A stretch of 64,000 nucleotides of DNA from Rhizobium sp. TH2 (GTDB lineage: Bacteria; Pseudomonadota; Alphaproteobacteria; Rhizobiales; Rhizobiaceae). Of the stretch, positions 1-64,000 are shown piece after piece. The number at the start of each line of letters is the position of its first letter. Position 1 is the first letter of the stretch. The stretch lies in assembly GCF_024707525.1 (NCBI RefSeq), contig NZ_CP062231.1, forward strand, positions 186,001 through 250,000, written 5' to 3'. The position numbers and the translations under genes are program-made. The notes beneath the pieces are model-generated. The model did not search any database, had not been told where the DNA came from, and saw only the letters and a list, made by a program, of their open reading frames with translations.

Positions 1-2
1 TC

Positions 3-815
3 GCCCAGAACCCGCGCGACCGTGTCGCAGGCTTTCGGTTGTTGCAGCTCCTCCCCGGCATCGGCCCGCAATCGGCGGCCAAGGTTCTCGACCTGATGGC
101 CGAGAGCCACGCGCCGGTCACAGCTCTCGCCGAAATGGCCGCGCCGCCGCGATCAGGTGCCGATTGGGCCGCCTTCGTCGATGTCATGCAGGGCATCGGC
201 GGCCGCCAGTCCGGTTGGCCGGCGGAAATGGAACAGGCGCGGCTGTGGTACGAACCGCATCTCGACCGCGTTCACGAGGATGCAGAGACCCGCAAGGCCG
301 ACCTCATCCAACTCGAGCAGATCGCCTCGGGCTACCCGTCTCGCGAGCGCTTCCTGACTGAACTGACGCTCGACCCGCCCGAAGCGACCAGCGACCAGGC
401 CGGCGTGCCGCTGCTGGACGAAGATTATCTCATCCTCTCGACCATCCATTCCGCCAAGGGGCAGGAATGGACATCGGTCTTCGTGATGAACTGCGTCGAT
501 GGCTGCATTCCCTCCGATCTCGGCACCGGCTCGACCCCGGAACTGGAGGAGGAGCGGCGCCTGCTCTATGTCGCGATGACGCGGGCCAAGGATGATCTCT
601 CGCTCGTCACGCCGCAGCGCTTCTTCGTGCATGGCCAGCACGCGCAGGGCGACAAGCATGTCTATGCCTCGCGCACCCGCTTCATCCCGGCCACGTTGCT
701 GCAGTTTTTCGAGGTCACCTCCTGGCCGAAAGCAAGGGCAGGCGAGGCGGCCAATACCGGACCAAGGCAGATGCGGATGGATGTCGGCGCCCGCATGCGG
801 GGCATGTGGCGGTGA
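3..815 (+). CDS. UvrD/PcrA-type ATP-dependent DNA helicase, C-terminal part (5' end outside window)
   Basis: The reading frame is open to the left edge, so only the C-terminal ~270 residues are present. It carries late superfamily 1 helicase motifs: a IHSAKGQEW motif near nt 445-475, and the motif VI block EEERRLLYVAMTRAKDDL near nt 545-600, whose arginine contacts the ATP gamma-phosphate. UvrD/PcrA/Rep proteins translocate 3'-5' on single-stranded DNA and act in repair and in clearing replication forks. The 39-nt TTG sometimes taken as a start is internal, because GFRLLQLLPGIGPQ reads through it. The stop overlaps the next gene's GTG start, so the two are probably co-transcribed. UvrD and other family members cannot be separated without the N-terminal half. 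Confidence 0.9.
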   Translation, partial: AQNPRDRVAGFRLLQLLPGIGPQSAAKVLDLMAESHAPVTALAEMAAPPRSGADWAAFVDVMQGIGGRQSGWPAEMEQARLWYEPHLDRVHEDAETRKADLIQLEQIASGYPSRERFLTELTLDPPEATSDQAGVPLLDEDYLILSTIHSAKGQEWTSVFVMNCVDGCIPSDLGTGSTPELEEERRLLYVAMTRAKDDLSLVTPQRFFVHGQHAQGDKHVYASRTRFIPATLLQFFEVTSWPKARAGEAANTGPRQMRMDVGARMRGMWR

Positions 816-1372
816 CGGTGGAATTGTTGCCGGAACAATCGGATATACCGACGCCGCGTATGCTCTCATGGGCTCGCAATTCCACGATCTACCGGCTCCA
901 GCGCCAGATGCTCACCGAAAAACAGCTCTCCGATGCCATCGCCCGCAAGGCGAAGGAAAAGTTCGAAGGCATCAGCCCGGACCAGATCAAGGCACTGGTC
1001 GAACTCGCGGTGAAGTTCGGTTACGACAACAGGGCACTCGACGATGTCGCTTATGCCGAGATTGCCACGCGTTCCTCGGTTCGCAGCGGCCGCTCGCGCC
1101 GCGCGATTGCCCAGCGGCTCGCTATCAAGGGCATCGACCGGGAGACGGCATCGGTGGCGCTCGAAGCCACCGACGATCTCTACGCGGCAGTCGTCTTCGC
1201 CCGCAAGCGTGCCTTCGGCCCGTTCCGCAGGGGCGATCTCGATGACAAGCGCAAGGGGAAGGAGCTATCCGCCTTTGCCCGCGGCGGCTTCGGTTTCGAA
1301 CTCGGCAAGCTTGTGTTCGAGATGAGCCCTGATGAAGCAGATGAGATCCTGTCGGTCCAGCCGATGTTCTGA
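806..1372 (+). CDS. recX: RecX-family regulatory protein
   Basis: A 188-aa, helix-rich basic protein with the RecX pattern: LTEKQLSDAIARKA near the N-terminus, then DDVAYAEIATRSSVRSGRSRRAIAQRLAIKGIDRE in the middle. That is the repeated three-helix module with the R-S-x-R-x-I-x-x-x-L-x-x-K-G-I signature. RecX binds RecA filaments and restrains recombination and the SOS response. The GTG start at 806 overlaps the upstream helicase stop (813-815), suggesting translational coupling to a repair partner. The 188 aa length is slightly long for the family, with about 25 extra N-terminal residues. It converges with the next gene across a 2-bp gap and no terminator is visible. Confidence 0.85.
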   Translation: MAVTVELLPEQSDIPTPRMLSWARNSTIYRLQRQMLTEKQLSDAIARKAKEKFEGISPDQIKALVELAVKFGYDNRALDDVAYAEIATRSSVRSGRSRRAIAQRLAIKGIDRETASVALEATDDLYAAVVFARKRAFGPFRRGDLDDKRKGKELSAFARGGFGFELGKLVFEMSPDEADEILSVQPMF

Positions 1373-1374
1373 CG

Positions 1375-1893
1375 CTATCGCCTTGGAATGCCGGCATAGC
1401 GGATGGCGATGAAGGCCATGAGGCTGGCCACTGCAAAGACGTTGATGTTGAGCAGGGCTGACTCGCTCGGCGACCATTCATGCAACGCCGCGCCAAGCCT
1501 GTCATGCGCCGCGAAAAACACCACGAACAGCAGCGCCGCCATCCCCCTCTGCCACCACTTCTCCTCGCTGTAAAAGGAGAGCGCCACGAGCATGATGCAG
1601 GGCGCCAGGAACAGTTCTGTCCCCGAGTCATAGCCGAACAGCATGGTTTCGAAGAGCGTATCCACCGCACCGACCAGTGGCAGCGCGATGCGAGCAGCAA
1701 GCGGATTGCGCGGGCCGAGATAGATGATCAGCAGAAAGAACGGCACCGAGACCAGCGTCCATAGCGAAGCCTGGATCCCGCTGCCCACCAGCCACCACAC
1801 ATAGAGCGGATAGAACGGCTTGTTCAGCAGGACCACCCAGGCCACGGTCACCGTCGCCTGGGTCAATGGATCGAGCGGCACTTTTTCTGCCAT
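1375..1893 (-). CDS. multi-pass integral membrane protein of unknown function in lipid-modification operon
   Basis: A 172-aa hydrophobic protein with about five predicted membrane spans (the strongest around residues 15-35, 40-60, 70-95, 100-120 and 140-165) and no signal peptide. I do not recognise the family. It is the last gene of a three-gene minus-strand operon. Its ATG overlaps the stop of the CFA-like methyltransferase by one base (TGATG), so it is almost certainly translated together with it. Small membrane proteins often accompany this CFA/DUF1295/FAD-oxidoreductase gene set. A role in membrane lipid modification or transport is inferred only from position. Confidence 0.75.
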   Translation of the reverse strand: MAEKVPLDPLTQATVTVAWVVLLNKPFYPLYVWWLVGSGIQASLWTLVSVPFFLLIIYLGPRNPLAARIALPLVGAVDTLFETMLFGYDSGTELFLAPCIMLVALSFYSEEKWWQRGMAALLFVVFFAAHDRLGAALHEWSPSESALLNINVFAVASLMAFIAIRYAGIPRR

Positions 1894-2921
1894 CAGGCGG
1901 ACGGCGCCAGCAGATAATGGCCCACGCCCCAGACATCGCCATTGTCATGGCCGAACAGCCCAGCGGTCGCCAGGAAGAACAGTCGCCAGCGCCGGCGCCA
2001 GAGCACGGCGTCCGTGCCATAGACCTGCCGCAGGATGGGATCGATGCGGTCGATCTCGCGATCGAAATTCTTCAGCCAGTCCAGCGCGGTGCGCTTGTAA
2101 TGGGTGCCCGACCAACGCCATTCCTGCTCGACCCGATAGAGATCCTCGAAACGGTGCGGCAGGTCGAAAGCCGGCATGATGCCGCCGGTGAAGAAATGAT
2201 GCGCGATCCAGTCGGCGGGATCGGAATGGTCGAAGCGGTAGGACCGGTCACGGTGGGCGAAGACGTGCAGGAACAGCCGACCATCGGGTTTCAGCCAGTT
2301 CCTTGTACGCTCCAACAGCGCCCGCCAGTTCGACATATGCTCGAACATCTCGACGGACACGACGCGGTCGAACCGCTGGTCGATCGAGAACTCGTTCATG
2401 TCGGCGGTGATGACGGTCAGGTTGGTCAGCCCGCGCGTACGCGCCTGGTGTTCGATATATTCGCGCTGCGAGGCGGAATTCGAGACGGACGTTATCCGCG
2501 CGATGGGGAAATTCTGCGCCAGGTGCAGCGACAGCGAGCCCCAGCCGCATCCGAGTTCCAATATGCTCTGGCCATCCTGGATGCAGGCATGTTTGACGGT
2601 TGCCGAAAGCGCGAAAGTCTCCGCGTCGGCTAGGGTTGTCGTCTCGGCGGGATAGAGGCAGCTTGAATATTTCCGCTGCGGCCCGAGAACCAGCGCGAAA
2701 AATTCCGCCGGCACTTCGTAATGCTGCTGGTTGGCCTCGTCGGTGTGGATGGCTACGGGGAATTCCGACATCGTACGGGCAAATGCGACCTCGGTTTCCG
2801 CCGGCGTGTCCGCCAACCGCCGCTTTGTGCGATTGCAGAGAAAATCGATGCCAGCCAGTGTCACGCTGTCGGGAAGCGGCGCACGCTCGGCTGCATTGAT
2901 GGCGAAGGCTAGCATGTTCAT
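1893..2921 (-). CDS. CFA-synthase-like SAM-dependent methyltransferase
   Basis: A 342-aa protein of the cyclopropane-fatty-acid synthase/Mycolic acid cyclopropane synthase superfamily. It has QQHYEVPAEFF at about residue 65, the equivalent of the family's H-Y-D-x-x-x-x-F-Y lead-in. The SAM-binding loop ILELGCGWGS lies near residue 119, and VSVEMFEHM, the E-M-x-E-H-V equivalent, near residue 185. It is shorter than true Cfa (about 380-410 aa) and lacks part of the N-terminal lipid-binding region, which suggests methyl transfer to an acyl chain or other small substrate rather than classical cyclopropanation. It overlaps the upstream DUF1295 gene by ATGA and the downstream membrane gene by TGATG. 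A second, full-length Cfa lies in the divergent operon. Confidence 0.85.
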   Translation of the reverse strand: MNMLAFAINAAERAPLPDSVTLAGIDFLCNRTKRRLADTPAETEVAFARTMSEFPVAIHTDEANQQHYEVPAEFFALVLGPQRKYSSCLYPAETTTLADAETFALSATVKHACIQDGQSILELGCGWGSLSLHLAQNFPIARITSVSNSASQREYIEHQARTRGLTNLTVITADMNEFSIDQRFDRVVSVEMFEHMSNWRALLERTRNWLKPDGRLFLHVFAHRDRSYRFDHSDPADWIAHHFFTGGIMPAFDLPHRFEDLYRVEQEWRWSGTHYKRTALDWLKNFDREIDRIDPILRQVYGTDAVLWRRRWRLFFLATAGLFGHDNGDVWGVGHYLLAPSA

Positions 2922-3712
2922 GTCGGGGACTCCCCTTTGCGCGGTCCAGGAAAAAATGCGTTCACGCGGGCCTGCAGCGCGCGAAATTTATCGCCGCGCG
3001 AGGCCAGCATATGTTGTTCGAGCGGCGGAATGCCGGAGACATGCACCAGCAGCCAGTACATCAAGAGCGGCGCCAGCAGCGACAGCCAGCTCCAGCTTAG
3101 CGGCATGCCGATCGCCAGCAGCGGCCACGCGCACCAGCCCAGCCATTCGAAGAAATAGTTCGGATGACGCGAATAGCGCCAGAGGCCGATTTCCATCACG
3201 CCGGTCTTCGCGTCCAGTGTTTTGCGGAAGGCCGCAAGTTGCCTGTCGGAAATCGCCTCGCCGCCGATCGCGATCACCGCAATGGCGATCGCGAGGAGAT
3301 CGATGATGCGCGGAAATGGTTCGGGATTGGCCGCCGTCAGATAGACCGCGAGCACAAGGACGAACGCTGCCAATGCCTGCACTTGCAGGAACAGCCACAG
3401 CCGCGGCGCCGCCGACGCACCCCACTCTTCGATCAGCTTGCCATAGCGCGGATCCTCGTCGGCGCCCTTCGTCCGCCCGGCAATGTGAAATCCGAGCCGC
3501 AGCGACCATATGGCAATGATCGCAAAGGCTGCCACCCGGCGCCCACCATCGCCACCGGCAAAGATGACGGCCACGACGCCGCCGAGACCCACGGCGAAAG
3601 ACCAGATCGTATCGATCCAGCCGCTCGAACCCGTGGCGCGCTGGATCGCCCAGGCGCCGGTCATTGCAATAACCAGTCCGGCCGCAATGATTATCAGCAA
3701 ACCTACGTCCAT
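2918..3712 (-). CDS. DUF1295 (steroid 5-alpha-reductase-like) membrane protein
   Basis: A 264-aa polytopic membrane protein matching the DUF1295 family. The C-terminal block GLWRYSRHPNYFFEWLGWCAWPL is the R-Y-S-R-H-P-N-Y-F motif shared with isoprenylcysteine methyltransferases and steroid reductases, which binds cofactor at the membrane surface. I chose the ATG at 3712 because AGAAGG lies 5-10 nt upstream. An upstream start at 3727 is possible (269 aa). It is the first gene of a three-gene operon with overlapping starts and stops, preceded by an ECF-type promoter at 3756-3782. Homologues sit in CFA/furan-fatty-acid type clusters. The reaction is unknown, and reduction or desaturation of a modified acyl chain is inference. 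Confidence 0.85.
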   Translation of the reverse strand: MDVGLLIIIAAGLVIAMTGAWAIQRATGSSGWIDTIWSFAVGLGGVVAVIFAGGDGGRRVAAFAIIAIWSLRLGFHIAGRTKGADEDPRYGKLIEEWGASAAPRLWLFLQVQALAAFVLVLAVYLTAANPEPFPRIIDLLAIAIAVIAIGGEAISDRQLAAFRKTLDAKTGVMEIGLWRYSRHPNYFFEWLGWCAWPLLAIGMPLSWSWLSLLAPLLMYWLLVHVSGIPPLEQHMLASRGDKFRALQARVNAFFPGPRKGESPT

Positions 3713-3755
3713 GGGAACCTTCTGCACGAGTGGCTGTTGTTGTGCCGCCTCTTCA

Positions 3756-3782
3756 TACGCAGACCCATGGCCGTCAGTTTCG
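3756..3782 (-). promoter_or_regulatory. ECF-sigma-type promoter for leftward lipid operon
   Basis: Read on the minus strand, CGAAAC (3782-3777) is followed after exactly 17 bp by CGTA (3759-3756). The GAAAC / CGTA pair at 16-17 bp is the classic shape of ECF sigma factor promoters. It lies about 45 nt upstream of the DUF1295 start and mirrors a second copy facing the other way at 3825-3851. No ECF sigma gene is in the window, so the cognate factor is unknown. Confidence 0.5.
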
Positions 3783-3824
3783 TCACCGGCAAAAAATAAA
3801 AAAGTGAAAATTTTGCCGCGCGGA

Positions 3825-3851
3825 TGAAACCGTCGGGCAAACCGCTCCGTA
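3825..3851 (+). promoter_or_regulatory. ECF-sigma-type promoter for rightward lipid operon
   Basis: TGAAAC (3825-3830), a 17-bp spacer, then CGTA (3848-3851): an almost ideal ECF sigma promoter, with the same spacing as the divergent one at 3756-3782. Predicted transcription would start near 3858, which excludes the open-frame start at 3824 and supports translation of the FAD oxidoreductase from the ATG at 3911, behind AGAGGG. Confidence 0.55.
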
Positions 3852-3910
3852 CCTTAGGCAAAACAACAACAACGAAAGCCGGCAACGGCGGATACGGAAC
3901 AGAGGGTTTC

Positions 3911-5272
3911 ATGGGCTATCACGATCGGAACGGCGGCGGGCGTCCTTTGAATATCGCTGTGATCGGTACCGGGATTTCCGGACTGTCGGCAGCCTGGCTT
4001 CTCTCCCAAAAGCACGATGTCACAGTCTTCGAAGCATCCGATCGCGTCGGCGGTCACAGCCATACGGTGGATTATGAAAGCGCCAATGGCCCAGTGTCGG
4101 TCGATACCGGCTTCATCGTCTACAACGAGCTGACCTACCCCAACCTCACCGCCCTTTTCCGCAAGCTGGATGTTCCCACCGCGCCTTCGAACATGTCTTT
4201 CTCGGTGTCGCTCAATCAGGGCGCTTATGAATATTCCGGCGGCACGGGGTTCGGGCTTCTGGCCCAGAAATCCAACCTCGTCAATCCGCGCTTCTGGTCG
4301 ATGATCGCGGATATCATGCGCTTCTATCGTAACGCCGTGCGCGACCTTCCCAAGATGGGCGACATGTCGCTCGATGAATATCTGGCGCGAAATGACTATA
4401 GCCGCGCCTTCCGCGAGGATCACCTCTATCCCATGGCGGCAGCCATCTGGTCGACGCCAGCTATGGAGGTCGGGGATTATCCAGCCGCAAATTTCGTGAA
4501 ATTCTGCCGTAATCACGGCCTGCTCGAAATGTGGGGTCGTCCCATGTGGCGCACCGTAAAGGGCGGCGCCCGCGAATATGTCAATCGCATGACCGAGCGG
4601 TTCTCGGATCGCATCCGGGTATCGACGCCGATCGGAGCAATCCGCAGGCATGCGGGCCGCGTCGAGATCTCGGACGCGAAGGGCAATATCCAGATATTCG
4701 ATGATGTCGTCATCGCCACGCATGCCGATCAGGCGCTGAAGATGCTCACCGATGCCAGCGCCGATGAGCGCCGCGTGCTCGGCGCCTTCCGCTATTCCCG
4801 CAACGAGGCGATCCTGCACAATGACACCGGCCTGATGCCGGTGCGACGTGCTGCGTGGTCAAGCTGGAATTACCTTTCCGATGATCGCGAGGGCTTCAGC
4901 CAGCCGTCGATCACTTACTGGATGAACAAGCTTCAGCCGCTCGGTTCAGCGCCGCCGACCTTCGTGACGCTCAACCCGTGCCGCATGCCGCGCGAGGAGA
5001 CGATCATCAGCCGTGAAGTCTGTGAACACCCTGTCTTCGATCTCGCGACAGATCGCGCGCAACAGGAAATCTGGTCGCTTCAGGGCCTGCGCAACACCTG
5101 GTTTTGTGGCGCCCATTTCGGCAGTGGCTTTCATGAGGATGGCCTGCAGGCGGGCCTCGCGGTCGCCGAGGATCTCGGCGGTGTCCGGCGGCCCTGGCAG
5201 GTGGCCACCGAAAGCGCCCGCATCGTGCGCAAGCCGGTCGCCTATCCCGTCGCGGTGGAGGCTTTGGCATGA
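3911..5272 (+). CDS. FAD-dependent amine-oxidase-like oxidoreductase (COG2907 type)
   Basis: A 453-aa flavoprotein. The dinucleotide-binding fold is at the N-terminus: GTGISG at residues 19-24, then the acidic end VFEASDRVGGHSHTV. The C-terminal FAD-closing motif is WFCGAHFGSGFHEDGLQAGLAVAEDL near residue 400. The family resembles amine oxidases and phytoene desaturases and is repeatedly linked to CFA synthase and DUF1365. In Rhodobacter, relatives belong to the sigmaE/ChrR singlet-oxygen regulon, and furan fatty acid synthesis uses such oxidoreductase and methylase genes (recalled, not searched). It is first in a tightly packed operon, and its TGA overlaps the next ATG. Acyl-chain desaturation or oxidation is inferred from context. 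Confidence 0.85.
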   Translation: MGYHDRNGGGRPLNIAVIGTGISGLSAAWLLSQKHDVTVFEASDRVGGHSHTVDYESANGPVSVDTGFIVYNELTYPNLTALFRKLDVPTAPSNMSFSVSLNQGAYEYSGGTGFGLLAQKSNLVNPRFWSMIADIMRFYRNAVRDLPKMGDMSLDEYLARNDYSRAFREDHLYPMAAAIWSTPAMEVGDYPAANFVKFCRNHGLLEMWGRPMWRTVKGGAREYVNRMTERFSDRIRVSTPIGAIRRHAGRVEISDAKGNIQIFDDVVIATHADQALKMLTDASADERRVLGAFRYSRNEAILHNDTGLMPVRRAAWSSWNYLSDDREGFSQPSITYWMNKLQPLGSAPPTFVTLNPCRMPREETIISREVCEHPVFDLATDRAQQEIWSLQGLRNTWFCGAHFGSGFHEDGLQAGLAVAEDLGGVRRPWQVATESARIVRKPVAYPVAVEALA

Positions 5273-6090
5273 GCAAGCCGCTCACATCGGCGCTCTATCC
5301 CGGCCGTGTGACACATGCCCGGTTCAGACCGAAAGTACATCGGCTGAGCTACCGCATCTATTCGCTCCTGCTCGACCTCGATGAACTCGATGAGGTCGAT
5401 CGGCGTCTTCGCTGGTTCTCGGTCGATCGCTTCAACCTTTTTTCCTTTTATCGCAACGATCGCGGCGACAGCACGGGTCGCGATCTCAAGGGCCAGGTCG
5501 AGCGGTCGATGCGCGCCGTCGGCGTCGAGCCAGACAGCGGCCCGATCCGCCTGCTGGTCATGCCGCGGCTTCTGGGCTGGGCCTTCAATCCGCTCAGCAC
5601 ATACTTCTGCTACCGCAAATCGGGCGAACTGGCCGCCATCCTCTGGGAGGTCGACAACACCTTCGGTGAACGCCACGGCTACATGATTCCGGCTGCCCCG
5701 CCGGAACCGGGCGGCGAGATCGTGCAACACTGCAAAAAAGCGTTCCATGTCTCGCCCTTCATGGACATGGACCAGCGCTATGTGTTCCGCGTCTCGCCGC
5801 CTGCCGAACGTCTGTCCATCACGATCGAGACATCGGATGCCGAAGGTCCGATGCTGACCGCGCGTCACCTGGCGCGTAAGGTAGAGCTTACTGATGCGGC
5901 GTTGCTTAAAGCATTCTTTGCTATTCCTTTTCTCACGCTGCGTGTTGTTGGAGGAATTCACTGGGAGGCCTTGAAGATTTGGCTCAAGGGCGTCAAGTTG
6001 CGTTCCAGGCCGGCGCCCCCGCGACATCCAGTTTCGGTCGTGCGCGAGGTGCCGGGTCCGAGGGGGGCAAAGATCCGTGAACCAGCTTGA
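5269..6090 (+). CDS. DUF1365 family protein
   Basis: A 273-aa protein with the DUF1365 hallmarks: ALYPGRVTHARFRPKVHRLSYRIYSLLLDLDEL at the N-terminus, PRLLGWAFNPLSTYFCYR near residue 100, and KAFHVSPFMDMDQRYVFRV near residue 160. No catalytic mechanism is established for the family. It is almost always found between an FAD oxidoreductase and a CFA synthase, as here. It starts inside the stop of the upstream gene (ATGA overlap) and ends 14 nt into the downstream cfa gene. That strong translational coupling argues that the three proteins work on the same lipid substrate. Confidence 0.9.
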   Translation: MSKPLTSALYPGRVTHARFRPKVHRLSYRIYSLLLDLDELDEVDRRLRWFSVDRFNLFSFYRNDRGDSTGRDLKGQVERSMRAVGVEPDSGPIRLLVMPRLLGWAFNPLSTYFCYRKSGELAAILWEVDNTFGERHGYMIPAAPPEPGGEIVQHCKKAFHVSPFMDMDQRYVFRVSPPAERLSITIETSDAEGPMLTARHLARKVELTDAALLKAFFAIPFLTLRVVGGIHWEALKIWLKGVKLRSRPAPPRHPVSVVREVPGPRGAKIREPA

Positions 6091-7309
6091 AGAACATTCG
6101 TCCGTTTCGATTGGGCCCGCTGTCGTGGCGGGCGGGCTAGGTGTGCGGCTGCTCGGCAAGCTGACATCGGGCATCCGCTACGGCCGCCTGCGGATTGTAC
6201 TGCCATCGGGCGCCGTCATGGAGAAAACCGGCCCGGAAGATGGTCCCGAGGCGACGATCGTGATGCAGCACTGGCGCATGTTGCGCCGCGTCATCACCGG
6301 CGGCGACATCGGTTTTGCCGAAGCCTTCATGCATGGCGATTGGACCACGCCCGACCTCACATCGGTCATCCGGTTCGCAGCGAGGAATAGCGAAGCGCTC
6401 GCGCCCGCAATGCAGGGCAACGGCCTGGTACGCCTGATCAGCCGCATCGGCCATACGTTCCGGGCCAATACGAGGAAGGGCGCCCGGAAGAATATCGAAG
6501 CCCACTACGACCTCGGCAACGATTTCTACAAGCAGTGGCTCGATTCCACGATGCTCTATTCCTCGGCGATCTGGGACGAGACGACGAAATCTCTTGAATC
6601 GGCCCAGCTACTGCGGATGAAACACATCCGCGAAAAGCTGGAACTAAAGGGTGGCGAGACGGTTCTAGAAATAGGCTGTGGCTGGGGCGCGCTTGCCGCG
6701 AACCTGGCAGTTGAAGCGGATGCGAAAGTGACCGGCATTACGCTGTCCCCGTCGCAGCTGTCCTGGGCCAGGGATGTCGTCGCGCAGACAGGCAAGTCTG
6801 GGCAGGTTGATCTCCGGCTACAGGATTATCGAGATACAGAGGGAAAATATGATCGGATCGTTTCGATCGAGATGTTCGAAGCGGTCGGCGAAGCCTATTG
6901 GCCGAGTTACTTCCAGACGCTCAAGCGCTGTCTGAAGGAGCGTGGCAAGGCGGTGCTCCAGATCATTTCGATCGAGGAGAAGCGTTTCGAGGATTATCGC
7001 CGCAGCACGGATTTCATCCAGAAATATGTGTTTCCCGGCGGTTTCCTGCCCTCGGACAAGGCCCTGTCGGCGGAGATCGCCAATGCCGGGCTGAAGCTGA
7101 AGGAGATCGAGCATTTCGGCAAGTCCTACGCCAGGACGCTCGCGGAATGGTGCAACAGGTTCAAGGCGCAGTGGTCGACCATCGCACCGCTTGGTTTCGA
7201 TCAACGCTTCCACCGCCTGTGGGAATATTACCTCTGCTATTGTGAGGCAGGGTTCGAGGAAGGCTCCATCAATGTGGGCTTCTATACGGTAGAACACGCA
7301 AACGGTTGA
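6077..7309 (+). CDS. cfa: cyclopropane-fatty-acyl-phospholipid synthase
   Basis: A 410-aa, full-length CFA synthase. NIEAHYDLGNDFYKQWLDSTMLYSSA near residue 145 is the family's H-Y-D-x-G-N-D-F-Y motif. The SAM loop VLEIGCGWGALAANLA is near residue 197, VSIEMFEAVGEAYW near residue 260, and QKYVFPGGFLPS near residue 315. The enzyme transfers a methylene from SAM to a cis double bond of a phospholipid acyl chain at the membrane. In this gene context it may instead make a methylated or furan precursor. The GTG start lies inside DUF1365, so it is co-translated. The divergent operon's second CFA-like enzyme suggests two successive methyl transfers or two substrates. Confidence 0.9.
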   Translation: MNQLEEHSSVSIGPAVVAGGLGVRLLGKLTSGIRYGRLRIVLPSGAVMEKTGPEDGPEATIVMQHWRMLRRVITGGDIGFAEAFMHGDWTTPDLTSVIRFAARNSEALAPAMQGNGLVRLISRIGHTFRANTRKGARKNIEAHYDLGNDFYKQWLDSTMLYSSAIWDETTKSLESAQLLRMKHIREKLELKGGETVLEIGCGWGALAANLAVEADAKVTGITLSPSQLSWARDVVAQTGKSGQVDLRLQDYRDTEGKYDRIVSIEMFEAVGEAYWPSYFQTLKRCLKERGKAVLQIISIEEKRFEDYRRSTDFIQKYVFPGGFLPSDKALSAEIANAGLKLKEIEHFGKSYARTLAEWCNRFKAQWSTIAPLGFDQRFHRLWEYYLCYCEAGFEEGSINVGFYTVEHANG

Positions 7310-7343
7310 ACGAGGATCGTTTGCGGAAAGAGGAGATGTCGGC

Positions 7344-7715
7344 ATGAAAGCGTTTCTGACAATCGCAACGATCGCAGCACTCGGTCTCGCGGGCGCCACG
7401 CAGGCCGCGGATATCAACGGCGACTGGGCCCGCGGCGATGGCAGGGCGCGCGTCAAGATCGCCAAATGCGGCGCCGATATCTGTGCCACCAACACCTGGA
7501 TCAAGCCCGGCACGCCGAGCGAGAAGGCCGGCGACGTGCTGGTCATGAAGGTCAAGGCTGATGCCGATGGCAACTATGCGGGCTCCGCCTTCGATCCGCA
7601 GCGCGACATGAGCTACAAGATCACGCTCACCGTCAAGGACAGTTCGATGACCAGCAAGGGCTGCGTGCTCGGCGGCCTGCTCTGCAAGGGTGTCAACTGG
7701 ACCCGCCTGAACTGA
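7344..7715 (+). CDS. DUF2147 exported protein
   Basis: A 123-aa protein with a clear signal peptide (MKAFLTIATIAALGLAGATQA, cleavage after about residue 21). A DUF2147-type beta-rich domain follows: INGDWARGDGRARVKIAKCGADICATN, and a CVLGGLLCKGVNWTRL end. Four cysteines suggest disulfides in the periplasm. The family is of unknown function and is calycin-like in predicted fold. It lies 34 nt downstream of cfa with AAAGAGGAG before its ATG, and is probably part of the same transcript. Confidence 0.85.
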   Translation: MKAFLTIATIAALGLAGATQAADINGDWARGDGRARVKIAKCGADICATNTWIKPGTPSEKAGDVLVMKVKADADGNYAGSAFDPQRDMSYKITLTVKDSSMTSKGCVLGGLLCKGVNWTRLN

Positions 7716-7746
7716 TCATCCCTGACTTGGTGAAGCGGACTGCCAG

Positions 7747-8151
7747 ATGAAAACCATCCTTGTCGCCTATGTCGCCACGCTCGTCGTCTTCGTGGCGATT
7801 GATTTCATCTGGTTGAGCTCCATGGCCAATGTGCTCTACAAGCCCACGATGGGCGACATGCTGGCGCCCGATTTCCGCCTGGCGCCGGCCGTCCTTTTCT
7901 ATCTCATCTATGTCGCCGGCCTCACTTTCTTCGCCGTGCGGCCGTCGTTGCAAAGTCTCGATCTTCTGATCGCGCTCTTCTACGGCGCGGCATTCGGATT
8001 TGTCGCCTACGCCACCTATGACCTGACCAATCAGGCGACGCTGAAGAACTGGTCGACGACACTCACCATCGCCGATCTCGCCTGGGGCTCATTCCTGTCG
8101 GCCATCGCGGCCGCCGCAGGCAGCTGGACCACGCAGCGTTTCACCGCGTGA
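7747..8151 (+). CDS. DUF2177 membrane protein
   Basis: A 134-aa protein with four predicted membrane helices. It starts AYVATLVVFVAIDFIWLSSMANVLYKPTMGDML and contains AFGFVAYATYDLTNQATLKNW, both typical of DUF2177. That family co-occurs with CFA synthase and DUF1365 clusters. Function is unknown. It is the last gene of the rightward lipid operon, 31 nt after DUF2147, and is followed by a strong stem-loop at 8166-8201. Confidence 0.85.
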   Translation: MKTILVAYVATLVVFVAIDFIWLSSMANVLYKPTMGDMLAPDFRLAPAVLFYLIYVAGLTFFAVRPSLQSLDLLIALFYGAAFGFVAYATYDLTNQATLKNWSTTLTIADLAWGSFLSAIAAAAGSWTTQRFTA

Positions 8152-8165
8152 TCCCATGATAGTTA

Positions 8166-8201
8166 GGCGGTGGCACCCGCGTGGGAATTGATGCCACCGC
8201 C
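8166..8201. terminator. stem-loop between convergent genes
   Basis: A perfect 10-bp inverted repeat, GGCGGTGGCA (8166-8175) with TGCCACCGCC (8192-8201), and a 16-nt loop that can itself pair CCC/GGG. It sits between the ends of the DUF2177 gene (+) and the RTX gene (-), where a bidirectional terminator is expected. There is no long U-tract on either side. Confidence 0.6.
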
Positions 8202-8240
8202 TTGATCGCACGTCTTCGGTTGAACGGGGAAGACGTACGC

Positions 8241-10136
8241 TCAGAGCAGGAAGTCGCTGGCCCGCAGCTTTGTGATCTCATCGAGAAGAAGCGAGAAATC
8301 GGCCTTGCCGTCGCCATCGGTATCGCCCGAAATGATGGCGTTTCCGTCCTTGATCTCATAGCGCAACTCGCCCGCTTCCTTGTGGAATTTGGCAGTCCCG
8401 ATGAAGTCGAAACTCTGGTCGCGCCGCCTGTCCTCGTTGGCATCGATGCGTCGGAGATCGATATCGTCCTCGTTGCGGATAAAGTCGGTGATCGTATCGC
8501 GGCCCGTCTTCGGCGCCGAATCCTTCAGGTTCGAGAACAGGAAGATATCCGCACCGTCGCCGCCGCTGAGGAAGTCGCCGCCGCCATCTCCGCTCAGCAC
8601 ATCGTCGCCATCCCCGCCTGAAAGCAGATCGCCGCCACCGCCGCCCTGCATCACATCATTACCGGCCTGTCCGCGCAGGACGTTGAGGCCGGTATCGCCG
8701 ATCAGCGTATCGGCCTGTTTCGAACCGGTAAGGTTTTCGATCGAGGTGAAGCTATCGCCCAGCGCATCGCCAAGATTGCTCGCGGCATCGGCAAGGCTAG
8801 CCAGCACGCCGTTTGCCGAGAGATCGTAGCTTGCGGTATCGTTGCCGTCGCCGCCGTTGAGAGCATCGCCGCCGCCCGCGCCCTGCAATATGTCGTCGCC
8901 TTGCCCGCCGTCCAGCGTGTCTGCAAGGTTCGTGCCCGTAAACTGCTCGGCGCTCTCGTCACCGGTCCAGTTGACCGCGCCTTGGCGGGGATCGACGATC
9001 CGGCCGTAGATCTCGCTCGACCCGCTCGATGAATCCCAGGTCACGACGACGCGACCGTCGATCGTTTCGGAGGCGGTGATGCGGGAAATGTCGGTGGAGA
9101 TGCGATCCGAGATGGTGAATTCGGTGCCGATCTTGGTGCCGGTGCTGGAGATCAGTTGGCCGAGCACGTCGTCGTTCCCATCCCTGCCGCCGTCGTACCA
9201 GACGACGAGGAAGTTTCCGTCCCTCAGGCCCACCACCTTTTGCATGGTGCCCCAATGCGTGTGGCCAGACGTGTTGATCTGGAATTCCTCGCCGCCATTG
9301 ATCGAGCCATAAACGGCATAGTTTCCACCGCCCACATGTTCGTTCCACACGGCCATGAACGTATTGCCCGTCGAATAGGATACGTCGGGATCGGTATGAA
9401 ACTCGTCGAAGTCCCCCTTGTCGACGCGATAAAATCCCGGTTGTCCGCCGATCTCGGTTCCGTAGATGCCGTCGCTATGGTTGCTGGCATTGCCGAGATT
9501 GTCGTCCCAGATCACGTTGACACGGGTACCGTCCCTGCTGTTGGCGACAGCGGCGTTGGAATCCGCGCCGATGCTGTCGCTCAGCCGCTCGGACGGCCCG
9601 AGCGGCTGGCCGTCGGCGCCGTAATGCTGGATGCGGACCGAGTTGGTGTAGCTGTGTCCCGGGCCGGGATCGGTATCCATGCTCGAGTCGTCCCAGACGA
9701 GATAGAAGCCGCCATCGCCGTCGCCCACGACGTCGGGCCGCTTTGCCACGTTGTCGGTCCAGTCGGCATTGCTGTGGATCGGTTCGGTGACCGGCAGGCC
9801 GTCCGCGCCATAGACGCGGTGATAGATATTCTCGTCTACCCCCTCGCGCTCGGACCAGGTGACCACGAAACCGCCGCCCTTCAACGCGGCGATGTCCACC
9901 ATCTCATGATCGACGAAGACGTCGTTGTTGGCATCGACGATCGTCTGCTCGCGGAAGACGGAACCATCGGCATTGTGGATTACATAGCGCAGAGTGCCAC
10001 CCAGTGCATCGCTGCTGCGATAGACGGTGGTGAAGCGGCCGTCGTCGAGGGCGGCCACTGCGGGCGAGTTCTGGCTGTCGTTGGTGTTTACGGGATTGAG
10101 CTGATAGGAGGCGCCGGAAAAAATCGGTGTTGGCAA
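8241..10136 (-). CDS. RTX (hemolysin-type calcium-binding repeat) secreted protein
   Basis: A 631-aa protein without an N-terminal signal. Residues 1-390 form a repeated beta-rich region in which each unit holds an x-V-V-T-W/W-D-x-x-x pattern such as GGGFVVTWSEREG, GGFYLVWDDSS and GNFLVVWYDGG. Residues ~400-540 hold nonapeptide repeats (GGQGDDILQGAGGGDALNGGDGNDT; GGGGGDLLSGGDGDDVL) that bind calcium. The C-terminus (GGDGADIFLFSNLKDS, then TITDFIRNEDDIDL) resembles the serralysin-type C-terminal domain read by type I secretion systems. It is therefore probably exported by an ABC/MFP/TolC machine. No such genes are nearby, and there is no protease motif. Confidence 0.85.
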   Translation of the reverse strand: MPTPIFSGASYQLNPVNTNDSQNSPAVAALDDGRFTTVYRSSDALGGTLRYVIHNADGSVFREQTIVDANNDVFVDHEMVDIAALKGGGFVVTWSEREGVDENIYHRVYGADGLPVTEPIHSNADWTDNVAKRPDVVGDGDGGFYLVWDDSSMDTDPGPGHSYTNSVRIQHYGADGQPLGPSERLSDSIGADSNAAVANSRDGTRVNVIWDDNLGNASNHSDGIYGTEIGGQPGFYRVDKGDFDEFHTDPDVSYSTGNTFMAVWNEHVGGGNYAVYGSINGGEEFQINTSGHTHWGTMQKVVGLRDGNFLVVWYDGGRDGNDDVLGQLISSTGTKIGTEFTISDRISTDISRITASETIDGRVVVTWDSSSGSSEIYGRIVDPRQGAVNWTGDESAEQFTGTNLADTLDGGQGDDILQGAGGGDALNGGDGNDTASYDLSANGVLASLADAASNLGDALGDSFTSIENLTGSKQADTLIGDTGLNVLRGQAGNDVMQGGGGGDLLSGGDGDDVLSGDGGGDFLSGGDGADIFLFSNLKDSAPKTGRDTITDFIRNEDDIDLRRIDANEDRRRDQSFDFIGTAKFHKEAGELRYEIKDGNAIISGDTDGDGKADFSLLLDEITKLRASDFLL

Positions 10137-10289
10137 GACTGTTCACTCCGCTTTGTTTTGAGGAAAAGCGGCCATGTCCCTCCTGCCGCGACGCCGGTAT
10201 AGACTGCGTCGGCAGGCACGCTCTTGGTCGGGGGCGAACGGATGCGGCCTGTGGCGAACGGGCGTGCTTGTGGAGGGGTGCCTCGGGCT

Positions 10290-11246
10290 TTACCGCTCGT
10301 ATCTCATCATCGTCGCGGCGCGGATATCCGACGGTGTCATGTCGAAGCGCTCGCGGAAACTGCGGTTGAAATGCGAGAGATCGCCGAAGCCACAATCGTA
10401 GGCGATGGACGAAATGCTCTGCGCCAGCGCGGCGATGTCGCAGAGCATGGCATGGGCGAGTTCGAGCCGGCAGCCGCGGACGTAATCCGAGAAGGTCGTC
10501 CCCTCGCGCTCGAAGAGCCGCTGGATGTAGCGCGGGGAAACCCCCTGGCTTTTCGCCACGCTGCCGATGCCGAGGCCGGGATCCTTGAGGCGCGCCTGGA
10601 CATCCTTCTTGATGAGTTCGAGGCGTGCCGCGCCGATTCCCGTCCGGTCGAAGCTGGTATTCTGGCCGATCGCCGCGCCGAATGCGAGCGCCGCGAGATC
10701 GTAGAGGTGGCTCGCCGCACGGCTGTCGGCGGCCTGCGCCTCGGCGGGATTTCGGAACAGGAGATCGGCATAGCCCGCCGCCAGCGCGGCGCCGGCCGTG
10801 CCGAGAGGGGCATGGTAGAAGGGCCGGCCATCGATCCGCGGCAGGCGCGCCTTGAGCTGCGCGAACCCCAGGGACACCACGTTTACGTTGACATGGGGAA
10901 GCCGGAATTCGGCGACGGAGGCTTCGCTTACCAGCATCAGGTCGCCGGCCTTCACTGAAAACGGCTCGCGTCCCTCGACGGCGAGTTCACAGTCGGCGTC
11001 GTGAACCGTCAACAGGTAATCCTCCCGCCCGTCTGTGATCATCTCCCGCGTCCGCTTACCGGCGATCGGCGAATAGCGCGCCTTGCACACCATCACATTG
11101 TCGGACAGCGCAACGGCGCCGAGCTCGATTCTAATCTCATCATCGAGCGGGCGAAACTGCCTGCGCGCCACGATCCGGCCGACAAAGTCATGCAGAACGC
11201 CGAGCCTCTCCCGGCGTGGCAGATGGTCGGTTGAAAAGAAGTTCAT
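10290..11246 (-). CDS. AraC-family transcriptional regulator
   Basis: A 318-aa regulator. The N-terminal ~170 residues form a cupin-like AraC sensing domain (EDYLLTVHDADCELAVEGREPFSVKAGDLMLV). The C-terminal ~100 residues hold two helix-turn-helix motifs (GIGSVAKSQGVSPRYIQRLFEREGTTFSDYVR and SISSIAYDCGFGDLSHFNRSFRERFDMTPSDIR). It lies upstream of, and in the same direction as, the RTX gene, with 153 bp between them. It may control that gene, but no operator is evident. Confidence 0.88.
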   Translation of the reverse strand: MNFFSTDHLPRRERLGVLHDFVGRIVARRQFRPLDDEIRIELGAVALSDNVMVCKARYSPIAGKRTREMITDGREDYLLTVHDADCELAVEGREPFSVKAGDLMLVSEASVAEFRLPHVNVNVVSLGFAQLKARLPRIDGRPFYHAPLGTAGAALAAGYADLLFRNPAEAQAADSRAASHLYDLAALAFGAAIGQNTSFDRTGIGAARLELIKKDVQARLKDPGLGIGSVAKSQGVSPRYIQRLFEREGTTFSDYVRGCRLELAHAMLCDIAALAQSISSIAYDCGFGDLSHFNRSFRERFDMTPSDIRAATMMRYER

Positions 11247-11339
11247 TTTTTATCCGGGAATGGCCAGGAAGCGATCGCCAATTCGTAGCAATCGTTTCAG
11301 GATTTGGCAATCCGTTCGTCCCGCTGGCGTCCAGGTTCG

Positions 11340-11567
11340 CTATTCGGCAGCATGCAGCTCGCGGCTGCGCGCCCGGACCGCGGTCGCCAAATAACCGCGC
11401 AGGTCGCCATGTGCGGCCTTGTCGAGTTCCTCGCGCGATACGCCGTCTTCGTCGGCGTCCTCGAGCAGTTCAGCCATCAGTGCATCGAGATCGTCGGGTT
11501 CGACAGTCTGCTGGTCGATGAAACTCTCTCGCCAAGCGGCAAGAAATTCTTTCGGGGAATCGTTCAT
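11340..11567 (-). CDS. small acidic protein, DUF768-like
   Basis: A 75-aa acidic, helix-rich protein (FLAAWRESFIDQQ, DLDALMAELLEDADEDGVSREELDKA). The composition and the phrase DADEDGVSREEL recall DUF768-type small rhizobial proteins. This is an impression of similarity, not an alignment. A purine-rich GGAGGCAGG precedes the ATG, supporting the start. It lies between the AraC gene and the amide operon. Function unknown. Confidence 0.55.
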   Translation of the reverse strand: MNDSPKEFLAAWRESFIDQQTVEPDDLDALMAELLEDADEDGVSREELDKAAHGDLRGYLATAVRARSRELHAAE

Positions 11568-11665
11568 GCCTGCCTCCTCGTGCCGCGACGTGCGGCGTTC
11601 ACTGCGCGGGGTAACGTGCGGTCGGCATGGTTGTTCCGGTAAGAGGTGGCGGCGGAAAAAGCCCG

Positions 11666-13348
11666 TCAGATCGCCGAGCGGCGATAGGCTGCCGGATCGG
11701 GGATCGGCACGGCGGCCATCAGTGCCTTGGTATAGTCCTCGCGCGGGCTCTCGAAAATCTCCCGCCGGGTGCCGGATTCCACGATCCGCCCGGCGCGCAT
11801 TACCGCCACCTTGTGCGACATGCGCTCGATCACCGCCATGTCGTGCGAGATGAAGAGATAAGCGAGCCCCATCGTCTCCTGCAGTTCCAGCATCAGGTCC
11901 AGCACGCGGGCGCGCACCGACACATCGAGCGCCGCGACACTCTCATCGGCGACGATCAGCTTCGGCTCCAGTGCTAAGGCCCTCGCGATGCAGATGCGCT
12001 GCCGCTGGCCCCCGGAGAATTCGTGCGGATAGCGGCTCGCCGCATCCGGCGCCAGGCCGACGCGGCGCAGCAATTCGGCAACGCGATCCTGCCGCTCGCT
12101 TTTATTGCCGATGTCGTGGATCACCAGCGGCTCCGCCACCGCCTTGCCGACCGACATGCGCGGATCGAGCGAGGCATAGGGGTCCTGGAAGATCATCTGC
12201 GCCGCGCGCCGCACCGGCTTCATCTCGCGCTGGCTGAGGCCGGCAATGCTGCGGCCGTCGATCTGCACCGAACCGAAAAACGGTATCAGCCCCAGCACCG
12301 CCTTGCCCGTGGTGGATTTGCCCGAGCCGCTCTCACCGACCAGGCCCATCGTCTCTCCGGGCATGATGTCGAACGACACGTCCATCACCGAAGCGGCGGC
12401 CGCCTTGCGCTTGAACAGCAATCCCGTGCCGCTGCTATAGGTCACGCTGAGGTCGCGCACGTTCAACACCGGCGTCTTGCCTGGTGTCGGCAAATGGATC
12501 GCGGACTTCGAGACCCGTGGCGGACCATCCGTGCCGGCATGCGCGCCGAGCCTCGGCACCGCAGCCAGCAACTGCCGCGTATAAAGTTCGCGCGGATGGC
12601 CGAAGATCTCCATCGACGGACCCTGCTCGACGATCCGGCCGTTCTGCATGATCACCACGCGGTCGGCCATCTCGGCCACCACGCCCATGTCATGGGTGAT
12701 CAGGATGATCGAGGTGCCGAACTCCGTTTTCAACCCGCGCATAAGGGTCAGGATCTGCGCCTGTACCGTCACATCGAGCGCGGTGGTCGGCTCGTCGGCG
12801 ATCAGCACCTTGGGCCGGCAGGAAAGCGCCATGGCGATCATCACCCGCTGGCGCATGCCGCCGGAGAGCTCATGCGGATATTGCTTCAGCCGTCGCGCCG
12901 GATCGGTCAGCTGCACCTTATCCAGCATATCGAGTGCGATCGCCTCGGCATCGGCCGAACCCTGATGCTCGCGGATCGCCTCGGTCAGCTGCGCGCCGAT
13001 GCTCATCACGGGATTGAGCGAGGTCATCGGCTCCTGGAAGATCATAGCGGCTTCGCGGCCGCGCACATGCCGCATCGCGCTGTTGGAGAGCCGCGTCAGT
13101 TCCCGCCCATCGAGCCGGATCGAGCCCGACGCGACTTGCAGCGAAGCCTTGGGCAACAATCCCATGATCGAGAGCGAGGTCACGGATTTACCCGAACCGC
13201 TCTCGCCGGCGATGCACAGCGTTTCGCCTGCGAAGAGATCGAAACTGATATCCTCAAGTACGGCTTTGCGGCCTTCAGGCGTCCGTGCATCGACGCTGAG
13301 CTTGTCTACTTTTAGAACCGGCATCCCGGCGGGCATTGCTTCCGTCAC
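11666..13348 (-). CDS. fused two-domain oligopeptide-type ABC ATPase (DppD-DppF fusion)
   Basis: A 560-aa protein with two complete ATPase domains. The first has GESGSGKSVTSLS near residue 55 and a VLIADEPTTALD Walker B. The second has GESGSGKSTTGKAV near residue 345 and LIVADESVAALD. Both carry the signature helix: LSGGMRQRVMIAMAL and FSGGQRQRICIARAL. It energises the permeases and solute-binding protein encoded upstream. It is the last gene of the amide operon, its ATG overlapping the acetamidase stop by 4 nt. In the second Walker B the usual DEP is DES, as in many second domains of this family. Confidence 0.92.
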   Translation of the reverse strand: MTEAMPAGMPVLKVDKLSVDARTPEGRKAVLEDISFDLFAGETLCIAGESGSGKSVTSLSIMGLLPKASLQVASGSIRLDGRELTRLSNSAMRHVRGREAAMIFQEPMTSLNPVMSIGAQLTEAIREHQGSADAEAIALDMLDKVQLTDPARRLKQYPHELSGGMRQRVMIAMALSCRPKVLIADEPTTALDVTVQAQILTLMRGLKTEFGTSIILITHDMGVVAEMADRVVIMQNGRIVEQGPSMEIFGHPRELYTRQLLAAVPRLGAHAGTDGPPRVSKSAIHLPTPGKTPVLNVRDLSVTYSSGTGLLFKRKAAAASVMDVSFDIMPGETMGLVGESGSGKSTTGKAVLGLIPFFGSVQIDGRSIAGLSQREMKPVRRAAQMIFQDPYASLDPRMSVGKAVAEPLVIHDIGNKSERQDRVAELLRRVGLAPDAASRYPHEFSGGQRQRICIARALALEPKLIVADESVAALDVSVRARVLDLMLELQETMGLAYLFISHDMAVIERMSHKVAVMRAGRIVESGTRREIFESPREDYTKALMAAVPIPDPAAYRRSAI

Positions 13349-14289
13349 GCCAGCACGATCCTCGGGAAGTAGAAGGAGACCACCCAGTTCGGCATATCGA
13401 CGATCTCGCTGATCCGGAGGTCGCCGCAGACGGAGCAGAGCATATAGGCATCGACCGCGCTATAGCCATGTTCCGATGTGAGCAGGTCGATCATCCGCAT
13501 CACCGCTTCGCGGGCGCCGGTCATCAGGTCGGGGCCGATGCCGGTCGTGACCTCGTAACCCATGCCATCGAGATGGCGGCTCACCGGCTCGGTCGTCGTG
13601 AAGCGCGGCGTCTTGAGATTGGCGCCTTTCACGAGATCGAGCGTCAGCTCGACATTCATCTGGCTTTCGATCGCGGTGCCGCAGACCTCGCCGTCGCCCT
13701 GCGCGGCATGGGTGTCGCCGACGGAGAACAGTGCGCCTTCGACCTCGATCGGCAGGTAGAGCGTCACGCCTGCTGTCAGGTCACGAATATCCATATTGCC
13801 GCCAACACGCCGCGGCGGGACGACCGAATGCAGGCCCGGCTCGGCCGGCGCTACGCCGATCGTGCCGGCAAAGGGCTTGAGCGGCACCTTACCGCCGGGG
13901 CCATAGGCGGACGGCGCCATCGAGGCCGTGTCATAGGTCCAGACATGCAGTGCCGGATCCTTGAACTGGTCGGCGAGCAGGCCGAAGCCCGGAATGTTTG
14001 CTGTCCATCCCACGCCGGATGGATGGAACTTGTTGATCGTGACCTTCAGCGCATCGCCCGGCTGCGCGCCCTCGACATAGACCGGTCCCGAGACCGGATT
14101 GATCTTGGCGAAATCGAGATTGGCGAGCGTCGCGAGCGTCGCATCCGCGCCCAGCTGTCCGCCGGAGGAATCCATGCATTCGAAGAGGATCGTCTCGCCG
14201 GGCTTGGCGGTCAGCGCGGGCGGGAAATCGCGGTTCCAGCCGAAATTATGCTGGGCCTGGTGGATCGTGTGGTTACAGATGCTGCACAT
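13345..14289 (-). CDS. acetamidase/formamidase family amidohydrolase
   Basis: A 314-aa protein of the FmdA/AmdA family. It starts with HTIHQAQHNFGWNRDFPPALTAKPGETILFECMDSSGGQL. It also has VYVEGAQPGDALKVTI near residue 65 and VPPRRVGGNMDIRDL near residue 155. These enzymes hydrolyse short aliphatic amides to ammonia and the acid in the cytoplasm. It is embedded in an operon with an AmiC-like sensor, an ANTAR regulator and an ABC importer, so it is probably the catabolic enzyme for the imported amide. A stem-loop at 14311-14339 separates it from the upstream solute-binding gene. Formamide versus acetamide preference cannot be read from sequence. Confidence 0.9.
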   Translation of the reverse strand: MCSICNHTIHQAQHNFGWNRDFPPALTAKPGETILFECMDSSGGQLGADATLATLANLDFAKINPVSGPVYVEGAQPGDALKVTINKFHPSGVGWTANIPGFGLLADQFKDPALHVWTYDTASMAPSAYGPGGKVPLKPFAGTIGVAPAEPGLHSVVPPRRVGGNMDIRDLTAGVTLYLPIEVEGALFSVGDTHAAQGDGEVCGTAIESQMNVELTLDLVKGANLKTPRFTTTEPVSRHLDGMGYEVTTGIGPDLMTGAREAVMRMIDLLTSEHGYSAVDAYMLCSVCGDLRISEIVDMPNWVVSFYFPRIVLA

Positions 14290-14310
14290 GGGAATTCTCC
14301 GGGAATGATG

Positions 14311-14339
14311 GTCTCCCCGGAGCCCTGCACCGGGGAGAC
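14311..14339 (-). promoter_or_regulatory. intercistronic stem-loop downstream of solute-binding-protein gene
   Basis: A perfect 10-bp stem, GTCTCCCCGG (14311-14320) with CCGGGGAGAC (14330-14339), and a 9-nt loop, lying between the solute-binding gene and the acetamidase. Such hairpins commonly protect the 3' end of the binding-protein message or attenuate read-through, giving an excess of binding protein. That role is inferred. Confidence 0.5.
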
Positions 14340-14354
14340 ATTGATCCGAAACGC

Positions 14355-15956
14355 TTACTTCACGAAAATCGCGTCGTAATTGATGACACGGGTCGGATCG
14401 ATATAGATGTTGTCGGCGCCGCCCATGCGAAGCGACTTGGCGACGACACGGCGTTCATTGGTGACGGGGATCCACGGCGCATCCTTCATGGCGTCGGTGA
14501 AGATGCCCTTCCATGCCTCGATGCGTTCGCCGGACTTCGCCGGATCGGACATCGAGTCGGCCGCTACTGCGCGTTTGTCGAGATCGGGGTTGCAATACCA
14601 CGACCAGTTCCAGCCGCCCTGAACCGCGCCGCCGCAGCCCAGGATTGGGCCGTAGAAGTTCGACGGATCCGGGAAGTCGGCGATCCAGGCCATGCCGCCC
14701 GACCAGATCATCGGCGCTTCGCCCTCGGTGCCGCCGGCCGCGATGACATTGCCCTGCGCCAGCGCGCGGATTTCGGCCTTGACGCCAACGGCCGCGAGAT
14801 CCTGCTGGATCGCCTGGGCGATGCGCGGCTGCGGATCGGTGTTGGTGGAGTAAAGCACCGTCTCGAAACCATCCGGCAGGCCGGCCTCGGCGAGCAGAGC
14901 CTTGGCCTTCTCCACACTGTATTCATAGCCGGCATAGTCCTTGTCATAGCCCGGCATCAGCGGCGGCAGCACCTCCTTGGCGGGCGTCGCGCGGCCGTTG
15001 AGAATGCGCACGATGCGTTCCTTGTTGATCGCATGGTTGACAGCCTGGCGGACCTTCAGGTTGTCGAAGGGCTTCACCTTGACGTTCAGCGTCACATAGC
15101 CGGTGTGGAGCTGCTCGCCATCGACGATCATCTGCGCGCCATCGGCCGAGTTCTTGATCTCGAGGAATTTCGCCGGCGGAATGCCATCACCCGCGATATC
15201 CACTTCACCCTTCTGCAGCCGCAGCAGCGCGACCAGCGGCTCCTGGCCGACCTCGACCGTAAAGCTGTCGACCTTCGGCACGTCGGCAACATAGTAGTTC
15301 GGGTTCTTTTCGAACACGAGTTTCTGGCCGATCGTCCAGTCCTTGAGCACGAAGGTGCCGGAGCCAACCGGCTTCTTGCCGAAATCACCGCCGGCGGCTT
15401 CGACCGCTTCCTTCGGCACGACGGAGGCGAAGTTGATCGCCAGTACATGCAGGAAGGTCGCGTCAGGCCGCGAGAGCTTGAAAATCACGGTCGAATCGTC
15501 CGGCGTCTCGATGCCGGGAAGGTCGATCGCTTTGCCTGATGTCAGTTCCGCAAAGCCGTTGATCGCACCGAAGAAGCCGGCGCCAGGGCCTTGCGTCTTT
15601 GGATCGACCGCGCGCTCGATCGAGTATTTCACGTCCGATGCCACGACCTCGCGGCCGTTGGAGAATTTCACGCCCTTGCGGAGCTTGAACGTATAGATCA
15701 AGCCATCGGGCGCCACTTCGAAGCTTTCGGCGAGCGACGGCACGAGGTTCGCGGTGCCCGGTTCATAGTCCATGAGCCGTGAGTAGAGGCTCTTGATCAT
15801 CGACCAGTTGACCCAGTCGTATCCGATGGCCGGGTCGAGCGTGGTGATATCGTCCTTGTAGGTGACGACGATATCCTTGCCTTCGGCGTTTGCGGCGAAT
15901 GGCGAAAGTGCCATCACCAGGGCAGTCGTCGTTCCGAGTAACCAGCGTTTGAACAT
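14355..15956 (-). CDS. periplasmic solute-binding protein of peptide/nickel ABC family
   Basis: A 533-aa SBP_bac_5 protein. It has a signal peptide (MFKRWLLGTTTALVMALSPFAANA), then DIVVTYKDDITTLDPAIGYDW, the canonical Y-x-LRKGVKFSNGREV segment (TFKLRKGVKFSNG, about residue 95), and FDNLKVRQAVNHAINKERIVRIL near residue 300. It captures substrate in the periplasm for the two permeases and fused ATPase of this operon. Given the sensor and amidase partners, the ligand is probably a short amide or amide-containing compound rather than a peptide, which is inference. It lies 25 nt after the upstream permease gene. Confidence 0.92.
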   Translation of the reverse strand: MFKRWLLGTTTALVMALSPFAANAEGKDIVVTYKDDITTLDPAIGYDWVNWSMIKSLYSRLMDYEPGTANLVPSLAESFEVAPDGLIYTFKLRKGVKFSNGREVVASDVKYSIERAVDPKTQGPGAGFFGAINGFAELTSGKAIDLPGIETPDDSTVIFKLSRPDATFLHVLAINFASVVPKEAVEAAGGDFGKKPVGSGTFVLKDWTIGQKLVFEKNPNYYVADVPKVDSFTVEVGQEPLVALLRLQKGEVDIAGDGIPPAKFLEIKNSADGAQMIVDGEQLHTGYVTLNVKVKPFDNLKVRQAVNHAINKERIVRILNGRATPAKEVLPPLMPGYDKDYAGYEYSVEKAKALLAEAGLPDGFETVLYSTNTDPQPRIAQAIQQDLAAVGVKAEIRALAQGNVIAAGGTEGEAPMIWSGGMAWIADFPDPSNFYGPILGCGGAVQGGWNWSWYCNPDLDKRAVAADSMSDPAKSGERIEAWKGIFTDAMKDAPWIPVTNERRVVAKSLRMGGADNIYIDPTRVINYDAIFVK

Positions 15957-15981
15957 TGTTGTTCCCCTTCTTTGGTTGCTG

Positions 15982-16902
15982 TCAGGTGGTACGGATGCGC
16001 GGGTCGATGACCGGCGCGATAAGGTCTGCGAGAAGATTGCCGGTCACAATCGCGAGCGCCGAGGTCAGCGTCACGCCCATGATGATGGGAATGTCGACCT
16101 GCTGGATCGCCTGCCAGGCAAGCTGGCCGATGCCGGGCCAGCCATAGACCGCCTCGACCACCACCACGCCGCCCATGAACTGGCCGATATCGATGCCGAT
16201 CATGGCGATGATGGGCAGGATCGCGTTGGGCAGAGCGTGGCGGAAGATGATGCGGGCCGAGGACAGGCCCTTGGCGCGGGCGGTGCGGACATAATCCTGG
16301 TTCAGCACGTCGATCATCGCCGAGCGCACCATGCGGGCATACCAACCGGCGCCGAGTATGCCGAGCGTCATCGCCGGCAGCACGATATGGGAAAAGGTGC
16401 CGTAGCCGCTCATCGGAAACCAGCCGAGCGTGACGGCGAAGAGATAGAGCAGCAAGAGCGCCGCGACGAATTGCGGCGCCGAGACCCCGACGAAGGAGGC
16501 CATCATCACCAGCCGGTCAATGAGGCTGCCGCGCTTGACCGCCGCGATCGTGCCGAACGTGACGCCGAGCACCACCTCGACGAAAATCCCCGCCGCCATC
16601 AGCGTCAGCGTCGCCGGCAGGCGGGCCACGATCAACGTCCAGACCTCGGTTTTCTGGGCATAGGAACGGCCGAGATTGCCCTGCAGCAGCCCCGAGAGAT
16701 AGTTCCAGAACTGTATCAGCAGCGGCTGGTCGAGCCCGAGCTGATGGCGGATCGAGGCGACCGTCTGGGCCGTCGCGCTACGGCCCGCGAGCATCCGTGC
16801 CGGGTCGGCCGGCAGCGCATAGAGCAGCACGAAAGTGATCGCCGCCACGCCGAGCAGGATCAACAATGCCTGTGCCACGCGCTGGAGCAGGAGCGTCACC
16901 AT
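15982..16902 (-). CDS. ABC transporter permease, DppB type
   Basis: A 306-aa inner-membrane permease with six predicted spans. The N-terminal block is LLQRVAQALLILLGVAAITFVLLYALPADPA, and the EAA loop is VRTARAKGLSSARIIFRHALPNAILPI near residue 200. The frame extends upstream, but the family N-terminus begins at the ATG at 16902, which overlaps the stop of the second permease by one base (TGATG). It pairs with the DppC-type permease to form the translocation pore of the amide-operon ABC importer. Confidence 0.92.
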   Translation of the reverse strand: MVTLLLQRVAQALLILLGVAAITFVLLYALPADPARMLAGRSATAQTVASIRHQLGLDQPLLIQFWNYLSGLLQGNLGRSYAQKTEVWTLIVARLPATLTLMAAGIFVEVVLGVTFGTIAAVKRGSLIDRLVMMASFVGVSAPQFVAALLLLYLFAVTLGWFPMSGYGTFSHIVLPAMTLGILGAGWYARMVRSAMIDVLNQDYVRTARAKGLSSARIIFRHALPNAILPIIAMIGIDIGQFMGGVVVVEAVYGWPGIGQLAWQAIQQVDIPIIMGVTLTSALAIVTGNLLADLIAPVIDPRIRTT

Positions 16903-17750
16903 CAGCCCCTCCCGCGCTGGGTGGGATCGAGGATGTCGCGCAATGCATCGCCGACCAGATTGAAGGCGAGGGCGGTGAGCAGAATCACTGCACCTGGGAT
17001 AAACACCAGCCAGGGCGCCGCCTGGAAATAGCTCTGGCTCTCGAAGATGATATTGCCCCAGCTCGGCTGCGGCGGCTGCACACCGATGCCGAGGAACGAC
17101 AGCGTCGCTTCGAGCAACACGGTCGTCGCGATACCAAGCGTGCCCCAGACGATCGCGGTCGGGATCAGGTGCGGCAGGATATGCAGGAAAAGGATGCGGC
17201 CATGTCCTGCGCCGAGCGAACGCTGGGCAAGGATGAAATCCCGCTCTACCAGCCCCCGCGTCTCGGTATAGACGATGCGTGCTACCTGCACCCAGTTGAC
17301 CAGCGCGATCACCATGGCGACGATCCACAGGCTCGGCCTCAGCAGTGCCGCCAGCACGATGGCGAGCAAGAGCGCCGGAAATGCCATCATCAGGTCGGTG
17401 AAACGCATCAATATATTGCCGGCCAGCCCGCGCATGTAGCCGGCAATGATGCCGACCGTCAGCCCGATCGCCACCGCGATGCCATTGGCCACTAGCCCGA
17501 TGATCAGCGAGGTCCGCGCGCCATAGAGCAGCCGGGAAAAGAGGTCGCGGCCGAGCGTATCGGTCCCGAGCATGAACTGCCCGCCCGGCGGCATCGGCGC
17601 GCCTTCAAGCGTCAGCCCGTCGAACATCTGCTCATCCGGATTGAACGGCGCGATCAGAGGTGCCGCGAGCGCCAGCACCACGACGATCACCACCACCGCA
17701 AGCCCGAAAAGCGCGGCCGGCTGGCGCAGCAATGAGCGCACCACGCCCAT
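16902..17750 (-). CDS. ABC transporter permease, DppC type
   Basis: A 282-aa inner-membrane permease with an N-terminal anchor segment (LFGLAVVVIVVVLALAAPLIAPFNPDEQ). The DppC signature follows: FMLGTDTLGRDLFSRLLYGARTSLIIGLVA near residue 60, and an EAA loop (RDFILAQRSLGAGHGRILFLHILPHLIPT) near residue 190. Its start overlaps the ANTAR regulator's stop, and its own stop overlaps the DppB start, all by TGATG, so the block is translationally coupled. Confidence 0.92.
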   Translation of the reverse strand: MGVVRSLLRQPAALFGLAVVVIVVVLALAAPLIAPFNPDEQMFDGLTLEGAPMPPGGQFMLGTDTLGRDLFSRLLYGARTSLIIGLVANGIAVAIGLTVGIIAGYMRGLAGNILMRFTDLMMAFPALLLAIVLAALLRPSLWIVAMVIALVNWVQVARIVYTETRGLVERDFILAQRSLGAGHGRILFLHILPHLIPTAIVWGTLGIATTVLLEATLSFLGIGVQPPQPSWGNIIFESQSYFQAAPWLVFIPGAVILLTALAFNLVGDALRDILDPTQRGRG

Positions 17751-18331
17751 CAGCCAACCTCCGGCAGAGGTTCCGCCCCACCGAGAAAGATCGCCGCGAC
17801 CTGCTCCATGGAGAGCCGTCGCTGCATGGCGCAGTCGCGCAGGATCGCGTAAGCATGTTCCTCGTTGAGCCCGCGCGCTACCATCAGCTTCTCGACCGCA
17901 GCATGAACCAGCGGCCGCATCCGCACGCGTTCTTCGAGATATTGCAGCCGCTCGGTCACCGCCTTGCGTTCCTCATGGATCGATACCGCCATCACCAGCG
18001 CGGGATAGACAGCGGAGGCCGCGACCGGCTTCGGAATGATCGCGCTCGCACCCTGTTTCATCGCCCAGGCAATGCGGCCCGGCGCTTCGGAACCCAGCAA
18101 TGCGACGAGCGGACGATAGGGGGCATCGCCCTCGCCGGGAAGCAGATCGTCCCAGCCCTGGTCGGCATCGACAAGCACGATGTCGGCGCCATCCCAGGTC
18201 GCCAGCGGCTCCCATTGCCGCGTCGCCCTGATGCCGAGCAGGCCGAGCTGGCGCGTTAGCCGCTCGGTATTGGCGTCCTCGCGGTGCAGGATCACGGCAT
18301 GCCAGCCGGTGAAATTCGGCGTCCGGCTCAT
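17750..18331 (-). CDS. AmiR-like ANTAR-domain RNA-binding antitermination regulator
   Basis: A 193-aa protein in two parts. The first is a pseudo-receiver fold (VILHREDANTERLTRQLGLLGI at residue 13, then IVLVDADQGWDD), which lacks the usual phospho-acceptor environment. The second is a C-terminal ANTAR three-helix domain preceded by a coiled coil (RLQYLEERVRMRPLVHAAVEKLMVARGLNEEHAYAILRDCAM). ANTAR proteins bind paired RNA hairpins and prevent terminator formation. In Pseudomonas, AmiR is held inactive by the amide sensor AmiC. Here amiC- and amiR-like genes overlap by 4 nt, and a strong terminator lies in the operon leader (19478-19521), exactly where AmiR would act. Confidence 0.9.
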   Translation of the reverse strand: MSRTPNFTGWHAVILHREDANTERLTRQLGLLGIRATRQWEPLATWDGADIVLVDADQGWDDLLPGEGDAPYRPLVALLGSEAPGRIAWAMKQGASAIIPKPVAASAVYPALVMAVSIHEERKAVTERLQYLEERVRMRPLVHAAVEKLMVARGLNEEHAYAILRDCAMQRRLSMEQVAAIFLGGAEPLPEVG

Positions 18332-19461
18332 GACACCACCCTCAGCTTCGCGGGCATCTGCGTGCCGCGCGTGGTGAGATAGGGGTCGGCGGCAAGCGCC
18401 GGCCGCGAGGCGATCACGTCGAAGCCTTGGTCAGCATTGATGCGTCCGAGGTGGAAGGGCAGGGCGGCATGGTTGGTGACGCTGTCCACGTCAAGCGGAC
18501 CGAACAGCGACGGCCACTGCCGCGCATGCACCTCGCGCCGCACCGCCTGCGGTTCGTCGCTGCCCGCCGCAACGATCGCGCCGATGCAGAGATCGACGGC
18601 GGTATAGGCGCTGGCGAAGACGCTGGAAATCCGCCGCTCGCGGCCGTGGCGCAGCGCCGCCCGCGCCTTGAATTCGCGATTCTCCGGCGTATCGAGATTG
18701 TCGAAATAGGAGGCCGCGCAGAGCTGTCCCAGGGCGGAGCCCGCCGTGATGTCGTCGAGCTCGCATTCCATCAGGTCGCAACTCACGACAGGGCAGTTCT
18801 CCGGGCGGAAGGCCGGATCCCGGTCGCCGAGCACCTTCATCGCTTCGAGGAAAGCATAGCTCGATGGTCCGATCAGGTTGTTGAGCACGAAGCTCGGTCG
18901 CCGCTCGGCGATCTCGGCGATGATCCGCTCGACGGCGGTCTCTTCGAGCGGCAAATACCGTTCGCCCAGCACCTCGCCGCCGGCATTGGTGATCAGTTCG
19001 CGCGCCAGCCGGTTCATTTCCCAGCCCCAGACATAATTGGCGCCGGTCAGATACGGCCGCGCTCCGTAACGCGGGATCAGATATTCGAAGGCCGGGATCA
19101 GGTGCTGGTTGGGGCAGCCGCCGAGATAGATCACGTTCTCGTTGGCCTCGAACCCTTCGTATGGGCACATATACCAGAGTAGGCCGTCGTGTTTCTCGAC
19201 GAGCGGGATCACTTCCTTGCGTGCAGCCGAGGTGATCGTGCCGACAATGTGCCGGCAACCTTCTCGCAACAGGTGCCGCGCGCCGTCGAGATAGGCTTCG
19301 AGACTGGCATGCGGGTCAAAGAAGACGGGCTCGATCAGCCGGTCGGATCGCTTGGCAAATTCCTCGATCGCGAATTCCGCGCCGTCATGCGCATCCCGTC
19401 CCATCGAGCCGTAAGGCCCGGTGGTGGAATAGAGAATGCCGATCTTCAGCGGTTCGCTCAT
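18328..19461 (-). CDS. AmiC-like cytoplasmic amide sensor (periplasmic-binding-protein fold)
   Basis: A 377-aa type I binding-protein fold without a signal peptide: MSEPLKIGILYSTTGPYGSMGRDAHDGAEFAIEEF, CPNQHLIPAFEYLIPRYGARPYLTGANYVWGWEMNR near residue 125. It resembles AmiC and UrtA-type sensors. AmiC binds short amides and releases AmiR. The longer upstream frame (to 19617) reads through the promoter and leader terminator and is not coding. The ATG at 19461 is preceded by GGAAGA. It is the first gene of a seven-gene operon for amide sensing, uptake and hydrolysis. Confidence 0.9.
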   Translation of the reverse strand: MSEPLKIGILYSTTGPYGSMGRDAHDGAEFAIEEFAKRSDRLIEPVFFDPHASLEAYLDGARHLLREGCRHIVGTITSAARKEVIPLVEKHDGLLWYMCPYEGFEANENVIYLGGCPNQHLIPAFEYLIPRYGARPYLTGANYVWGWEMNRLARELITNAGGEVLGERYLPLEETAVERIIAEIAERRPSFVLNNLIGPSSYAFLEAMKVLGDRDPAFRPENCPVVSCDLMECELDDITAGSALGQLCAASYFDNLDTPENREFKARAALRHGRERRISSVFASAYTAVDLCIGAIVAAGSDEPQAVRREVHARQWPSLFGPLDVDSVTNHAALPFHLGRINADQGFDVIASRPALAADPYLTTRGTQMPAKLRVVS

Positions 19462-19477
19462 CCATCTTCCAAACACG

Positions 19478-19521
19478 AAAAACCCCACGACGCTGGTCCG
19501 CGAAGCGCGGGCGTCATGGGG
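19478..19521 (-). terminator. leader attenuator terminator of amide operon
   Basis: On the minus strand, an 11-bp outer stem (CCCCATGACGC with GCGTCGTGGGG, a single A-C mismatch) encloses an inner CCGCG-CTT-CGCGG hairpin and is followed at once by TTTTT. This is an intrinsic terminator placed between the operon promoter (19589-19617) and the amiC-like start (19461). It would stop transcription unless antiterminated, and the ANTAR protein encoded in the operon is the obvious antiterminator. Confidence 0.8.
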
Positions 19522-19532
19522 CGAAACTGCCC
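19519..19532 (-). promoter_or_regulatory. hexaloop hairpin overlapping the attenuator, candidate ANTAR binding site
   Basis: In the transcript GGGC-AGTUUC-GCCC forms a 4-bp stem with a six-base loop starting with A. Its 3' arm shares bases 19519-19521 with the 5' arm of the terminator, so the two are mutually exclusive. ANTAR targets are paired hexaloop hairpins with conserved A1 and G4 (recalled). The G4 is not present here, so the assignment is tentative. Confidence 0.4.
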
Positions 19533-19543
19533 TGCGACTATCG

Positions 19544-19567
19544 AAGTCATGTGGTCGCGGATGACTT
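19544..19567 (-). repeat. inverted repeat in amide-operon leader
   Basis: A perfect 7-bp inverted repeat, AAGTCAT with ATGACTT, separated by 10 nt, just upstream of the hexaloop hairpin and downstream of the predicted transcription start. A smaller GCCT/AGGC hairpin lies at 19570-19584. Either could be the first of the two stem-loops expected for ANTAR recognition. Confidence 0.4.
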
Positions 19568-19588
19568 TTGCCTAATCCGCAGGCGTGA

Positions 19589-19617
19589 TTAAAATACAGA
19601 CATTCGCCGGGTGTCAA
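19589..19617 (-). promoter_or_regulatory. sigma70-type promoter of amide operon
   Basis: TTGACA (19617-19612 on the minus strand) is a perfect -35. After 17 bp follows TTTTAA (19594-19589) as -10. The predicted start near 19582 gives a leader of about 120 nt containing the hairpins and attenuator described here. A near-consensus constitutive promoter fits control by attenuation rather than by activation. Confidence 0.75.
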
Positions 19618-19644
19618 GCGAAATAGGCTGTCTCTCTTGGCAGA

Positions 19645-20319
19645 CTATCCGACGCGCCGCTCCACCGTCAACTGGCCGTTGTCGCTAGTCGAGATCGTGA
19701 TGCCGACATAGTCGCCGGTCGTCGCATGCGGCGTGTCCATCGGATGGCCATGGGTCGCGGTGATCACCATCACGTCTGCGCCCGCCGCCTCGGCGGCTGC
19801 GATTCCGGCCGGTGCGTCCTCGAACACCAGGCAGTCGCTCGCCTTGACACCCAGCCGTTCGGCCGCGAGCAGGAAGCAATCCGGCGCAGGTTTGCCGCGC
19901 GTTACATCCTCGGCGGTCACAATATGCTTCGGCACGGCGATCCCCGCAGCCGCCAGTCGCGCAGCCGCCAGTTCCTTCGTCGCCGATGTCACGATCGACC
20001 AGCGGTCCTGCGGCAAAGCATTGAGAAACTCGATGATACCGTCGATCGCCATGACACCATCGACATCGTCGATCTCGGCTTGCATCACCCAGGCCACTTC
20101 CTTGGCCACGTCGATGCCGGCCAGGTTCTGTTTACGGATCGTGTCCTCGGCCCTAACGCCGTGCATCGTCGGCAGGAATTTTTCGACATCGATTCCGTGG
20201 CTGCGCGCCCATGTGCTCCACACCCGTTCGGCGGCCGCGATGGAGCTGAGCAGCGTTCCATCCATGTCGAACAGGAAGGCGGCATAGGATTTGCGGAAAA
20301 TGGGCGGCAGGTCGGTCAA
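19645..20319 (-). CDS. HAD-superfamily phosphatase (beta-phosphoglucomutase/glycerol-phosphatase-like)
   Basis: A 224-aa HAD hydrolase: motif I FLFDMDGTLLSS with the DxD nucleophile pair, motif II VTSATKE, and motifs III/IV GKPAPDCFLLAAERLGV and CLVFEDAPAGIAAAEAAGA. It dephosphorylates a small sugar or polyol phosphate, substrate unassigned. I prefer the TTG at 20319, with GAGGAA seven bases upstream. An ATG at 20361 would add 14 residues (238 aa). It is divergent from ridA and lies just upstream of the amide operon promoter. Confidence 0.85.
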   Translation of the reverse strand: MTDLPPIFRKSYAAFLFDMDGTLLSSIAAAERVWSTWARSHGIDVEKFLPTMHGVRAEDTIRKQNLAGIDVAKEVAWVMQAEIDDVDGVMAIDGIIEFLNALPQDRWSIVTSATKELAAARLAAAGIAVPKHIVTAEDVTRGKPAPDCFLLAAERLGVKASDCLVFEDAPAGIAAAEAAGADVMVITATHGHPMDTPHATTGDYVGITISTSDNGQLTVERRVG

Positions 20320-20440
20320 AGGCTTGTTCCTCGTGAAGGGATGTGAGATGGCAGCCAGCATGCGGCCTCGTCAAGCCACGAGGTCGCGCCAAAGGGCGTC
20401 ACCGCGATGCCGATCGACAATTCTTTTGTGGGAGAATTCC

Positions 20441-20797
20441 ATGAACATCCAGCGCTTCGACCCCGGCAGCCGCATGAGCCAGGCCGTGGTCTATAACGGC
20501 TTCGTATTCCTCGCCGGCCAGGTCGCCTCCGGTGCGCCCGGCGCTTCGGTCGCCGAGCAAACCGCCGACGTCCTCAAGAACATCGACGCGCTCTTGGCGC
20601 GTGCCGGCTCCGACAAGACCCGTCTTCTCTCGGCCACCATCTGGCTTTCCGACATCTCGACCTTCGACGAGATGAACCCGGTCTGGGAAGCATGGCTGCC
20701 CGCCGGCCAGGCCCCCGGCCGCGCCACGGTCGAATCCAAGCTCGCCGGCCCACAATATACCGTTGAAATTGGTATCATCGCCGCCGTCGGCGCCTGA
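20441..20797 (+). CDS. RidA/YjgF-family protein
   Basis: A 118-aa protein of the Rid family: VVYNGFVFLAGQVASG near the N-terminus, then VLKNIDALLARAGSDKTRLLSATIWLSD, and PGRATVESKLAGPQYTVEIGIIAAV at the end. The arginine in PGRATV occupies the position of the catalytic Arg of enamine/imine deaminases. Such proteins destroy reactive enamines formed by PLP enzymes. The frame extends upstream, but the ATG at 20441 follows GGGAGAA and matches the family N-terminus. Confidence 0.9.
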   Translation: MNIQRFDPGSRMSQAVVYNGFVFLAGQVASGAPGASVAEQTADVLKNIDALLARAGSDKTRLLSATIWLSDISTFDEMNPVWEAWLPAGQAPGRATVESKLAGPQYTVEIGIIAAVGA

Positions 20798-20810
20798 TAA
20801 TGTAAAGCGC

Positions 20811-20840
20811 AAGACGGGCCGCTTCGAAGCGGCCCGTCTT
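20811..20840. terminator. bidirectional intrinsic terminator
   Basis: A 30-nt perfect palindrome (arms AAGACGGGCCGCTTC and its complement) with flanking A and T bases, between the convergent ridA and VOC genes. It can end transcription in both directions. Confidence 0.85.
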
Positions 20841-20856
20841 TGTCAGAAGAATCCAC

Positions 20857-21279
20857 TCAACCCGTCGGCCCATTAAGGCCCCAGATGATGCCGAACGGGT
20901 CGCGCAACTGGCCGTAGCGATCGCCCCAGAACATCTTCTCGACCGGCATCACCACTTCGGCGCCTGCCTTCACCGCCCGATCCCACCAGAAATCGATGTC
21001 CTCGACGACGAGTTGAAGCGCGAAACCCTCGTGGCCCTTGAACGGATGGCCATATTCCGGATAGGGATCCGACATCATCAGCGTGCTGCCGTTGACGTAG
21101 AGATGCAGATGCATCGTGCGCCCCTTGTCATCCGGCGGCACGCAGTATTTTTCCTCGGCGCCGAACGCCACCTTGTAGAATTCGGCCGCCTTGCGGGTGC
21201 CATCAACAGTCACATAGGCGACAAGGCCGCCGAGTGTTTTCGGCAGCGGGGCCATTTCCATCTGCGTTGCTTCGTTCAT
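20857..21279 (-). CDS. VOC-family (PhnB/glyoxalase-like) protein
   Basis: A 140-aa single-domain VOC protein: LVAYVTVDGTRKAAEFYKVAFGAEE at the N-terminus, TMHLHLYVNGSTLMMSDPYPEYG in the middle, and VMPVEKMFWGDRYGQLRDPFGIIWGL at the end. It matches the PhnB-like subfamily. Members bind small ligands or metals, and several are antibiotic- or electrophile-binding. No specific substrate can be given. AGGAGACG precedes the ATG. Confidence 0.88.
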   Translation of the reverse strand: MNEATQMEMAPLPKTLGGLVAYVTVDGTRKAAEFYKVAFGAEEKYCVPPDDKGRTMHLHLYVNGSTLMMSDPYPEYGHPFKGHEGFALQLVVEDIDFWWDRAVKAGAEVVMPVEKMFWGDRYGQLRDPFGIIWGLNGPTG

Positions 21280-21420
21280 GATCGTCTCCTCTGATCGCTG
21301 GGCCCAATCTGCACGGGCTGAGCCAAGGACGCATCCGCATGGCGCGATCCGACACGTGGCGCGAAATTTTTTTCGTGTTTATGTTCGTAAGACCGTAGAC
21401 ACTTTCACGCTGGCCATCTC

Positions 21421-22371
21421 GTGACACGCAGCTTCGCCATCCTGATCTTCCCCGATTTCCCGATGATGGCCTTCTCGTCGGTCATCGAACCACTGCGCGC
21501 TGCCAACAAGCTGTCGGGCGAAGCGCTCTACGAATGGTCGATCATCGGCGGCGAAAAAGGCATCATCCGCGCATCGAGCGGCATTGCCGTGACACCGGAT
21601 TACTCGGCCCATAACGCCCCCGCCGTCGACTACATCGTCGTCTGCTCTGGTGGCGACGCCGACCGGCTGCAGGCGCCGCAGCCCCTCAACTGGATTCGCA
21701 AGAACCTCCGCAATGGCGCCCATCTCGGCAGTGTTGCCGATGGCGCCTTCTATCTCGGCCGCGCCGGCCTGCTCGATGGCTATGCCTGCACCTTGCACTG
21801 GCAGAGCCAGCCGGCCTTCGCCGAAGCCTTTCCGGAGGTCAAGCTGGTGCGCGACATCTACGTCATCGACCGCACCCGTTTCACCTCGGCGGGCGGCATC
21901 GGCGCTTTCGACATGATGCTCGATCTCATCGGCCGCCAACATGGCGAGGCGCTCTGTCGTGGTGTCGCCGAATGGTTCGTGCATGACCGCATCCGCGCCT
22001 CCACCGATCGCGAGCGGCTGCAGCTTCGCCTGCGCACCGGCATCCGCGACGATCTCGTGCTCGATGCCGTCGCCCATCTTGAAGCAGGCGGGGAGGGGCA
22101 GGTCCTGATCTCGACTGTCGCCGACCGGCTCGGCGTCACCATCGAACGGCTGGAGCGCGCCTTCCGCGCCGAGGTCGGTCTCCTGCCGGCGGAATATTTC
22201 AAGCGCATGAAATTGCAGCGCGCCCGCGACCTGCTCGAACATTCCGCCATGTCGGTGCGGGAGATCGGGCTGGCCAGCGGCTACCAGAGTTTCTCGGCCT
22301 TCGTGCGCGCCTTCCGTACAGTTTACGGCAAGACCCCGGGTCAGGTCCGCCGTGTGGTGGGTGAAAGGTAA
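21421..22371 (+). CDS. GlxA-family transcriptional regulator (DJ-1/PfpI + AraC HTH)
   Basis: A 316-aa regulator with an N-terminal DJ-1/PfpI amidotransferase-like domain (residues ~5-170: FAILIFPDFPMMAFSSVIEPLRAANKL, IGAFDMMLDLI). A C-terminal AraC double helix-turn-helix follows (LGVTIERLERAFRAEVGLLPAEYFKRMKLQRARDLL, MSVREIGLASGYQSFSAFVRAFRTVYGKTPGQVRR). Relatives control glycine betaine, carnitine and arginine use. It starts with GTG and lies 82 bp upstream of the M24/isochorismatase genes in the same direction, so it probably regulates them. Confidence 0.9.
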   Translation: MTRSFAILIFPDFPMMAFSSVIEPLRAANKLSGEALYEWSIIGGEKGIIRASSGIAVTPDYSAHNAPAVDYIVVCSGGDADRLQAPQPLNWIRKNLRNGAHLGSVADGAFYLGRAGLLDGYACTLHWQSQPAFAEAFPEVKLVRDIYVIDRTRFTSAGGIGAFDMMLDLIGRQHGEALCRGVAEWFVHDRIRASTDRERLQLRLRTGIRDDLVLDAVAHLEAGGEGQVLISTVADRLGVTIERLERAFRAEVGLLPAEYFKRMKLQRARDLLEHSAMSVREIGLASGYQSFSAFVRAFRTVYGKTPGQVRRVVGER

Positions 22372-22453
22372 CCGGCACATCGTGTGCGGTTTCCTGCACA
22401 ATGCCGGCATGCCACGACGCTATAGTCGAGCGACAATGTTATGAGGTGCCAGC

Positions 22454-23755
22454 ATGTCCATAGTCGTTTTTGATCCAGACCGCGTCGATGATGTCGATTG
22501 GCAAGACCGGATGCGCCATCCGATGGCGGAGGATCCGTCCAACGGCATGTGGCTCTCCGACACCGAACCGTCGGCGATCGACGCCTACCAGCTTCGGCAG
22601 CAGCGGCTGGCCAAGGTGCGCGCCTGGCTCACGGCATCCGATTACGGCGGCGTCATCCTGTTCGATCCCTATAACCAGCGCTACGCCACCGGCACGCGCA
22701 ACATGTTCGGCTATTTCCTCCGCAATTCCACGCGCTACATCTTCATTCCGGCCGAAGGCCCGATCACGCTTTTCGACTATCCGCAGAGCTACCATGTCTC
22801 GACCGCGCTGGAGACGATCGACGAAGCGCGACCCTCCAAGCTCGTCTGGTCCTCGGTGTCGGGCAAGGACGAATCCACCGCCGCCCCCTTCGCCCGGGAA
22901 ATCGCCGACCTCATGCGCAAGCAGTCGCCGGGCAACAAGAAGGTGGGCATGGACCGCTCTACCCATCTCCAGGCGCTCGCGCTTGAAGCCGAGGGGCTGG
23001 AAGTCCGCGACATCCAGGGCGAAATCCTTGCCGTCCGCGCGGTCAAGACGCCGCAGGAAGTCAAGTGTCTGCAGGTCTCCATGGCCGGCGCAGAAGCTGC
23101 CGTCTCCGCCGTCCGTGACGCGATCAAGCCCGGCATCAGCGAAAACGAACTCTTTGCCGTCATGTATGGCGAAGTGATCCGCCAGGGCGGCGAATTCATC
23201 GAGACCCGGCTGCTGACCTCGGGCCAACGCACCAATCCATGGTTCAACGAGGCCTCCGGCCGCAAGCTGCGCCCCGGCGAACTCGTCGCACTCGATACCG
23301 ATACGATCGGCTGCTACGGCTATTACTCCGATTTCTCCCGCACCTTCCGCTGCGGCCCGGGCCGGCCGACGGATTACCAGAAGATGCTCTACCGCATGTC
23401 CTACGATCAGGTTCAGCACAATATCGACCTGATCAAGCCCGGCATGGAATTCCGCGAGATCGCCGACAAGGCGTGGAAGATCCCGGATCGCTTCGTCGAT
23501 CAGCGCTACACCTCGGTCATGCACGGCGTCGGCATGCATGGCGAGACGCCGTTCATCGCGCATGCCATGGATTTCGAGACCTATGGCCGCGAGGGCCATC
23601 TGGTGCCGGGCATGGTGGTATCAGTCGAGAGCTATATCGGCGAGAAAGGCGGCCGCGAGGGCGTCAAGCTCGAAGAGGAGGTGCTGGTCACCGAAACCGG
23701 CGGTGCGCTGATCTCGCGTTTCCCCTTCGAAGACGACCTGCTTGGAAATCCCTGA
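22454..23755 (+). CDS. M24-family metalloenzyme, DddP/creatinase-like
   Basis: A 433-aa pita-bread-fold protein. An N-terminal creatinase-like domain contains YGGVILFDPYNQRYATGTRNMFGYF near residue 62. The C-terminal catalytic domain has metal ligands D-T-D...D (ALDTDTIGCYGYYSDFSRTF, about residue 280), HGVGMHGE (about 357), SVESYIGE (about 391) and KLEEEV (about 405). Overall phrasing is close to the DMSP lyase DddP as I remember it, including ETRLL-SG-RTNPWF. However, the Asp proposed as its catalytic base (after HGVG) is Gly here. A peptidase, creatinase-like or other C-N/C-S bond activity is possible. Its stop overlaps the isochorismatase ATG. Confidence 0.85.
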   Translation: MSIVVFDPDRVDDVDWQDRMRHPMAEDPSNGMWLSDTEPSAIDAYQLRQQRLAKVRAWLTASDYGGVILFDPYNQRYATGTRNMFGYFLRNSTRYIFIPAEGPITLFDYPQSYHVSTALETIDEARPSKLVWSSVSGKDESTAAPFAREIADLMRKQSPGNKKVGMDRSTHLQALALEAEGLEVRDIQGEILAVRAVKTPQEVKCLQVSMAGAEAAVSAVRDAIKPGISENELFAVMYGEVIRQGGEFIETRLLTSGQRTNPWFNEASGRKLRPGELVALDTDTIGCYGYYSDFSRTFRCGPGRPTDYQKMLYRMSYDQVQHNIDLIKPGMEFREIADKAWKIPDRFVDQRYTSVMHGVGMHGETPFIAHAMDFETYGREGHLVPGMVVSVESYIGEKGGREGVKLEEEVLVTETGGALISRFPFEDDLLGNP

Positions 23756-24438
23756 TGCACTCCGAACTGACCCTCGATCCGCTGAAGACCGCGCTGCTTA
23801 TCGTCGACCTGCAGGATGAGCAGCGCTCGGAGCCGCTTTCCATGGCGGCCGATCTGGACAAGGTGCTGGCCAATTCCGCCCGGCTGCTCGCTGCCGCGCG
23901 CGCCAGTGGCGTCAGCGTCTTCCACGCCGCTTATGTCAGGGATTTCGACATACGCCCGCCACGTCCCTTCGAGCCGCTTGATGCGGACGGCGGTCCCGCC
24001 TTCAGCCGCAGTGACAGCCTACTCGTCGCCATCTGTCACGAGGTCGCGCCGATGGATGGGGAGATCGTGCTCAGCAAGAACGACGCCTCGGCCTTCGAGG
24101 AGGGCTCTCTCCAGTCCCGCCTCGAAGCCAAGGGCATCGAGTGGCTGGTGGTCGCCGGGGTCTGGACGGAGGCTTGCGTCGCAGCCAGCGTCCGCGATGC
24201 CATATCAGGCGGCTTCCGGGTCCTGCTCGTCAAGGACGCCTGCACTTCGGGCACCACGGCGATGCACCAGGTCGGCATCCTCAATCTCGCCAACCGCCTC
24301 TACGGGGGCGGCGTCGCCGACACGGACCGCGCCGAGGTTCTGCTTCACGGCGCCACCGCAACCGTCTGGCGCAGCACCAAGCCGGTGCCGTTCCGTTTCA
24401 CTCTGGAGGATGCACCCCGCCTCTACGCCAGCTTGTGA
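23755..24438 (+). CDS. isochorismatase-family cysteine hydrolase
   Basis: A 227-aa cysteine hydrolase with the family triad: Asp in LLIVDLQDEQ (about residue 18), Lys in VLSKNDASAFEEGSL (about 108), and Cys in VVAGVWTEACVAASVRDAI (about 141). Relatives hydrolyse amides or ureas such as nicotinamide, N-carbamoylsarcosine or biuret. Translational coupling (TGATG) to the M24 enzyme suggests sequential steps on one nitrogen compound. N-carbamoylsarcosine amidohydrolase next to creatinase is a known pairing of these two families, but here it is only a suggestion. Confidence 0.88.
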   Translation: MHSELTLDPLKTALLIVDLQDEQRSEPLSMAADLDKVLANSARLLAAARASGVSVFHAAYVRDFDIRPPRPFEPLDADGGPAFSRSDSLLVAICHEVAPMDGEIVLSKNDASAFEEGSLQSRLEAKGIEWLVVAGVWTEACVAASVRDAISGGFRVLLVKDACTSGTTAMHQVGILNLANRLYGGGVADTDRAEVLLHGATATVWRSTKPVPFRFTLEDAPRLYASL

Positions 24439-24469
24439 CCCGCTTCAGTCTCTCCCCGACTGACCACCT

Positions 24470-24500
24470 CCGCCAGCTTTGCGACAAGCAAGGCTGGCGG
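24470..24500 (+). terminator. intrinsic terminator after isochorismatase gene
   Basis: A 13-bp stem (CCGCCAGCTTTGC with GCAAGGCTGGCGG, one G-U pair), a 5-nt GACAA loop, followed by CTTTGTTT. It separates the M24/isochorismatase pair from the solute-binding protein gene. Confidence 0.75.
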
Positions 24501-24663
24501 CTTTGTTTCCGGCGAGCAGTTTAAGATGGTTCCAGTCAATCCCTGCACATTTTTTGCCGATGTCTGCTCATTGGCCGTCGTCCCGTCGCCCTAGGATTGC
24601 CGCCAGCAAACCGCTCAAAAACAAACGCGGTTGCCGGGAACCAAGCAAAACTGGAGAGATGAG

Positions 24664-26274
24664 ATGACCGACAGCAGAGAGTCGAAGGGCCTGGCAAGGC
24701 TGACATCCGAAGCCGTGTCCGGAAGGATCGACCGCCGCCAATTCATGCAGGGCGCGCTGACTTTCGGGCTCGGCCTTACCGCCGCCTCGGGTCTCTGGAC
24801 GCGCGAGGTTGCGGCGCAGACGCCGAAATCGGGCGGCTCGTTCCGCGTCGGCCTCGACGATGGCAACACGGCCGACAGCCTCGATCCCGCCACCTACAAT
24901 TCGCGCTTCATGATCACCATGGCGCATACCAAAAACAATTTCCTCACCGAGATCGCGCCCGACAATCAGGTGGCCGGCGAACTCGCGGAAGCCTTCGAAG
25001 CGTCCAAGGACGCCAAGACCTGGACCTTCAAGATCCGCAAGGGCGTCGAATTCCACAACGGCAAGACCTTCGACGCCAATGATGCAATGGCCTCGCTGAA
25101 CTACCATCGCGCCGAAGCGTCGAAATCAGCCGCCAAGTCGCTGCTCGACGGCATTGAGGAGATCAAGGCCGACGACGCCAATACGCTCACCATCAAACTC
25201 AAGTCGGGCAATGCCGACCTGCCATACGCGCTGACCGATTACCACCTCATCATGATGGCGTCGAAGGACGGCAAGGTCGATCCGCAGGAAAAGGCCGGCA
25301 CCGGCGCCTACAAGCTCGAGGAATTCGAGGCCGGCATCCGCGCCACGCTCTCCAAGAACGCCAATTACTGGAAGCAGGATCGAGGTCATTTCGCCGATGT
25401 CTCCTTCACCGCCGTCAACGATGTCGTCGCGCGCCAGTCGGCACTGCTCGCCAACAGTTTCGACGCCATCATCGAAGTCGACTACAACACATCGGAACAC
25501 CTCGCCAAGGATGCCGGCGTCAAGCTCGATGAAGTGCCCTCCGGCACCCATGTCGGCATGCCGATGATGTGCGACATCGCACCCTTCGACAATGCCGACC
25601 TGCGCATGGCGCTCAAGCTCGGTTGTGACCGGCAGGTGCTGATCGACCGCATCCTGAAGGGCCACGGCTCGATCGGCAACGACCATCCGATCGCGCCGGT
25701 CATGCCCTTCTTCGACGCATCCCAGACGCAGCGGGAATATGATCCGGACAAGGCCCGCGCGCTGGTCAAGAAGGCCGGCCTCGATGGCCTCACCATCAAT
25801 CTCTCCGCCGCCGACACCGTCATCACCGGCGCCGTCGACATGGCAACACTCTACGCCGAAATGGCCAGGCAGATCGGCATCACAGTCAACGTCGTGCGCG
25901 AGCCGAACGACAGCTACTGGAGCGATGTCTGGCTCAAGAAGCCCTTCTGCATGGCCGGCTGGGGCCAGCGCCCGACGCCGGATATCATCTTCTCGCTCGG
26001 CTATGCCGCGGGCGCCGACTGGAACGAGTCGCATTTCAAGAACGACCGCTTCAACAAGCTGCTCGTCGAAGCCCGCGCCGAGATCGACGGCAAGAAGCGC
26101 ACGGAAATGTATGGCGAAATGCAGCGGCTGGTCAGCGACGACGGCGGCACGATCATCCCCTTCTTCCGCAACTGGCTCTATGCGCGCCGCGCCAACGTCG
26201 CCCATTCCGGCCAGCTCTCCGCCAACTGGCCGCTCGATGGCGCCCGTGGAGCAGAACGCTGGTGGTTCGCCTGA
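24664..26274 (+). CDS. Tat-exported solute-binding protein of peptide ABC family
   Basis: A 536-aa SBP_bac_5 protein. The N-terminus carries a twin-arginine signal (IDRRQFMQGALTFGLGLTAASGLWTREVAAQ), so it is exported folded. The mature part has SFRVGLDDGNTADSLDPATYNSRF and the family segment WTFKIRKGVEFHNGKTF near residue 118. The ATG at 24664 follows GGAGAGATG. No permease or ATPase gene lies beside it, so it must borrow a transporter encoded elsewhere. The next gene, an esterase, overlaps its 3' end by 13 nt. Confidence 0.9.
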   Translation: MTDSRESKGLARLTSEAVSGRIDRRQFMQGALTFGLGLTAASGLWTREVAAQTPKSGGSFRVGLDDGNTADSLDPATYNSRFMITMAHTKNNFLTEIAPDNQVAGELAEAFEASKDAKTWTFKIRKGVEFHNGKTFDANDAMASLNYHRAEASKSAAKSLLDGIEEIKADDANTLTIKLKSGNADLPYALTDYHLIMMASKDGKVDPQEKAGTGAYKLEEFEAGIRATLSKNANYWKQDRGHFADVSFTAVNDVVARQSALLANSFDAIIEVDYNTSEHLAKDAGVKLDEVPSGTHVGMPMMCDIAPFDNADLRMALKLGCDRQVLIDRILKGHGSIGNDHPIAPVMPFFDASQTQREYDPDKARALVKKAGLDGLTINLSAADTVITGAVDMATLYAEMARQIGITVNVVREPNDSYWSDVWLKKPFCMAGWGQRPTPDIIFSLGYAAGADWNESHFKNDRFNKLLVEARAEIDGKKRTEMYGEMQRLVSDDGGTIIPFFRNWLYARRANVAHSGQLSANWPLDGARGAERWWFA

Positions 26275-27281
26275 CGGAGATGGTTCGCCAAAAGGATACG
26301 AGCGCCATCGTATTCGATTGGCTGAATGGCGATGTCCGGACGCTTCGCAGGGATTATGAAAGCGTCCGGGCAAAGCCTGTGCCTGCGGAGGCTGAATGGA
26401 TTGATGCTGGTGGTGTGAGGGTGCTGCACTTTCCCGCTGGCGCCGGCGGCACATCACCCCCTCACTCCGCCTCCGCTTCGCTCGGCGGACCTCTCCCCGC
26501 TGGGGAGAGGAGTTCCGAGGCGCTGCGGCTCGCTCCCTCTTCTCCCCAGCGGGGAGAAGGTGGCGCGAATGCGCCGGATGAGGGGGGCAAAGCCATCGTC
26601 AAGCCTCGGCTCCGAACCACCGCCATCGTCTATTTCCACGGCGGCGGCTTCATCGTCGGCTCGCCGCTGACACATGCCGATATCGCGACGGAACTGATCA
26701 GGCATACCGGCCTGCCGCTCTATTCCGTCGACTATCGCCTCGCGCCCGACCACCCCGCACCCGCCCCGGCGGCGGATGGCATATCAGTCATCCGCCATCT
26801 CCTCGGCGAGGGTTTCAATCATATCCTCCTCTGCGGCGATTCCGCCGGCGGCGCCATCGCTCTCTCCGTGGAAGCAACCCTCCCGGTTGAATTGCGCCAT
26901 CATATTATCGGCGTGGCAAGCTTCTACGGCGCCCATGGCCTGCTCGATACAAACTCGCTCATCGAGAAAGGCAACCGCGAGGATGGCACCGACCGCGCCT
27001 GCGTCGCGCGCTATTTCCTGGCTGCGGGCGGCAATGCCTATTCGATCGAAGCCCTTGCCCGACCGTCGCCGGTGCCGGTCTATCTCATCGCGGCGGACGA
27101 CGATCCGCTCCGCGACGACACCGTGATTCTGGCCAAGGCAATGGAGGTTCACGGCCGTGTCGTGACACTCGATACTGTCGCGGGCGAAAACCACGGCTTC
27201 CTGCACCAGCCGCATTACGCGCGCGCCGAGGCGGCACTCGGCCGTTTCGCGATCTGGCTGGGAGCCCTCTCCAACAAATGA
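26262..27281 (+). CDS. alpha/beta hydrolase (HSL/Aes-type esterase) with in-frame repeat insertion
   Basis: A 339-aa esterase of the hormone-sensitive-lipase group. It has the oxyanion motif VYFHGGGFIVGSPLTHAD (about residue 125) and catalytic Ser in LLCGDSAGGAIAL (about 194). Asp is in IAADDDPLRDD (about 279) and His in GENHGF (about 310). Residues ~66-109 are encoded by a palindromic intergenic-type repeat (26457-26587) that keeps the frame. It lies between the N-terminal cap and the HGGG motif, so the enzyme could stay functional with a surface loop. The GTG start lies inside the upstream SBP gene, with GGAG 9 nt before it. Confidence 0.82.
   Translation: MVRLTEMVRQKDTSAIVFDWLNGDVRTLRRDYESVRAKPVPAEAEWIDAGGVRVLHFPAGAGGTSPPHSASASLGGPLPAGERSSEALRLAPSSPQRGEGGANAPDEGGKAIVKPRLRTTAIVYFHGGGFIVGSPLTHADIATELIRHTGLPLYSVDYRLAPDHPAPAPAADGISVIRHLLGEGFNHILLCGDSAGGAIALSVEATLPVELRHHIIGVASFYGAHGLLDTNSLIEKGNREDGTDRACVARYFLAAGGNAYSIEALARPSPVPVYLIAADDDPLRDDTVILAKAMEVHGRVVTLDTVAGENHGFLHQPHYARAEAALGRFAIWLGALSNK
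26457..26587. repeat. palindromic mosaic repeat inserted in an esterase coding region
   Basis: Two hairpins, CCTCTCCCC-GC-TGGGGAGAGG (26490-26510) and CTTCTCCCC-A-GCGGGGAGAAG (near 26537-26556), lie between a CCCCCTCACTCCG start and a GGATGAGGGGGG end. They show the same CTCTCCCC/GGGGAGAG core as the intergenic repeats at 28929, 34897, 40774 and 56509. Here it lies inside a gene and adds about 44 in-frame codons. Confidence 0.75.
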
Positions 27282-27298
27282 AAAGACCCCGCGCGATG

Positions 27299-27346
27299 CT
27301 GAACTGACCCCCGAAGCTGATGTCCAACTTTCGGGGGTCAGTTCAT
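27299..27346. terminator. long hairpin resembling joined IS3-type ends; probable bidirectional terminator
   Basis: GAACTGACCCCCGAA (27301-27315) pairs perfectly with TTCGGGGGTCAGTTC (27330-27344) across a 14-nt spacer. The sequence TGAACTGACCCCCGAA...GTTGGACA looks like the terminal inverted repeat of IS3-family elements (recalled), with both ends present and the interior missing. It sits between the convergent esterase and kinase genes. Confidence 0.5.
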
Positions 27347-27393
27347 CCCCGGGGGAACAGGTTCATTTAAAACGAAAAATCGTTGAACGAAGC

Positions 27394-28863
27394 CTATCGG
27401 GAATGCGCCACGAGCTCGGCATTAAAGGCTTCGAGCTGGCCGTAAAGTTCCCGGTATTTGCCATAGGCGTAGTCATAGCGCGCGGCGAGCGAAGCGTCCG
27501 GCTCGAACGAGCGGTCGATCGCCACAAGCGCGGCGGCCGCTTGCCTGATCGAGCTGAACAGCCCGGTCCCGACGCCCGCGAGAATGGCCGCGCCCAGCAC
27601 CCCTGCATCGAGGTTCTTCAGCCGCATGACAGGCTTGCCCAGCACATCGGCACGGATCTGGCACCAGATATCCGATCCCATGCCGCCACCGGCTGCCCTA
27701 TAGTTCTCCACCACGACATCGGCCGATTTCTGTAGCGCATCCATCGAAAGCCTGGCCGAAAACGCCACGCCCTCCATCACCGCCACCGTGAATTCCGCCG
27801 GCCCCATCGAGGAATCCACGCCGGAAAAGCTTGCCCTGGCACTTGCATTCCACACCGGCGCCCGCTCGCCCTGCAGATGCGGCAGGAAGATCGGCGGCAT
27901 GCGGCTACGGTCGAAATCGGAAGCCAGTGCGGAAAGGTCGGCAGGCGTGCGCCCCAGCAGGTTCGAAAGCCAGGCGATCGACGCGCCACCCGCCTGCGTC
28001 GGCCCGGCATGGAAGGTGATCTCCTCGCAACGCGGAAAGGCGATCACCCCCGGTACAGGCATCTTGGTCTTCGAGACCACGCCGAGAATCTCACTCGTGC
28101 CGCTGAGATAGAGCCCGTCGCCATCATTGACCGCACCGGCACCGACAACCCCAGCCCAGGCATCCATCGTTCCAGTGACGAGCAATGCGCCGGCACCCGG
28201 AAGCCCCGCCTTGATCCGCCCCGCTGCAGCGGTGAACGGCCTGAGCGGCGCCAACCGTCCGCGCGCACCATCGACCAGCGCGATCAGGCTCTCGATATAG
28301 GCCAGGCTCTGGTCGATGACGCCAAAGCTCGCCATCGGATCGGCCACCACCTCGCCGGTCAATTGCAGGATGCAATAGTCCTTCGGCGCCATCACCCAGC
28401 GCGTCTTCGCCCAGATCTCGGGCCGGTTTCGCCTTACCCATTCCATCCGCGCGAGCACATGGCTGGCATCCACCGGCAGCGGCGCACCCCACCAACCGAT
28501 CTTCTCGGCCACATCAAGATGCGCGTCGATCTCGGCGGCCACGCCGGCGCAGCGTCCATCCTGCCAGATGATCGCCGGCATCAGCTCCTTGCCATTCTCG
28601 TCCACGAAGACATGACTGTTGACCTGCGACGTCAGCCCGACGCCCTGCAACTGGCCATCGCCGAGCCCTTCGGTAAGATGGCCGAGTGCCGCCAGAACAT
28701 GGGTCATCCAGTCGGCGGGATCCTGCTCCACCCGGTCGGGCGGCGTCCGATGCATGGGGTAGCTCTGCGCATAGGTTTTCAGCGCCTGGCCCCGGATATC
28801 GTAAAGCGCAGCCTTCACCGCCGTCGTGCCGACATCGATCCCGATCAGCCTTGCGTCATTCAT
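27394..28863 (-). CDS. FGGY-family carbohydrate kinase (xylulokinase-like)
   Basis: A 489-aa FGGY kinase: N-terminal phosphate loop LIGIDVGTTAVKAALYDIRG, then DPADWMTHVLAAL, VGLTSQVNSHVFVDENGKELMPAIIWQDGRC (about residue 75), and the C-terminal YRAAGGGMGSDIWCQIRADVLGKPV. It phosphorylates a pentulose or polyol. It is divergent from a CUT2 sugar ABC transporter and almost certainly acts on the imported sugar. The substrate (xylulose, ribulose, erythritol and others) cannot be told from sequence. The upstream in-frame extension is rejected because the family N-terminus begins at MNDARLIGIDVG. Confidence 0.9.
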   Translation of the reverse strand: MNDARLIGIDVGTTAVKAALYDIRGQALKTYAQSYPMHRTPPDRVEQDPADWMTHVLAALGHLTEGLGDGQLQGVGLTSQVNSHVFVDENGKELMPAIIWQDGRCAGVAAEIDAHLDVAEKIGWWGAPLPVDASHVLARMEWVRRNRPEIWAKTRWVMAPKDYCILQLTGEVVADPMASFGVIDQSLAYIESLIALVDGARGRLAPLRPFTAAAGRIKAGLPGAGALLVTGTMDAWAGVVGAGAVNDGDGLYLSGTSEILGVVSKTKMPVPGVIAFPRCEEITFHAGPTQAGGASIAWLSNLLGRTPADLSALASDFDRSRMPPIFLPHLQGERAPVWNASARASFSGVDSSMGPAEFTVAVMEGVAFSARLSMDALQKSADVVVENYRAAGGGMGSDIWCQIRADVLGKPVMRLKNLDAGVLGAAILAGVGTGLFSSIRQAAAALVAIDRSFEPDASLAARYDYAYGKYRELYGQLEAFNAELVAHSR

Positions 28864-29231
28864 GGTGGAGCCCCCGTTTCGCACTTCCTTATCGAGCCGC
28901 TGCCGACGTGACAATTGCCCGGCCTTCACCCCTCACCAAGCGCGCCCAAGAACTCGACATTCGTCTCGTTCGGGCTTGCTATCCTCTCCCGCAGGGGGAG
29001 AGGTAAACCCGCAGCACCGCCTCGCGTCAAATGAAGGTCGAGCGTGGGGCACTTTACCTCTCCCCTTGCGGGAGAGGATACGCAGGCCGCGAGAGGCGAT
29101 AGCCGATCGCATGGCCGAAGTTGGTGAGGGGTTATGCCGAAGCGCGCCGAGGTCGCTATTGTCACAAACTTCATTCCCCGCTAACGTCCAGCAACAATTC
29201 AGCAAAACGCAAAGTTTCGGGGAGGAATTTC
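28864..29231. other. intergenic region between divergent kinase and sugar ABC operons
   Basis: 368 bp without a gene. It holds a 203-bp palindromic repeat (28929-29131). The remaining ~65 and ~100 bp on either side must contain the promoters of both directions. TTTCGGGGAGGAATTTC directly precedes the sugar-binding-protein ATG as a strong ribosome binding site. I see no clear operator. Confidence 0.6.
28929..29131. repeat. palindromic repeat, family R, copy 1
   Basis: It starts with CCCCTCACCAAGCGCG and ends with CCGAAGTTGGTGAGGGG. Inside are two stem-loops built on CTCTCCC/GGGAGAG that are inverted copies of each other, around a centre reading AAATGAAGGTCGAGCG. Copy 2 at 40774-40973 has the same ends, but its centre lies in the opposite orientation. 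Confidence 0.8.
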
Positions 29232-30155
29232 ATGACGTTCAAGCTCAAATCAGGCGCCATTCTGGGCGCCTTCGCCGCACTGCTTATGGCGGGCGCCGCA
29301 TCCGCCGCCGGCAAGATCGCCGTCATCACGCCCTATCTCGCCCAGCCGGGCACACAATTCTATGTCGAGGCGTTCCAGGCAGAGGCCAAGGCCAATGGCT
29401 GGGAGGTCAATGTCATCGACACCAAGGGCGATGTCGCAGCCGCGATTTCCCGCATCGAGGACGTCTCCAACCAGAAGGTCGATGCGATCGTGATCAATGT
29501 CGATCCGGCACAGGTCGCGGCCGGCCTCGAAACAGCCAAGGCTGCCAACATTCCCGTCTTCGGCATGGATGCCGGCGTCAACCCGCTGCTGGTGACCAAC
29601 GTCACCTCGGACGGCACCGCCATGGCCGCCGAGACCGCGAACTTCGTCATCAAGCGCATCAACGCCAAGGGCAATGTCGTGATGTTCGTCTTCGATGCCT
29701 TCCCGCCGGTGCAGATTCGCGGCGCCAAGGCCGACGAGATCTTCAAGGCGAGCCCCGATATCAAGATCCTCGACCGCGTGACACCTGACGTCGCCGATGG
29801 CGGCATCGCCGATTCCCGCGCCAAGATGGAAGCGATCCTCACCGCCAACCCGGACAAGGGCTCGATCGCAGCCGTCTGGGCGGCATGGGACCAGCCGGCA
29901 CTCGGCGCGCTGCAGGCCATCGAAGCCGCCGGCCGCCAGAACGAGGGCATCGTGATAACAGGCATCGACGCCAATCCGCAGGCGCGCGAGGCTGTCGCCA
30001 AGAAGACCAACTTCGAAGCGACCGTCGCGCAGGATTTCAAGGGCATCGGCAAAGCCACGGCCGATGCGGTGAAAAGCCATCTCGCTGGCGAAAAGCTTGC
30101 CGAGGTCATCTACGTGCCGACCAAGCTGATCACCGCTGACAATGCCAACGATTGA
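29232..30155 (+). CDS. sugar-binding periplasmic protein (ribose/CUT2 type)
   Basis: A 307-aa Peripla_BP_4 protein with a signal peptide (MTFKLKSGAILGAFAALLMAGAASA). The ribose-binding-like core is KIAVITPYLAQPGTQFYVEAFQAEAKANGWEVNVIDTKGDVAAAISRIEDVSNQKVDAIVI and AVWAAWDQPALGALQAIEAAG. It delivers a pentose or polyol to the transporter encoded downstream. A stem-loop at 30168-30198 follows the gene and probably raises its expression over the next genes. Confidence 0.92.
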   Translation: MTFKLKSGAILGAFAALLMAGAASAAGKIAVITPYLAQPGTQFYVEAFQAEAKANGWEVNVIDTKGDVAAAISRIEDVSNQKVDAIVINVDPAQVAAGLETAKAANIPVFGMDAGVNPLLVTNVTSDGTAMAAETANFVIKRINAKGNVVMFVFDAFPPVQIRGAKADEIFKASPDIKILDRVTPDVADGGIADSRAKMEAILTANPDKGSIAAVWAAWDQPALGALQAIEAAGRQNEGIVITGIDANPQAREAVAKKTNFEATVAQDFKGIGKATADAVKSHLAGEKLAEVIYVPTKLITADNAND

Positions 30156-30167
30156 TTTTGGCTGATA

Positions 30168-30198
30168 GCAAGGCATCGCGGGCGCCGTGATGCCTTGC
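30168..30198 (+). promoter_or_regulatory. intercistronic stem-loop after sugar-binding-protein gene
   Basis: GCAAGGCATC (30168-30177) pairs with GATGCCTTGC (30189-30198), a perfect 10-bp stem with an 11-nt loop, followed by TCTTTGG. Its position between the binding-protein and ATPase genes mirrors the hairpin at 14311-14339. Confidence 0.55.
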
Positions 30199-30215
30199 TC
30201 TTTGGAACCACCCCC

Positions 30216-31760
<1,545 letters not shown>

Positions 31761-31761
31761 T

Positions 31762-32727
31762 TTGGCGCGCGCAATCCGCAGATATGGAACCCTGGTCGGC
31801 ATCATCGCCGTGGTCCTGTTCTTCTGGATCAGCCTGCCCGACACGTTCATGACGGCGCGCAACTGGCTCAACATCTCCCAGCAGGTCTCGATGCTCGCCG
31901 TCATCGCCTTCACCATGACCATCGTGATGGTGATGGGCGATTTCGATCTCTCGGTCGGCTCGATGGCGAGCCTCGCCGGCATCGTCGCGGCACTCGCCTT
32001 CAAGGCCGGTTTCCCGGTGCCTGCCGCCCTGGCGCTGGCGCTTGCCGTAGGCCTTGTTGGCGGTTTGCTCAACGGCATGCTGGTCAGCTATATCGGCATC
32101 CTGCCCTTCGTCGCCACGCTCGGCACGCTGACGATCTTCTCCGGCCTCGCCTTCCTCATCTCCGATGGCAAGACTATCTTCGGCACCGATATTCCGGCCG
32201 GCTTTTCCGGCTTCGCGCGCGGCGGCATTCCGCTGTTCGAGACCGGCGGCCAGATGGTGTCGCTGCCCTATCTCACCCTTGCCGCGCTGGTGGTGCTCTT
32301 CCTCGTCTGGGTGCTGCTTGAGCACACGGTCTATGGCCGCCGGCTCTACGCCATCGGCGGCAACGCAGAAGCCGCAAGACTGGCCGGCGTCCGCGTCCGC
32401 ATCCTGCGCTTCTCGGCCTTCGGGCTGACGGGGCTCGGTGCTGCCGCCGGCGGGCTCATGTATGCCGCCCGCGTCGCCTCGGCCAATCCCACCCAGGGCA
32501 GTGGCTTGATGCTCTCGGCCATCGCCGCCGTGTTCCTCGGCATGACGATGAGCGAGGAGGGCGAACCACGCGTGCTCGCCACCTTCTTCGGCGTGCTGAT
32601 CCTCGGCGTGCTTGATAACGGCCTGACGCAGATGAGCGTCGATTCCTATATCAGGGAAATCCTGATCGGCACCATTATCGTCCTCGCTGTCGCCTCATCC
32701 AGCCTCAGCAAGCTCAGCCAGCGCTAG
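31762..32727 (+). CDS. sugar ABC transporter permease (CUT2)
   Basis: A 321-aa BPD_transp_2 permease with about nine membrane spans. The family block FTMTIVMVMGDFDLSVGSMASLAGIVAAL begins near residue 55, and TVYGRRLYAIGGNAEAARLAGVRVRI near residue 195. A TTG start follows AAGGAGCC, two bases after the ATPase stop. A single permease gene is normal for CUT2, where it forms a homodimer. It completes the kinase/SBP/ATPase/permease module. Confidence 0.92.
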   Translation: MARAIRRYGTLVGIIAVVLFFWISLPDTFMTARNWLNISQQVSMLAVIAFTMTIVMVMGDFDLSVGSMASLAGIVAALAFKAGFPVPAALALALAVGLVGGLLNGMLVSYIGILPFVATLGTLTIFSGLAFLISDGKTIFGTDIPAGFSGFARGGIPLFETGGQMVSLPYLTLAALVVLFLVWVLLEHTVYGRRLYAIGGNAEAARLAGVRVRILRFSAFGLTGLGAAAGGLMYAARVASANPTQGSGLMLSAIAAVFLGMTMSEEGEPRVLATFFGVLILGVLDNGLTQMSVDSYIREILIGTIIVLAVASSSLSKLSQR

Positions 32728-32729
32728 CG

Positions 32730-33278
32730 CTATTTTACTGAGGCCGCAAACGCCGCCACGAATGCCGCGAGCCTCGTCGCGATCGCCTCGTCGACGATCT
32801 TGCCATCCGCATCGAACACCGCGCCAGCGCGCGGGATCATCAGCCTCTTGCCCGACCAGATATCGGCGCCAAGCGTATGCAGCACGCTGAGCCAGGCATT
32901 CTGCGAAAGCTGGGTGCCGAAATTGCCCGGCGAGGCGCCGCAGATCGCGAACGGCCGGCCGCCGAAAACCTTTGATATGTCCGACGACGGCCGCGACAGC
33001 CAGTCGATCGCATTCTTGAATACGCCGGGAATTCCATTGTTGTATTCCGGCGTGAACAGGATCACGCCATCGGCCGCCATCACCTGCTCCTTTAGCGCCA
33101 CGACCGCCTCCGGCAAGCCGTCATTCGCCTCGACATCGCCGTCATAAAGCGGAATGCCGTGGATCGTGGCCGCGTCCAGCGTCACGCCCTCCGGCACTGA
33201 AGCCACCGCCGCGCGCATCAGCGCCGTGTTGAACGAGCCCTTGCGCAGGCTTCCCGATATTCCGAGCAATTTCACCAT
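32730..33278 (-). CDS. NADPH-dependent FMN reductase
   Basis: A 182-aa flavodoxin-like reductase: KLLGISGSLRKGSFNTALMRAA binds FMN phosphate, followed by VILFTPEYNNGIPGVFKNAIDWLSR and FAICGASPGNFGTQLSQ. Related enzymes reduce quinones, azo dyes or chromate with NADPH. It is divergent from a VOC-dioxygenase/esterase fusion with only 61 bp between the starts, a layout reminiscent of the mhqNOD quinone-stress set in Bacillus. The ATG at 33278 gives the family N-terminus. Confidence 0.9.
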   Translation of the reverse strand: MVKLLGISGSLRKGSFNTALMRAAVASVPEGVTLDAATIHGIPLYDGDVEANDGLPEAVVALKEQVMAADGVILFTPEYNNGIPGVFKNAIDWLSRPSSDISKVFGGRPFAICGASPGNFGTQLSQNAWLSVLHTLGADIWSGKRLMIPRAGAVFDADGKIVDEAIATRLAAFVAAFAASVK

Positions 33279-33339
33279 GGTAATTCCTGTATCTGCGTTG
33301 CATGTATGGTCGCAGTCCTCATGCTCAGAGAATAGAACG

Positions 33340-34896
33340 ATGACCAGCGGTTTGCACCACATAACCCTTATCACCCGCAAAGTTCAGGCCAATGTGGATT
33401 TTTACGCCGGCTTCCTCGGCATGCGCCTGGTCAAGCGAACGGCGGGTTTCGAGGATGCCACCCAGCTTCACCTCTTCTATGGCGATGCCATCGCTTCTCC
33501 CGGCTCGCTGGTGACATTTCTGGTCTGGGAGGATGGCTCGCCCGGCCGCGTCGGCCATGGCGCACCGGGTGAGATCGCGCTCGCCATCCACCCCGAGGCG
33601 ATCGGCTTCTGGCTCACCCGCGCCCTGAAATTCGGCGTGAAGACATCGGGTCCGGCACAGGAATTCGGCGAGCCGGTCCTCAGGCTCACCGATCCCGATG
33701 GCATCATCGTCAAGCTCGCCGGCGTCAGCGATCTCACAGGCACCTCGCCTTGGACCTCGCGCGAAATATCCGAAACCGATGCGATCCAGCGCCTGCACAG
33801 TGCAACGATCTTCTCGGAACAGCCTGCCGATACCGTGGCCTTCCTGACCACCTATATGGGCTTCACCGAAGCGGCCCACACCGACACCATAACCCGCCTG
33901 CGCTCGGATGCGGGTGGCGTCATCGATATCAGGGATGCCGGCGGTTTCTGGACCGCCGCACCCGGCACCGGCACCATCGATCACATCGCCGTCCGCGCGC
34001 CGGATCGCGCCCATGTCGAGGCTGTCGCCACCCAACTGAACGAAAAGGCGCACGGCCCCACCAACGTCCATGACCGCACCTATTTCTATTCGCTCTACGT
34101 TCGCGAGCCCTCCGGCACGCTGCTCGAAATGGCAACCGATGGACCCGGCTTCGCGATCGATGAACCACTTGAAACGCTCGGCACCGAACTCTTCATCCCC
34201 GCCCATTTCCGCAAGGACGCCGTGGACGACCGGGTCATGCTGCCGCAATTCGGTCTGCCGGGCGAGCCGCGTACCATCTATCGCGACCTGCCCTTCGTCC
34301 ACCGCCTGCATGTGGCGGATGAACCCGATGGCTCCACCGTCATCCTGCTCCACGGCACCGCAGGCAACGAAACCAGCCTGCTACCGCTCGGCCGTCGCCT
34401 CTTCCCGAATGCAACCCTGATCGGCCTGCGCGGCCGCTCGACGGGGGAGGGTGTAGCGCGCTTCTTCGGCCGTTTCGATCCCACCACCTTCGACCAGAAG
34501 GAAATCCGCTCCGAAGCCGAAGCATTCGAGGCGTTCATGGAAGAAGCCACGCAAGCCTACGACCTCGATCCGGAAAAGCTGACCTTCCTCGGCTATTCCA
34601 ACGGCGCCAATATGATCGGTGCGAGCATGTTGCTGCATCCCGGCCTGATCCGCAACGCGATCCTGCTGCGGCCGATGTTGGTCCTGGAGGATGTGCCAGT
34701 CGCGGATCTCCATGGCAGCCGTGTGTTGATGGTCGGTGGCGCCAACGATCCGTATGTTTCCTATTCCGGAGCGCTTGAGCAGGCGCTTGCCGGTGCGGGG
34801 GCTGAGTTGACTCACAAAACGATCGATTCAGGCCATGGACTATCAACAGAGGACGAGGCGGTCGCGGCGAAGTGGTTGCGCGGTTCCAACCCGTGA
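33340..34896 (+). CDS. fusion of ring-cleaving-dioxygenase-like VOC protein and carboxylesterase
   Basis: A 518-aa two-enzyme fusion. Residues 1-~290 hold two VOC modules: GLHHITLITRKVQANVDFYAGFLGMRLVKRT; then IDHIAVRAPDRAHVEAVATQL and YSLYVREPSGTLLEMATDGPGF. Metal ligands would be His in GLHH and IDHI, and Glu in LLEM. Residues ~325-518 are a phospholipase/carboxylesterase: VILLHGTAGNETSLLPLG, Ser in FLGYSNGANMIG (about 420), Asp in GGANDPYVSYSG, His in DSGHGLS. These correspond to separate MhqO and MhqD proteins in Bacillus, so the fusion supports one pathway of quinone or aromatic detoxification. This is inferred from family knowledge. Confidence 0.88.
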   Translation: MTSGLHHITLITRKVQANVDFYAGFLGMRLVKRTAGFEDATQLHLFYGDAIASPGSLVTFLVWEDGSPGRVGHGAPGEIALAIHPEAIGFWLTRALKFGVKTSGPAQEFGEPVLRLTDPDGIIVKLAGVSDLTGTSPWTSREISETDAIQRLHSATIFSEQPADTVAFLTTYMGFTEAAHTDTITRLRSDAGGVIDIRDAGGFWTAAPGTGTIDHIAVRAPDRAHVEAVATQLNEKAHGPTNVHDRTYFYSLYVREPSGTLLEMATDGPGFAIDEPLETLGTELFIPAHFRKDAVDDRVMLPQFGLPGEPRTIYRDLPFVHRLHVADEPDGSTVILLHGTAGNETSLLPLGRRLFPNATLIGLRGRSTGEGVARFFGRFDPTTFDQKEIRSEAEAFEAFMEEATQAYDLDPEKLTFLGYSNGANMIGASMLLHPGLIRNAILLRPMLVLEDVPVADLHGSRVLMVGGANDPYVSYSGALEQALAGAGAELTHKTIDSGHGLSTEDEAVAAKWLRGSNP

Positions 34897-35021
34897 CACC
34901 CCCCTCTGTCCTGCCGGACATCTCCCCCTCAAGGGGGGAGATCGGCTAGAAGCTCCGCCCCGCTCTCCGAACAATCTCCCCCCCTTTGAGGGGGAGATGT
35001 CACGAAGTGACAGAGGGGGTG
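34897..35021. repeat. palindromic intergenic repeat (CACCCCCTCTGTC family)
   Basis: The ends CACCCCCCTCTGTC and GACAGAGGGGGTG are inverted. Inside are ATCTCCCCCTCAAGGGGGGAGAT and a second CTCCCCCCCTTTGAGGGGGAG stem-loop. It lies between the fusion-gene stop and the end of the MFS gene, where it may also terminate transcription. Confidence 0.75.
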
Positions 35022-35109
35022 CTTGCTCATCCGCGGCGGTAGCGGAATCTTAGCTCCTCGCACCAGCCGATCGCCTTTATACCCGTCGGGCAGGTATTCA
35101 GCGTCACGA

Positions 35110-36327
35110 TCACGCCGCCACCGGCTGCTGCTCCACGCCCTTGGGGAAGGGCTTGAAGGTCATCGCGATCAGGAAGGCGCCGATGCCCATGCCGCAGGCG
35201 CCGAGATAGAGCCATGTATAGGTGGCGAAGGTATCGTAGATGAAGCCGCCCGCCCATGGGCCGAGCGCCATGCCGAGGCCGCCGGCCATGCTTGTGCCGC
35301 CGATAATCGTGCCCATCATCCGCTGCGGGAAGTTCTCGCGTGCCAACACCGCATAGAGCGGCATCACGCCGGCATAGATGAAGCCGAACATCGCAGCCAC
35401 CGCATAGAAGCCTTCCAGCTGGCGCACGAAGAAGAAGAAGAACGCCACGATCGCCTGGGCCAGCAGCCCGAGCACCAGGATGTTCTTCGCCCCGAACCGG
35501 TCGCCCATGATGCCGAAGGCAACGCGACCGCCAAGCCCGGCAAGCCCTTCGATGCTGTAGATCGTCGCGGCGATCGTCAGCGGGATGCCACAACTCACCG
35601 CGTAGCTGACCGTATGGAAGATCGGGCCGGAATGCGTGGCGCAGCAGAGGAAATTGGTCAGCATCAGTATGATGAACGGCGGCGATTTCAGCGCTGTTCC
35701 GACCGACATCGCGGCAACTGGCTCACCGCCGGTCGCGACCATGTGCTGCTCCTCTTCAAGTGCCGGCGGGCGGCGGATCAGAAGAGCGAGCGGGATCATT
35801 GTCACCACGGCAAGCCCAGCAATGACAAGCATGGAATAGCGCCAGTCATAGTTTGACACCAGCCAGGCGGCGAGTGGCGTGAAGGTCAGCGGCGCCATGC
35901 CCATGCCTGCGGATACCAGCGACACGGCCAGGCTGCGATGCGTGTCGAACCAGCCCATGACGGATGCCATGAGCGGCGGCAGGATCGCGGCGATGGATAG
36001 TCCCGCCACCAGCCCGAAGATCAACTGGAACTCGATGAGCGAGGTCGCACGGCTCGCCCATGCAAGGCTCCCGGCCAGCACGGCGGACCCGATCAATACG
36101 ACCGGGCGCGCACCGATGCGATCCGACAACGAACCGAGCGCCATGCTGCCGAGGGCCATTGCCAGGAAGGCGATGGTCATGGCGGTGGAAATGCCGGTCA
36201 CCGACCAGCCGGTCTCCTCGGCCATCGGCCGGATGAAGACCGGCAGTGCGAAGATGGAGCCTATGGCTACGCAGCCGAGCAGGCCGCCCGCGGCGACGAG
36301 TACCCAGCGATAAGTGGTATTCCGCAT
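35110..36327 (-). CDS. MFS transporter (monocarboxylate/oxalate-formate-like)
   Basis: A 405-aa protein with 12 predicted membrane spans. The MFS loop 2-3 motif GSLSDRIGARPVVLIGSAVL is near residue 63 and its repeat GIMGDRFGAKNILVLGLLAQ near residue 280. The N-terminal IFALPVFIRPMAEETGWSVTGISTAMTIAF is typical of the MCT/OFA-like subgroup. Substrate unknown. GAAGGAGGAAGGC precedes the ATG at 36327, and the upstream frame extension is not coding. Neighbours give no clear hint. Confidence 0.9.
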   Translation of the reverse strand: MRNTTYRWVLVAAGGLLGCVAIGSIFALPVFIRPMAEETGWSVTGISTAMTIAFLAMALGSMALGSLSDRIGARPVVLIGSAVLAGSLAWASRATSLIEFQLIFGLVAGLSIAAILPPLMASVMGWFDTHRSLAVSLVSAGMGMAPLTFTPLAAWLVSNYDWRYSMLVIAGLAVVTMIPLALLIRRPPALEEEQHMVATGGEPVAAMSVGTALKSPPFIILMLTNFLCCATHSGPIFHTVSYAVSCGIPLTIAATIYSIEGLAGLGGRVAFGIMGDRFGAKNILVLGLLAQAIVAFFFFFVRQLEGFYAVAAMFGFIYAGVMPLYAVLARENFPQRMMGTIIGGTSMAGGLGMALGPWAGGFIYDTFATYTWLYLGACGMGIGAFLIAMTFKPFPKGVEQQPVAA

Positions 36328-36407
36328 GCCTTCCTCCTTCGGCCCTTCCGGCCGCGTCAATCATGTGTCTGGCGCGTCTCGCCGCGCCGCCGGTGTTCCT
36401 GCTTCGG

Positions 36408-36908
36408 TCAGTGCGCCAGGGCGGTCTTGCCCCTGGCGCCTGCCGTGTCCTGTTCGATTGCAATCCCCGCTACGCGTTCGAGGCAGCTCTTCCAGCCGTT
36501 GCCCAGATTTCTGTACGCCATGTCGTTCCGCGGCACCACGAAACCGGAGTGGACAAGTCTAAGACGTGTGCCGGCTTCGCTTGCCGACAGGTGCCATGAA
36601 ACAATTGTGTCGAGTTTCGATCCGTAGCCGGAATTGCCCTCGTCGCCGCCCTGCCAAGAGTAGGAAAAGCGCTCGTTCTCCTGTACTTCCAGCACCTCGC
36701 AGCGGATCGTTCCGTCCCAGGCGCCGGCGCAAGTCGTCTGGAAGGTGAACTTGGTGCCCACGATCGGCGCAAAACCCTTCGGCTCCATCATCCAGCGGGC
36801 GATCAGTTCGCCCGAGGTCAGAACCTTCCAGAGCACCGAGGGCGCATGCGGGAAGGTCTCATCGACGACGATGTCATGGGTGGCGATTTTCAATGCGGCG
36901 TCCATCAT
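36408..36908 (-). CDS. SRPBCC/AHSA1-domain protein
   Basis: A 166-aa protein with the AHSA1 fold: ETFPHAPSVLWKVLTSGELIARWMMEPKGFAPIVGTKFTFQ, ERFSYSWQGGDEGNSGYGSKLDTIVSWHL, and GWKSCLERVAGIA at the end. This family has a hydrophobic cavity for lipids or small ligands. It starts within the stop of the ArsR gene. ArsR/SRPBCC pairs are a widespread two-gene operon in which the regulator controls the ligand-binding protein. The biological ligand is unknown. Confidence 0.88.
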   Translation of the reverse strand: MMDAALKIATHDIVVDETFPHAPSVLWKVLTSGELIARWMMEPKGFAPIVGTKFTFQTTCAGAWDGTIRCEVLEVQENERFSYSWQGGDEGNSGYGSKLDTIVSWHLSASEAGTRLRLVHSGFVVPRNDMAYRNLGNGWKSCLERVAGIAIEQDTAGARGKTALAH

Positions 36909-37234
36909 GGGTCGAGTTCCTTCAACAGGTCGCGCAGGTTGTCGAACCGCTCGTTCCAGAACTTGCTGTAATAGCTCATCCAGTCGAACAGCGGCTCGAG
37001 CCCCTCGGGTTGGGCGCGGTAATAGACATTGCGGCCTTCCGGTCGCTCGGCGACCAGTCCAGCCTGCTTCAATGATTTCAGATGCTGGGAGATCGCACCC
37101 TGCGTGACGCCGCTGCCCCGCGTCAGCTCGACCACAGTCATTTCGTCCGATCGCGCAATCCGCTCGAACACCGCCCTTCGGGTCGGGTCGGCCAGCGCGC
37201 GCATGACGGAATTGATGTTTTCTGTCTGGATCAT
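36905..37234 (-). CDS. ArsR-family winged-helix repressor
   Basis: A 109-aa regulator: MRALADPTRRAVFERIARSDEMTVVELTRGSGVTQGAISQHLKSLKQAGLVAERPEGRNVYYRAQPEGLEPLFDWM. This is the standard ArsR winged helix, with the C-terminal Y-Y-R-A-x-P-x-G-L-x-P-L extension seen in regulators paired with SRPBCC proteins. There is no cysteine metal site, so it is not a classic metal sensor. An ATG at 37234 was chosen, since the upstream extension lacks family similarity. It is the first gene of the pair. Confidence 0.9.
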   Translation of the reverse strand: MIQTENINSVMRALADPTRRAVFERIARSDEMTVVELTRGSGVTQGAISQHLKSLKQAGLVAERPEGRNVYYRAQPEGLEPLFDWMSYYSKFWNERFDNLRDLLKELDP

Positions 37235-37391
37235 GAGAGATTCAATAGCCAATACTAATGCAATAGTCAACGCTAATGGTTTGTGGCTTCGCCAGGCGAG
37301 CGCGACTTCACCATGATTTCGGATTTCCTTCAGGATTTTTCCTGGCACTGGTGCGAGTTTGATCGCGTCATCTTCATCAGGAGCATCCGTC

Positions 37392-37628
37392 ATGACCAAC
37401 CGCTTGTCAGAACGCTTCCATGATTTCGAGCGCAAGGAACTCTATGAAGAGGCCCTTTGGTCCGGCATGAATGCGCCTTCGGGCGGCGAACAAGCCTGCT
37501 TCCTCGACATGATTTCCAGCACCGAAAGGCTGGCACCTGTCCGGCCACCGACGAAATTCCGGCTTCGCTGGTTCTCGCTCCCTCAACCAGATCGTTTCAT
37601 TGTTAAATGGAATCATTCTGTTGGCTGA
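37392..37628 (+). CDS. small ORF of unknown function, 3' end provided by mobile element copy A
   Basis: A 78-aa frame: MTNRLSERFHDFERKELYEEALWSGMNAPSGGEQACFLDMISSTERLAPVRPPTKFRLRWFSL, then residues from 37589 onward are encoded by the terminal inverted repeat of a MITE-like element. I do not recognise the family. The first ~65 residues have normal composition and could be a real small protein whose C-terminus was replaced by the insertion. It could also be a gene remnant. No strong ribosome binding site is visible. Confidence 0.4.
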   Translation: MTNRLSERFHDFERKELYEEALWSGMNAPSGGEQACFLDMISSTERLAPVRPPTKFRLRWFSLPQPDRFIVKWNHSVG

Positions 37629-37859
37629 GACGGAGTCGGATATTCGTTCGGCCGGCGCGTGTCGTAGCCCAGATCTACGGTCAAGCCGGCCGAACGAATA
37701 GGCGGCCCGTATCGGCCAACCCCGAAGGGGCCGGCATCTTTCCGCCAGGATCAGAGGCGATCGGCTCGGACGTACATTGGGTATGCCCTTCGCCAATCGC
37801 CTCTGCCCTGACGAAAACCTGCTCCGGCAGAATGCTTCCATTTGACAATGAAACGATCT
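37589..37859. mobile_element. MITE-like element, copy A (inverted orientation)
   Basis: 271 bp bounded by about 32-bp inverted repeats beginning AGATCGTTTCATTGTTAAAT and differing at two positions. It is in reverse orientation relative to copies B (43784) and C (53522), sharing GCGGAAAGATGCC, the CCGGCCG arms and TCCGACTCCGT. Internal arms ATTCGTTCGGCCGGC and its complement pair perfectly. It has no coding capacity. It truncates a small ORF on its left and lies 40 bp upstream of the regulator start on its right. Confidence 0.8.
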
Positions 37860-37899
37860 AAGCCTGCCGTTCTTGACTTGGGCCTGACATTGGCCAAAC

Positions 37900-39447
37900 A
37901 TGGCCCCCTCACGCGCGGGGGCTCCGGACTTGGCGGATGCAGCCATCGAGATCGGCGAGTTCAGGCTGGATGCGGCCGGCGGTGTGCTGCGCCGCTCCGG
38001 CGAAGTGGTGCCGGTGCGTGCCAAGACATTCGCCTTCCTCTGCCATCTCGCTCACAATCGCGGCCGCGTCATTTCCAAGGATGAGTTGCTGCAGGCAGTC
38101 TGGCCCGGCCTGTTCGTTTCCGAGGATTCGTTGACGCAATGCGTGAGCGAACTGCGCAAGGTGCTTGGGACGGGTGCCGAAGCGATGCTGAGGACAGTGC
38201 CCAAGCGGGGTTATCTGCTCGCGTCGGAAGCGGCGGTTCCTGCCGCCGGCCTGCCGGAACAGGTTTTTCCTTCGATCGCGATCCTGCCGTTCCGCAATCG
38301 CGGGCCCGACAACACCGATGACGCGCTGATCGATGCCATGGTCGATGAGATCACCTATGGCCTGGCCCGGTTCAAGACGATCACCGTTATAGCGAGAAAT
38401 TCCGCCTTTTCCTTTCCCGCCAGCAGTCGGCCGCCGCTCAAGGAAATCTCCGAAATGCTCGGCGCCGAATTCATCGTCGAGGGGTCGGCGCTGCGGGCCG
38501 ATGGGCGCCTGCTTGCTTCGGTTACGCTCACCCACGCGCCGACCGGCCAGCGGATCTGGGGCAGCCAGTTCGATTTCGCCGAAGCCGATCTCTTTTCGAT
38601 GAATGCCGAGATCGCGGTCACCATCATTTCCCGGCTGGTCTCGAATATCGACCAGGGCGTTCAGCAGACGGCTAAACCCGGTACGTCGAACCTCGCCGCC
38701 TTCGAGAATTTCGCGCGCGGCGTCGCCTTCCTGCGCACCTATGGCCCGGGCGTCAACGAGCGGGCGCGAGACCACTTCCTCAAGGCCATCGCACTCGATC
38801 CGGATTGTGCGGTGGCGCATGCCTACCTGGCGCTGGCCGACGTCATTATCGCCGACTACGGGGCCTCGCCGCGCCCGGCGCTGGAGGCGGCGCGCGACCG
38901 GGTCAATCTCGCGATCGCCCTCGAACCCGAGGAGGCACGGTGTCATCGCATCATGGGACTGGTCAGGCTCTATCTGCGCGAGCATGAGGCCGCGGAACGT
39001 TGCCTGCACCGCGCCTATGACATCAATCCCTACGATGCCGATACACTCGTCCAGCTTGGTTTTGTCATTGCCATGCGCGGTCGGCCGGCGGAAGGACTGG
39101 CCTGGATGGACAAGGCGATCACCCTCAACCCGTTTCGACCCTATTGGTACGATCTCGACCGCGCCTACACGCTTTACATGCTTGGCTGTTATGACGAGGC
39201 GCGAAAAACCATGCTCGGCACCGAGCTTGGACCGTTTCACAGCTTGTGGCTCGCGGCCTGCTGCGCCATGTGCGGCAGGCCGTCCGAAGCCACAGATGCC
39301 CTTGCCCGCTTTCTGGAAACGGCTGATGCGTCCGACATCCTCGATCAAGCGCAAAAGTGGACCGAGTTCGAGCACGAGGAAGACCTCGAGCACCTGCGGG
39401 TCGGGCTGAGGCTTGCAATGACCGAGCCTTCCCCCGAGCCGCCATGA
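37900..39447 (+). CDS. winged-helix transcriptional regulator with TPR domain (CadC/adenylate-cyclase-like architecture)
   Basis: A 515-aa protein. Residues ~15-110 form an OmpR-type winged helix (IGEFRLDAAGGVLRRSGEVVPVRAKTFAFLCHLAHNRGRVISKDELLQAVWPGLFVSEDSLTQCVSELRKVLG). Then comes a TolB-like N-terminal block (FPSIAILPFRNRGPDNTDDALIDAMVDEITYGLARF). From about residue 250 tetratricopeptide helices follow (DHFLKAIALDPDCAVAHAYLALADVIIADYG...). Proteins of this plan are cytoplasmic regulators, often misnamed adenylate cyclases, and there is no cyclase domain here. It begins just after mobile element copy A, so its promoter must lie in or next to the element. Confidence 0.88.
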   Translation: MAPSRAGAPDLADAAIEIGEFRLDAAGGVLRRSGEVVPVRAKTFAFLCHLAHNRGRVISKDELLQAVWPGLFVSEDSLTQCVSELRKVLGTGAEAMLRTVPKRGYLLASEAAVPAAGLPEQVFPSIAILPFRNRGPDNTDDALIDAMVDEITYGLARFKTITVIARNSAFSFPASSRPPLKEISEMLGAEFIVEGSALRADGRLLASVTLTHAPTGQRIWGSQFDFAEADLFSMNAEIAVTIISRLVSNIDQGVQQTAKPGTSNLAAFENFARGVAFLRTYGPGVNERARDHFLKAIALDPDCAVAHAYLALADVIIADYGASPRPALEAARDRVNLAIALEPEEARCHRIMGLVRLYLREHEAAERCLHRAYDINPYDADTLVQLGFVIAMRGRPAEGLAWMDKAITLNPFRPYWYDLDRAYTLYMLGCYDEARKTMLGTELGPFHSLWLAACCAMCGRPSEATDALARFLETADASDILDQAQKWTEFEHEEDLEHLRVGLRLAMTEPSPEPP

Positions 39448-39552
39448 GCGGCGCCATGGCAGAATCCTGTTGCCCGATTCACCTTCGCGAAATATTGGTA
39501 TGGCCATGGTAGCGCTATCGCTGCACTTCAATCGTCGCGGGGGAGACTGACG

Positions 39553-40473
39553 ATGGCCGAAGACAATGGATCGATCTACCGGATCGATGACGACCGTTTC
39601 CGTTACCTGACCGTGGGCAGCGCCAGGCTCGATGAACTCCATACAGGCATGCGCTGGGCGGAAGGCCCGGTCTGGTTTGCCGATGCCAACATGCTGCTGT
39701 GGAGCGATATTCCCAACGAACGGATCATGCGCTGGGTGCCGGGTGGAGGCGCCTCGGTCTATCGCGAAAAATCCAATTTCACCAACGGCAACACCCGCGA
39801 CCGCCAGGGCCGCCTCGTGTCCTGCGAGCATGGCGGCCGCCGGGTCGTGCGCACCGAGATCGACGGCACGCAGACGGTTCTCGCCGACAGCTATGAAGGC
39901 AAGAAGCTCAATTCGCCCAACGATGTCATCGTGCGCTCCGACGGCTCGATCTGGTTCACCGACCCCAGCTACGGCATCATGTCCGACTATGAAGGCTACC
40001 GGGGCGACCGCGAGCAGAAGACCAACAATGTCTACCGCATCGACCCGATGAGCGGCGAAGTGACCGTCGTTCTCGACGACTTCACCCAGCCCAATGGCCT
40101 CGCTTTCTCGCCGGATGAAAGCCTGCTCTATGTCGCCGATTCCGCCTTCAGCCATGACCCGGAGCATCCGAGCCATATCCGCGTCTTCGATGTCGTCGAT
40201 GGCAAGACCGTGAGAAACGGCCGCGAGTTCTGCGCCATCGACAACGGCCTGCCGGATGGCTTCCGTATCGATGTCGAGGGCAATATCTGGTCCAGCGCCG
40301 GCGACGGCGTCCATTGCTTCGCGCCCGATGGCACGCGGCTCGGAAAAATCCTGGTGCCGCAAGGCGTCGCCAACGTCACCTTCGGCGGCCCCCGCCGCAA
40401 CAGGCTTTTCATCTGCGCGACGCAATCGCTCTACGCGGTCTATCTCGCGACGTCGGGCGTGCAATATCCGTAA
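39553..40473 (+). CDS. SMP-30/gluconolactonase-family lactonase
   Basis: A 306-aa six-bladed beta-propeller: LHTGMRWAEGPVWFADANMLLWSDIPNERIMRW gives the metal-binding Glu, and NSPNDVIVRSDGSIWFTDPSYGI gives Asn and Asp. QPNGLAFSPDESLLYVADS and FRIDVEGNIWSSAGDGVHCFAPDGTRLG complete the set. These calcium- or zinc-dependent enzymes open sugar lactones in oxidative sugar pathways. A GGGGGAGAC sequence precedes the ATG. It is the fifth to sixth gene away from the UxaA-type dehydratase, which may use the resulting sugar acids, but that link is weak. Confidence 0.9.
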   Translation: MAEDNGSIYRIDDDRFRYLTVGSARLDELHTGMRWAEGPVWFADANMLLWSDIPNERIMRWVPGGGASVYREKSNFTNGNTRDRQGRLVSCEHGGRRVVRTEIDGTQTVLADSYEGKKLNSPNDVIVRSDGSIWFTDPSYGIMSDYEGYRGDREQKTNNVYRIDPMSGEVTVVLDDFTQPNGLAFSPDESLLYVADSAFSHDPEHPSHIRVFDVVDGKTVRNGREFCAIDNGLPDGFRIDVEGNIWSSAGDGVHCFAPDGTRLGKILVPQGVANVTFGGPRRNRLFICATQSLYAVYLATSGVQYP

Positions 40474-40503
40474 GTATTAGATTACGTTACATAGGAAGTT
40501 TTC

Positions 40504-40767
40504 ATGCTGATCCGTGTGCTTTTTGCAGCCACTTTCCTTGCGCTCCCCATCGCCGCCCAAGCCGATGGCCGCGCCGAAATCCGCGCCAAATGCCAGGCTG
40601 ATGTGAAAGCCAATTGCGGCATGGTGCTCTCCCGCGACAAGGCGATTTCCTGCCTGATCGACAATGCGGCAAAGCTCTCCGGGGGCTGCAAGACGGCGCT
40701 GGAGAAGGCGTCATGCTCGGATCAGGCGCCGGCGAATTTGAAGGCGGCGTTTGCGTGTAAGCAGTGA
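40504..40767 (+). CDS. small exported cysteine-rich protein
   Basis: An 87-aa protein with a signal peptide (MLIRVLFAATFLALPIAAQA). Its mature part has six cysteines in a regular spacing (KCQADVKANCGMVLSRDKAISCLIDNAAKLSGGCKTALEKASC...). The C-x(7)-C-x(10)-C pattern resembles the Golgi-type Cys-rich repeat found in small bacterial periplasmic proteins. Function unknown. It is 30 nt downstream of the lactonase, behind AGGAAG, and probably on the same transcript. Confidence 0.75.
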   Translation: MLIRVLFAATFLALPIAAQADGRAEIRAKCQADVKANCGMVLSRDKAISCLIDNAAKLSGGCKTALEKASCSDQAPANLKAAFACKQ

Positions 40768-40773
40768 GTTTCA

Positions 40774-40973
40774 CCCCTCACCAAGCGCGTCCATGCACTT
40801 GGCTTTGCCTCGTGCGGACTTGCTATCCTCTCCCACAAGGGGAGAGGTAAGGTGCCCAACGCTCGACCTTCATTTGGGGCGAGGGCGATGCCACGAGTTT
40901 ACCTCTCCCCCTGTGGGAGAGGATACGAAGGCCGGGCAAGCGGAGCGAGCCCTTGGCCGAAGTTGGTGAGGGG
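40774..40973. repeat. palindromic repeat, family R, copy 2
   Basis: Ends CCCCTCACCAAGCGCGTCC and GCCGAAGTTGGTGAGGGG match copy 1 (28929-29131) in the same orientation. The segment between the two GGTAA/TTACC-bounded stem-loops reads GCTCGACCTTCATTTG, the reverse complement of the centre of copy 1. It lies between the Cys-rich gene and the convergent UxaA-type gene. Confidence 0.8.
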
Positions 40974-40998
40974 TTAAACCCACATAGTAAGCAGATAA

Positions 40999-42531
40999 TT
41001 ACGTAATCGCCCCCACCTGCCACGGCACGAACTCGTTATCCCCGTAGTCATAAATCTCGCTCGACGTCTTCTTGCCCGACGCAACGGCAATAATATCCTC
41101 GAATATCCGTATGCCCGCCTGCTCGATCGTCTCCTCGCCGGTGACCACGCTGCCGCAATTGATGTCCATATCCTCGTCCATATGGTCGTACATCTCGGTA
41201 TTGGTGGCGATCTTGATGCAGGGCGCCGGCTTGAAGCCCGAGACCGAACCGCGGCCGGTGGTGAAACAGATCACGTTGCAGCCGCCCGCCACCTGGCCGG
41301 TCACCGCCGCCGGGTCGTATCCGGGCGTGTCCATGAACACGAAGCCCTTTTCGGTGACGATCTCGGCATACTCATAAACCGCTTTCAAAGGCATCGTGCC
41401 GCCCTTGGCCACCGCGCCGAGCGACTTTTCCAAGATGGTCGTCAGCCCGCCCTGCTTGTTGCCATAGGAAGGGTTGTTGTTGAGCTCGTCGCCATTGCGC
41501 GCCGTATAGTCCCGCCACCAGTCGATCCGCGAGAGCAGCTTCTCGGCCACGGCGGGCGAGACGGCGCGCCGCGTCAGCAGGTGTTCGGCGCCATAGATCT
41601 CGGGCGTTTCGGCCAGCACCGAGGTGCCGCCATGCCTGACCAGCAAGTCGGATGCCACGCCAAGCGCCGGGTTTGCCGAAATCCCGGAATAGCCGTCGGA
41701 ACCGCCGCATTCCAGCGCCAGCTTCAGCGATGATAGCGGCTGCTCCGTGCGCTTCACCGCATTCACGGTCGGCAGCATGTCGCGAATGATCTCCTGCGCC
41801 GCCTCGATCGTCTTGCGCGTACCGCCTGATTGCTGGATCGTCATGGTGCGCAGCAACGCGCCCTCCGCCAGCTTGTAATGTTCGAGGATCGGCGCGATCT
41901 GGTTGGTCTCGCAGCCAAGCCCGATCATCAATATGCCGCCGAAATTCGGATGCCGTGCATAGCCCTGGATCGTCCGCGTCAGGATCCGATAACCCTCGGA
42001 CTTGGTGTTGAGCGCGCAGCCGCCGCCATGGGTCAGCGCCACCACGCCGTCAATATTGTCGAAACCCTCGAGCCCGCCTGACCGGTTGAAATGGTCGGCT
42101 ATGTAGCGCGATACCGTGGCGGAACAGTTCACCGACGAAATGATGCCGATATAGTTGCGCGTGCCGACGCCCCCCGGGCCGCGATCGAAGCCCATGAATG
42201 TCCGACGCTCGGCCACCGGCAGCAGCCCCTCGTCGCGATTGCTGCCGCCCATCTGGTATTCGTGCTCGGAGGGAATCATCTCAAGGTTATGCAGGTGGAT
42301 ATGCTGCCCCGGCTCGATATCCGATGTCGCCACGCCGATCACCTGGCCGAATTTATGCACCTCCTGGCCTGATTTGATCGCCTTCAGCGCCACCTTGTGC
42401 CCACGCCCGATCAGGTCCTTCGCCATCAGCCCATCGTAACCCGTGGCTTCCCCTTTGCCGATCTTCTGGCGTGCGACACCGACATCATCGGCGGGGTTGA
42501 GAATGATGATCGGTGCTGAAAGCGCGGACAT
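40999..42531 (-). CDS. UxaA/GarD-family altronate (galactarate) dehydratase
   Basis: A 510-aa enzyme. Residues 1-~100 are the SAF-like N-terminal domain (IIILNPADDVGVARQKIG, HKVALKAIKSGQEVHKFGQVIGVATSDIEPGQHIHLHNLE). The rest is the catalytic domain (FMGFDRGPGGVGTRNYIGIISSVNCSATV, VVALTHGGGCALNTKSEG, ILMIGLGCETNQI, ALECGGSDGYSGISANPALG, and CFTTGRGSVSGFKPAPCIKIATNT). The conserved cysteines coordinate iron. It dehydrates hexonates such as altronate, or a related sugar acid. The ATG at 42531 follows the family N-terminus. A 161-bp inverted-repeat element lies directly upstream. Confidence 0.92.
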   Translation of the reverse strand: MSALSAPIIILNPADDVGVARQKIGKGEATGYDGLMAKDLIGRGHKVALKAIKSGQEVHKFGQVIGVATSDIEPGQHIHLHNLEMIPSEHEYQMGGSNRDEGLLPVAERRTFMGFDRGPGGVGTRNYIGIISSVNCSATVSRYIADHFNRSGGLEGFDNIDGVVALTHGGGCALNTKSEGYRILTRTIQGYARHPNFGGILMIGLGCETNQIAPILEHYKLAEGALLRTMTIQQSGGTRKTIEAAQEIIRDMLPTVNAVKRTEQPLSSLKLALECGGSDGYSGISANPALGVASDLLVRHGGTSVLAETPEIYGAEHLLTRRAVSPAVAEKLLSRIDWWRDYTARNGDELNNNPSYGNKQGGLTTILEKSLGAVAKGGTMPLKAVYEYAEIVTEKGFVFMDTPGYDPAAVTGQVAGGCNVICFTTGRGSVSGFKPAPCIKIATNTEMYDHMDEDMDINCGSVVTGEETIEQAGIRIFEDIIAVASGKKTSSEIYDYGDNEFVPWQVGAIT

Positions 42532-42562
42532 GGCGATACCTTGGAATTGTCTTTTCTGCTTG

Positions 42563-42723
42563 GAGTGCCTGACAAGATCTGGCGGTTGAGGATGACCGAG
42601 GAGATCTCTTTGTCTGCGAGGCGCTGACCGCAGTCGATGCCAAAGGGCATCGGCGAGGATCAGCAACGACGCAGGCGGCGAAAGATACCGGTCAGCCGAC
42701 CCGCCAGATCTTGTCAGGCACTC
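42563..42723. mobile_element. 161-bp element with perfect 23-bp terminal inverted repeats
   Basis: The left end begins GAGTGCCTGACAAGATCTGG (42563-42585) and is repeated as an exact inverted copy at 42701-42723 (ending CAAGATC...GGCACTC on the other strand). The interior has no ORF. Exact 23-bp ends 115 bp apart fit a non-autonomous transposable element or an internally deleted IS. It sits 32 bp upstream of the UxaA-type dehydratase start and may supply or interrupt its promoter. It differs from the other repeat families in the window. Confidence 0.75.
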
Positions 42724-42824
42724 TAGGATACAAGGCTTGGATTGGCCGCGCGTCAAGGCATTTGTATGACGGAATGAATTGTATTTATTGTTTTATTCTG
42801 GACAGCTGAAAACCGGCAAAAGCG

Positions 42825-43739
42825 CTATTCCGGGATCGCCGGCAGCACCTTGTCCTTCTTGCCGAGCTGCTGCTCGCGGAAGAAGATGAACAGCCCTGAC
42901 GCGATGATCAGCGCCGCCCCGATCATCATCGGCACCGTCGGCAGGTCGCCGAAGAAGATAAAGCCGAAGACGATCGCCCAGAACAGCAGCGTATATTGCA
43001 GCGGCGCGACCACGCTGGCATCCGTCAGCTTCAGCGCCCGGTTGATGAGGGCATGCGCTGTCATAGCCACCACGCCGAGCAGCCCGAGTAGAACGAGGTG
43101 ATGCACGCTCGGTGTCACCCAGTCGAAGAGTGCGAAGACCATGCCGATTACGAGCCCCCCGACATTCTGCCAGAACACCAGCACCGTATCCGGCGTATTT
43201 CGTAATGACCGTCCCGAGATCAGCAGAAAGGCAAAAAGCAGTGTTCCGATGATGGAAACCGCTGCAGCCGGCGACTGGAACATGGCCGGCGAAGGTTGAA
43301 GAGCGATGACGACACCCAGGAAGCCCACGCCGATCGCCGTCCAGCGCCGCCAACCCACATGCTCGCCGAGCAGCAGCGGCGAGAGTGCCGCGATATAGAT
43401 AGGCGCCGCCAGCCAGTAGGTCATCACGTCGGCGAGCGGCAGGTAGAAGACCGCGAGATAGAAGGCCATCGTTTCCATCGTCGAAACCACGGCACGTGCG
43501 GCCTGCATCCGCGGCTTTTCGACCTGGAACAATGGTCGCCAGCCCATCCACCAGACGAAAGGCGCGAGCACGATCAGAGCCGCTAGCGAACGCAGCGCCA
43601 CGACCTGTCCCACCGAATAGGTCGCGACCAGCCACTTGCCCATCGTGTCGTTAAGCGCGAAGAGCAGCATGCCGACAAGCGCGACAACGGCGCCGTTCTT
43701 GGCGATCGCGGAGAGGAAGGATCGATGCTGGGGGGACAT
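42825..43739 (-). CDS. EamA-family (DMT) transporter
   Basis: A 304-aa protein with ten predicted membrane helices in two EamA halves: VALVGMLLFALNDTMGKWLVATYSVGQVVALRSLAAL, and VSIIGTLLFAFLLISGRSLRNTP ... SVVAPLQYTLLFWAIVFGFIFFGDLP. Members export or import metabolites, often amino acids or nucleotide precursors. Substrate unknown. It ends with a charged tail (EQQLGKKDKVLPAIPE). It points toward the UxaA-type gene on the same strand, but 293 bp with the inverted-repeat element separates them. Confidence 0.9.
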   Translation of the reverse strand: MSPQHRSFLSAIAKNGAVVALVGMLLFALNDTMGKWLVATYSVGQVVALRSLAALIVLAPFVWWMGWRPLFQVEKPRMQAARAVVSTMETMAFYLAVFYLPLADVMTYWLAAPIYIAALSPLLLGEHVGWRRWTAIGVGFLGVVIALQPSPAMFQSPAAAVSIIGTLLFAFLLISGRSLRNTPDTVLVFWQNVGGLVIGMVFALFDWVTPSVHHLVLLGLLGVVAMTAHALINRALKLTDASVVAPLQYTLLFWAIVFGFIFFGDLPTVPMMIGAALIIASGLFIFFREQQLGKKDKVLPAIPE

Positions 43740-44208
43740 GACGGGCCGGCAGGAGAAGCGAAAGGGAAAGTCCGGCGATCATTAGAGCGTTTCATTGTTA
43801 AATGGAAGCAGTTCTGCCGGAGCAGGTTTTCGTCAGGACCAAGGCGGCGGGCGAGCGTCGTACCCTCAGGTACGGCCGAGACCGACGCCGCAGGGATTGG
43901 CGGAAAGATGCCCGGCCCTTCGGGTTGGCTGAAACGGGCCGCCTGATCGATCGGCCGGCTTGGCCGTAGATTTGGCTATGACGCGCGCCGGCCGATCGAC
44001 CATCCGACTCCGTTTAAGCCAACAGAACTGATTCCATTTAACAATGAAGCGCTCTGGTCACTTGTCCAATTCAGCGCAAGCCTTGAGCCGTCAGCGACGA
44101 AAATTCTGCGGGAGAAGCTGGCTTGCACGGCTTTTCCGCTTTTCCCGTCAAAACTTTTCGTCCATAGCTCACTCGAAAAGACTCCCCCTTGGCTTCGAAA
44201 GCTTGGCA
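43740..44208. other. intergenic region between DMT transporter and adenosine kinase
   Basis: 469 bp between divergent genes, mostly occupied by mobile element copy B (43784-44055). The remaining ~150 bp before the adenosine kinase must hold its promoter. A frame in register with the kinase runs through this stretch from 44044, but its translation is basic and low-complexity and unlike the family, so it is not considered coding. Confidence 0.6.
43784..44055. mobile_element. MITE-like element, copy B
   Basis: 272 bp bounded by 33-bp inverted repeats (left begins AGAGCGTTTCATTGTTAAAT; two mismatches with the right end). The interior contains GTACCCTCAGGTAC and the arms GATCGATCGGCCGGC / GCCGGCCGATCGACC around a ~30-nt loop. 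It is the fullest reference copy. Copy C is about 49 bp shorter and copy A lies in reverse orientation. Confidence 0.82.
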
Positions 44209-45204
44209 ATGACGAAATTTGATGTGCTTACCGTCGGCAATGCGATTGTCGATATCATCGCGCGCTGCGAGGAGGATTTCCTCGTCGACAACACCATCAC
44301 CAAGGGTGCGATGAACCTGATCGATGCGGACCGCTCGGCGTTGCTCTATTCCCGCATGGGACCGGCGATCGAAATGTCGGGCGGGAGTGCCGGCAATACG
44401 GCGGCGGGTGTGGCGAGCTTCGGCGGCAAGGCGGCCTATTTCGGCAAGGTTTCGAACGACAAGCTCGGCGAAATCTTCCGCCATGACATGAATGCCCAGG
44501 GCGTGCATTTCGCGACGAAGCCGCTCGGCGGCACCCCGCCCACCGCCACCTCGATGATTTTCGTCACGCCGGATGGCGAGCGCTCGATGAACACATATCT
44601 CGGCGCCTGCGTCGAACTCGGACCGGAGGACGTCCAGGAGGATGTCGTGGCGAAATCCCGCGTCACCTATTTCGAAGGCTATCTCTGGGATCCGCCGCGC
44701 GCCAAGGAAGCGATCCGCGAATGCGCCCGCATCGCCCACGCGCATGGCCAGGAAACGTCGATGACGCTCTCGGACAGTTTCTGCGTCGATCGCTATCGCG
44801 GCGAATTCCTCGATCTCATGCGCTCGGGCACCGTCGATATCGTCTTCGCCAATCGCCATGAGGCGCTCGCGCTCTACCAGACGGAGGATTTCGATACCGC
44901 GCTCACCGAACTCGGCAAGGATTGCACGATGGCGGCCGTGACCATGAGCGAGCACGGCTCGATCATTCTCGCGGGCGGCCAGCGCTACCTCATCGAACCG
45001 CTGAATGTGGAAAAGGTCGTCGATACGACCGGTGCGGGTGATCTCTATGCCGCGGGCTTCCTCTTCGGCTACACCAACGGCTTCGAACTCGCCGATTGCG
45101 GCCGCCTCGGCAGCCTCGCGGCGGGCCTGGTGATCCAGCAGATCGGCCCGCGCATGCAGTCGCCACTCAAGCAGGCGGCGCAGCAAGTCGGCATTATTTT
45201 GTAA
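44209..45204 (+). CDS. adenosine kinase (PfkB family)
   Basis: A 331-aa PfkB kinase: FDVLTVGNAIVDIIARCEEDFL at the N-terminus, the di-glycine hinge GGSAGNTAAGVASFGGKAAYFGKVSND near residue 50, and the anion-hole/catalytic motif VVDTTGAGDLYAAGFLFGYTNG near residue 270 with the catalytic Asp. It phosphorylates adenosine or a related nucleoside in purine salvage. It is commonly annotated as adenosine kinase in rhizobia. The ATG at 44209 is preferred over the upstream in-frame start. The stop overlaps the convergent SH3-domain gene by 11 nt. Confidence 0.9.
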   Translation: MTKFDVLTVGNAIVDIIARCEEDFLVDNTITKGAMNLIDADRSALLYSRMGPAIEMSGGSAGNTAAGVASFGGKAAYFGKVSNDKLGEIFRHDMNAQGVHFATKPLGGTPPTATSMIFVTPDGERSMNTYLGACVELGPEDVQEDVVAKSRVTYFEGYLWDPPRAKEAIRECARIAHAHGQETSMTLSDSFCVDRYRGEFLDLMRSGTVDIVFANRHEALALYQTEDFDTALTELGKDCTMAAVTMSEHGSIILAGGQRYLIEPLNVEKVVDTTGAGDLYAAGFLFGYTNGFELADCGRLGSLAAGLVIQQIGPRMQSPLKQAAQQVGIIL

Positions 45205-45745
45205 AAGCCTCGCCGGGATAGGCACCCCAGATCTCGGCCTGGCTCACCCAGCCCTCGGTGTCGGATGCTTCGGCCAGGCACCATTCGCCATTGCATTCGT
45301 CGAGCTTGACGACGACGCCTGGCTGCAGTTTGGCGATGACGTTGCCTGTTTCGGCCCCGTCGGCGCGCATATTGACGAAAATGTCCTGGCCCTTGTCCTT
45401 CATCCACGGGGCTGCGATCGCGCTGCGGTCGCCAGACAGCATGGAATGGAACACCCAGCCTTCGGCGCCGTCGGCATCGCGGATGCGGCGCCAGTTCTCG
45501 TATTCCTGCGTCACTTCCACCGGAACGCCCGCTTTCAGGTAGCGCCAGGACACGGCATAGTCGAGGCCGGGCCCGACCCGGAGGTTGACCTTCCTCGACT
45601 TGATCGTGACGAATCGCGGCAGCGGCAGGCCGGTATTGAGCTTGGTCGTCTCGGCGAAGGACGCCGGCGCGAGCGCCACCATCAACCCGATGAGGATTGT
45701 ACCGATCGTTGCCTTCTTCCAAAGTCCAGTCATGACGTTTGCCAT
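45194..45745 (-). CDS. exported SH3-domain protein
   Basis: A 183-aa protein with a signal peptide (ending LAPASFAETT) and two bacterial SH3 modules. The first starts RFVTIKSRKVNLRVGPGLDYAVSWRYLKAGVPVEVTQEYENWRRIRDADGAEGWVFHSML. The second is VNMRADGAETGNVIAKLQPGVVVKLDECNGEWCLAEASDTEGWVSQAEIWG. SH3b domains usually bind cell-wall peptides, so a periplasmic, envelope-linked role is likely. It converges with the adenosine kinase gene. Confidence 0.88.
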   Translation of the reverse strand: MANVMTGLWKKATIGTILIGLMVALAPASFAETTKLNTGLPLPRFVTIKSRKVNLRVGPGLDYAVSWRYLKAGVPVEVTQEYENWRRIRDADGAEGWVFHSMLSGDRSAIAAPWMKDKGQDIFVNMRADGAETGNVIAKLQPGVVVKLDECNGEWCLAEASDTEGWVSQAEIWGAYPGEAFTK

Positions 45746-45850
45746 CGCCCGCGCGTCTGATTATGAGTAGAGAATGTGCCAGCGAGTGTCGCGCAACTTG
45801 GTTAAGGAGCGGTCAACGACTGGCCGGATTTGGGACTTGGGACACACGCA

Positions 45851-46855
45851 ATGACAGTGAAGACGAGGCCGACGGTCTATATCACCCGCAAGCTGCCCGA
45901 CATCGTCGAGACGCGGATGCGCGAGCTGTTCGACGCCGAACTCAATATCGATGACCGGCCGCGCGGCCGCGAGGAATTGCTGGCCGCGGTCCGCCGGTGC
46001 GACGTGCTGGTGCCGACTGTCACCGACCGCATCGATGCAAGCCTGATCGAGGAGGCTGGCCCCCGCCTCAAGCTGATCGCCAGCTTCTCCAACGGCATCG
46101 ACCATGTCGATGTCGAGGCCGCCGCGAAAAAGGGCATCACCGTCACCAATACTCCAGGCGTGCTGACCGAGGACACCGCCGACATGGCCATGGCGCTCAT
46201 CCTCTCCGTGCCGCGCAGGCTGGCGGAAGGCGCCCGCATTCTGACCGATTCGAAGGGTGACTGGGAAGGCTGGTCGCCGACCTGGATGCTCGGTCACCGC
46301 ATATGGGGAAAACGCCTGGGCATTATCGGCATGGGCCGTATCGGCACCGCCGTCGCCCGTCGCGCCAAGGCCTTCGGGTTGGGCATCCATTACCACAACC
46401 GCCATCGCGTCAGCGCCGCCACCGAGACCGCGCTGGAAGCCACCTACTGGGACAGCCTCGACCAGATGCTCGCCCGCGTCGATATCGTCTCGGTCAACTG
46501 CCCCTCGACGCCGGCCACCTACCATCTTCTATCGGCGCGACGCCTGGCGCTCATGCAGCCCACCAGCTACATCGTCAACACCTCGCGCGGCGGCGTCATC
46601 GACGAGACCGCCCTGATCAAATGCATCCGCGAGGGCAAGATCGCCGGCGCCGGCCTCGATGTCTTCGAGAACGAGCCCCTGGTGAGCCCCAAGCTGCTAA
46701 AATTGGCCCACGAGAACAAGGTCGTGCTGCTGCCGCACATGTCGTCCTCGACTATCGAAGGCCGCATCGACATGGGCGACAAGGTGATCATCAATATCCG
46801 TACCTATTTCGACGGCCACCGTCCGCCGGATCGCGTGCTTCCCGGGCGGGACTAG
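45851..46855 (+). CDS. D-isomer-specific 2-hydroxyacid dehydrogenase (glyoxylate/hydroxypyruvate reductase-like)
   Basis: A 334-aa NAD(P)H oxidoreductase: VTNTPGVLTEDTADMAMALILSVPRR, the nucleotide loop KRLGIIGMGRIGTAVARRAKAFGL near residue 158, the catalytic Arg in IVNTSRGGVIDETAL, Glu in FENEPLVS, and His in VVLLPHMSSSTIEGR. It interconverts 2-keto and D-2-hydroxy acids such as glyoxylate and glycolate. PHMSSS replaces the more usual PHxGS/T. An ATG at 45851 is preferred over 45830, to match the family N-terminus. Confidence 0.92.
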   Translation: MTVKTRPTVYITRKLPDIVETRMRELFDAELNIDDRPRGREELLAAVRRCDVLVPTVTDRIDASLIEEAGPRLKLIASFSNGIDHVDVEAAAKKGITVTNTPGVLTEDTADMAMALILSVPRRLAEGARILTDSKGDWEGWSPTWMLGHRIWGKRLGIIGMGRIGTAVARRAKAFGLGIHYHNRHRVSAATETALEATYWDSLDQMLARVDIVSVNCPSTPATYHLLSARRLALMQPTSYIVNTSRGGVIDETALIKCIREGKIAGAGLDVFENEPLVSPKLLKLAHENKVVLLPHMSSSTIEGRIDMGDKVIINIRTYFDGHRPPDRVLPGRD

Positions 46856-47216
46856 CCGACCAGCGAACGGAAACCGCACTGGCGCCAAGCTAAAAAGAGA
46901 ACCGTTTCGGCGATATATTTCAGTAAAATTATATATACTGAATAATACGGCCGTGCATCTGGTATAACAGTTTTTGTTCCTGTATAGGTTGTCGCGCTTG
47001 TCCTGCATCGCCTTGCGATCCACGGGACTTGCGGGAGGGCGGCCGACGCGGTCGGGACAATCGTCACGGTGCCCATGAAATATTCGACGGCAGGTTTCAC
47101 CGCAGCATTCGCGGCCGTTTGGCGCGCCAATCTGCGACGGCATCCCGCTGGCCGGAACATTCATGAGCGGCCTTTACCTGAATTTATAATGACAACGATT
47201 TTCGGGAGATTTCAGC
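46856..47216. other. AT-rich regulatory region upstream of beta-repeat protein gene
   Basis: 361 bp without a convincing gene. It contains the 24-nt palindrome TTCAGTA-N10-TACTGAA at 46919-46942, in a distinctly AT-rich patch. A perfect TATAAT sits at 47185-47190, about 27 nt before the ATG, without a good -35. GGGAGA precedes the start codon. The antisense frames in this stretch are arginine- and proline-rich and look spurious. Confidence 0.5.
46919..46942. promoter_or_regulatory. palindromic candidate operator
   Basis: TTCAGTA and TACTGAA are exact 7-bp inverted half-sites separated by 10 AT-rich bases. The layout fits a dimeric regulator site, but the cognate factor is unknown. It lies about 275 bp upstream of the beta-repeat protein gene and 64 bp downstream of the dehydrogenase stop. 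Confidence 0.3.
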
Positions 47217-48920
47217 ATGGCCATCAAAATCAAGGGCTTCCACGATGAAAGCCAGATCATTACCGCCTCCGACAGCGAGATCGAGCTCGACAAGAAAGCG
47301 TTCGTTCACTACGGCGGCGATATCGATTTGAGCGACCTCATTCCCGAGGAAGGGGAAGAGGCGCCCACGAGCTTCAGCCTGCTGTTCGGCTACGGCATCG
47401 CCGAGGATATCGCGACCACCCCCGATATCTCGGGCAACAGCTACAAGATCGACGGCAAGGTCACCGGTCTGCTGGGCGCCGTGGCCACTTTCGGCAATGG
47501 CACCGATATAAAGATCGGAAAGACCGCCGAACTGAGTGCCGGCCTCGGCATCGGTATCACCAACATTTCGGATATGTCGGAAGACATCTTTGATAGTCTC
47601 ACCATCGGCACTGTCTATGCCGCCGGCCACCACAGCAAGGTGACGATCGCCAAGGGTGCGGAGATCAACGGCCTGTTTGGCGTCAGTATAACCGGTCTGG
47701 GCTCCTCCGTGACCAATAGCGGCGACATTGACGCCGGCGTTGTGGGCATGTTGTCCGGCAGCCTCAACCTTGGAGGGTTCGCGCCTGCATTCGCAGCGCC
47801 CTTGGGGGCTGCTCCTGGCGCTGCCACCACCACGAAGCTGACCAATAACGGCGGCATCGATTCACTGATCGGCATTGCCGGTTTCCAGACTGACAACCAG
47901 GTGCTCAAGAACGGCAAGAACGGTGAAATCGAGGGCCTCGTCGGCATTATCGGCGGCACCATTCCCACCGGCGAGGAACCAGTCGAATTCGGCACGCTCA
48001 AGCTCCAGAACGACGGCAGTATCATTGCCGCCGTCGGGATGCTCGGCCTGATGTCCCCCGACATGACGCTGATCAACGCGAAGGGCGCGGAGATCATCTC
48101 CGGCGTCATCGGCATGGGCGCCCTCTCGATGGAAGGCATGTCTTCGACCATCACCAATGCGGGGACGATCAGGGTAACGCTCTCGCTGGTCCTTCCCGAC
48201 GAAATGGCGGCTCTCCTCCCGATTTCGTCTGCGGCGATCTTCGGTTTCGCCGGCGTGGAAACCGTCACGAACAGCGGCAAGATCTATGGCGACGTCTTCC
48301 TCGGTGCCGGCGACGACGTGATGACGAACACCGCCGGCCTGATCAAGGGCAACGTCGTTCTTGGCGACGGCAACGACACGTTCGACCATGTCGGCGGCAA
48401 GCTCACCGGCAAGATTTTCGGCGGCATGGGCGATGACACGCTGATCGTCGGCAAGGCGACCGACAAGCTCATCGAAAGTGCGGATTATATCGATGTGGAC
48501 AATGGGGACGCTGTCGTGTCCTTTGGCATCGACACCGTCAAGTCCGCTTTCACCTACACGCTCACGGACAATGTCGAAAATCTCGTACTCACCGGCAGCA
48601 AAGACATCGACGGCACCGGCAACACTCTCGCCAACACGCTCACCGGCAACAAGGGCGACAACGTCCTGACGGGCGGCGCGGGCATCGACACTTTCGTGTT
48701 CGGCGCCACGGGTGGCAAGGACACGATCGCCGATTTTGTGGTCGCCGAAGACAGGATCGACCTGTCGGGCTGGGCGGCAATCGCTGATTTCGCCACTCTG
48801 CTGGAGAACGCGACGGATGTCGGCGGCAGCGTCCGGATCAAGGTCGGTGACGACATCCTGATCATTGACGGCGTTCTGGAAGCGTCGTTGGTCGATACCG
48901 ACTTCACCTTCGCCGTCTGA
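47217..48920 (+). CDS. secreted beta-repeat protein with RTX-type C-terminus
   Basis: A 567-aa acidic protein without a signal peptide. Residues ~60-370 form imperfect repeats with the phrase TNxGxI (SSVTNSGDIDAGVVGML, TKLTNNGGIDSLIGIA, STITNAGTIRVTL, ETVTNSGKIYGDVFLGAGDDVMTN), a beta-solenoid signature. Residues ~370-567 contain GDGNDTFDHVGGKLTGKIFGGMGDDTLIVG, TGNKGDNVLTGGAGIDTFVFGATGGKDTIADFVVAEDRIDL and the C-terminal export-like region. The plan suggests type I secretion to the surface. It shares layout with the gene at 49787-51028, so the two are probably paralogues. No secretion genes are adjacent. Confidence 0.82.
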   Translation: MAIKIKGFHDESQIITASDSEIELDKKAFVHYGGDIDLSDLIPEEGEEAPTSFSLLFGYGIAEDIATTPDISGNSYKIDGKVTGLLGAVATFGNGTDIKIGKTAELSAGLGIGITNISDMSEDIFDSLTIGTVYAAGHHSKVTIAKGAEINGLFGVSITGLGSSVTNSGDIDAGVVGMLSGSLNLGGFAPAFAAPLGAAPGAATTTKLTNNGGIDSLIGIAGFQTDNQVLKNGKNGEIEGLVGIIGGTIPTGEEPVEFGTLKLQNDGSIIAAVGMLGLMSPDMTLINAKGAEIISGVIGMGALSMEGMSSTITNAGTIRVTLSLVLPDEMAALLPISSAAIFGFAGVETVTNSGKIYGDVFLGAGDDVMTNTAGLIKGNVVLGDGNDTFDHVGGKLTGKIFGGMGDDTLIVGKATDKLIESADYIDVDNGDAVVSFGIDTVKSAFTYTLTDNVENLVLTGSKDIDGTGNTLANTLTGNKGDNVLTGGAGIDTFVFGATGGKDTIADFVVAEDRIDLSGWAAIADFATLLENATDVGGSVRIKVGDDILIIDGVLEASLVDTDFTFAV

Positions 48921-48937
48921 CGCTTTTGCGTCATCGA

Positions 48938-48960
48938 CCCTCCCCGCCTGGCGGGGAGGG
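48938..48960. terminator. GC-rich stem-loop after beta-repeat protein gene
   Basis: CCCTCCCCGC and GCGGGGAGGG pair perfectly around a 3-nt CTG loop, 18 bp after the stop codon. There is no U-tract. It probably acts as a terminator or 3' stabiliser. Confidence 0.6.
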
Positions 48961-48980
48961 CTCAATGCCGGGTCGGCGTG

Positions 48981-49082
48981 TCAAAGCATCGACAGCCCGG
49001 CGATGACTGCGGCCCAGATCAGGATCGAGACCGCAAAGGCATTGATCCAGTTGCCCGCGCCTGACATTTCGTGCGTATCCAT
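48981..49082 (-). CDS. 33-aa single-span membrane protein
   Basis: ATG at 49082 is preceded by GGGAGGAACGGAT, a very strong ribosome binding site. The 33-residue product starts MDTHEMSGAGNW and continues with a hydrophobic helix (INAFAVSILIWAAVIAGLSM). Length, ribosome binding site and hydrophobicity argue for a real small membrane protein. It is in the same direction as, and about 70 bp downstream of, the membrane protein gene at 49155-49697. Function unknown. It is short enough to be missed by gene callers. Confidence 0.65.
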   Translation of the reverse strand: MDTHEMSGAGNWINAFAVSILIWAAVIAGLSML

Positions 49083-49154
49083 ATCCGTTCCTCCCGGAAT
49101 GCAGCACCGATGATGCATCTACGGGAGTAGGGGCGGAGAAGTTTCAGAGACGCT

Positions 49155-49697
49155 TCAGGATTTTCGTTCCCACTTCCACGTTTCCGGCCGGGGCCCGTGC
49201 GCCTTCCTGGCCAGTTCCGGATTCTGGGTTCGCGCAAGCCAATAGAGAACCGCCGCCACGACGCCGATCGGGTATGCGATCACCAGCGACCAGATCGCGG
49301 TCACGATCAGGGTCCAGTCCGGGTCCGGCCTGTTCACGTCCATGCCAGTTCTGTTGACCTGCATGGCGATCGTCTGTTCCTTCGAAGGCCCCTGCAACTC
49401 TGGAAAGTATTTCGCGAATGTGGATTGTGTGTACCAGCACACGTCCTCATCGCCGGCGGACCATCTTGTGTTCCCGGAACCGCGAACGAAGTCCTCGTCC
49501 TCCGTTCCACGGAAGAAAAGGCAGGGCGTCGGCACCAGGAAAGCCCCGGGATCCTCCCTGGCAAGAAAACGCGCCGCCCGATTAGCATTCAGGATGTCGT
49601 CCGCTGCGAAGAACCAGTAGAAGAGCTGAATGACGGCGAGCGCCACCAGCACACGCTGGACGTGGCGATAGGGGTTCTGGCCGGTCTTTTCGGTCAT
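49155..49697 (-). CDS. two-span membrane protein of unknown function
   Basis: A 180-aa protein with an N-terminal membrane helix (VLVALAVIQLFYWFFAADDIL), a cysteine-containing central domain (residues ~45-115, with a C-x(n)-C pair in VPTPCLFF and EDVCWYTQ), and a C-terminal helix (LIVTAIWSLVIAYPIGVVAAVLYWL). The central domain is probably periplasmic. I do not recognise the family. The ATG at 49697 is preferred, and an alternative start at 49718 adds seven residues. It may be co-transcribed with the 33-aa membrane protein. Confidence 0.7.
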   Translation of the reverse strand: MTEKTGQNPYRHVQRVLVALAVIQLFYWFFAADDILNANRAARFLAREDPGAFLVPTPCLFFRGTEDEDFVRGSGNTRWSAGDEDVCWYTQSTFAKYFPELQGPSKEQTIAMQVNRTGMDVNRPDPDWTLIVTAIWSLVIAYPIGVVAAVLYWLARTQNPELARKAHGPRPETWKWERKS

Positions 49698-49786
49698 TCG
49701 GCTTCCGTCGAATCGCACAACTCAAGAGAGATTAGCGCAACGCGTGCAACACGCAACGCCGCCGCTCCGGATCGCTTCGACACGCT

Positions 49787-51028
49787 TTAGAATATGAAAT
49801 CGGCCCCGTCCACGTCTCCCGGCGCAACATTCTTCAGTATCAGCCCATCGCCGCCCTTGGCGACGATCCACATGTCGTTGCCATGTTTCTCGAGATGGTT
49901 GTCCTCCAGATCGTTGAAATTCCTGACATCTTTCAGACGAGACAAATCGATCAGGTCGGTGCCGTCGATGAAGTCCTGGACAACGTCCCGGCCGAAGCCC
50001 GTGCGGAGAACGAAGGTATCGATGCCGGAATCGCCGAACAGCGTATCGTTGCCCCTACCTCCGACGATGATGTCGTCGTTGAGCCCGCCATTGATGGATT
50101 CGTTGCCTTTGCCGCCAAAGATGTAGTCGTTGCCTGAGCCACCGAGGATCGCGCCCTTGACGCTGCCCTTGTCGCCGTCGAACACGTCGTCTCCCGCGCC
50201 GAGCTCGACATCGCCGATCATCCTGCCCCTGTTGATGATCACCTCGCCGCTCGCATTGCCCCTGAACGCGCCGCTGCCGCCCTTGATGGTGCCATGGTTT
50301 TCAAGGCTGGCGGTTTCAGCATCCACCATATTGGCGAAATCGACGCCATACCATTGACGCGATTGGATCGTGCCTTGATTTTCGACATGTGATCCATCGC
50401 CGCCGGTTGTCGCGTAAACGCCTATCGCAACGCCCGCGCCCTCGCTGGAAATGGCGGATATCTTGCCGCCGGCCCGGTTGACAATGACAGAATCATCGCC
50501 TTCCACATACACGCCGTTGTTGAACCGAAAATCCTGGTTCGCGTCATCGTAGTCGTTTGCTGAAATCATGCCTTCATTGACGAAGCGGTCTCCCGGGACG
50601 CCGAACACTCCAAGGAAAACCCCGCTGGAGCCCTCGATCCCGCCTGTGTTGAGCACTTCGTTATTGCCTCCGTTCAAGATCAGTCCAACGGTGGAAGGAG
50701 ACGTTATCGCGCCGTGGTTGGTGACGGTATTGTTCCCGCCCATCACCAATACATTCGTGTCGGTTGCGCCCGATATCGTCGAGCGAATGACAGCTGACCG
50801 GCCGATGTAAACCTCGTTGCTGCCTCCGGTCAGAAAGATCGAAAATACGGCCGCCGTCACAAATCCATATACGAAAACATGCTGGCTTCCCTCGTCGCCG
50901 AAGATTGCATAAGTGTCCGTCGATTCCACATGAACCGACGAGAAAACATGGTAGCTGTCGCCGGCGGCGGCAAATTGAAAGCGAACGCCGGTTCCAATCG
51001 AATCCACGGTTTGGTTGATGTTGGCCAT
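49787..51028 (-). CDS. secreted beta-repeat protein with RTX-type C-terminus (paralogue)
   Basis: A 413-aa protein without a signal peptide. TNxGxI-type beta repeats run through residues ~70-290 (NTVTNHGAITSPSTVGLILNGGNNEVLNTGGIEG, SHVENQGTIQSRQWYG, ASLENHGTIKGGSG, VIINRGRMIGDVELGAGDDVFDG). Calcium-binding nonapeptides follow (LGGSGNDYIFGGKGNESINGGLNDDIIVGGRGNDTLFGDSGIDTFVL), then GRDVVQDFIDGTDLIDLSRL. It has the same plan as 47217-48920. GGAGGGATAGCAGT precedes the ATG at 51028. It is probably a type I secretion substrate on the cell surface, and the function is unknown. Confidence 0.84.
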   Translation of the reverse strand: MANINQTVDSIGTGVRFQFAAAGDSYHVFSSVHVESTDTYAIFGDEGSQHVFVYGFVTAAVFSIFLTGGSNEVYIGRSAVIRSTISGATDTNVLVMGGNNTVTNHGAITSPSTVGLILNGGNNEVLNTGGIEGSSGVFLGVFGVPGDRFVNEGMISANDYDDANQDFRFNNGVYVEGDDSVIVNRAGGKISAISSEGAGVAIGVYATTGGDGSHVENQGTIQSRQWYGVDFANMVDAETASLENHGTIKGGSGAFRGNASGEVIINRGRMIGDVELGAGDDVFDGDKGSVKGAILGGSGNDYIFGGKGNESINGGLNDDIIVGGRGNDTLFGDSGIDTFVLRTGFGRDVVQDFIDGTDLIDLSRLKDVRNFNDLEDNHLEKHGNDMWIVAKGGDGLILKNVAPGDVDGADFIF

Positions 51029-51212
51029 ACTGCTATCCCTCCAGGCGGTTGATAACGTCACAGGCAAGGTGTGCGGGCGGCCTCTCGGGCTCGTAAGCCA
51101 TACCACGCCCGGCGCTGTCGTGGCACCCCGCCAGCCGGTTCTATCGCGCGCCCGCGTCAATGCGGCGGCGGTGGCTCCATCGGCAGTGCCTTCCGCGCCA
51201 TGCGGCGGGAAT

Positions 51213-51971
51213 TTATCCCCGTCTCCTATACTTCACCACGTCGAACCGGGCGGCAAGCGCATCATACATCATCAGCCGGCCCACAAGCGGTTCGCCGGCG
51301 CCGGTCAGCAGCTTGATCGCCTCCATCGCCATCAGCGTCCCGATCACGCCGGTCAGCGCTCCGATGATGCCGGTCTCGGCGCAGGCAGGCAGCATGCCCT
51401 CGGGCGGGGCTTCGGGAAAAAGGTCGCGATATCCGGGATTGAGTCTTCCGTCCGGCCCCGTCTCATAGGGCTTCAGAACGGTCACCGAGCCATCGAAGCG
51501 GCCGACCGCGCCGCTCACCAGCGGAATGCGCGCCTTCTCCGCCGCATCGGCTGCTGCATAGCGGGTGGCGACATTATCCGATCCGTCCATCAGCAGGTCG
51601 TAGCCGAAGACCAGCCCGGAGGCATTCTCCTCGCTGAACCGGATCTCGTGCCGGTCGATGACCACGTTGGGGTTGAGCTCGCGGATGCGGCCTGCCGCAC
51701 TCCGCGTTTTCCTGTCGCCGACATTGTGCGTGCCGTGGATCATCTGCCGCTGCAGGTTGGAGAGCGTGACCGTGTCGTCGTCGATGATGCCGATCGTGCC
51801 CACACCGGCGCCCGTGAGATATTCCAGCACCGGCGAGCCCAGTCCGCCGGCGCCGATCACCAGCACGGCGGCGTTCTTCAATCTCTGCTGTCCCGCCCCG
51901 CCGATCTCCGGCAGCAATATATGCCGCCCGTATCGCTCGATCTCGGCTGGTGTAAGAGGGTCGGTCGTCAT
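51213..51971 (-). CDS. MoeB/ThiF-family adenylyltransferase
   Basis: A 252-aa E1-like enzyme: LTPAEIERYGRHILLPEIGGAGQQRLKNAAVLVIGAGGLGSPVLEYLTGAGVGTIGIIDDDTVTLSNLQRQMIH contains the ATP-binding GAGGLGS (about residue 37) and conserved R-Q residues. YDLLMDGSDNVATRY and LPACAETGIIGALTGVIGTLMAMEAIKLLTG follow. It adenylates the C-terminal Gly-Gly of MoaD or ThiS for molybdopterin or thiamin sulfur transfer. There is no rhodanese domain and no zinc-type CxxC pair, so the sulfur donor must be separate. The ATG at 51971 gives the family N-terminus. Confidence 0.9.
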   Translation of the reverse strand: MTTDPLTPAEIERYGRHILLPEIGGAGQQRLKNAAVLVIGAGGLGSPVLEYLTGAGVGTIGIIDDDTVTLSNLQRQMIHGTHNVGDRKTRSAAGRIRELNPNVVIDRHEIRFSEENASGLVFGYDLLMDGSDNVATRYAAADAAEKARIPLVSGAVGRFDGSVTVLKPYETGPDGRLNPGYRDLFPEAPPEGMLPACAETGIIGALTGVIGTLMAMEAIKLLTGAGEPLVGRLMMYDALAARFDVVKYRRRG

Positions 51972-52124
51972 CCGGTTTCCATCCATAAGAAGTCAGCATT
52001 GACTTTAGCAGGTCGAACAATCTCGCTCCAGCCGGCGTTTCGAACGATCGCGGCCTCGATCGCCAGGCACTTGACCGGCTTTTTCATGCCTCTCATAGTA
52101 GCAATATACCCTGGAGAGATCTGA

Positions 52125-53210
52125 ATGATTCCAGCGCCGCGTGAGGATATCGTCGATCGCATTTACGAAGCGTCAGTCCTGCCGGGCTTCTGGCCCGACG
52201 TTCTCAGGGACTTTGCCGGCATCGCCGAAAGCCGCGAAGGCGTGATGGTTTCGGTGAAGGGTGACGAGCTCAAATGGCTGACCTCGTCTGCAGTCGCCGA
52301 CACTCTCGTGCAGGAGAACTACAAGCATGAAGGCGGCATGGAGCGCACGCGGCGTCTGCTCGCGCGTTCGCATCCAGGCTTCCTGACGGATCGCGATGTC
52401 TTCACGGAAGAAGAGATTCTCAAGACCCCCGTCTATGCGGATTACCTCATTCCCAATGGCTTTGGCCGCGGCACCGCGACCGTCATCCATTTGCCCGAGA
52501 TGCAGAACATCATCTTCCATGCCGAAGGCGATCACAAGCAAGGCCCGTACAGCACTGAAACGATCATCCGCCTGGATGGCCTGCGCCCGCATCTTGCCCG
52601 CTCGGCCATGCTGTCGGCCCGCCTTTCTTTCGAGCGCGCCAGGACATCGGTGGAAACGCTTGCGGGTCTCGGCTTCGCCGCCTGCGCCGTTAGGCAGAAC
52701 GGCTCCGTCCTGGTCGGCAACGCCCAGTTCGAACGCGATGAATCCTTCTGGACGACGCGGCTCTCCGACCGGATCGCCCTCCATGATCGCAACGGCGACC
52801 GGCAACTGGCCGATTCGCTTGCCATGATCCTGTCCGATACCGGCGTGCGCTCCATTCCGCTAAGGCCGCAGGGCGAGAACATGCCCGGCGTGCTGCATAT
52901 CGTGCCGGTCCGTCGTGCAGCCCATGACCTGTTCAACCAGGCCGCGGCGATCCTCGTTCTGACCCAGGCGAGCCGCGCACCGACCACGCACACGCCGCTG
53001 CTCCAGGCGCTGTTCGACCTCACCGCCACCGAGGCCGACCTCGCGGCCAGGATCGGCTCCGGCCAGACCGTCGAGCAGATCGCGCTCATGGGCGCCAAGG
53101 GAGTGGAGACCGTCCGCTCCCAGCTGAAAAGCGTGCTCGCCAAGACCGGCTGCCGCCGCCAGGCCGATCTCGCCCGGCTGCTCGGCCAGCTCGTACCCGC
53201 CGGAATGTAG
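52125..53210 (+). CDS. LuxR-type helix-turn-helix transcriptional regulator
   Basis: A 361-aa protein. About 290 residues form an uncharacterised, PAS-like sensing region (IYEASVLPGFWPDVLRDFAGIAESREGVMVSV). A C-terminal LuxR-type helix-turn-helix follows (LFDLTATEADLAARIGSGQTVEQIALMGAKGVETVRSQLKSVLAKTGCRRQADLARLL), with the T-x-x-E-x-x and V-R-x-x-L-x-x-x-x-x-K-T-G signature. There is no autoinducer-binding domain. CTGGAGAGATC precedes the ATG. It is divergent from the moeB-like gene, and target genes are unknown. Confidence 0.88.
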   Translation: MIPAPREDIVDRIYEASVLPGFWPDVLRDFAGIAESREGVMVSVKGDELKWLTSSAVADTLVQENYKHEGGMERTRRLLARSHPGFLTDRDVFTEEEILKTPVYADYLIPNGFGRGTATVIHLPEMQNIIFHAEGDHKQGPYSTETIIRLDGLRPHLARSAMLSARLSFERARTSVETLAGLGFAACAVRQNGSVLVGNAQFERDESFWTTRLSDRIALHDRNGDRQLADSLAMILSDTGVRSIPLRPQGENMPGVLHIVPVRRAAHDLFNQAAAILVLTQASRAPTTHTPLLQALFDLTATEADLAARIGSGQTVEQIALMGAKGVETVRSQLKSVLAKTGCRRQADLARLLGQLVPAGM

Positions 53211-53307
53211 AAAGCGCGTCTGCTATCGGGCATTCCTGCGGCAAAATCTTCCTCGCCCTCGTGCCACCGTCATGTTACGTTTAAGGGGTCGTGGTGGAGG
53301 AGGCTTC

Positions 53308-53523
53308 ATGCTCTATCTGTTCGAGATGCAGGATATCGGCATGTTCAAGCCGGATGATCTCGAGGCCCTGCGCAAGGCCTTCGAACAGCTCAGCATCGAA
53401 TATGAGTTGAAGGACGACGATGCGCAGGCACGTTTCCTGGCCCGCTCGCTGATCCAGCTCTATCGCCACGGCGTCCGCGATCCGGAAAACCTCATCTCGG
53501 CCCTCAGCGGCCGCGCGGCTTAG
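53308..53523 (+). CDS. small helical protein; stop codon at mobile element junction
   Basis: A 71-aa protein (MLYLFEMQDIGMFKPDDLEALRKAFEQLSIEYELKDDDAQARFLARSLIQLYRHGVRDPENLISALSGRAA), helical and amphipathic, behind a strong GGAGGAGG. Its TAG stop (53521-53523) straddles the junction with mobile element copy C, so the element supplies the last bases and the native C-terminus may have been longer. I do not recognise the family. Confidence 0.7.
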   Translation: MLYLFEMQDIGMFKPDDLEALRKAFEQLSIEYELKDDDAQARFLARSLIQLYRHGVRDPENLISALSGRAA

Positions 53524-53744
53524 AGCGTTTCGTTGTTAAATGGAAGCAGTTCTGCCGGAGCAGGTTTTCGTCAGGACCAAGGCGGCGGGCGAGCGTCGTA
53601 CCCTGAGGTACGGCCGAGGCCGGCGCCGCAGGGCCTGGCGGAAAGATGCCCGGCCCTTGGGGTTGGCTGAAACGGGCCGGCCGATCGACCATCCGACTCC
53701 GTTTAAGCCAACAGAACTGATTCCATTTAACAATGAAGCGCTCT
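53522..53744. mobile_element. MITE-like element, copy C (internally deleted)
   Basis: 223 bp with the same 33-bp ends as copy B, flanked on both sides by TA (..TTAGAGCG / CGCTCTAG..), which would fit a TA target duplication. Relative to copy B about 49 bp are missing, between a GGGCC and a later GGCCGATCG, removing one arm and the loop of the second hairpin. It separates the small gene at 53308 from the AT-rich islet. Confidence 0.8.
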
Positions 53745-53815
53745 AGTTGCGGCTTGGTCGCCTCGCCCGCATACTATGTCGATCACGCGGGCAAGGTGCC
53801 AGCGCACCGCAGGCT

Positions 53816-54684
53816 TCACAATCGATGATCCGATGCTTTCGAGAACAATGACATCATTGATGAGAATTCCGGCAGCCGCTCCAAACTCGCCTGATCTGGT
53901 GTGTCTATGGTCTCCAAGGCGTTGCTTACTAAGTCGATCATCTCTTCCTTAAGGACGGAAAACCAATACTCGTATAGCTGAAAGACAGCTGTGCTAAGTG
54001 CGCTGTCGCCATGTATTTCATTGAGAAAACCATCGAAATCGGTGCAAAAGAATAAAAATCGTTCAAGGCCGCAAAGTCCTTGTTGGAGCGGTGTTCTGTC
54101 GTCACTCGCGGTAGTCAATGCGCGGGCGATTGTTTTCTTTTTGGTCACTGCCTCCATGAGGTTATCGAAATTGGTATCATCTTCATAGAAATAAAACCCG
54201 TCCAGATAACTCAGGAAGACCCCCAGCCTTGGATCGTCGAAATACGTTTCAAGCAAAGAAGTTTGTCGAAAGTCGCAGTATCGAATCGATCGGCATAGAT
54301 CACGCCTCGATCGTTGAGTCTCCTTAGAAATTTGCTCGGGAGTGCGATTGGATAGTAGTCGGTATAATATGTCTTCACCTCGGTCAATTCGAGCAGGGGC
54401 ACAATGTCATCTGTCAGGAAGCTGTTGTTCGGCTCGATAACGCCCAGCATGAATCCGACTTCAAAGATGCCGCAGGCGTGAAGCACGTTGTCCAAATCGT
54501 CTCTCAGTTTTACTTCAGATTTCTTATATATGGGCTTGATACGCCAGTCGCGGAGGGCGATGCGACGTTCTTCTGGAGTCATTTTCCTGATTTCAGAAAT
54601 CGCTCTAAGTTCCGAATTCCTGATCAATCTGCTCGATATCTGCTTGAAATTTCTCTGCCTCAGGAAACGCCGATCTTCATCCAT
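53816..54684 (-). pseudogene. frameshifted gene of unknown function in AT-rich islet
   Basis: Two overlapping frames, 54684-54211 (MDEDRRFLRQRNFKQISSRLIRNSELRAISEIRKMTPEERR... ) and 54256-53816 (LETYFDDPRLGVFLSYLDGFYFYEDD...), make one protein if a single T is added to the three-T run at 54255-54257. The total would then be 289 aa ending at 53816 in frame. The product would be soluble, acidic in the C-terminal half, and of no recognised family. Its ATG overlaps the upstream hydrolase stop by 8 nt. Composition is clearly more AT-rich than the surrounding genes. Sequencing error, programmed frameshift and real inactivation cannot be separated here. Confidence 0.6.
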
Positions 54685-55456
54685 GATAGTACGCCAATAT
54701 ATCTTCGAGAGGGTTGAGAAACGCTGTCTTGATTGGCTTGCAACATGATATATGATCTTGATTACTGTAAAAGACGGACATCGGATCCGCGCAAAACTGA
54801 TTTGAACTCACAACACTGTCACCGGTAGCATGAACGACGAACCGCGCCGCCGCGAGAGGACCGAGATCCCTTGCGCGCTCCCTGAGGCCTGTCAAATATG
54901 GAGATTCGATCTCCATGTCGCGCAGCACCGGACTTGTTGCGAACAGAACGATCTCTATAGGTCGAAGCAGACTGCTCAATAAGCCTGCTCGGCTTACAAG
55001 ATCCAGCGCGATGGCGCCGGAATGTGCAGGGGCAAAAAGCATTATTTTCGATCTATTTGCCCAGGATTTCCCTTCTCTATGTAGATTGATTAGTACGTCT
55101 CGAACTAAAACTCCTCCAAGTGAATGTCCAACCAATACAACATTTTCATATTCAAAGTCATCGCTGCGAATATCAGTGCCGGACAACTCCAAAATATCGT
55201 TTGTATGATCAACAATCCTGTTGACGGCATTGTAAATCAATGCGGATGATGCGGACGCTTGCTTTGAGCGACTTTCATAGCCGAGAAAAACTATATCGCA
55301 TTGATCAATCGAGGGGGATTCAAGCAACAAATCTTTAAGGTCACCCCACGTCTCGAGCGCTCGACCTCCGTAGCCATGAACAAAGATGAGGCAAGTCTTC
55401 GCGGGCTTCACTGACCAGTTAGGCTCTTGTTCCTGGTCCAAAAGAAACAGGATCAA
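54677..55456 (-). CDS. alpha/beta serine hydrolase (lipase/PGAP1-like) of AT-rich islet
   Basis: A 259-aa hydrolase: CLIFVHGYGGRALETWGDLKDLLLES (oxyanion region, residue ~27), nucleophile elbow NVVLVGHSLGGVLVRDVLINLHREGK near residue 110, then KIMLFAPAHSGAIALDL, VVHATGDSVVSSNQF (candidate Asp) and DHISCCKP (candidate His). It resembles DUF676/PGAP1-type lipases. The start is a TTG at 55456, and a GTG 15 codons downstream is possible. It is translationally coupled to the frameshifted gene. Codon use and AT content differ from neighbours, suggesting acquisition by transfer. A defence or toxin role is possible but unsupported by any direct motif. Confidence 0.75.
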   Translation of the reverse strand: MILFLLDQEQEPNWSVKPAKTCLIFVHGYGGRALETWGDLKDLLLESPSIDQCDIVFLGYESRSKQASASSALIYNAVNRIVDHTNDILELSGTDIRSDDFEYENVVLVGHSLGGVLVRDVLINLHREGKSWANRSKIMLFAPAHSGAIALDLVSRAGLLSSLLRPIEIVLFATSPVLRDMEIESPYLTGLRERARDLGPLAAARFVVHATGDSVVSSNQFCADPMSVFYSNQDHISCCKPIKTAFLNPLEDILAYYHG

Positions 55457-55765
55457 GTCTGTCGAGTGCTACTACAAAACTATGATTTTGCATCGTCTCA
55501 AACTGGCGGTGAAGGATAATGGTTGTAGGATAATACTCAAAAATGGAGCAAACGCAACAATAACGTGTGCCTTGAGGGGGCGTGTGATGCGCTGAGCCTT
55601 CCAATTTCATTGCGAGCCACTTTTTTCTGCCTCTAGAAGCGTCACATCGGGGGCGAGCCTCGAATGCCACCTGATCAAAACAACCGCTTCCCCCTTAACA
55701 TTTCCCTCGCATGCTATAGTTTGTCGCCAGCGGCTTTGCCGTCCGTCTTGCATGGGGCATTCAGA
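55457..55765. other. intergenic region between AT-rich islet and Crp/Fnr regulator
   Basis: 309 bp with no convincing gene. The first ~170 bp keep the AT-rich character of the islet (up to about 55610) and then composition returns to that of the chromosome. That step may mark the right edge of the transferred segment. Promoters for both divergent genes must lie here. I see no attachment repeat. Confidence 0.5.
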
Positions 55766-56470
55766 ATGGCAGAAATCAACAAGTCTCCCGCCTTCTGGCG
55801 GTCGTTTCCCATCTTCGAGGAATTTTCCAAGGAACTGGTCGCGGAGGTCGCGACGCTGGCGCAGTGGCGCAAGTGGCCCTCCGGCACCGTCATCTTCCAG
55901 CGCGGCGACGATGGCAACTACATGATCCTGGTGACCGAAGGGCGCATCAAGCTGTCGCTCATCACCTCGCAGGGCAAGGAACTGTCGCTCCGGCATCTCG
56001 AGCCCGGCACGCTGCTGGGTGAAATGGCGGTGCTTGATGGTGAGCCCCGCTCCGCCGATGCCACGGCTTCCGTGCTGACCGAAGGCTATGTGATCGGCAA
56101 GTCCGAATTCATGAACCTCATCACCCGCAACCCGGATGCCGCCGAAGCCGTGATGCGCTATCTCTGCAAGCGGCTGAGGGACACCACCGACCAGCTCGAG
56201 ACCATCGCGCTCTACGATCTCGACAGCCGCGTGGCGCGCTTCTTCCTCGCTACGCTGCGCCATATTCACGGCGACGAACTGCCCGATGAAGCGAGCCTGC
56301 ATATCGCGCTCAGCCAGACCGAGATCGCCGGCATTCTTGGCGCCAGCCGGCCCAAGGTCAACCGTTCGATCCTCTCCCTCGAAGAACAGGGCGCCATCAC
56401 CCGTAAAGGCAATGTGATCGATTGCAACATAAGGCGGCTCACCCATCTGGCGGAGCCCGACGAGGACTAG
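55766..56470 (+). CDS. Crp/Fnr-family transcriptional regulator
   Basis: A 234-aa regulator. The N-terminal cyclic-nucleotide-binding fold has VIFQRGDDGNYMILVTEGRIKLSLITSQGKELSLRHLEPGTLLGEMAVLDGEPRSADATA; the GEM...PRS phosphate-binding cassette is intact. A C-terminal winged helix follows (LSQTEIAGILGASRPKVNRSILSLEEQGAITRKGN). It lacks Fnr cysteines, so it is a cNMP-type rather than an iron-sulfur oxygen sensor. An adenylate cyclase gene lies ~300 bp downstream in the same direction, so it is probably its signalling partner. Confidence 0.92.
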   Translation: MAEINKSPAFWRSFPIFEEFSKELVAEVATLAQWRKWPSGTVIFQRGDDGNYMILVTEGRIKLSLITSQGKELSLRHLEPGTLLGEMAVLDGEPRSADATASVLTEGYVIGKSEFMNLITRNPDAAEAVMRYLCKRLRDTTDQLETIALYDLDSRVARFFLATLRHIHGDELPDEASLHIALSQTEIAGILGASRPKVNRSILSLEEQGAITRKGNVIDCNIRRLTHLAEPDED

Positions 56471-56508
56471 GGGACCAGCATTGAAGCAGGGACAGCTTCC
56501 AGATCATC

Positions 56509-56720
56509 CACCCCCTTCTGCCCCGCCGGGCATCTCCTTCGCAGGGGGAGGGCTGTCGCATATGGAGATGTGGCGTTGCCACGCACTCCCTCTTCTCCCC
56601 TTGGGGAGAAGTGCCGAGCGTATGCGAGGCGATGAGGGGTTCTCAGCCGCTTGCTCTGCGCGTCGCGCAACCCCTCGTCCGGCGCTACGCGCCACCTTCT
56701 CCCCAAGGGGAGAAGCGGGA
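56509..56720. repeat. mosaic palindromic repeat cluster between regulator and cyclase
   Basis: It begins CACCCCCTTCTGCCCCGCC and holds two near-identical hairpins: CTTCTCCCC-TT-GGGGAGAAG (56592-56611) and CTTCTCCCC-AA-GGGGAGAAG (56696-56715). They are separated by CGAGGCGATGAGGGG and CCCCTCGTCCGGCGC segments. It looks like two or three repeat modules joined. It fills almost the whole gap between the Crp-like gene and the cyclase gene, leaving under 50 bp for a cyclase promoter. Confidence 0.75.
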
Positions 56721-56767
56721 GAGCAAATCCCCCTGCCAACCCTTGTACAATTGTGTAAACAGGCAGC

Positions 56768-58627
56768 ATGACCCTCCGCATCAGGCCATTTCACGTCGGC
56801 ATATTGGCAAGCATCGCGGCCGCGCTGCTTGTCATCCTCATGCCCGACGATTGGCTGGAAGGCGGGCGCGAGCTCTATTTCGATCGCCTGACCCAGATTG
56901 TGTCGGTGCCGGCATCGCCGGCCATCGTCGTCATCGATATCGACCGCAAGTCCTATGCAGCCGTTCCCGACCAGAAGTGGCAGCGCGCCAACACCGCCGA
57001 ACTGGTCGAGAAGATCGCCGCCGACAACCCCTCGGTCATCGCCTTCGATCTCGTCTTCTCCACCGATTGCAATCCCGAGGATGCGACCAACATAAAACTC
57101 GCCGCCGCCATGGGCAAGGCGCCGGCGCTGCTCGGTTTCCTGCTCTCCGATGTCGAGGGCCAGTCGCCCCGGCCGCTGCCGCCGCTGGCGATCGCCAAGT
57201 CACTGACCGTGCCGGATTTCTGGTTTCTTCCGGGGGCCGAGGCTTCATGCCCGGTCTTCCAGCAGAAGGCCGCATCCACCGGCGCATCCTTCCTGATCGG
57301 CGACGAGGATTCCCGCGTCCGCCGCGTCCAGGCGTTCTCCATTGTCGGTTCCGAACCCTATCCGGCGCTCGGCCTGGAAGCGGTGCGCCGCTATTACGAC
57401 GTCAAAACACCGCTGCTTGGCGGCACGCCGCCCTGGCTCAAGCTCGGCAAGGAAATCTTCAGCCTTGCGGAAGATGGCTCGATGCGCTTCGTCGCCAGCC
57501 GTCAGGGTGAGATCGACAGCCGCACCTATTCGGCCATCGATGTCCTGACGTCGGAGGTGCCCTCGCGGCTCTTCGAGGAGAAGATCGTCTTCATCGGTTC
57601 TTCACTGCCCAATCTCGGCGGGCTCAGGGAAAGTGCCGGAGCCCAGCTTGTCGCCTCGACCCAGATCCATGCGGATCTCGCCAATTCGATCCTCACCAAT
57701 TTCGTGCCGCTGCGCGACGAGGGCTTCATCACGCTCGAAGCGGGCTATACGCTGCTTGCCGGCCTGATCATCGCGCTGATGACTGTCCGCTTCCGGCCGT
57801 GGGTGATCTTCACCACCGGGATCTGCGTCATCCTGGTCACGATCGCCGCGTCCTACGTCATCTATACCCGCACGAGCTGGCTCACCGATGGCTTCACGGT
57901 TTCCTTCATGCTGGCCGTGGTCCTGATCGTTGCGGCGTTCTCGCAATTTGCCGAAACCCGCCGCATCGAAAAGGTCGCCCGCCAGCGCTTCTCGCAATAT
58001 CTGCCAAGTGCGGTGGTCAACCGCTATCTCGATACTCTCGGCACCCACCAAGTGGTCGGCGAGGAGCGGCAGGTCACGGCATTGTTCACCGATATCGAGG
58101 GCTTCTCGACGCTTGCCGGCCGGGTCAAGCCACAGGCATTGGTCGCGCTCCTCAATGTCTATTTCGCCGAGGTCAACAAGCTGGTCGCCGATCACGGCGG
58201 CATGGTCGACAAGGTCGTGGGCGATGCCGTGCATGCCTTCTTCAACGCGCCGGAAGACCTCAAGGACCATGTCAACAAGGCCATCGATTGCGCGTTGGCG
58301 ATCTCCCGCCTCACCGAGGAAATGCGCGCCCGGCCCAATTTCCAGGCCCAGGATTTCGGCCGCACCCGGCTCGGCATCGAAACCGGCATCGCTGTCCTCG
58401 GCGAGGTCGGCATGGCGGGCAAGCTCGACTACACCGCCCACGGCAATTCCATCAATCTCGCCGCGCGGCTGCAGGACGCCAACAAGTTCCTCGGCACCAC
58501 GATCTGCGTCGGCCCCGCGGCCAACATGGAAAGCCGCCGCAAGCTGCGGGCGCTCGGCGAACACGAGATCCGCGGCTTCGGCTCGATGGAACTCTTCACG
58601 CCGGACGATTACGTCCAGAAAACATGA
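56768..58627 (+). CDS. CHASE2-domain class III adenylate/guanylate cyclase
   Basis: A 619-aa membrane protein: an N-terminal helix (FHVGILASIAAALLVILM), then an extracytoplasmic CHASE2 sensor domain (residues ~30-320, starting LYFDRLTQIVSVPASPAIVVIDIDRKSYAA). Three membrane helices near residues 325-400 follow, then the class III cyclase domain. Metal-binding Asp residues lie in VTALFTDIEGFSTLAG (about 440) and VDKVVGDAVHAFF (about 485), and the transition-state region is GNSINLAARLQDANKF (about 560). It converts ATP to cAMP in response to an external signal. The adjacent Crp-like regulator is the likely effector. Confidence 0.92.
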   Translation: MTLRIRPFHVGILASIAAALLVILMPDDWLEGGRELYFDRLTQIVSVPASPAIVVIDIDRKSYAAVPDQKWQRANTAELVEKIAADNPSVIAFDLVFSTDCNPEDATNIKLAAAMGKAPALLGFLLSDVEGQSPRPLPPLAIAKSLTVPDFWFLPGAEASCPVFQQKAASTGASFLIGDEDSRVRRVQAFSIVGSEPYPALGLEAVRRYYDVKTPLLGGTPPWLKLGKEIFSLAEDGSMRFVASRQGEIDSRTYSAIDVLTSEVPSRLFEEKIVFIGSSLPNLGGLRESAGAQLVASTQIHADLANSILTNFVPLRDEGFITLEAGYTLLAGLIIALMTVRFRPWVIFTTGICVILVTIAASYVIYTRTSWLTDGFTVSFMLAVVLIVAAFSQFAETRRIEKVARQRFSQYLPSAVVNRYLDTLGTHQVVGEERQVTALFTDIEGFSTLAGRVKPQALVALLNVYFAEVNKLVADHGGMVDKVVGDAVHAFFNAPEDLKDHVNKAIDCALAISRLTEEMRARPNFQAQDFGRTRLGIETGIAVLGEVGMAGKLDYTAHGNSINLAARLQDANKFLGTTICVGPAANMESRRKLRALGEHEIRGFGSMELFTPDDYVQKT

Positions 58628-58697
58628 GACCGGATTTTTGCGAACTCGGCTCGGTAGGACAGTAACACCACGCGCCCTAAGCAGGCGCGTGAGGACT

Positions 58698-58931
58698 TCA
58701 CCGCATCAAATCCCGCGCCTTCAGGTCGCCAGCGTCGAGGCCGCTTCTGGCGCCCGGTATGCCGCGTCCACCGGGAAAGCCCATGTCGCGCTGCAGGTGC
58801 GGCGTGAACTCATCCACGTTGACATAGAGCGGCCTCTGCCGCGGCTTCGAGTACCTGGACAAGCAGCCCAACATCGCGCCGACGAGCTTGGCGAATGGCG
58901 ATTGTTTCACGGACGCTGCGATCATATTCAT
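58698..58931 (-). CDS. small protein of unknown function divergent from LysR regulator
   Basis: A 77-aa basic protein (MNMIAASVKQSPFAKLVGAMLGCLSRYSKPRQRPLYVNVDEFTPHLQRDMGFPGGRG...). The middle resembles the layout of DUF1127-type small proteins (basic helix, then a D-M-G-F/I-x-R tail), but the match is loose. AAAGGAC lies about 8 nt before the ATG at 58931. It is divergent from a GcvA-type LysR gene with ~107 bp between starts, the usual place for a target of that regulator. Confidence 0.6.
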   Translation of the reverse strand: MNMIAASVKQSPFAKLVGAMLGCLSRYSKPRQRPLYVNVDEFTPHLQRDMGFPGGRGIPGARSGLDAGDLKARDLMR

Positions 58932-59038
58932 CGGAATAGTCCTTTTCGAACGCTATTGAGTGAGGATAGTATCCGCGCTTCATCGCCTTGTTTCCAATCG
59001 AAGATCCGACACCAATCATAAGGGGGCTTTATCGATCG

Positions 59039-59938
59039 ATGGCCTGGCAGCTACCACCGCTTCCCGCTATTCGCGTCTTCGAGGCCGCCGCCCGGTGGCG
59101 CAACTTCACGCGCGCGGCGGAAGAATTGGGCATGACCCAGGCTGCCGTCAGCTACCAGATCAAGCTCTTGGAGGAGCGGGTGGGCACCCCGCTGTTCACC
59201 AGGAAAGGGCGGCAGGTGATATTGACGGAAACCGGGGCCGCGCTCGCCGCCCAGGCGACGCAGGCCTTCTCGCTGCTGTCGGAAGCCTATCAGTCCGCCC
59301 GGGGCGGCGCCGCCGGCCAGCTCTCGATTTCCACCATGCAGACCTTCGCGTCGAACTGGCTGTCGGAGCGGCTGGGCCTGTTCCAGCAGGCGCATCCCGA
59401 TATTATCGTGACGCTGGACACATCGAGCCGCATGGTCGACTTCACCAAGGAGGACCTCGATATCGGCATCCGGGTCGGCGTCGGCGAATGGCCGGGGCTG
59501 ACGTCGCACTTCCTGTTCACGGGGCACTATACGCCCATGCTCAGCCCCCGGCTGGCCGAAAGCGTCGGTGGCATCAGGCAGCCCGCCGATCTCTATAAGG
59601 TCCCGTTGCTCGGCCACACCGATCCCTGGTGGGTCAACTGGTTCAAGGCTGCAGGCAGCGAATTCAGGCCGGACCTCGTCCGGCCAGGCCCGACCCTGGG
59701 CGCCCAGTTCTACGAAGCGGTATCGGCCGTCGCCGGCCAGGGCGCCGCGATCCTGACCAGCAATCTCTATCAGTCCCACATCGCCGACGGCCGCCTGATC
59801 CAACCGTTCAAGACCATGGGCACGGATGACCACAGCTACTGGCTCGTCTACGCCACCAGCCGCCGGAACATGCCGAAGATCAAGCTGTTCAGGGACTGGA
59901 TGCTTGAGCAGACGAAGGGGTTGAGGGCGGAGGGGTGA
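59039..59938 (+). CDS. LysR-family transcriptional regulator (GcvA-like)
   Basis: A 299-aa regulator: the N-terminal winged helix LPPLPAIRVFEAAARWRNFTRAAEELGMTQAAVSYQIKLLEERVGTPLFTRKGRQVILTETG is that of the GcvA/AmpR group. A periplasmic-binding-like effector domain follows (LSISTMQTFASNWLSERLGLFQQAHPDIIVTLDTSSRMVDFTKEDLDIGIRVGVGEWPGL). The ATG at 59039 gives the conserved start, and an upstream TTG at 58988 would add 17 unlike residues. The ligand is unknown. The likely target is the divergent 77-aa gene. Confidence 0.9.
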   Translation: MAWQLPPLPAIRVFEAAARWRNFTRAAEELGMTQAAVSYQIKLLEERVGTPLFTRKGRQVILTETGAALAAQATQAFSLLSEAYQSARGGAAGQLSISTMQTFASNWLSERLGLFQQAHPDIIVTLDTSSRMVDFTKEDLDIGIRVGVGEWPGLTSHFLFTGHYTPMLSPRLAESVGGIRQPADLYKVPLLGHTDPWWVNWFKAAGSEFRPDLVRPGPTLGAQFYEAVSAVAGQGAAILTSNLYQSHIADGRLIQPFKTMGTDDHSYWLVYATSRRNMPKIKLFRDWMLEQTKGLRAEG

Positions 59939-59991
59939 TGGGGCGCCTGATCGCTCGACCGCGCGGTAGGGAACGGCTGCTTGGAGACCGA

Positions 59992-61179
59992 TCAGGCGCC
60001 AGCCTTGCGATAGAGCGCGGCGAGTTGCGTACGTGATGACGGTAGCTCCGGCACCACGACCAGCATCGTAATCCGACCGCGTTTGAAGGCTTTGAGGAAT
60101 GGTTGATAGTTCTGGAAGGCGACACAGCCGTGCGAGCCCTTCTGACCGCGCAGCAAATTGGTATGCGTCAGGAGTCCGGTTCGGTTCTTCGGGTCGCGCC
60201 CGTCGATCGACGTCATGCGGATTGCCTCCACGCCGTAAAAGCGCTTCTCGCGCATCGACAGGCGATAGATGCCGGCGGGCGTCGGGCCTTTCATTGTAAC
60301 GTGCTCGTAGCGTGGATTGTCGCGCATTCTGCCTATGCCGGAATGGGCGCGCAGCTTGGTTCCATCGGGCAGGTAGACGGTCGCGTTGGAAACGTCATAG
60401 ATCGCGACCTTCGTGCCCTTCCCCGGCCAGGCGGTGTCGCTGTTCTTGCTCTTGAACAGATCGCTGAACAGCGAGCGCTCGGGCTTTGCATAGGCAACGT
60501 CTTTCGCGTCTTCCTTCTTGTCACGGTTACTGCGCGCGACTGGTTTTTCGTCGGCTGGCTTTTGATCGGTAACGACCGTCTCGATCAATGGTCTGGCTTC
60601 AGGCAGCGGAATCTGGCTGGGGAGAGCCACGTCTTCTTCCGTGTCGGGTTTCGCCAACACAAGGCCGAAGGGCTGGATGTCGCGGACAGGAACATCTTCC
60701 AAGAGTGCGGTTACCAAAGATCGCGTGCCGCTGATCTTCTCTTCCCGTTCCACCGAACTTTTTGTGCGCGCAAGCGCGGCCACGATCTTTGCTTTCTCGG
60801 CATTCCTGCGGTTTTCCGCAAAGGCGAGTTGGGCCGTAAGGCTGCGCTGGTGCGCCATCCGGATTGCGGCGACGGTAAGCTGGGCCCGGCGAATCTCGCT
60901 TTCCGACGGCTTCGAAATGCGCGAGGACTTGGCGGCTCTCAGCATGCGCGGGAGGCGGCGTTCGCCTGCCACCGCTACCTTGCGATGGAGAGGCGTGGCG
61001 AGGCTCATGTTTTCGGACAATGTGCGAGCCGCCTCGTGCATTACACTGAGCGTCGAAGCGAGGCCCCAGGCGGATCCGGCGATAACGCTGCAGGAAAGCA
61101 AGGCACTCACAGCGATACCGAGGGAACGACCTCGGCGGGATTTCGACGCGGAATGCGCGGACTTGTTCTGAGACGCCAT
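59992..61179 (-). CDS. DUF2778 L,D-transpeptidase-like protein with long stalk
   Basis: A 395-aa protein. One N-terminal membrane helix (LGIAVSALLSCSVIAGSAWGLAST) is followed by an alanine- and lysine-rich helical stalk (residues ~75-260, with charged low-complexity segment PADEKPVARSNRDKKEDAKD). The C-terminal DUF2778 domain (about 270-385) contains KVAIYDVSNATVYLPDGTKLRAHSGIG, GPTPAGIYRL and the catalytic-type HTNLLRGQKGSHGCVAF. The His...S-H-G-C motif is that of L,D-transpeptidases, so it probably cuts or crosslinks peptidoglycan from the periplasmic side. DUF2778 is also the domain of the T6SS effector Tlde1, but the membrane anchor argues for a housekeeping role. Confidence 0.88.
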   Translation of the reverse strand: MASQNKSAHSASKSRRGRSLGIAVSALLSCSVIAGSAWGLASTLSVMHEAARTLSENMSLATPLHRKVAVAGERRLPRMLRAAKSSRISKPSESEIRRAQLTVAAIRMAHQRSLTAQLAFAENRRNAEKAKIVAALARTKSSVEREEKISGTRSLVTALLEDVPVRDIQPFGLVLAKPDTEEDVALPSQIPLPEARPLIETVVTDQKPADEKPVARSNRDKKEDAKDVAYAKPERSLFSDLFKSKNSDTAWPGKGTKVAIYDVSNATVYLPDGTKLRAHSGIGRMRDNPRYEHVTMKGPTPAGIYRLSMREKRFYGVEAIRMTSIDGRDPKNRTGLLTHTNLLRGQKGSHGCVAFQNYQPFLKAFKRGRITMLVVVPELPSSRTQLAALYRKAGA

Positions 61180-61820
61180 GACTAAAGTTATCCGATACTC
61201 GTTACTTGACGCGGCCGTGAAAACACTGTCCGCAGGTCGTTACGCTCCCAACGGAGTGCGGAGCGATGACTCCCGCAACTGCGCCGAACGGGCAAAGCAT
61301 GAAGAAATATGGTCAACAAATCTTAAACGGTGCCTCGATCTCTGGAAGGAATGTGGCGGGTGGTGGTCCCCGGCGCCCGGCAGCGCGTGCCTCTCACAAG
61401 AATGCGGCGCTGTCGTGTCTGCAATAGTCCCAAGAACTGGGGATGATGGAAAGGCGGCAGCGGCCCTTGGTATGCCGCAACCGAAGTTGCGCTCGCAAGC
61501 ACGATGATCCGCCTCCCTTGGCAAGTAAATTCCAATTCAGCAGCGGTAGCATAATCCCGGCCACCGTCTTCTGATGCCGTTGAAGCCTACCTTGATCGAC
61601 GTCAGCTTTCGGGCAGACCCCACCGCAGGCTCTGTGGCCGATATGAGGGCGCTAAACCGTCCTTTGCGGTTTGTGTCACCATGTCCGCTTCGTGCCGAAA
61701 GCAGCCAAAGAGATCACGGCAGCAATGGATCATCAGCTGCCAGGCCAGCATTCTTCGTGGCGTTTCGCCGCTTCGTCTATAAGCATCTTGGAGTGAAGCA
61801 AGAGGCCGCAGGGACACCCT
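61180..61820. other. gene-free stretch between DUF2778 gene and polA
   Basis: 641 bp without a gene I can support. Short frames on both strands (for example 61178-61507 and 61574-61924 on +) translate to low-complexity or frame-shadow peptides without family features or ribosome binding sites. I see no tRNA, strong hairpin or repeat copy. The first part must carry the DUF2778 promoter. The last part contains the end of polA transcription, but no obvious terminator. Confidence 0.5.
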
Positions 61821-64000
61821 TCAATGCGCCTCGTCCCAATTCTTCGCCGCCCGTGCATCCACAGCCAGCGGCACCGCCATGTCCACCGCCGGCATCGCCG
61901 CATGTTCCATCACCTGACGAATAATCGGAATCGCGCCTTCGGCTTCCGCCTCGGTCGATTCGAAGATCAGTTCGTCATGCACCTGCAGCAGCATGCGGGC
62001 ATTGACCTTGGCTTTAGTGAGTGCCGGCTCCATCTTGATCATCGCGCGGCGAATGATATCGGCGGCAGAACCCTGGATCGGCGCGTTGATCGAGGCGCGC
62101 TCGTTGAACGCCCGGACCGATGGATTGGACGAACGGATCTCCGGATAGTGGATGCGCCGGCCGAAGATCGTCTCGACATAACCGAGATCACGCGCCTTGG
62201 CCTTGGAACCATCCATATAGTCCTTGATGCCGGGGAAGCGCTCGAAATACTTCCTGATGTAATCGCCCGCCTCGGAACGCTCGATCGACAGCTGGTTCGC
62301 CAGCCCAAACGCGGAAATACCGTAGATGATGCCGAAATTGATCGCCTTGGCGCGCCTGCGCACGTCCGACGGCATGCCCTCGACCGGCACGCCGAACATC
62401 TCCGACGCCGTCATGGCATGGATGTCGATGCCGTCGGCGAAGGCCTGCTTGAGCTGTGGAATATCGGCGAAATGCGCCAGCACCCGAAGCTCGATCTGGC
62501 TGTAGTCGGCCGAGATCAGCACATGGCCCGGCTCGGCGATGAAGGCGGTGCGGATCTTGCGCCCCTCGGCGGTGCGCACCGGAATGTTCTGCAGGTTCGG
62601 CTCGGATGAAGCCAGCCGCCCCGTCGTCGTCGCCGCCATCGCGTAGCTCGTATGCACCCGCCTGGTATCGGGATGGATATAGCCCGGCAGCGAGTCGGTA
62701 TAAGTGCTCTTGAGCTTGGTCAACTGGCGCCAGTCGACGATCTTGCGCGGCAGTTCGTGACCGGCCGCCGCGAGATCCTCCAGCACCTGCGCCGAGGTCG
62801 ACCATTGCCCGGTCTTGGTCTTGCCGCCGCCGGAATCGAAGCCCATTTTCCCGAAGAGAATATCGCCGAGCTGCTTGGGCGAGCCGATGTTGAACCGCTC
62901 GCCCGAGAGCTGGTAGACCTCTTCCTCGTAGCGCGCCGCCGATTGCGCGAGTTCCCCCGAAAGCCGCGACAGAACCTGCCGGTCGACCGAGATGCCGCGC
63001 TCCTCCATCCGGGCGATGACCGGCACCAACGGCCGCTCCAAACGTTCGTAGACACTTACCAATCCCTTGGCTGCCACCTGCGGCTTCAGCACCAGCCACA
63101 GCCGCATCGTGATGTCGGAATCCTCGGCTGCGTAAGCCGTCGCTTTCGCGATATCGACGAGATCGAACGTCACCGAACTCTTGCCCGAGCCGGTGACGTC
63201 CTTGTAGGCGATCGGCTTGTGGCCCAGCCAGCGTTCGGAAAGCGTATCCATGCCGTGATTGGTGTTGACGCCGCCGTCGATCACGTAGCTCATCAGCATC
63301 GTATCGTCGAAGGGCGCGACGACTATGCCGTGGCGCTTCATCACCAGCCAGTCATACTTGATGTTCTGGCCGACCTTCAGCACGGTGGGGTCTTCCATCA
63401 GCGGCTTGACCAGTCCGAGCGCCTCCCGCACCGGAATCTGGCCCTCGGCAATGCCGCCGCCGAGCAGGTCGCCGTGACCTGATTTGTGCCCCACCGGCAC
63501 GTAGCAGGCGGAAATCTTCCGCCCCGCCGGGTTCTCGGCATTATCCGCGATCGCCAGCGAGAAGCCCGCAAGCTCCGCCTGCATCGGGTCGAGCGAATTG
63601 GTCTCCGTGTCGAAGGCGACCACGCCGGTCTCGCGCGCAGCCGCGATCCAGCGTTCCAGCGCCGCAACGTCCCGCACCGTCTCATAGGTCGAATGATCGA
63701 TCGGCGCCGTGGCAAAATGCTCGCGCCGGCTCTTCGCCAGCCCCGCCACCGCATAGCCCGCTTCGGCGCCGTCGCTGACCGTCTTGCCCGAGGCTGCCGG
63801 CGCCTTCACACCCTCCGGCAGCGGAATGCCCGCACCCTGGCCGGCATCGAGATCCGGGCCCCGCGCTGCGCCATCCCACACCACGGGCACATTGGCCGCC
63901 TCGATCGCATTGGCGTCGCAGTCGCAGGCGTCGGCCACGCGCTTGGTCAGGGTGGTGAATTCCATCGCTTTCAGGAACCCGATCAGCTTCGGCCCGTCCT
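61821..64000 (-). CDS. polA: DNA polymerase I, 3'-5' exonuclease and polymerase domains (5' end outside window)
   Basis: The frame is open to the right edge (DGPKLIGFLKAMEFTTLTKRVA precedes the first in-window Met), so the N-terminal 5'-nuclease part is missing. The 3'-5' exonuclease domain keeps its motif GVVAFDTETNSLDPMQAELAGFSLAI with the D-x-E metal ligands, and later DDTMLMSYV and YAAEDSDITMRLW, so proofreading is likely active. Polymerase motif A is ISADYSQIELRVLAHFADIP. Motif B is RRRAKAINFGIIYGISAFGLANQLSI, and motif C is RMLLQVHDELIFE. It fills gaps in repair and removes Okazaki primers. Confidence 0.96.
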   Translation of the reverse strand, partial: DGPKLIGFLKAMEFTTLTKRVADACDCDANAIEAANVPVVWDGAARGPDLDAGQGAGIPLPEGVKAPAASGKTVSDGAEAGYAVAGLAKSRREHFATAPIDHSTYETVRDVAALERWIAAARETGVVAFDTETNSLDPMQAELAGFSLAIADNAENPAGRKISACYVPVGHKSGHGDLLGGGIAEGQIPVREALGLVKPLMEDPTVLKVGQNIKYDWLVMKRHGIVVAPFDDTMLMSYVIDGGVNTNHGMDTLSERWLGHKPIAYKDVTGSGKSSVTFDLVDIAKATAYAAEDSDITMRLWLVLKPQVAAKGLVSVYERLERPLVPVIARMEERGISVDRQVLSRLSGELAQSAARYEEEVYQLSGERFNIGSPKQLGDILFGKMGFDSGGGKTKTGQWSTSAQVLEDLAAAGHELPRKIVDWRQLTKLKSTYTDSLPGYIHPDTRRVHTSYAMAATTTGRLASSEPNLQNIPVRTAEGRKIRTAFIAEPGHVLISADYSQIELRVLAHFADIPQLKQAFADGIDIHAMTASEMFGVPVEGMPSDVRRRAKAINFGIIYGISAFGLANQLSIERSEAGDYIRKYFERFPGIKDYMDGSKAKARDLGYVETIFGRRIHYPEIRSSNPSVRAFNERASINAPIQGSAADIIRRAMIKMEPALTKAKVNARMLLQVHDELIFESTEAEAEGAIPIIRQVMEHAAMPAVDMAVPLAVDARAAKNWDEAH

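Follow-up and report, generated by a model that had tools for sequence, protein, structure and literature searches.

A conserved, probable ANTAR antitermination leader, with a hexaloop lacking G4, ahead of an AmiC-AmiR-like amide operon in Rhizobium sp. TH2

The operon and the layout of its leader

The window, that is, the whole stretch of DNA analysed, covers 64,000 nucleotides of Rhizobium sp. TH2 (contig NZ_CP062231.1, positions 186,001 to 250,000), and carries an amide operon on its minus strand (Table 1). The gene for an AmiC-like sensor stands first and is adjacent to the gene for an AmiR-like protein, in the same operon and on the same strand; transporter genes and an amidase gene follow. 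The AmiR-like protein scores 36.4 bits against PF21332 and 41.4 bits against PF03861 (cut-offs 27 and 27.3). An earlier claim that the operon encodes an ANTAR protein together with an AmiC-like sensor is confirmed by the Pfam domains and by the matches to the structures 1qo0 and 1pea. Aligned to AmiC (1pea), the sensor keeps Ser85 and Tyr104 and has Ile for Tyr83 and Cys for Thr106, four residues of AmiC which we take to line the ligand pocket. The FmdA_AmdA-type protein scores 139.5 against the NCBIfam formamidase equivalog, below the cut-off of 500.

Table 1. Operon genes and leader elements, in window coordinates
Feature	Positions	Strand	Evidence or remark
-35 TTGACA	19612..19617	-	direct reading; perfect hexamer
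-10 region TATTTTAA (TATTTT at 15 nt or TTTTAA at 17 nt)	19589..19596	-	direct reading; near-invariant in alignment
5' element P0	19557..19584	-	arms GCGGAU 19580-19575 and AUCCGC 19562-19557; covariation
Second possible P0 helix GCCU/AGGC	19584-19570	-	by eye, several mismatches
ACAU directly 5' of P1	19549..19552	-	ACAT at most 8 nt ahead of P1 in 74/100 leaders with called P1
Hairpin P1 GACU-UCGAU-AGUC	19536..19548	-	97.4% of cells paired (62 leaders)
Hairpin P2 GGGC-AGUUUC-GCCC, putative antiterminator	19519..19532	-	loop 19528-19523; 100% of cells paired (62 leaders)
Intrinsic terminator stem-loop	19483..19521	-	arms 19521-19511 and 19493-19483; -28.8 kcal/mol
U-tract (UUUUU)	19478..19482	-	ends 16 nt ahead of amiC ATG
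amiC-like sensor gene	18328..19461	-	Pfam PF13433; AmiC structure 1pea, E 2.3e-43
AmiR-like gene, AmiR_N + ANTAR domain	17750..18331	-	PF03861, PF21332; AmiR structure 1qo0, E 1.1e-9
ABC permease (BPD_transp_1, OppC_N)	16902..17750	-	Pfam
ABC permease (BPD_transp_1)	15982..16905	-	Pfam
Family-5 extracellular solute-binding protein	14355..15956	-	PF00496, 335.6 bits
FmdA_AmdA-type acetamidase/formamidase	13345..14289	-	PF03069, 218.5 bits
Double ABC ATPase, peptide-transporter type	11666..13348	-	Pfam

The start of the amiC-like gene is the ATG at 19461; the TTG at 19617 given in the list of open reading frames falls inside the promoter. Between these two points the minus strand carries, in order, the promoter-like sequence, P0, P1, the linker GCA, P2, the terminator, the U-tract and the ATG of amiC. 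A consensus promoter TTGACA-N17-TTTTAA had been proposed for this region. Its -35 hexamer is indeed perfect, while the -10 element is weaker than claimed, since TTTTAA (17-nt spacer) agrees with TATAAT at 3/6 positions and the alternative TATTTT (15-nt spacer) at 4/6; the leader promoter of the window is not among the sites listed by a promoter scan. In the alignment described below, TTGAC followed by 14-16 nt and one of eight A/T-rich forms occurs in 61/62 leaders (L085 is without it), the spacer behind TTGAC being 15 nt in 54, 14 nt in 6 and 16 nt in 1. The element is treated as a promoter-like sequence with a weak -10 and a putative transcription start.

The terminator consists of the arms CCCCAUGACGC ... 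GCGUCGUGGGG followed by UUUUU, and its first bases double as the 3' arm of P2. The hexaloop hairpin and the hairpin-TTTTT terminator of the preliminary description are both present, and their predicted mutual exclusion follows from the bases 19521-19519, which belong to P2 and to the terminator alike. Computed energies amount to -10.5 kcal/mol for P1 and P2 together and -28.8 kcal/mol for the full terminator, and as long as the 3' arm of the terminator is still unmade, P1 and P2 are predicted to pair with a probability of 0.95-0.99. By computed energy the terminator outweighs P1 and P2, yet these are predicted to fold first, an arrangement that fits a switch whose default state is off. The leader folds with a z of -2.41 (4/200 shuffles are equally good), and 3 terminator-like sites lie within 1.1 kb against 0.9 expected.

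Measured against known ANTAR targets, the leader has two adjacent hairpins of at least 3 pairs each, joined by a linker, the second of which overlaps an intrinsic terminator. P2 has a hexaloop with A at loop position 1 (A1); the P1 loop of the window (UCGAU) has 5 nt and no A1. A 7-bp inverted repeat (AAGTCAT/ATGACTT) pointed out earlier does exist in the window, but only in the window's own leader (1/62), and it is dropped as a conserved leader element; the conserved hairpins upstream of P2 are P1 and P0.

Conservation of the leader and the attenuator reading

The alignment comprises 62 of the 70 different leaders listed, 8 divergent Mesorhizobium leaders being left out, and extends from the -10 through the U-tract. 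P1 and P2 together are paired in 98.7% of cells and show 6 two-sided changes against 0.7 in shuffles. The terminator helix is paired in 95.9% of cells, with two-sided changes at 4/11 pairs, and together with P1 it reaches 96.3% of cells and 19 two-sided changes against 3.3 in shuffles. These counts are not probabilities, because the leader sequences are related. In number of pair types the two sets exceed their shuffles only slightly, the observed values being reached by 35 and 48 of 500. Two terminator pairs fail in 11/62 and 12/62 leaders. When the terminator partners are slid by 3 columns, 14 two-sided changes remain, but only 42% of cells are paired. In 10/60 scored leaders the base common to P2 and the terminator reads T where the others have C; an A faces it in P2 in 3 of these, in the terminator in 3 and in both in 1, with G-U pairs in the rest. 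The RNAalifold consensus shows the terminator together with a hairpin of 3 pairs that corresponds to neither P1 nor P2. A lack of conservation had been named beforehand as a ground for giving up the attenuator; conservation and covariation were found instead over the 62 leaders, and on this comparison of sequences they are a stronger argument than the chance tests on folding and terminators.

A covariance search of such leaders had also been suggested. The model R1, built from the 62 leaders, matches 12/297 genomes of the order, and in 12/12 loci AmiC-like and ANTAR reading frames adjoin the site. Ten of the 12 genomes lie outside the training family, in six other families; two (G000 and G128) are in the training set. 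R1 is not sensitive, several AmiC-ANTAR loci from another search not being among its matches. Three AmiC-ANTAR loci (L178, L179, L185) have no such leader by eye. The operon itself is well kept. In 61 relatives' loci, gathered through the ANTAR protein, each operon gene is found in 61/61, except the double ATPase with 60/61, and the first permease starts at most 300 bases from the usual ANTAR end in 60/61; the remaining locus (L058), shorter and with other coordinates, is unscored. An ortholog also lies on pRL11 of R. johnstonii 3841 (L064).

Taken together, the AmiR_N+ANTAR and AmiC-like genes behind the leader, the exclusion between P2 and the terminator and the linkage seen with R1 make an ANTAR attenuator the best reading, in agreement with what had first been proposed. 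With a probability of roughly 0.86, the leader is an ANTAR antitermination leader through which the operon controls itself, protein binding and read-through being predicted from sequence.

In the mechanism envisaged, the AmiC-like protein would hold the AmiR-like protein inactive as long as inducer is missing; the nascent RNA would then refold from P2 to the terminator, and most transcripts would stop ahead of amiC. Binding of an inducing amide to AmiC would release AmiR, whose ANTAR dimer would settle on P1 and/or P2 and keep the 5' arm of the terminator in P2. The polymerase could then transcribe the genes for sensor, antiterminator, transporter and amidase, which amounts to positive feedback. 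The holding of AmiR by AmiC until an amide binds, and that of P2 by the released AmiR, are carried over from the AmiC-AmiR system of Pseudomonas aeruginosa; acetamide as the inducer is a guess.

The antitermination mechanism as such is already known, and the target is a divergent variant. As in P. aeruginosa, an AmiC-like sensor and an AmiR_N+ANTAR antiterminator occur in an amide operon, and hairpins accompany an intrinsic terminator as in the amiE leader. Compared by description, the amiE leader has A1 and G at loop position 4 (G4) in both loops (PMC3369931, PMC3369936), whereas in the window A1 is confined to P2, which lacks G4, and the loop of P1 has 5 nt. The gene order differs likewise from the one named amiECBRS in PMC3369936, amiC and amiR coming first here and the amidase last. 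With the dual-hexaloop targets of EutV and NasR the leader shares the succession of P1, linker and P2 and the overlap of the 3' arm of P2 with the 5' arm of the terminator; unlike them, it has no G4 in P2, and most related leaders lack a hexaloop P1.

The P2 loop and its possible reading by the ANTAR domain

Canonical ANTAR targets are described as a pair of hexaloops, each with A1 and G4; mutation of A1 or G4 weakened induction by EutV (PMC3369931). According to the same account, the first genome-wide search started from a seed in which A1 and G4 were retained in both loops; an actinobacterial search is described as allowing one point variation (PMC8164766). The preliminary description had remarked that the hexaloop lacks G4 and may be a variant target. 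The absence of G4 holds for the whole group: among the 11 forms of the P2 loop in the 62 leaders, A1 is present in 62/62 and G4 in 0/62.

A wider set was obtained with a leader finder applied to 191 ANTAR hits (many repeated) and 10 loci from the R1 search. Of the distinct leaders that it lists ahead of amiC, 105/108 have A1 and 7/108 have G4, or 4/105 once three doubtful rows (L133, L167 and the second L214 hit) are dropped. As the finder is restricted to loops of 6 nt with GGC/GCC closure ahead of a terminator, the size of the P2 loop in this count is fixed beforehand. Leaders of L027, L030, L031 and of the L187 type, visible by eye, sit in the finder list only under another locus name. Position 2 of the P2 loop is a purine in 95/108, and position 5 is G in 21/40 distinct loops. 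P1 was called in 100/108 leaders, with a loop of 5 nt in 47/100 and of 6 nt in 19/100 and a P1-P2 linker of 3 nt in 65/100; these lengths are approximate, because the routine sometimes picks a shorter loop inside a longer stem.

A second class of attenuators lies downstream of amiR (22 rows from 145 distinct ANTAR contexts, including L182, which is probably spurious). It likewise has an AmiR_N+ANTAR regulator and a GGC/AGC-hexaloop-GCC/GCT hairpin that overlaps a terminator, but its P2 loop carries G4 in 19/22 rows and A1 in 5/22, and it occupies a separate side of the regulator tree. The attenuator stands between amiR and the next gene (L096, L099, L100, L101, L104, L105, L107, L125, L129, L139 and others), and its P2 loops, for example UAUGUA, UGUGCA and UAUGCA, have G4 and mostly U1 and A6. 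One or two upstream hexaloop hairpins are visible by eye, with A1 and G4 in L096, L100, L107 and L137.

In the tree of regulators (116 sequences thinned to 73, with an outgroup added and the doubtful rows removed), the kinds upstream of amiC and downstream of amiR need one change, on a branch with support 96/88. G4 occurs in 16/17 of the downstream kind and 4/56 of the upstream kind, and the window belongs to a clade of 32 rows that includes none of the four exceptions (L124, L147, L148, L150); L124, L150 and L174 are long branches. Since G4 is absent in 62/62 and a single change suffices in the tree, its absence is, on these comparisons, a conserved old trait of this subfamily and not the mutation of one strain.

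How the protein might read such a loop can be judged from the EutV complex, in which, according to PMC8934654, loop base G4 stacks on a tyrosine of the protein, Lys149 contacts G4, and A1 has no specific contact. In the numbering of that paper, the ANTAR domain of the window keeps Arg142, Glu160, Tyr164, Arg168, Met172 and Arg175; it departs from EutV by Lys143Pro, Lys147Ala, Lys149Val, Asn173Gln and Arg177Ser, and thereby loses three RNA-contact lysines. A subfamily with A1, without G4 and mostly with a 5-nt loop in P1 suggests that its ANTAR domain should read hairpins partly unlike those of EutV and NasR. Tentatively, and with a chance a little short of even, this subfamily of AmiR-type ANTAR proteins would read another code, consisting of an A1-purine2 hexaloop without G4 and a P1 with 5-nt loop preceded by ACAU, orthogonal to A1/G4 targets.

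Against this stands the idea that the protein binds as EutV does and that G4 has become dispensable in the lineage, with no new code involved. The six retained EutV residues and the minority of related leaders that do have G4 (the 7/108 and 4/56 above) speak for it, whereas the uniform want of G4 in the alignment, together with A1 in 105/108, suggests that a particular loop is under selection rather than loosely constrained, and the Pro, Ala, Val and Ser that replace Lys143, Lys147, Lys149 and Arg177 are not those of EutV; its chance, too, is put somewhat below even. No single ANTAR position explains the loop type. Lys149 as the sole switch between G4 and non-G4 loops is discarded, as G4 loops occur in 8/10 rows with Lys149 and in 11/12 with Val, Thr, Ile or Ser there, L182 being the sole non-G4 row among the latter.

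The leaders form a large conserved set, beside their own ANTAR genes, with A1 and without G4. If they are bound, recognition by A1 and G4 is not a universal rule, and searches that rely on it would tend to miss this group. With one natural class that has A1 but no G4 and another that has G4 mostly without A1, the way in which ANTAR domains read RNA can be tested directly. The literature searches turned up no account of such targets as a class, though single loci may be listed in supplementary tables or in papers on AmiR; the main text of PMC3369931 contains no word starting with 'rhizob'.

Another code, if true, would insulate several ANTAR regulators in one genome from each other. The genome of the window has two further ANTAR genes. 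One (L157 and L002; C2, ANTAR 207525-207683, minus strand) belongs to a second AmiC-like and AmiR-type pair, of stronger AmiR_N type and with Gln at EutV Met172; no attenuator was found downstream of this pair. The third ANTAR (L191, in C1:2936000-2946000; ANTAR 2940400-2940558) has the canonical contacts Arg142, Lys143 and Lys149. In the same genome, GGCANNGNNGCC followed by a T-run matches 14 times (at 12 sites) and the reversed pattern 6 times, as strings only. Around the other two ANTAR genes, dual A1/G4 hexaloops amount to four pairs in one stretch, none of them ahead of a terminator by eye, and neither the pattern search nor the dual-hexaloop search found the RNA targets of L191. These searches yield no confirmed case of canonical and variant targets coexisting in this genome.

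The 5' element and the remaining explanations

Upstream of P1, the element P0 is less regular than the hairpins, with 68.8% of cells paired and 21 two-sided changes against 7.9 in shuffles. CUGC lies downstream of a GCAG arm in 7/7 leaders and of a GCGG arm in 5/41, neither arm being present in 14/62 (Fisher 1e-5, relatedness ignored). P0 adjoins the strongly conserved GAUUAGGCA and possibly forms a pseudoknot or two exclusive hairpins. A second signal could act through it, as a riboswitch, a site for another RNA-binding protein or a DNA operator at the transcription start, alone or besides the ANTAR protein. Its covariation and the neighbouring GAUUAGGCA, which the cited descriptions of plain ANTAR leaders do not mention, are in keeping with this. 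However, pairing fails in about 31% of cells, and the 3' arm is missing in three aligned leaders (L084, L045, L012) that retain P1, P2 and the terminator. Nor does Rfam 15 contain a match to the leader (E up to 5; two weak matches lie elsewhere in 7 kb) or, up to an E of 0.5, to 11 related loci. A second signal through P0 is considered improbable.

The ANTAR attenuator also has to be set against a plain terminator of the HAD gene (19645-20361) upstream on the same strand, with amiC unregulated. The leader is kept in relatives in whose loci this gene is found in 0/61 (the L058 locus holds only 484 upstream bases), and with the operon kept and the HAD gene not found, the leader evidently travels with the operon; moreover, the U-tract ends 16 nt ahead of the ATG, and promoter-like sequence precedes the terminator. 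This very improbable explanation is rejected. It is just as hard to credit that another of the three ANTAR proteins encoded in the genome, rather than that of the operon, binds the leader: two such candidates do exist, but the R1 sites stand beside AmiC-like and ANTAR genes without exception, and R1 finds a single site in this genome, namely the leader of the window. Least likely of all, and likewise rejected, is attenuation by a leader peptide from a 30-codon frame (19461-19552) opening at the AUG ahead of P1, since despite a conserved ACAUG and a stop that overlaps the amiC start at ATGA in the window, no ribosome-binding site is evident by eye and the frame is not kept over the 62 leaders (60/62 are readable; its length varies from 8 to 33 codons, the commonest being 11 in 10 leaders, 25 in 8 and 32 in 7, and it runs on in 18).

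Elsewhere in the window, on the plus strand between 22454 and 24438, reading frames resembling an M24-type peptidase or creatinase and an isochorismatase-family hydrolase are seen by eye behind an AraC-type regulator (21421-22371, Pfam), a putative neighbouring catabolic cluster.
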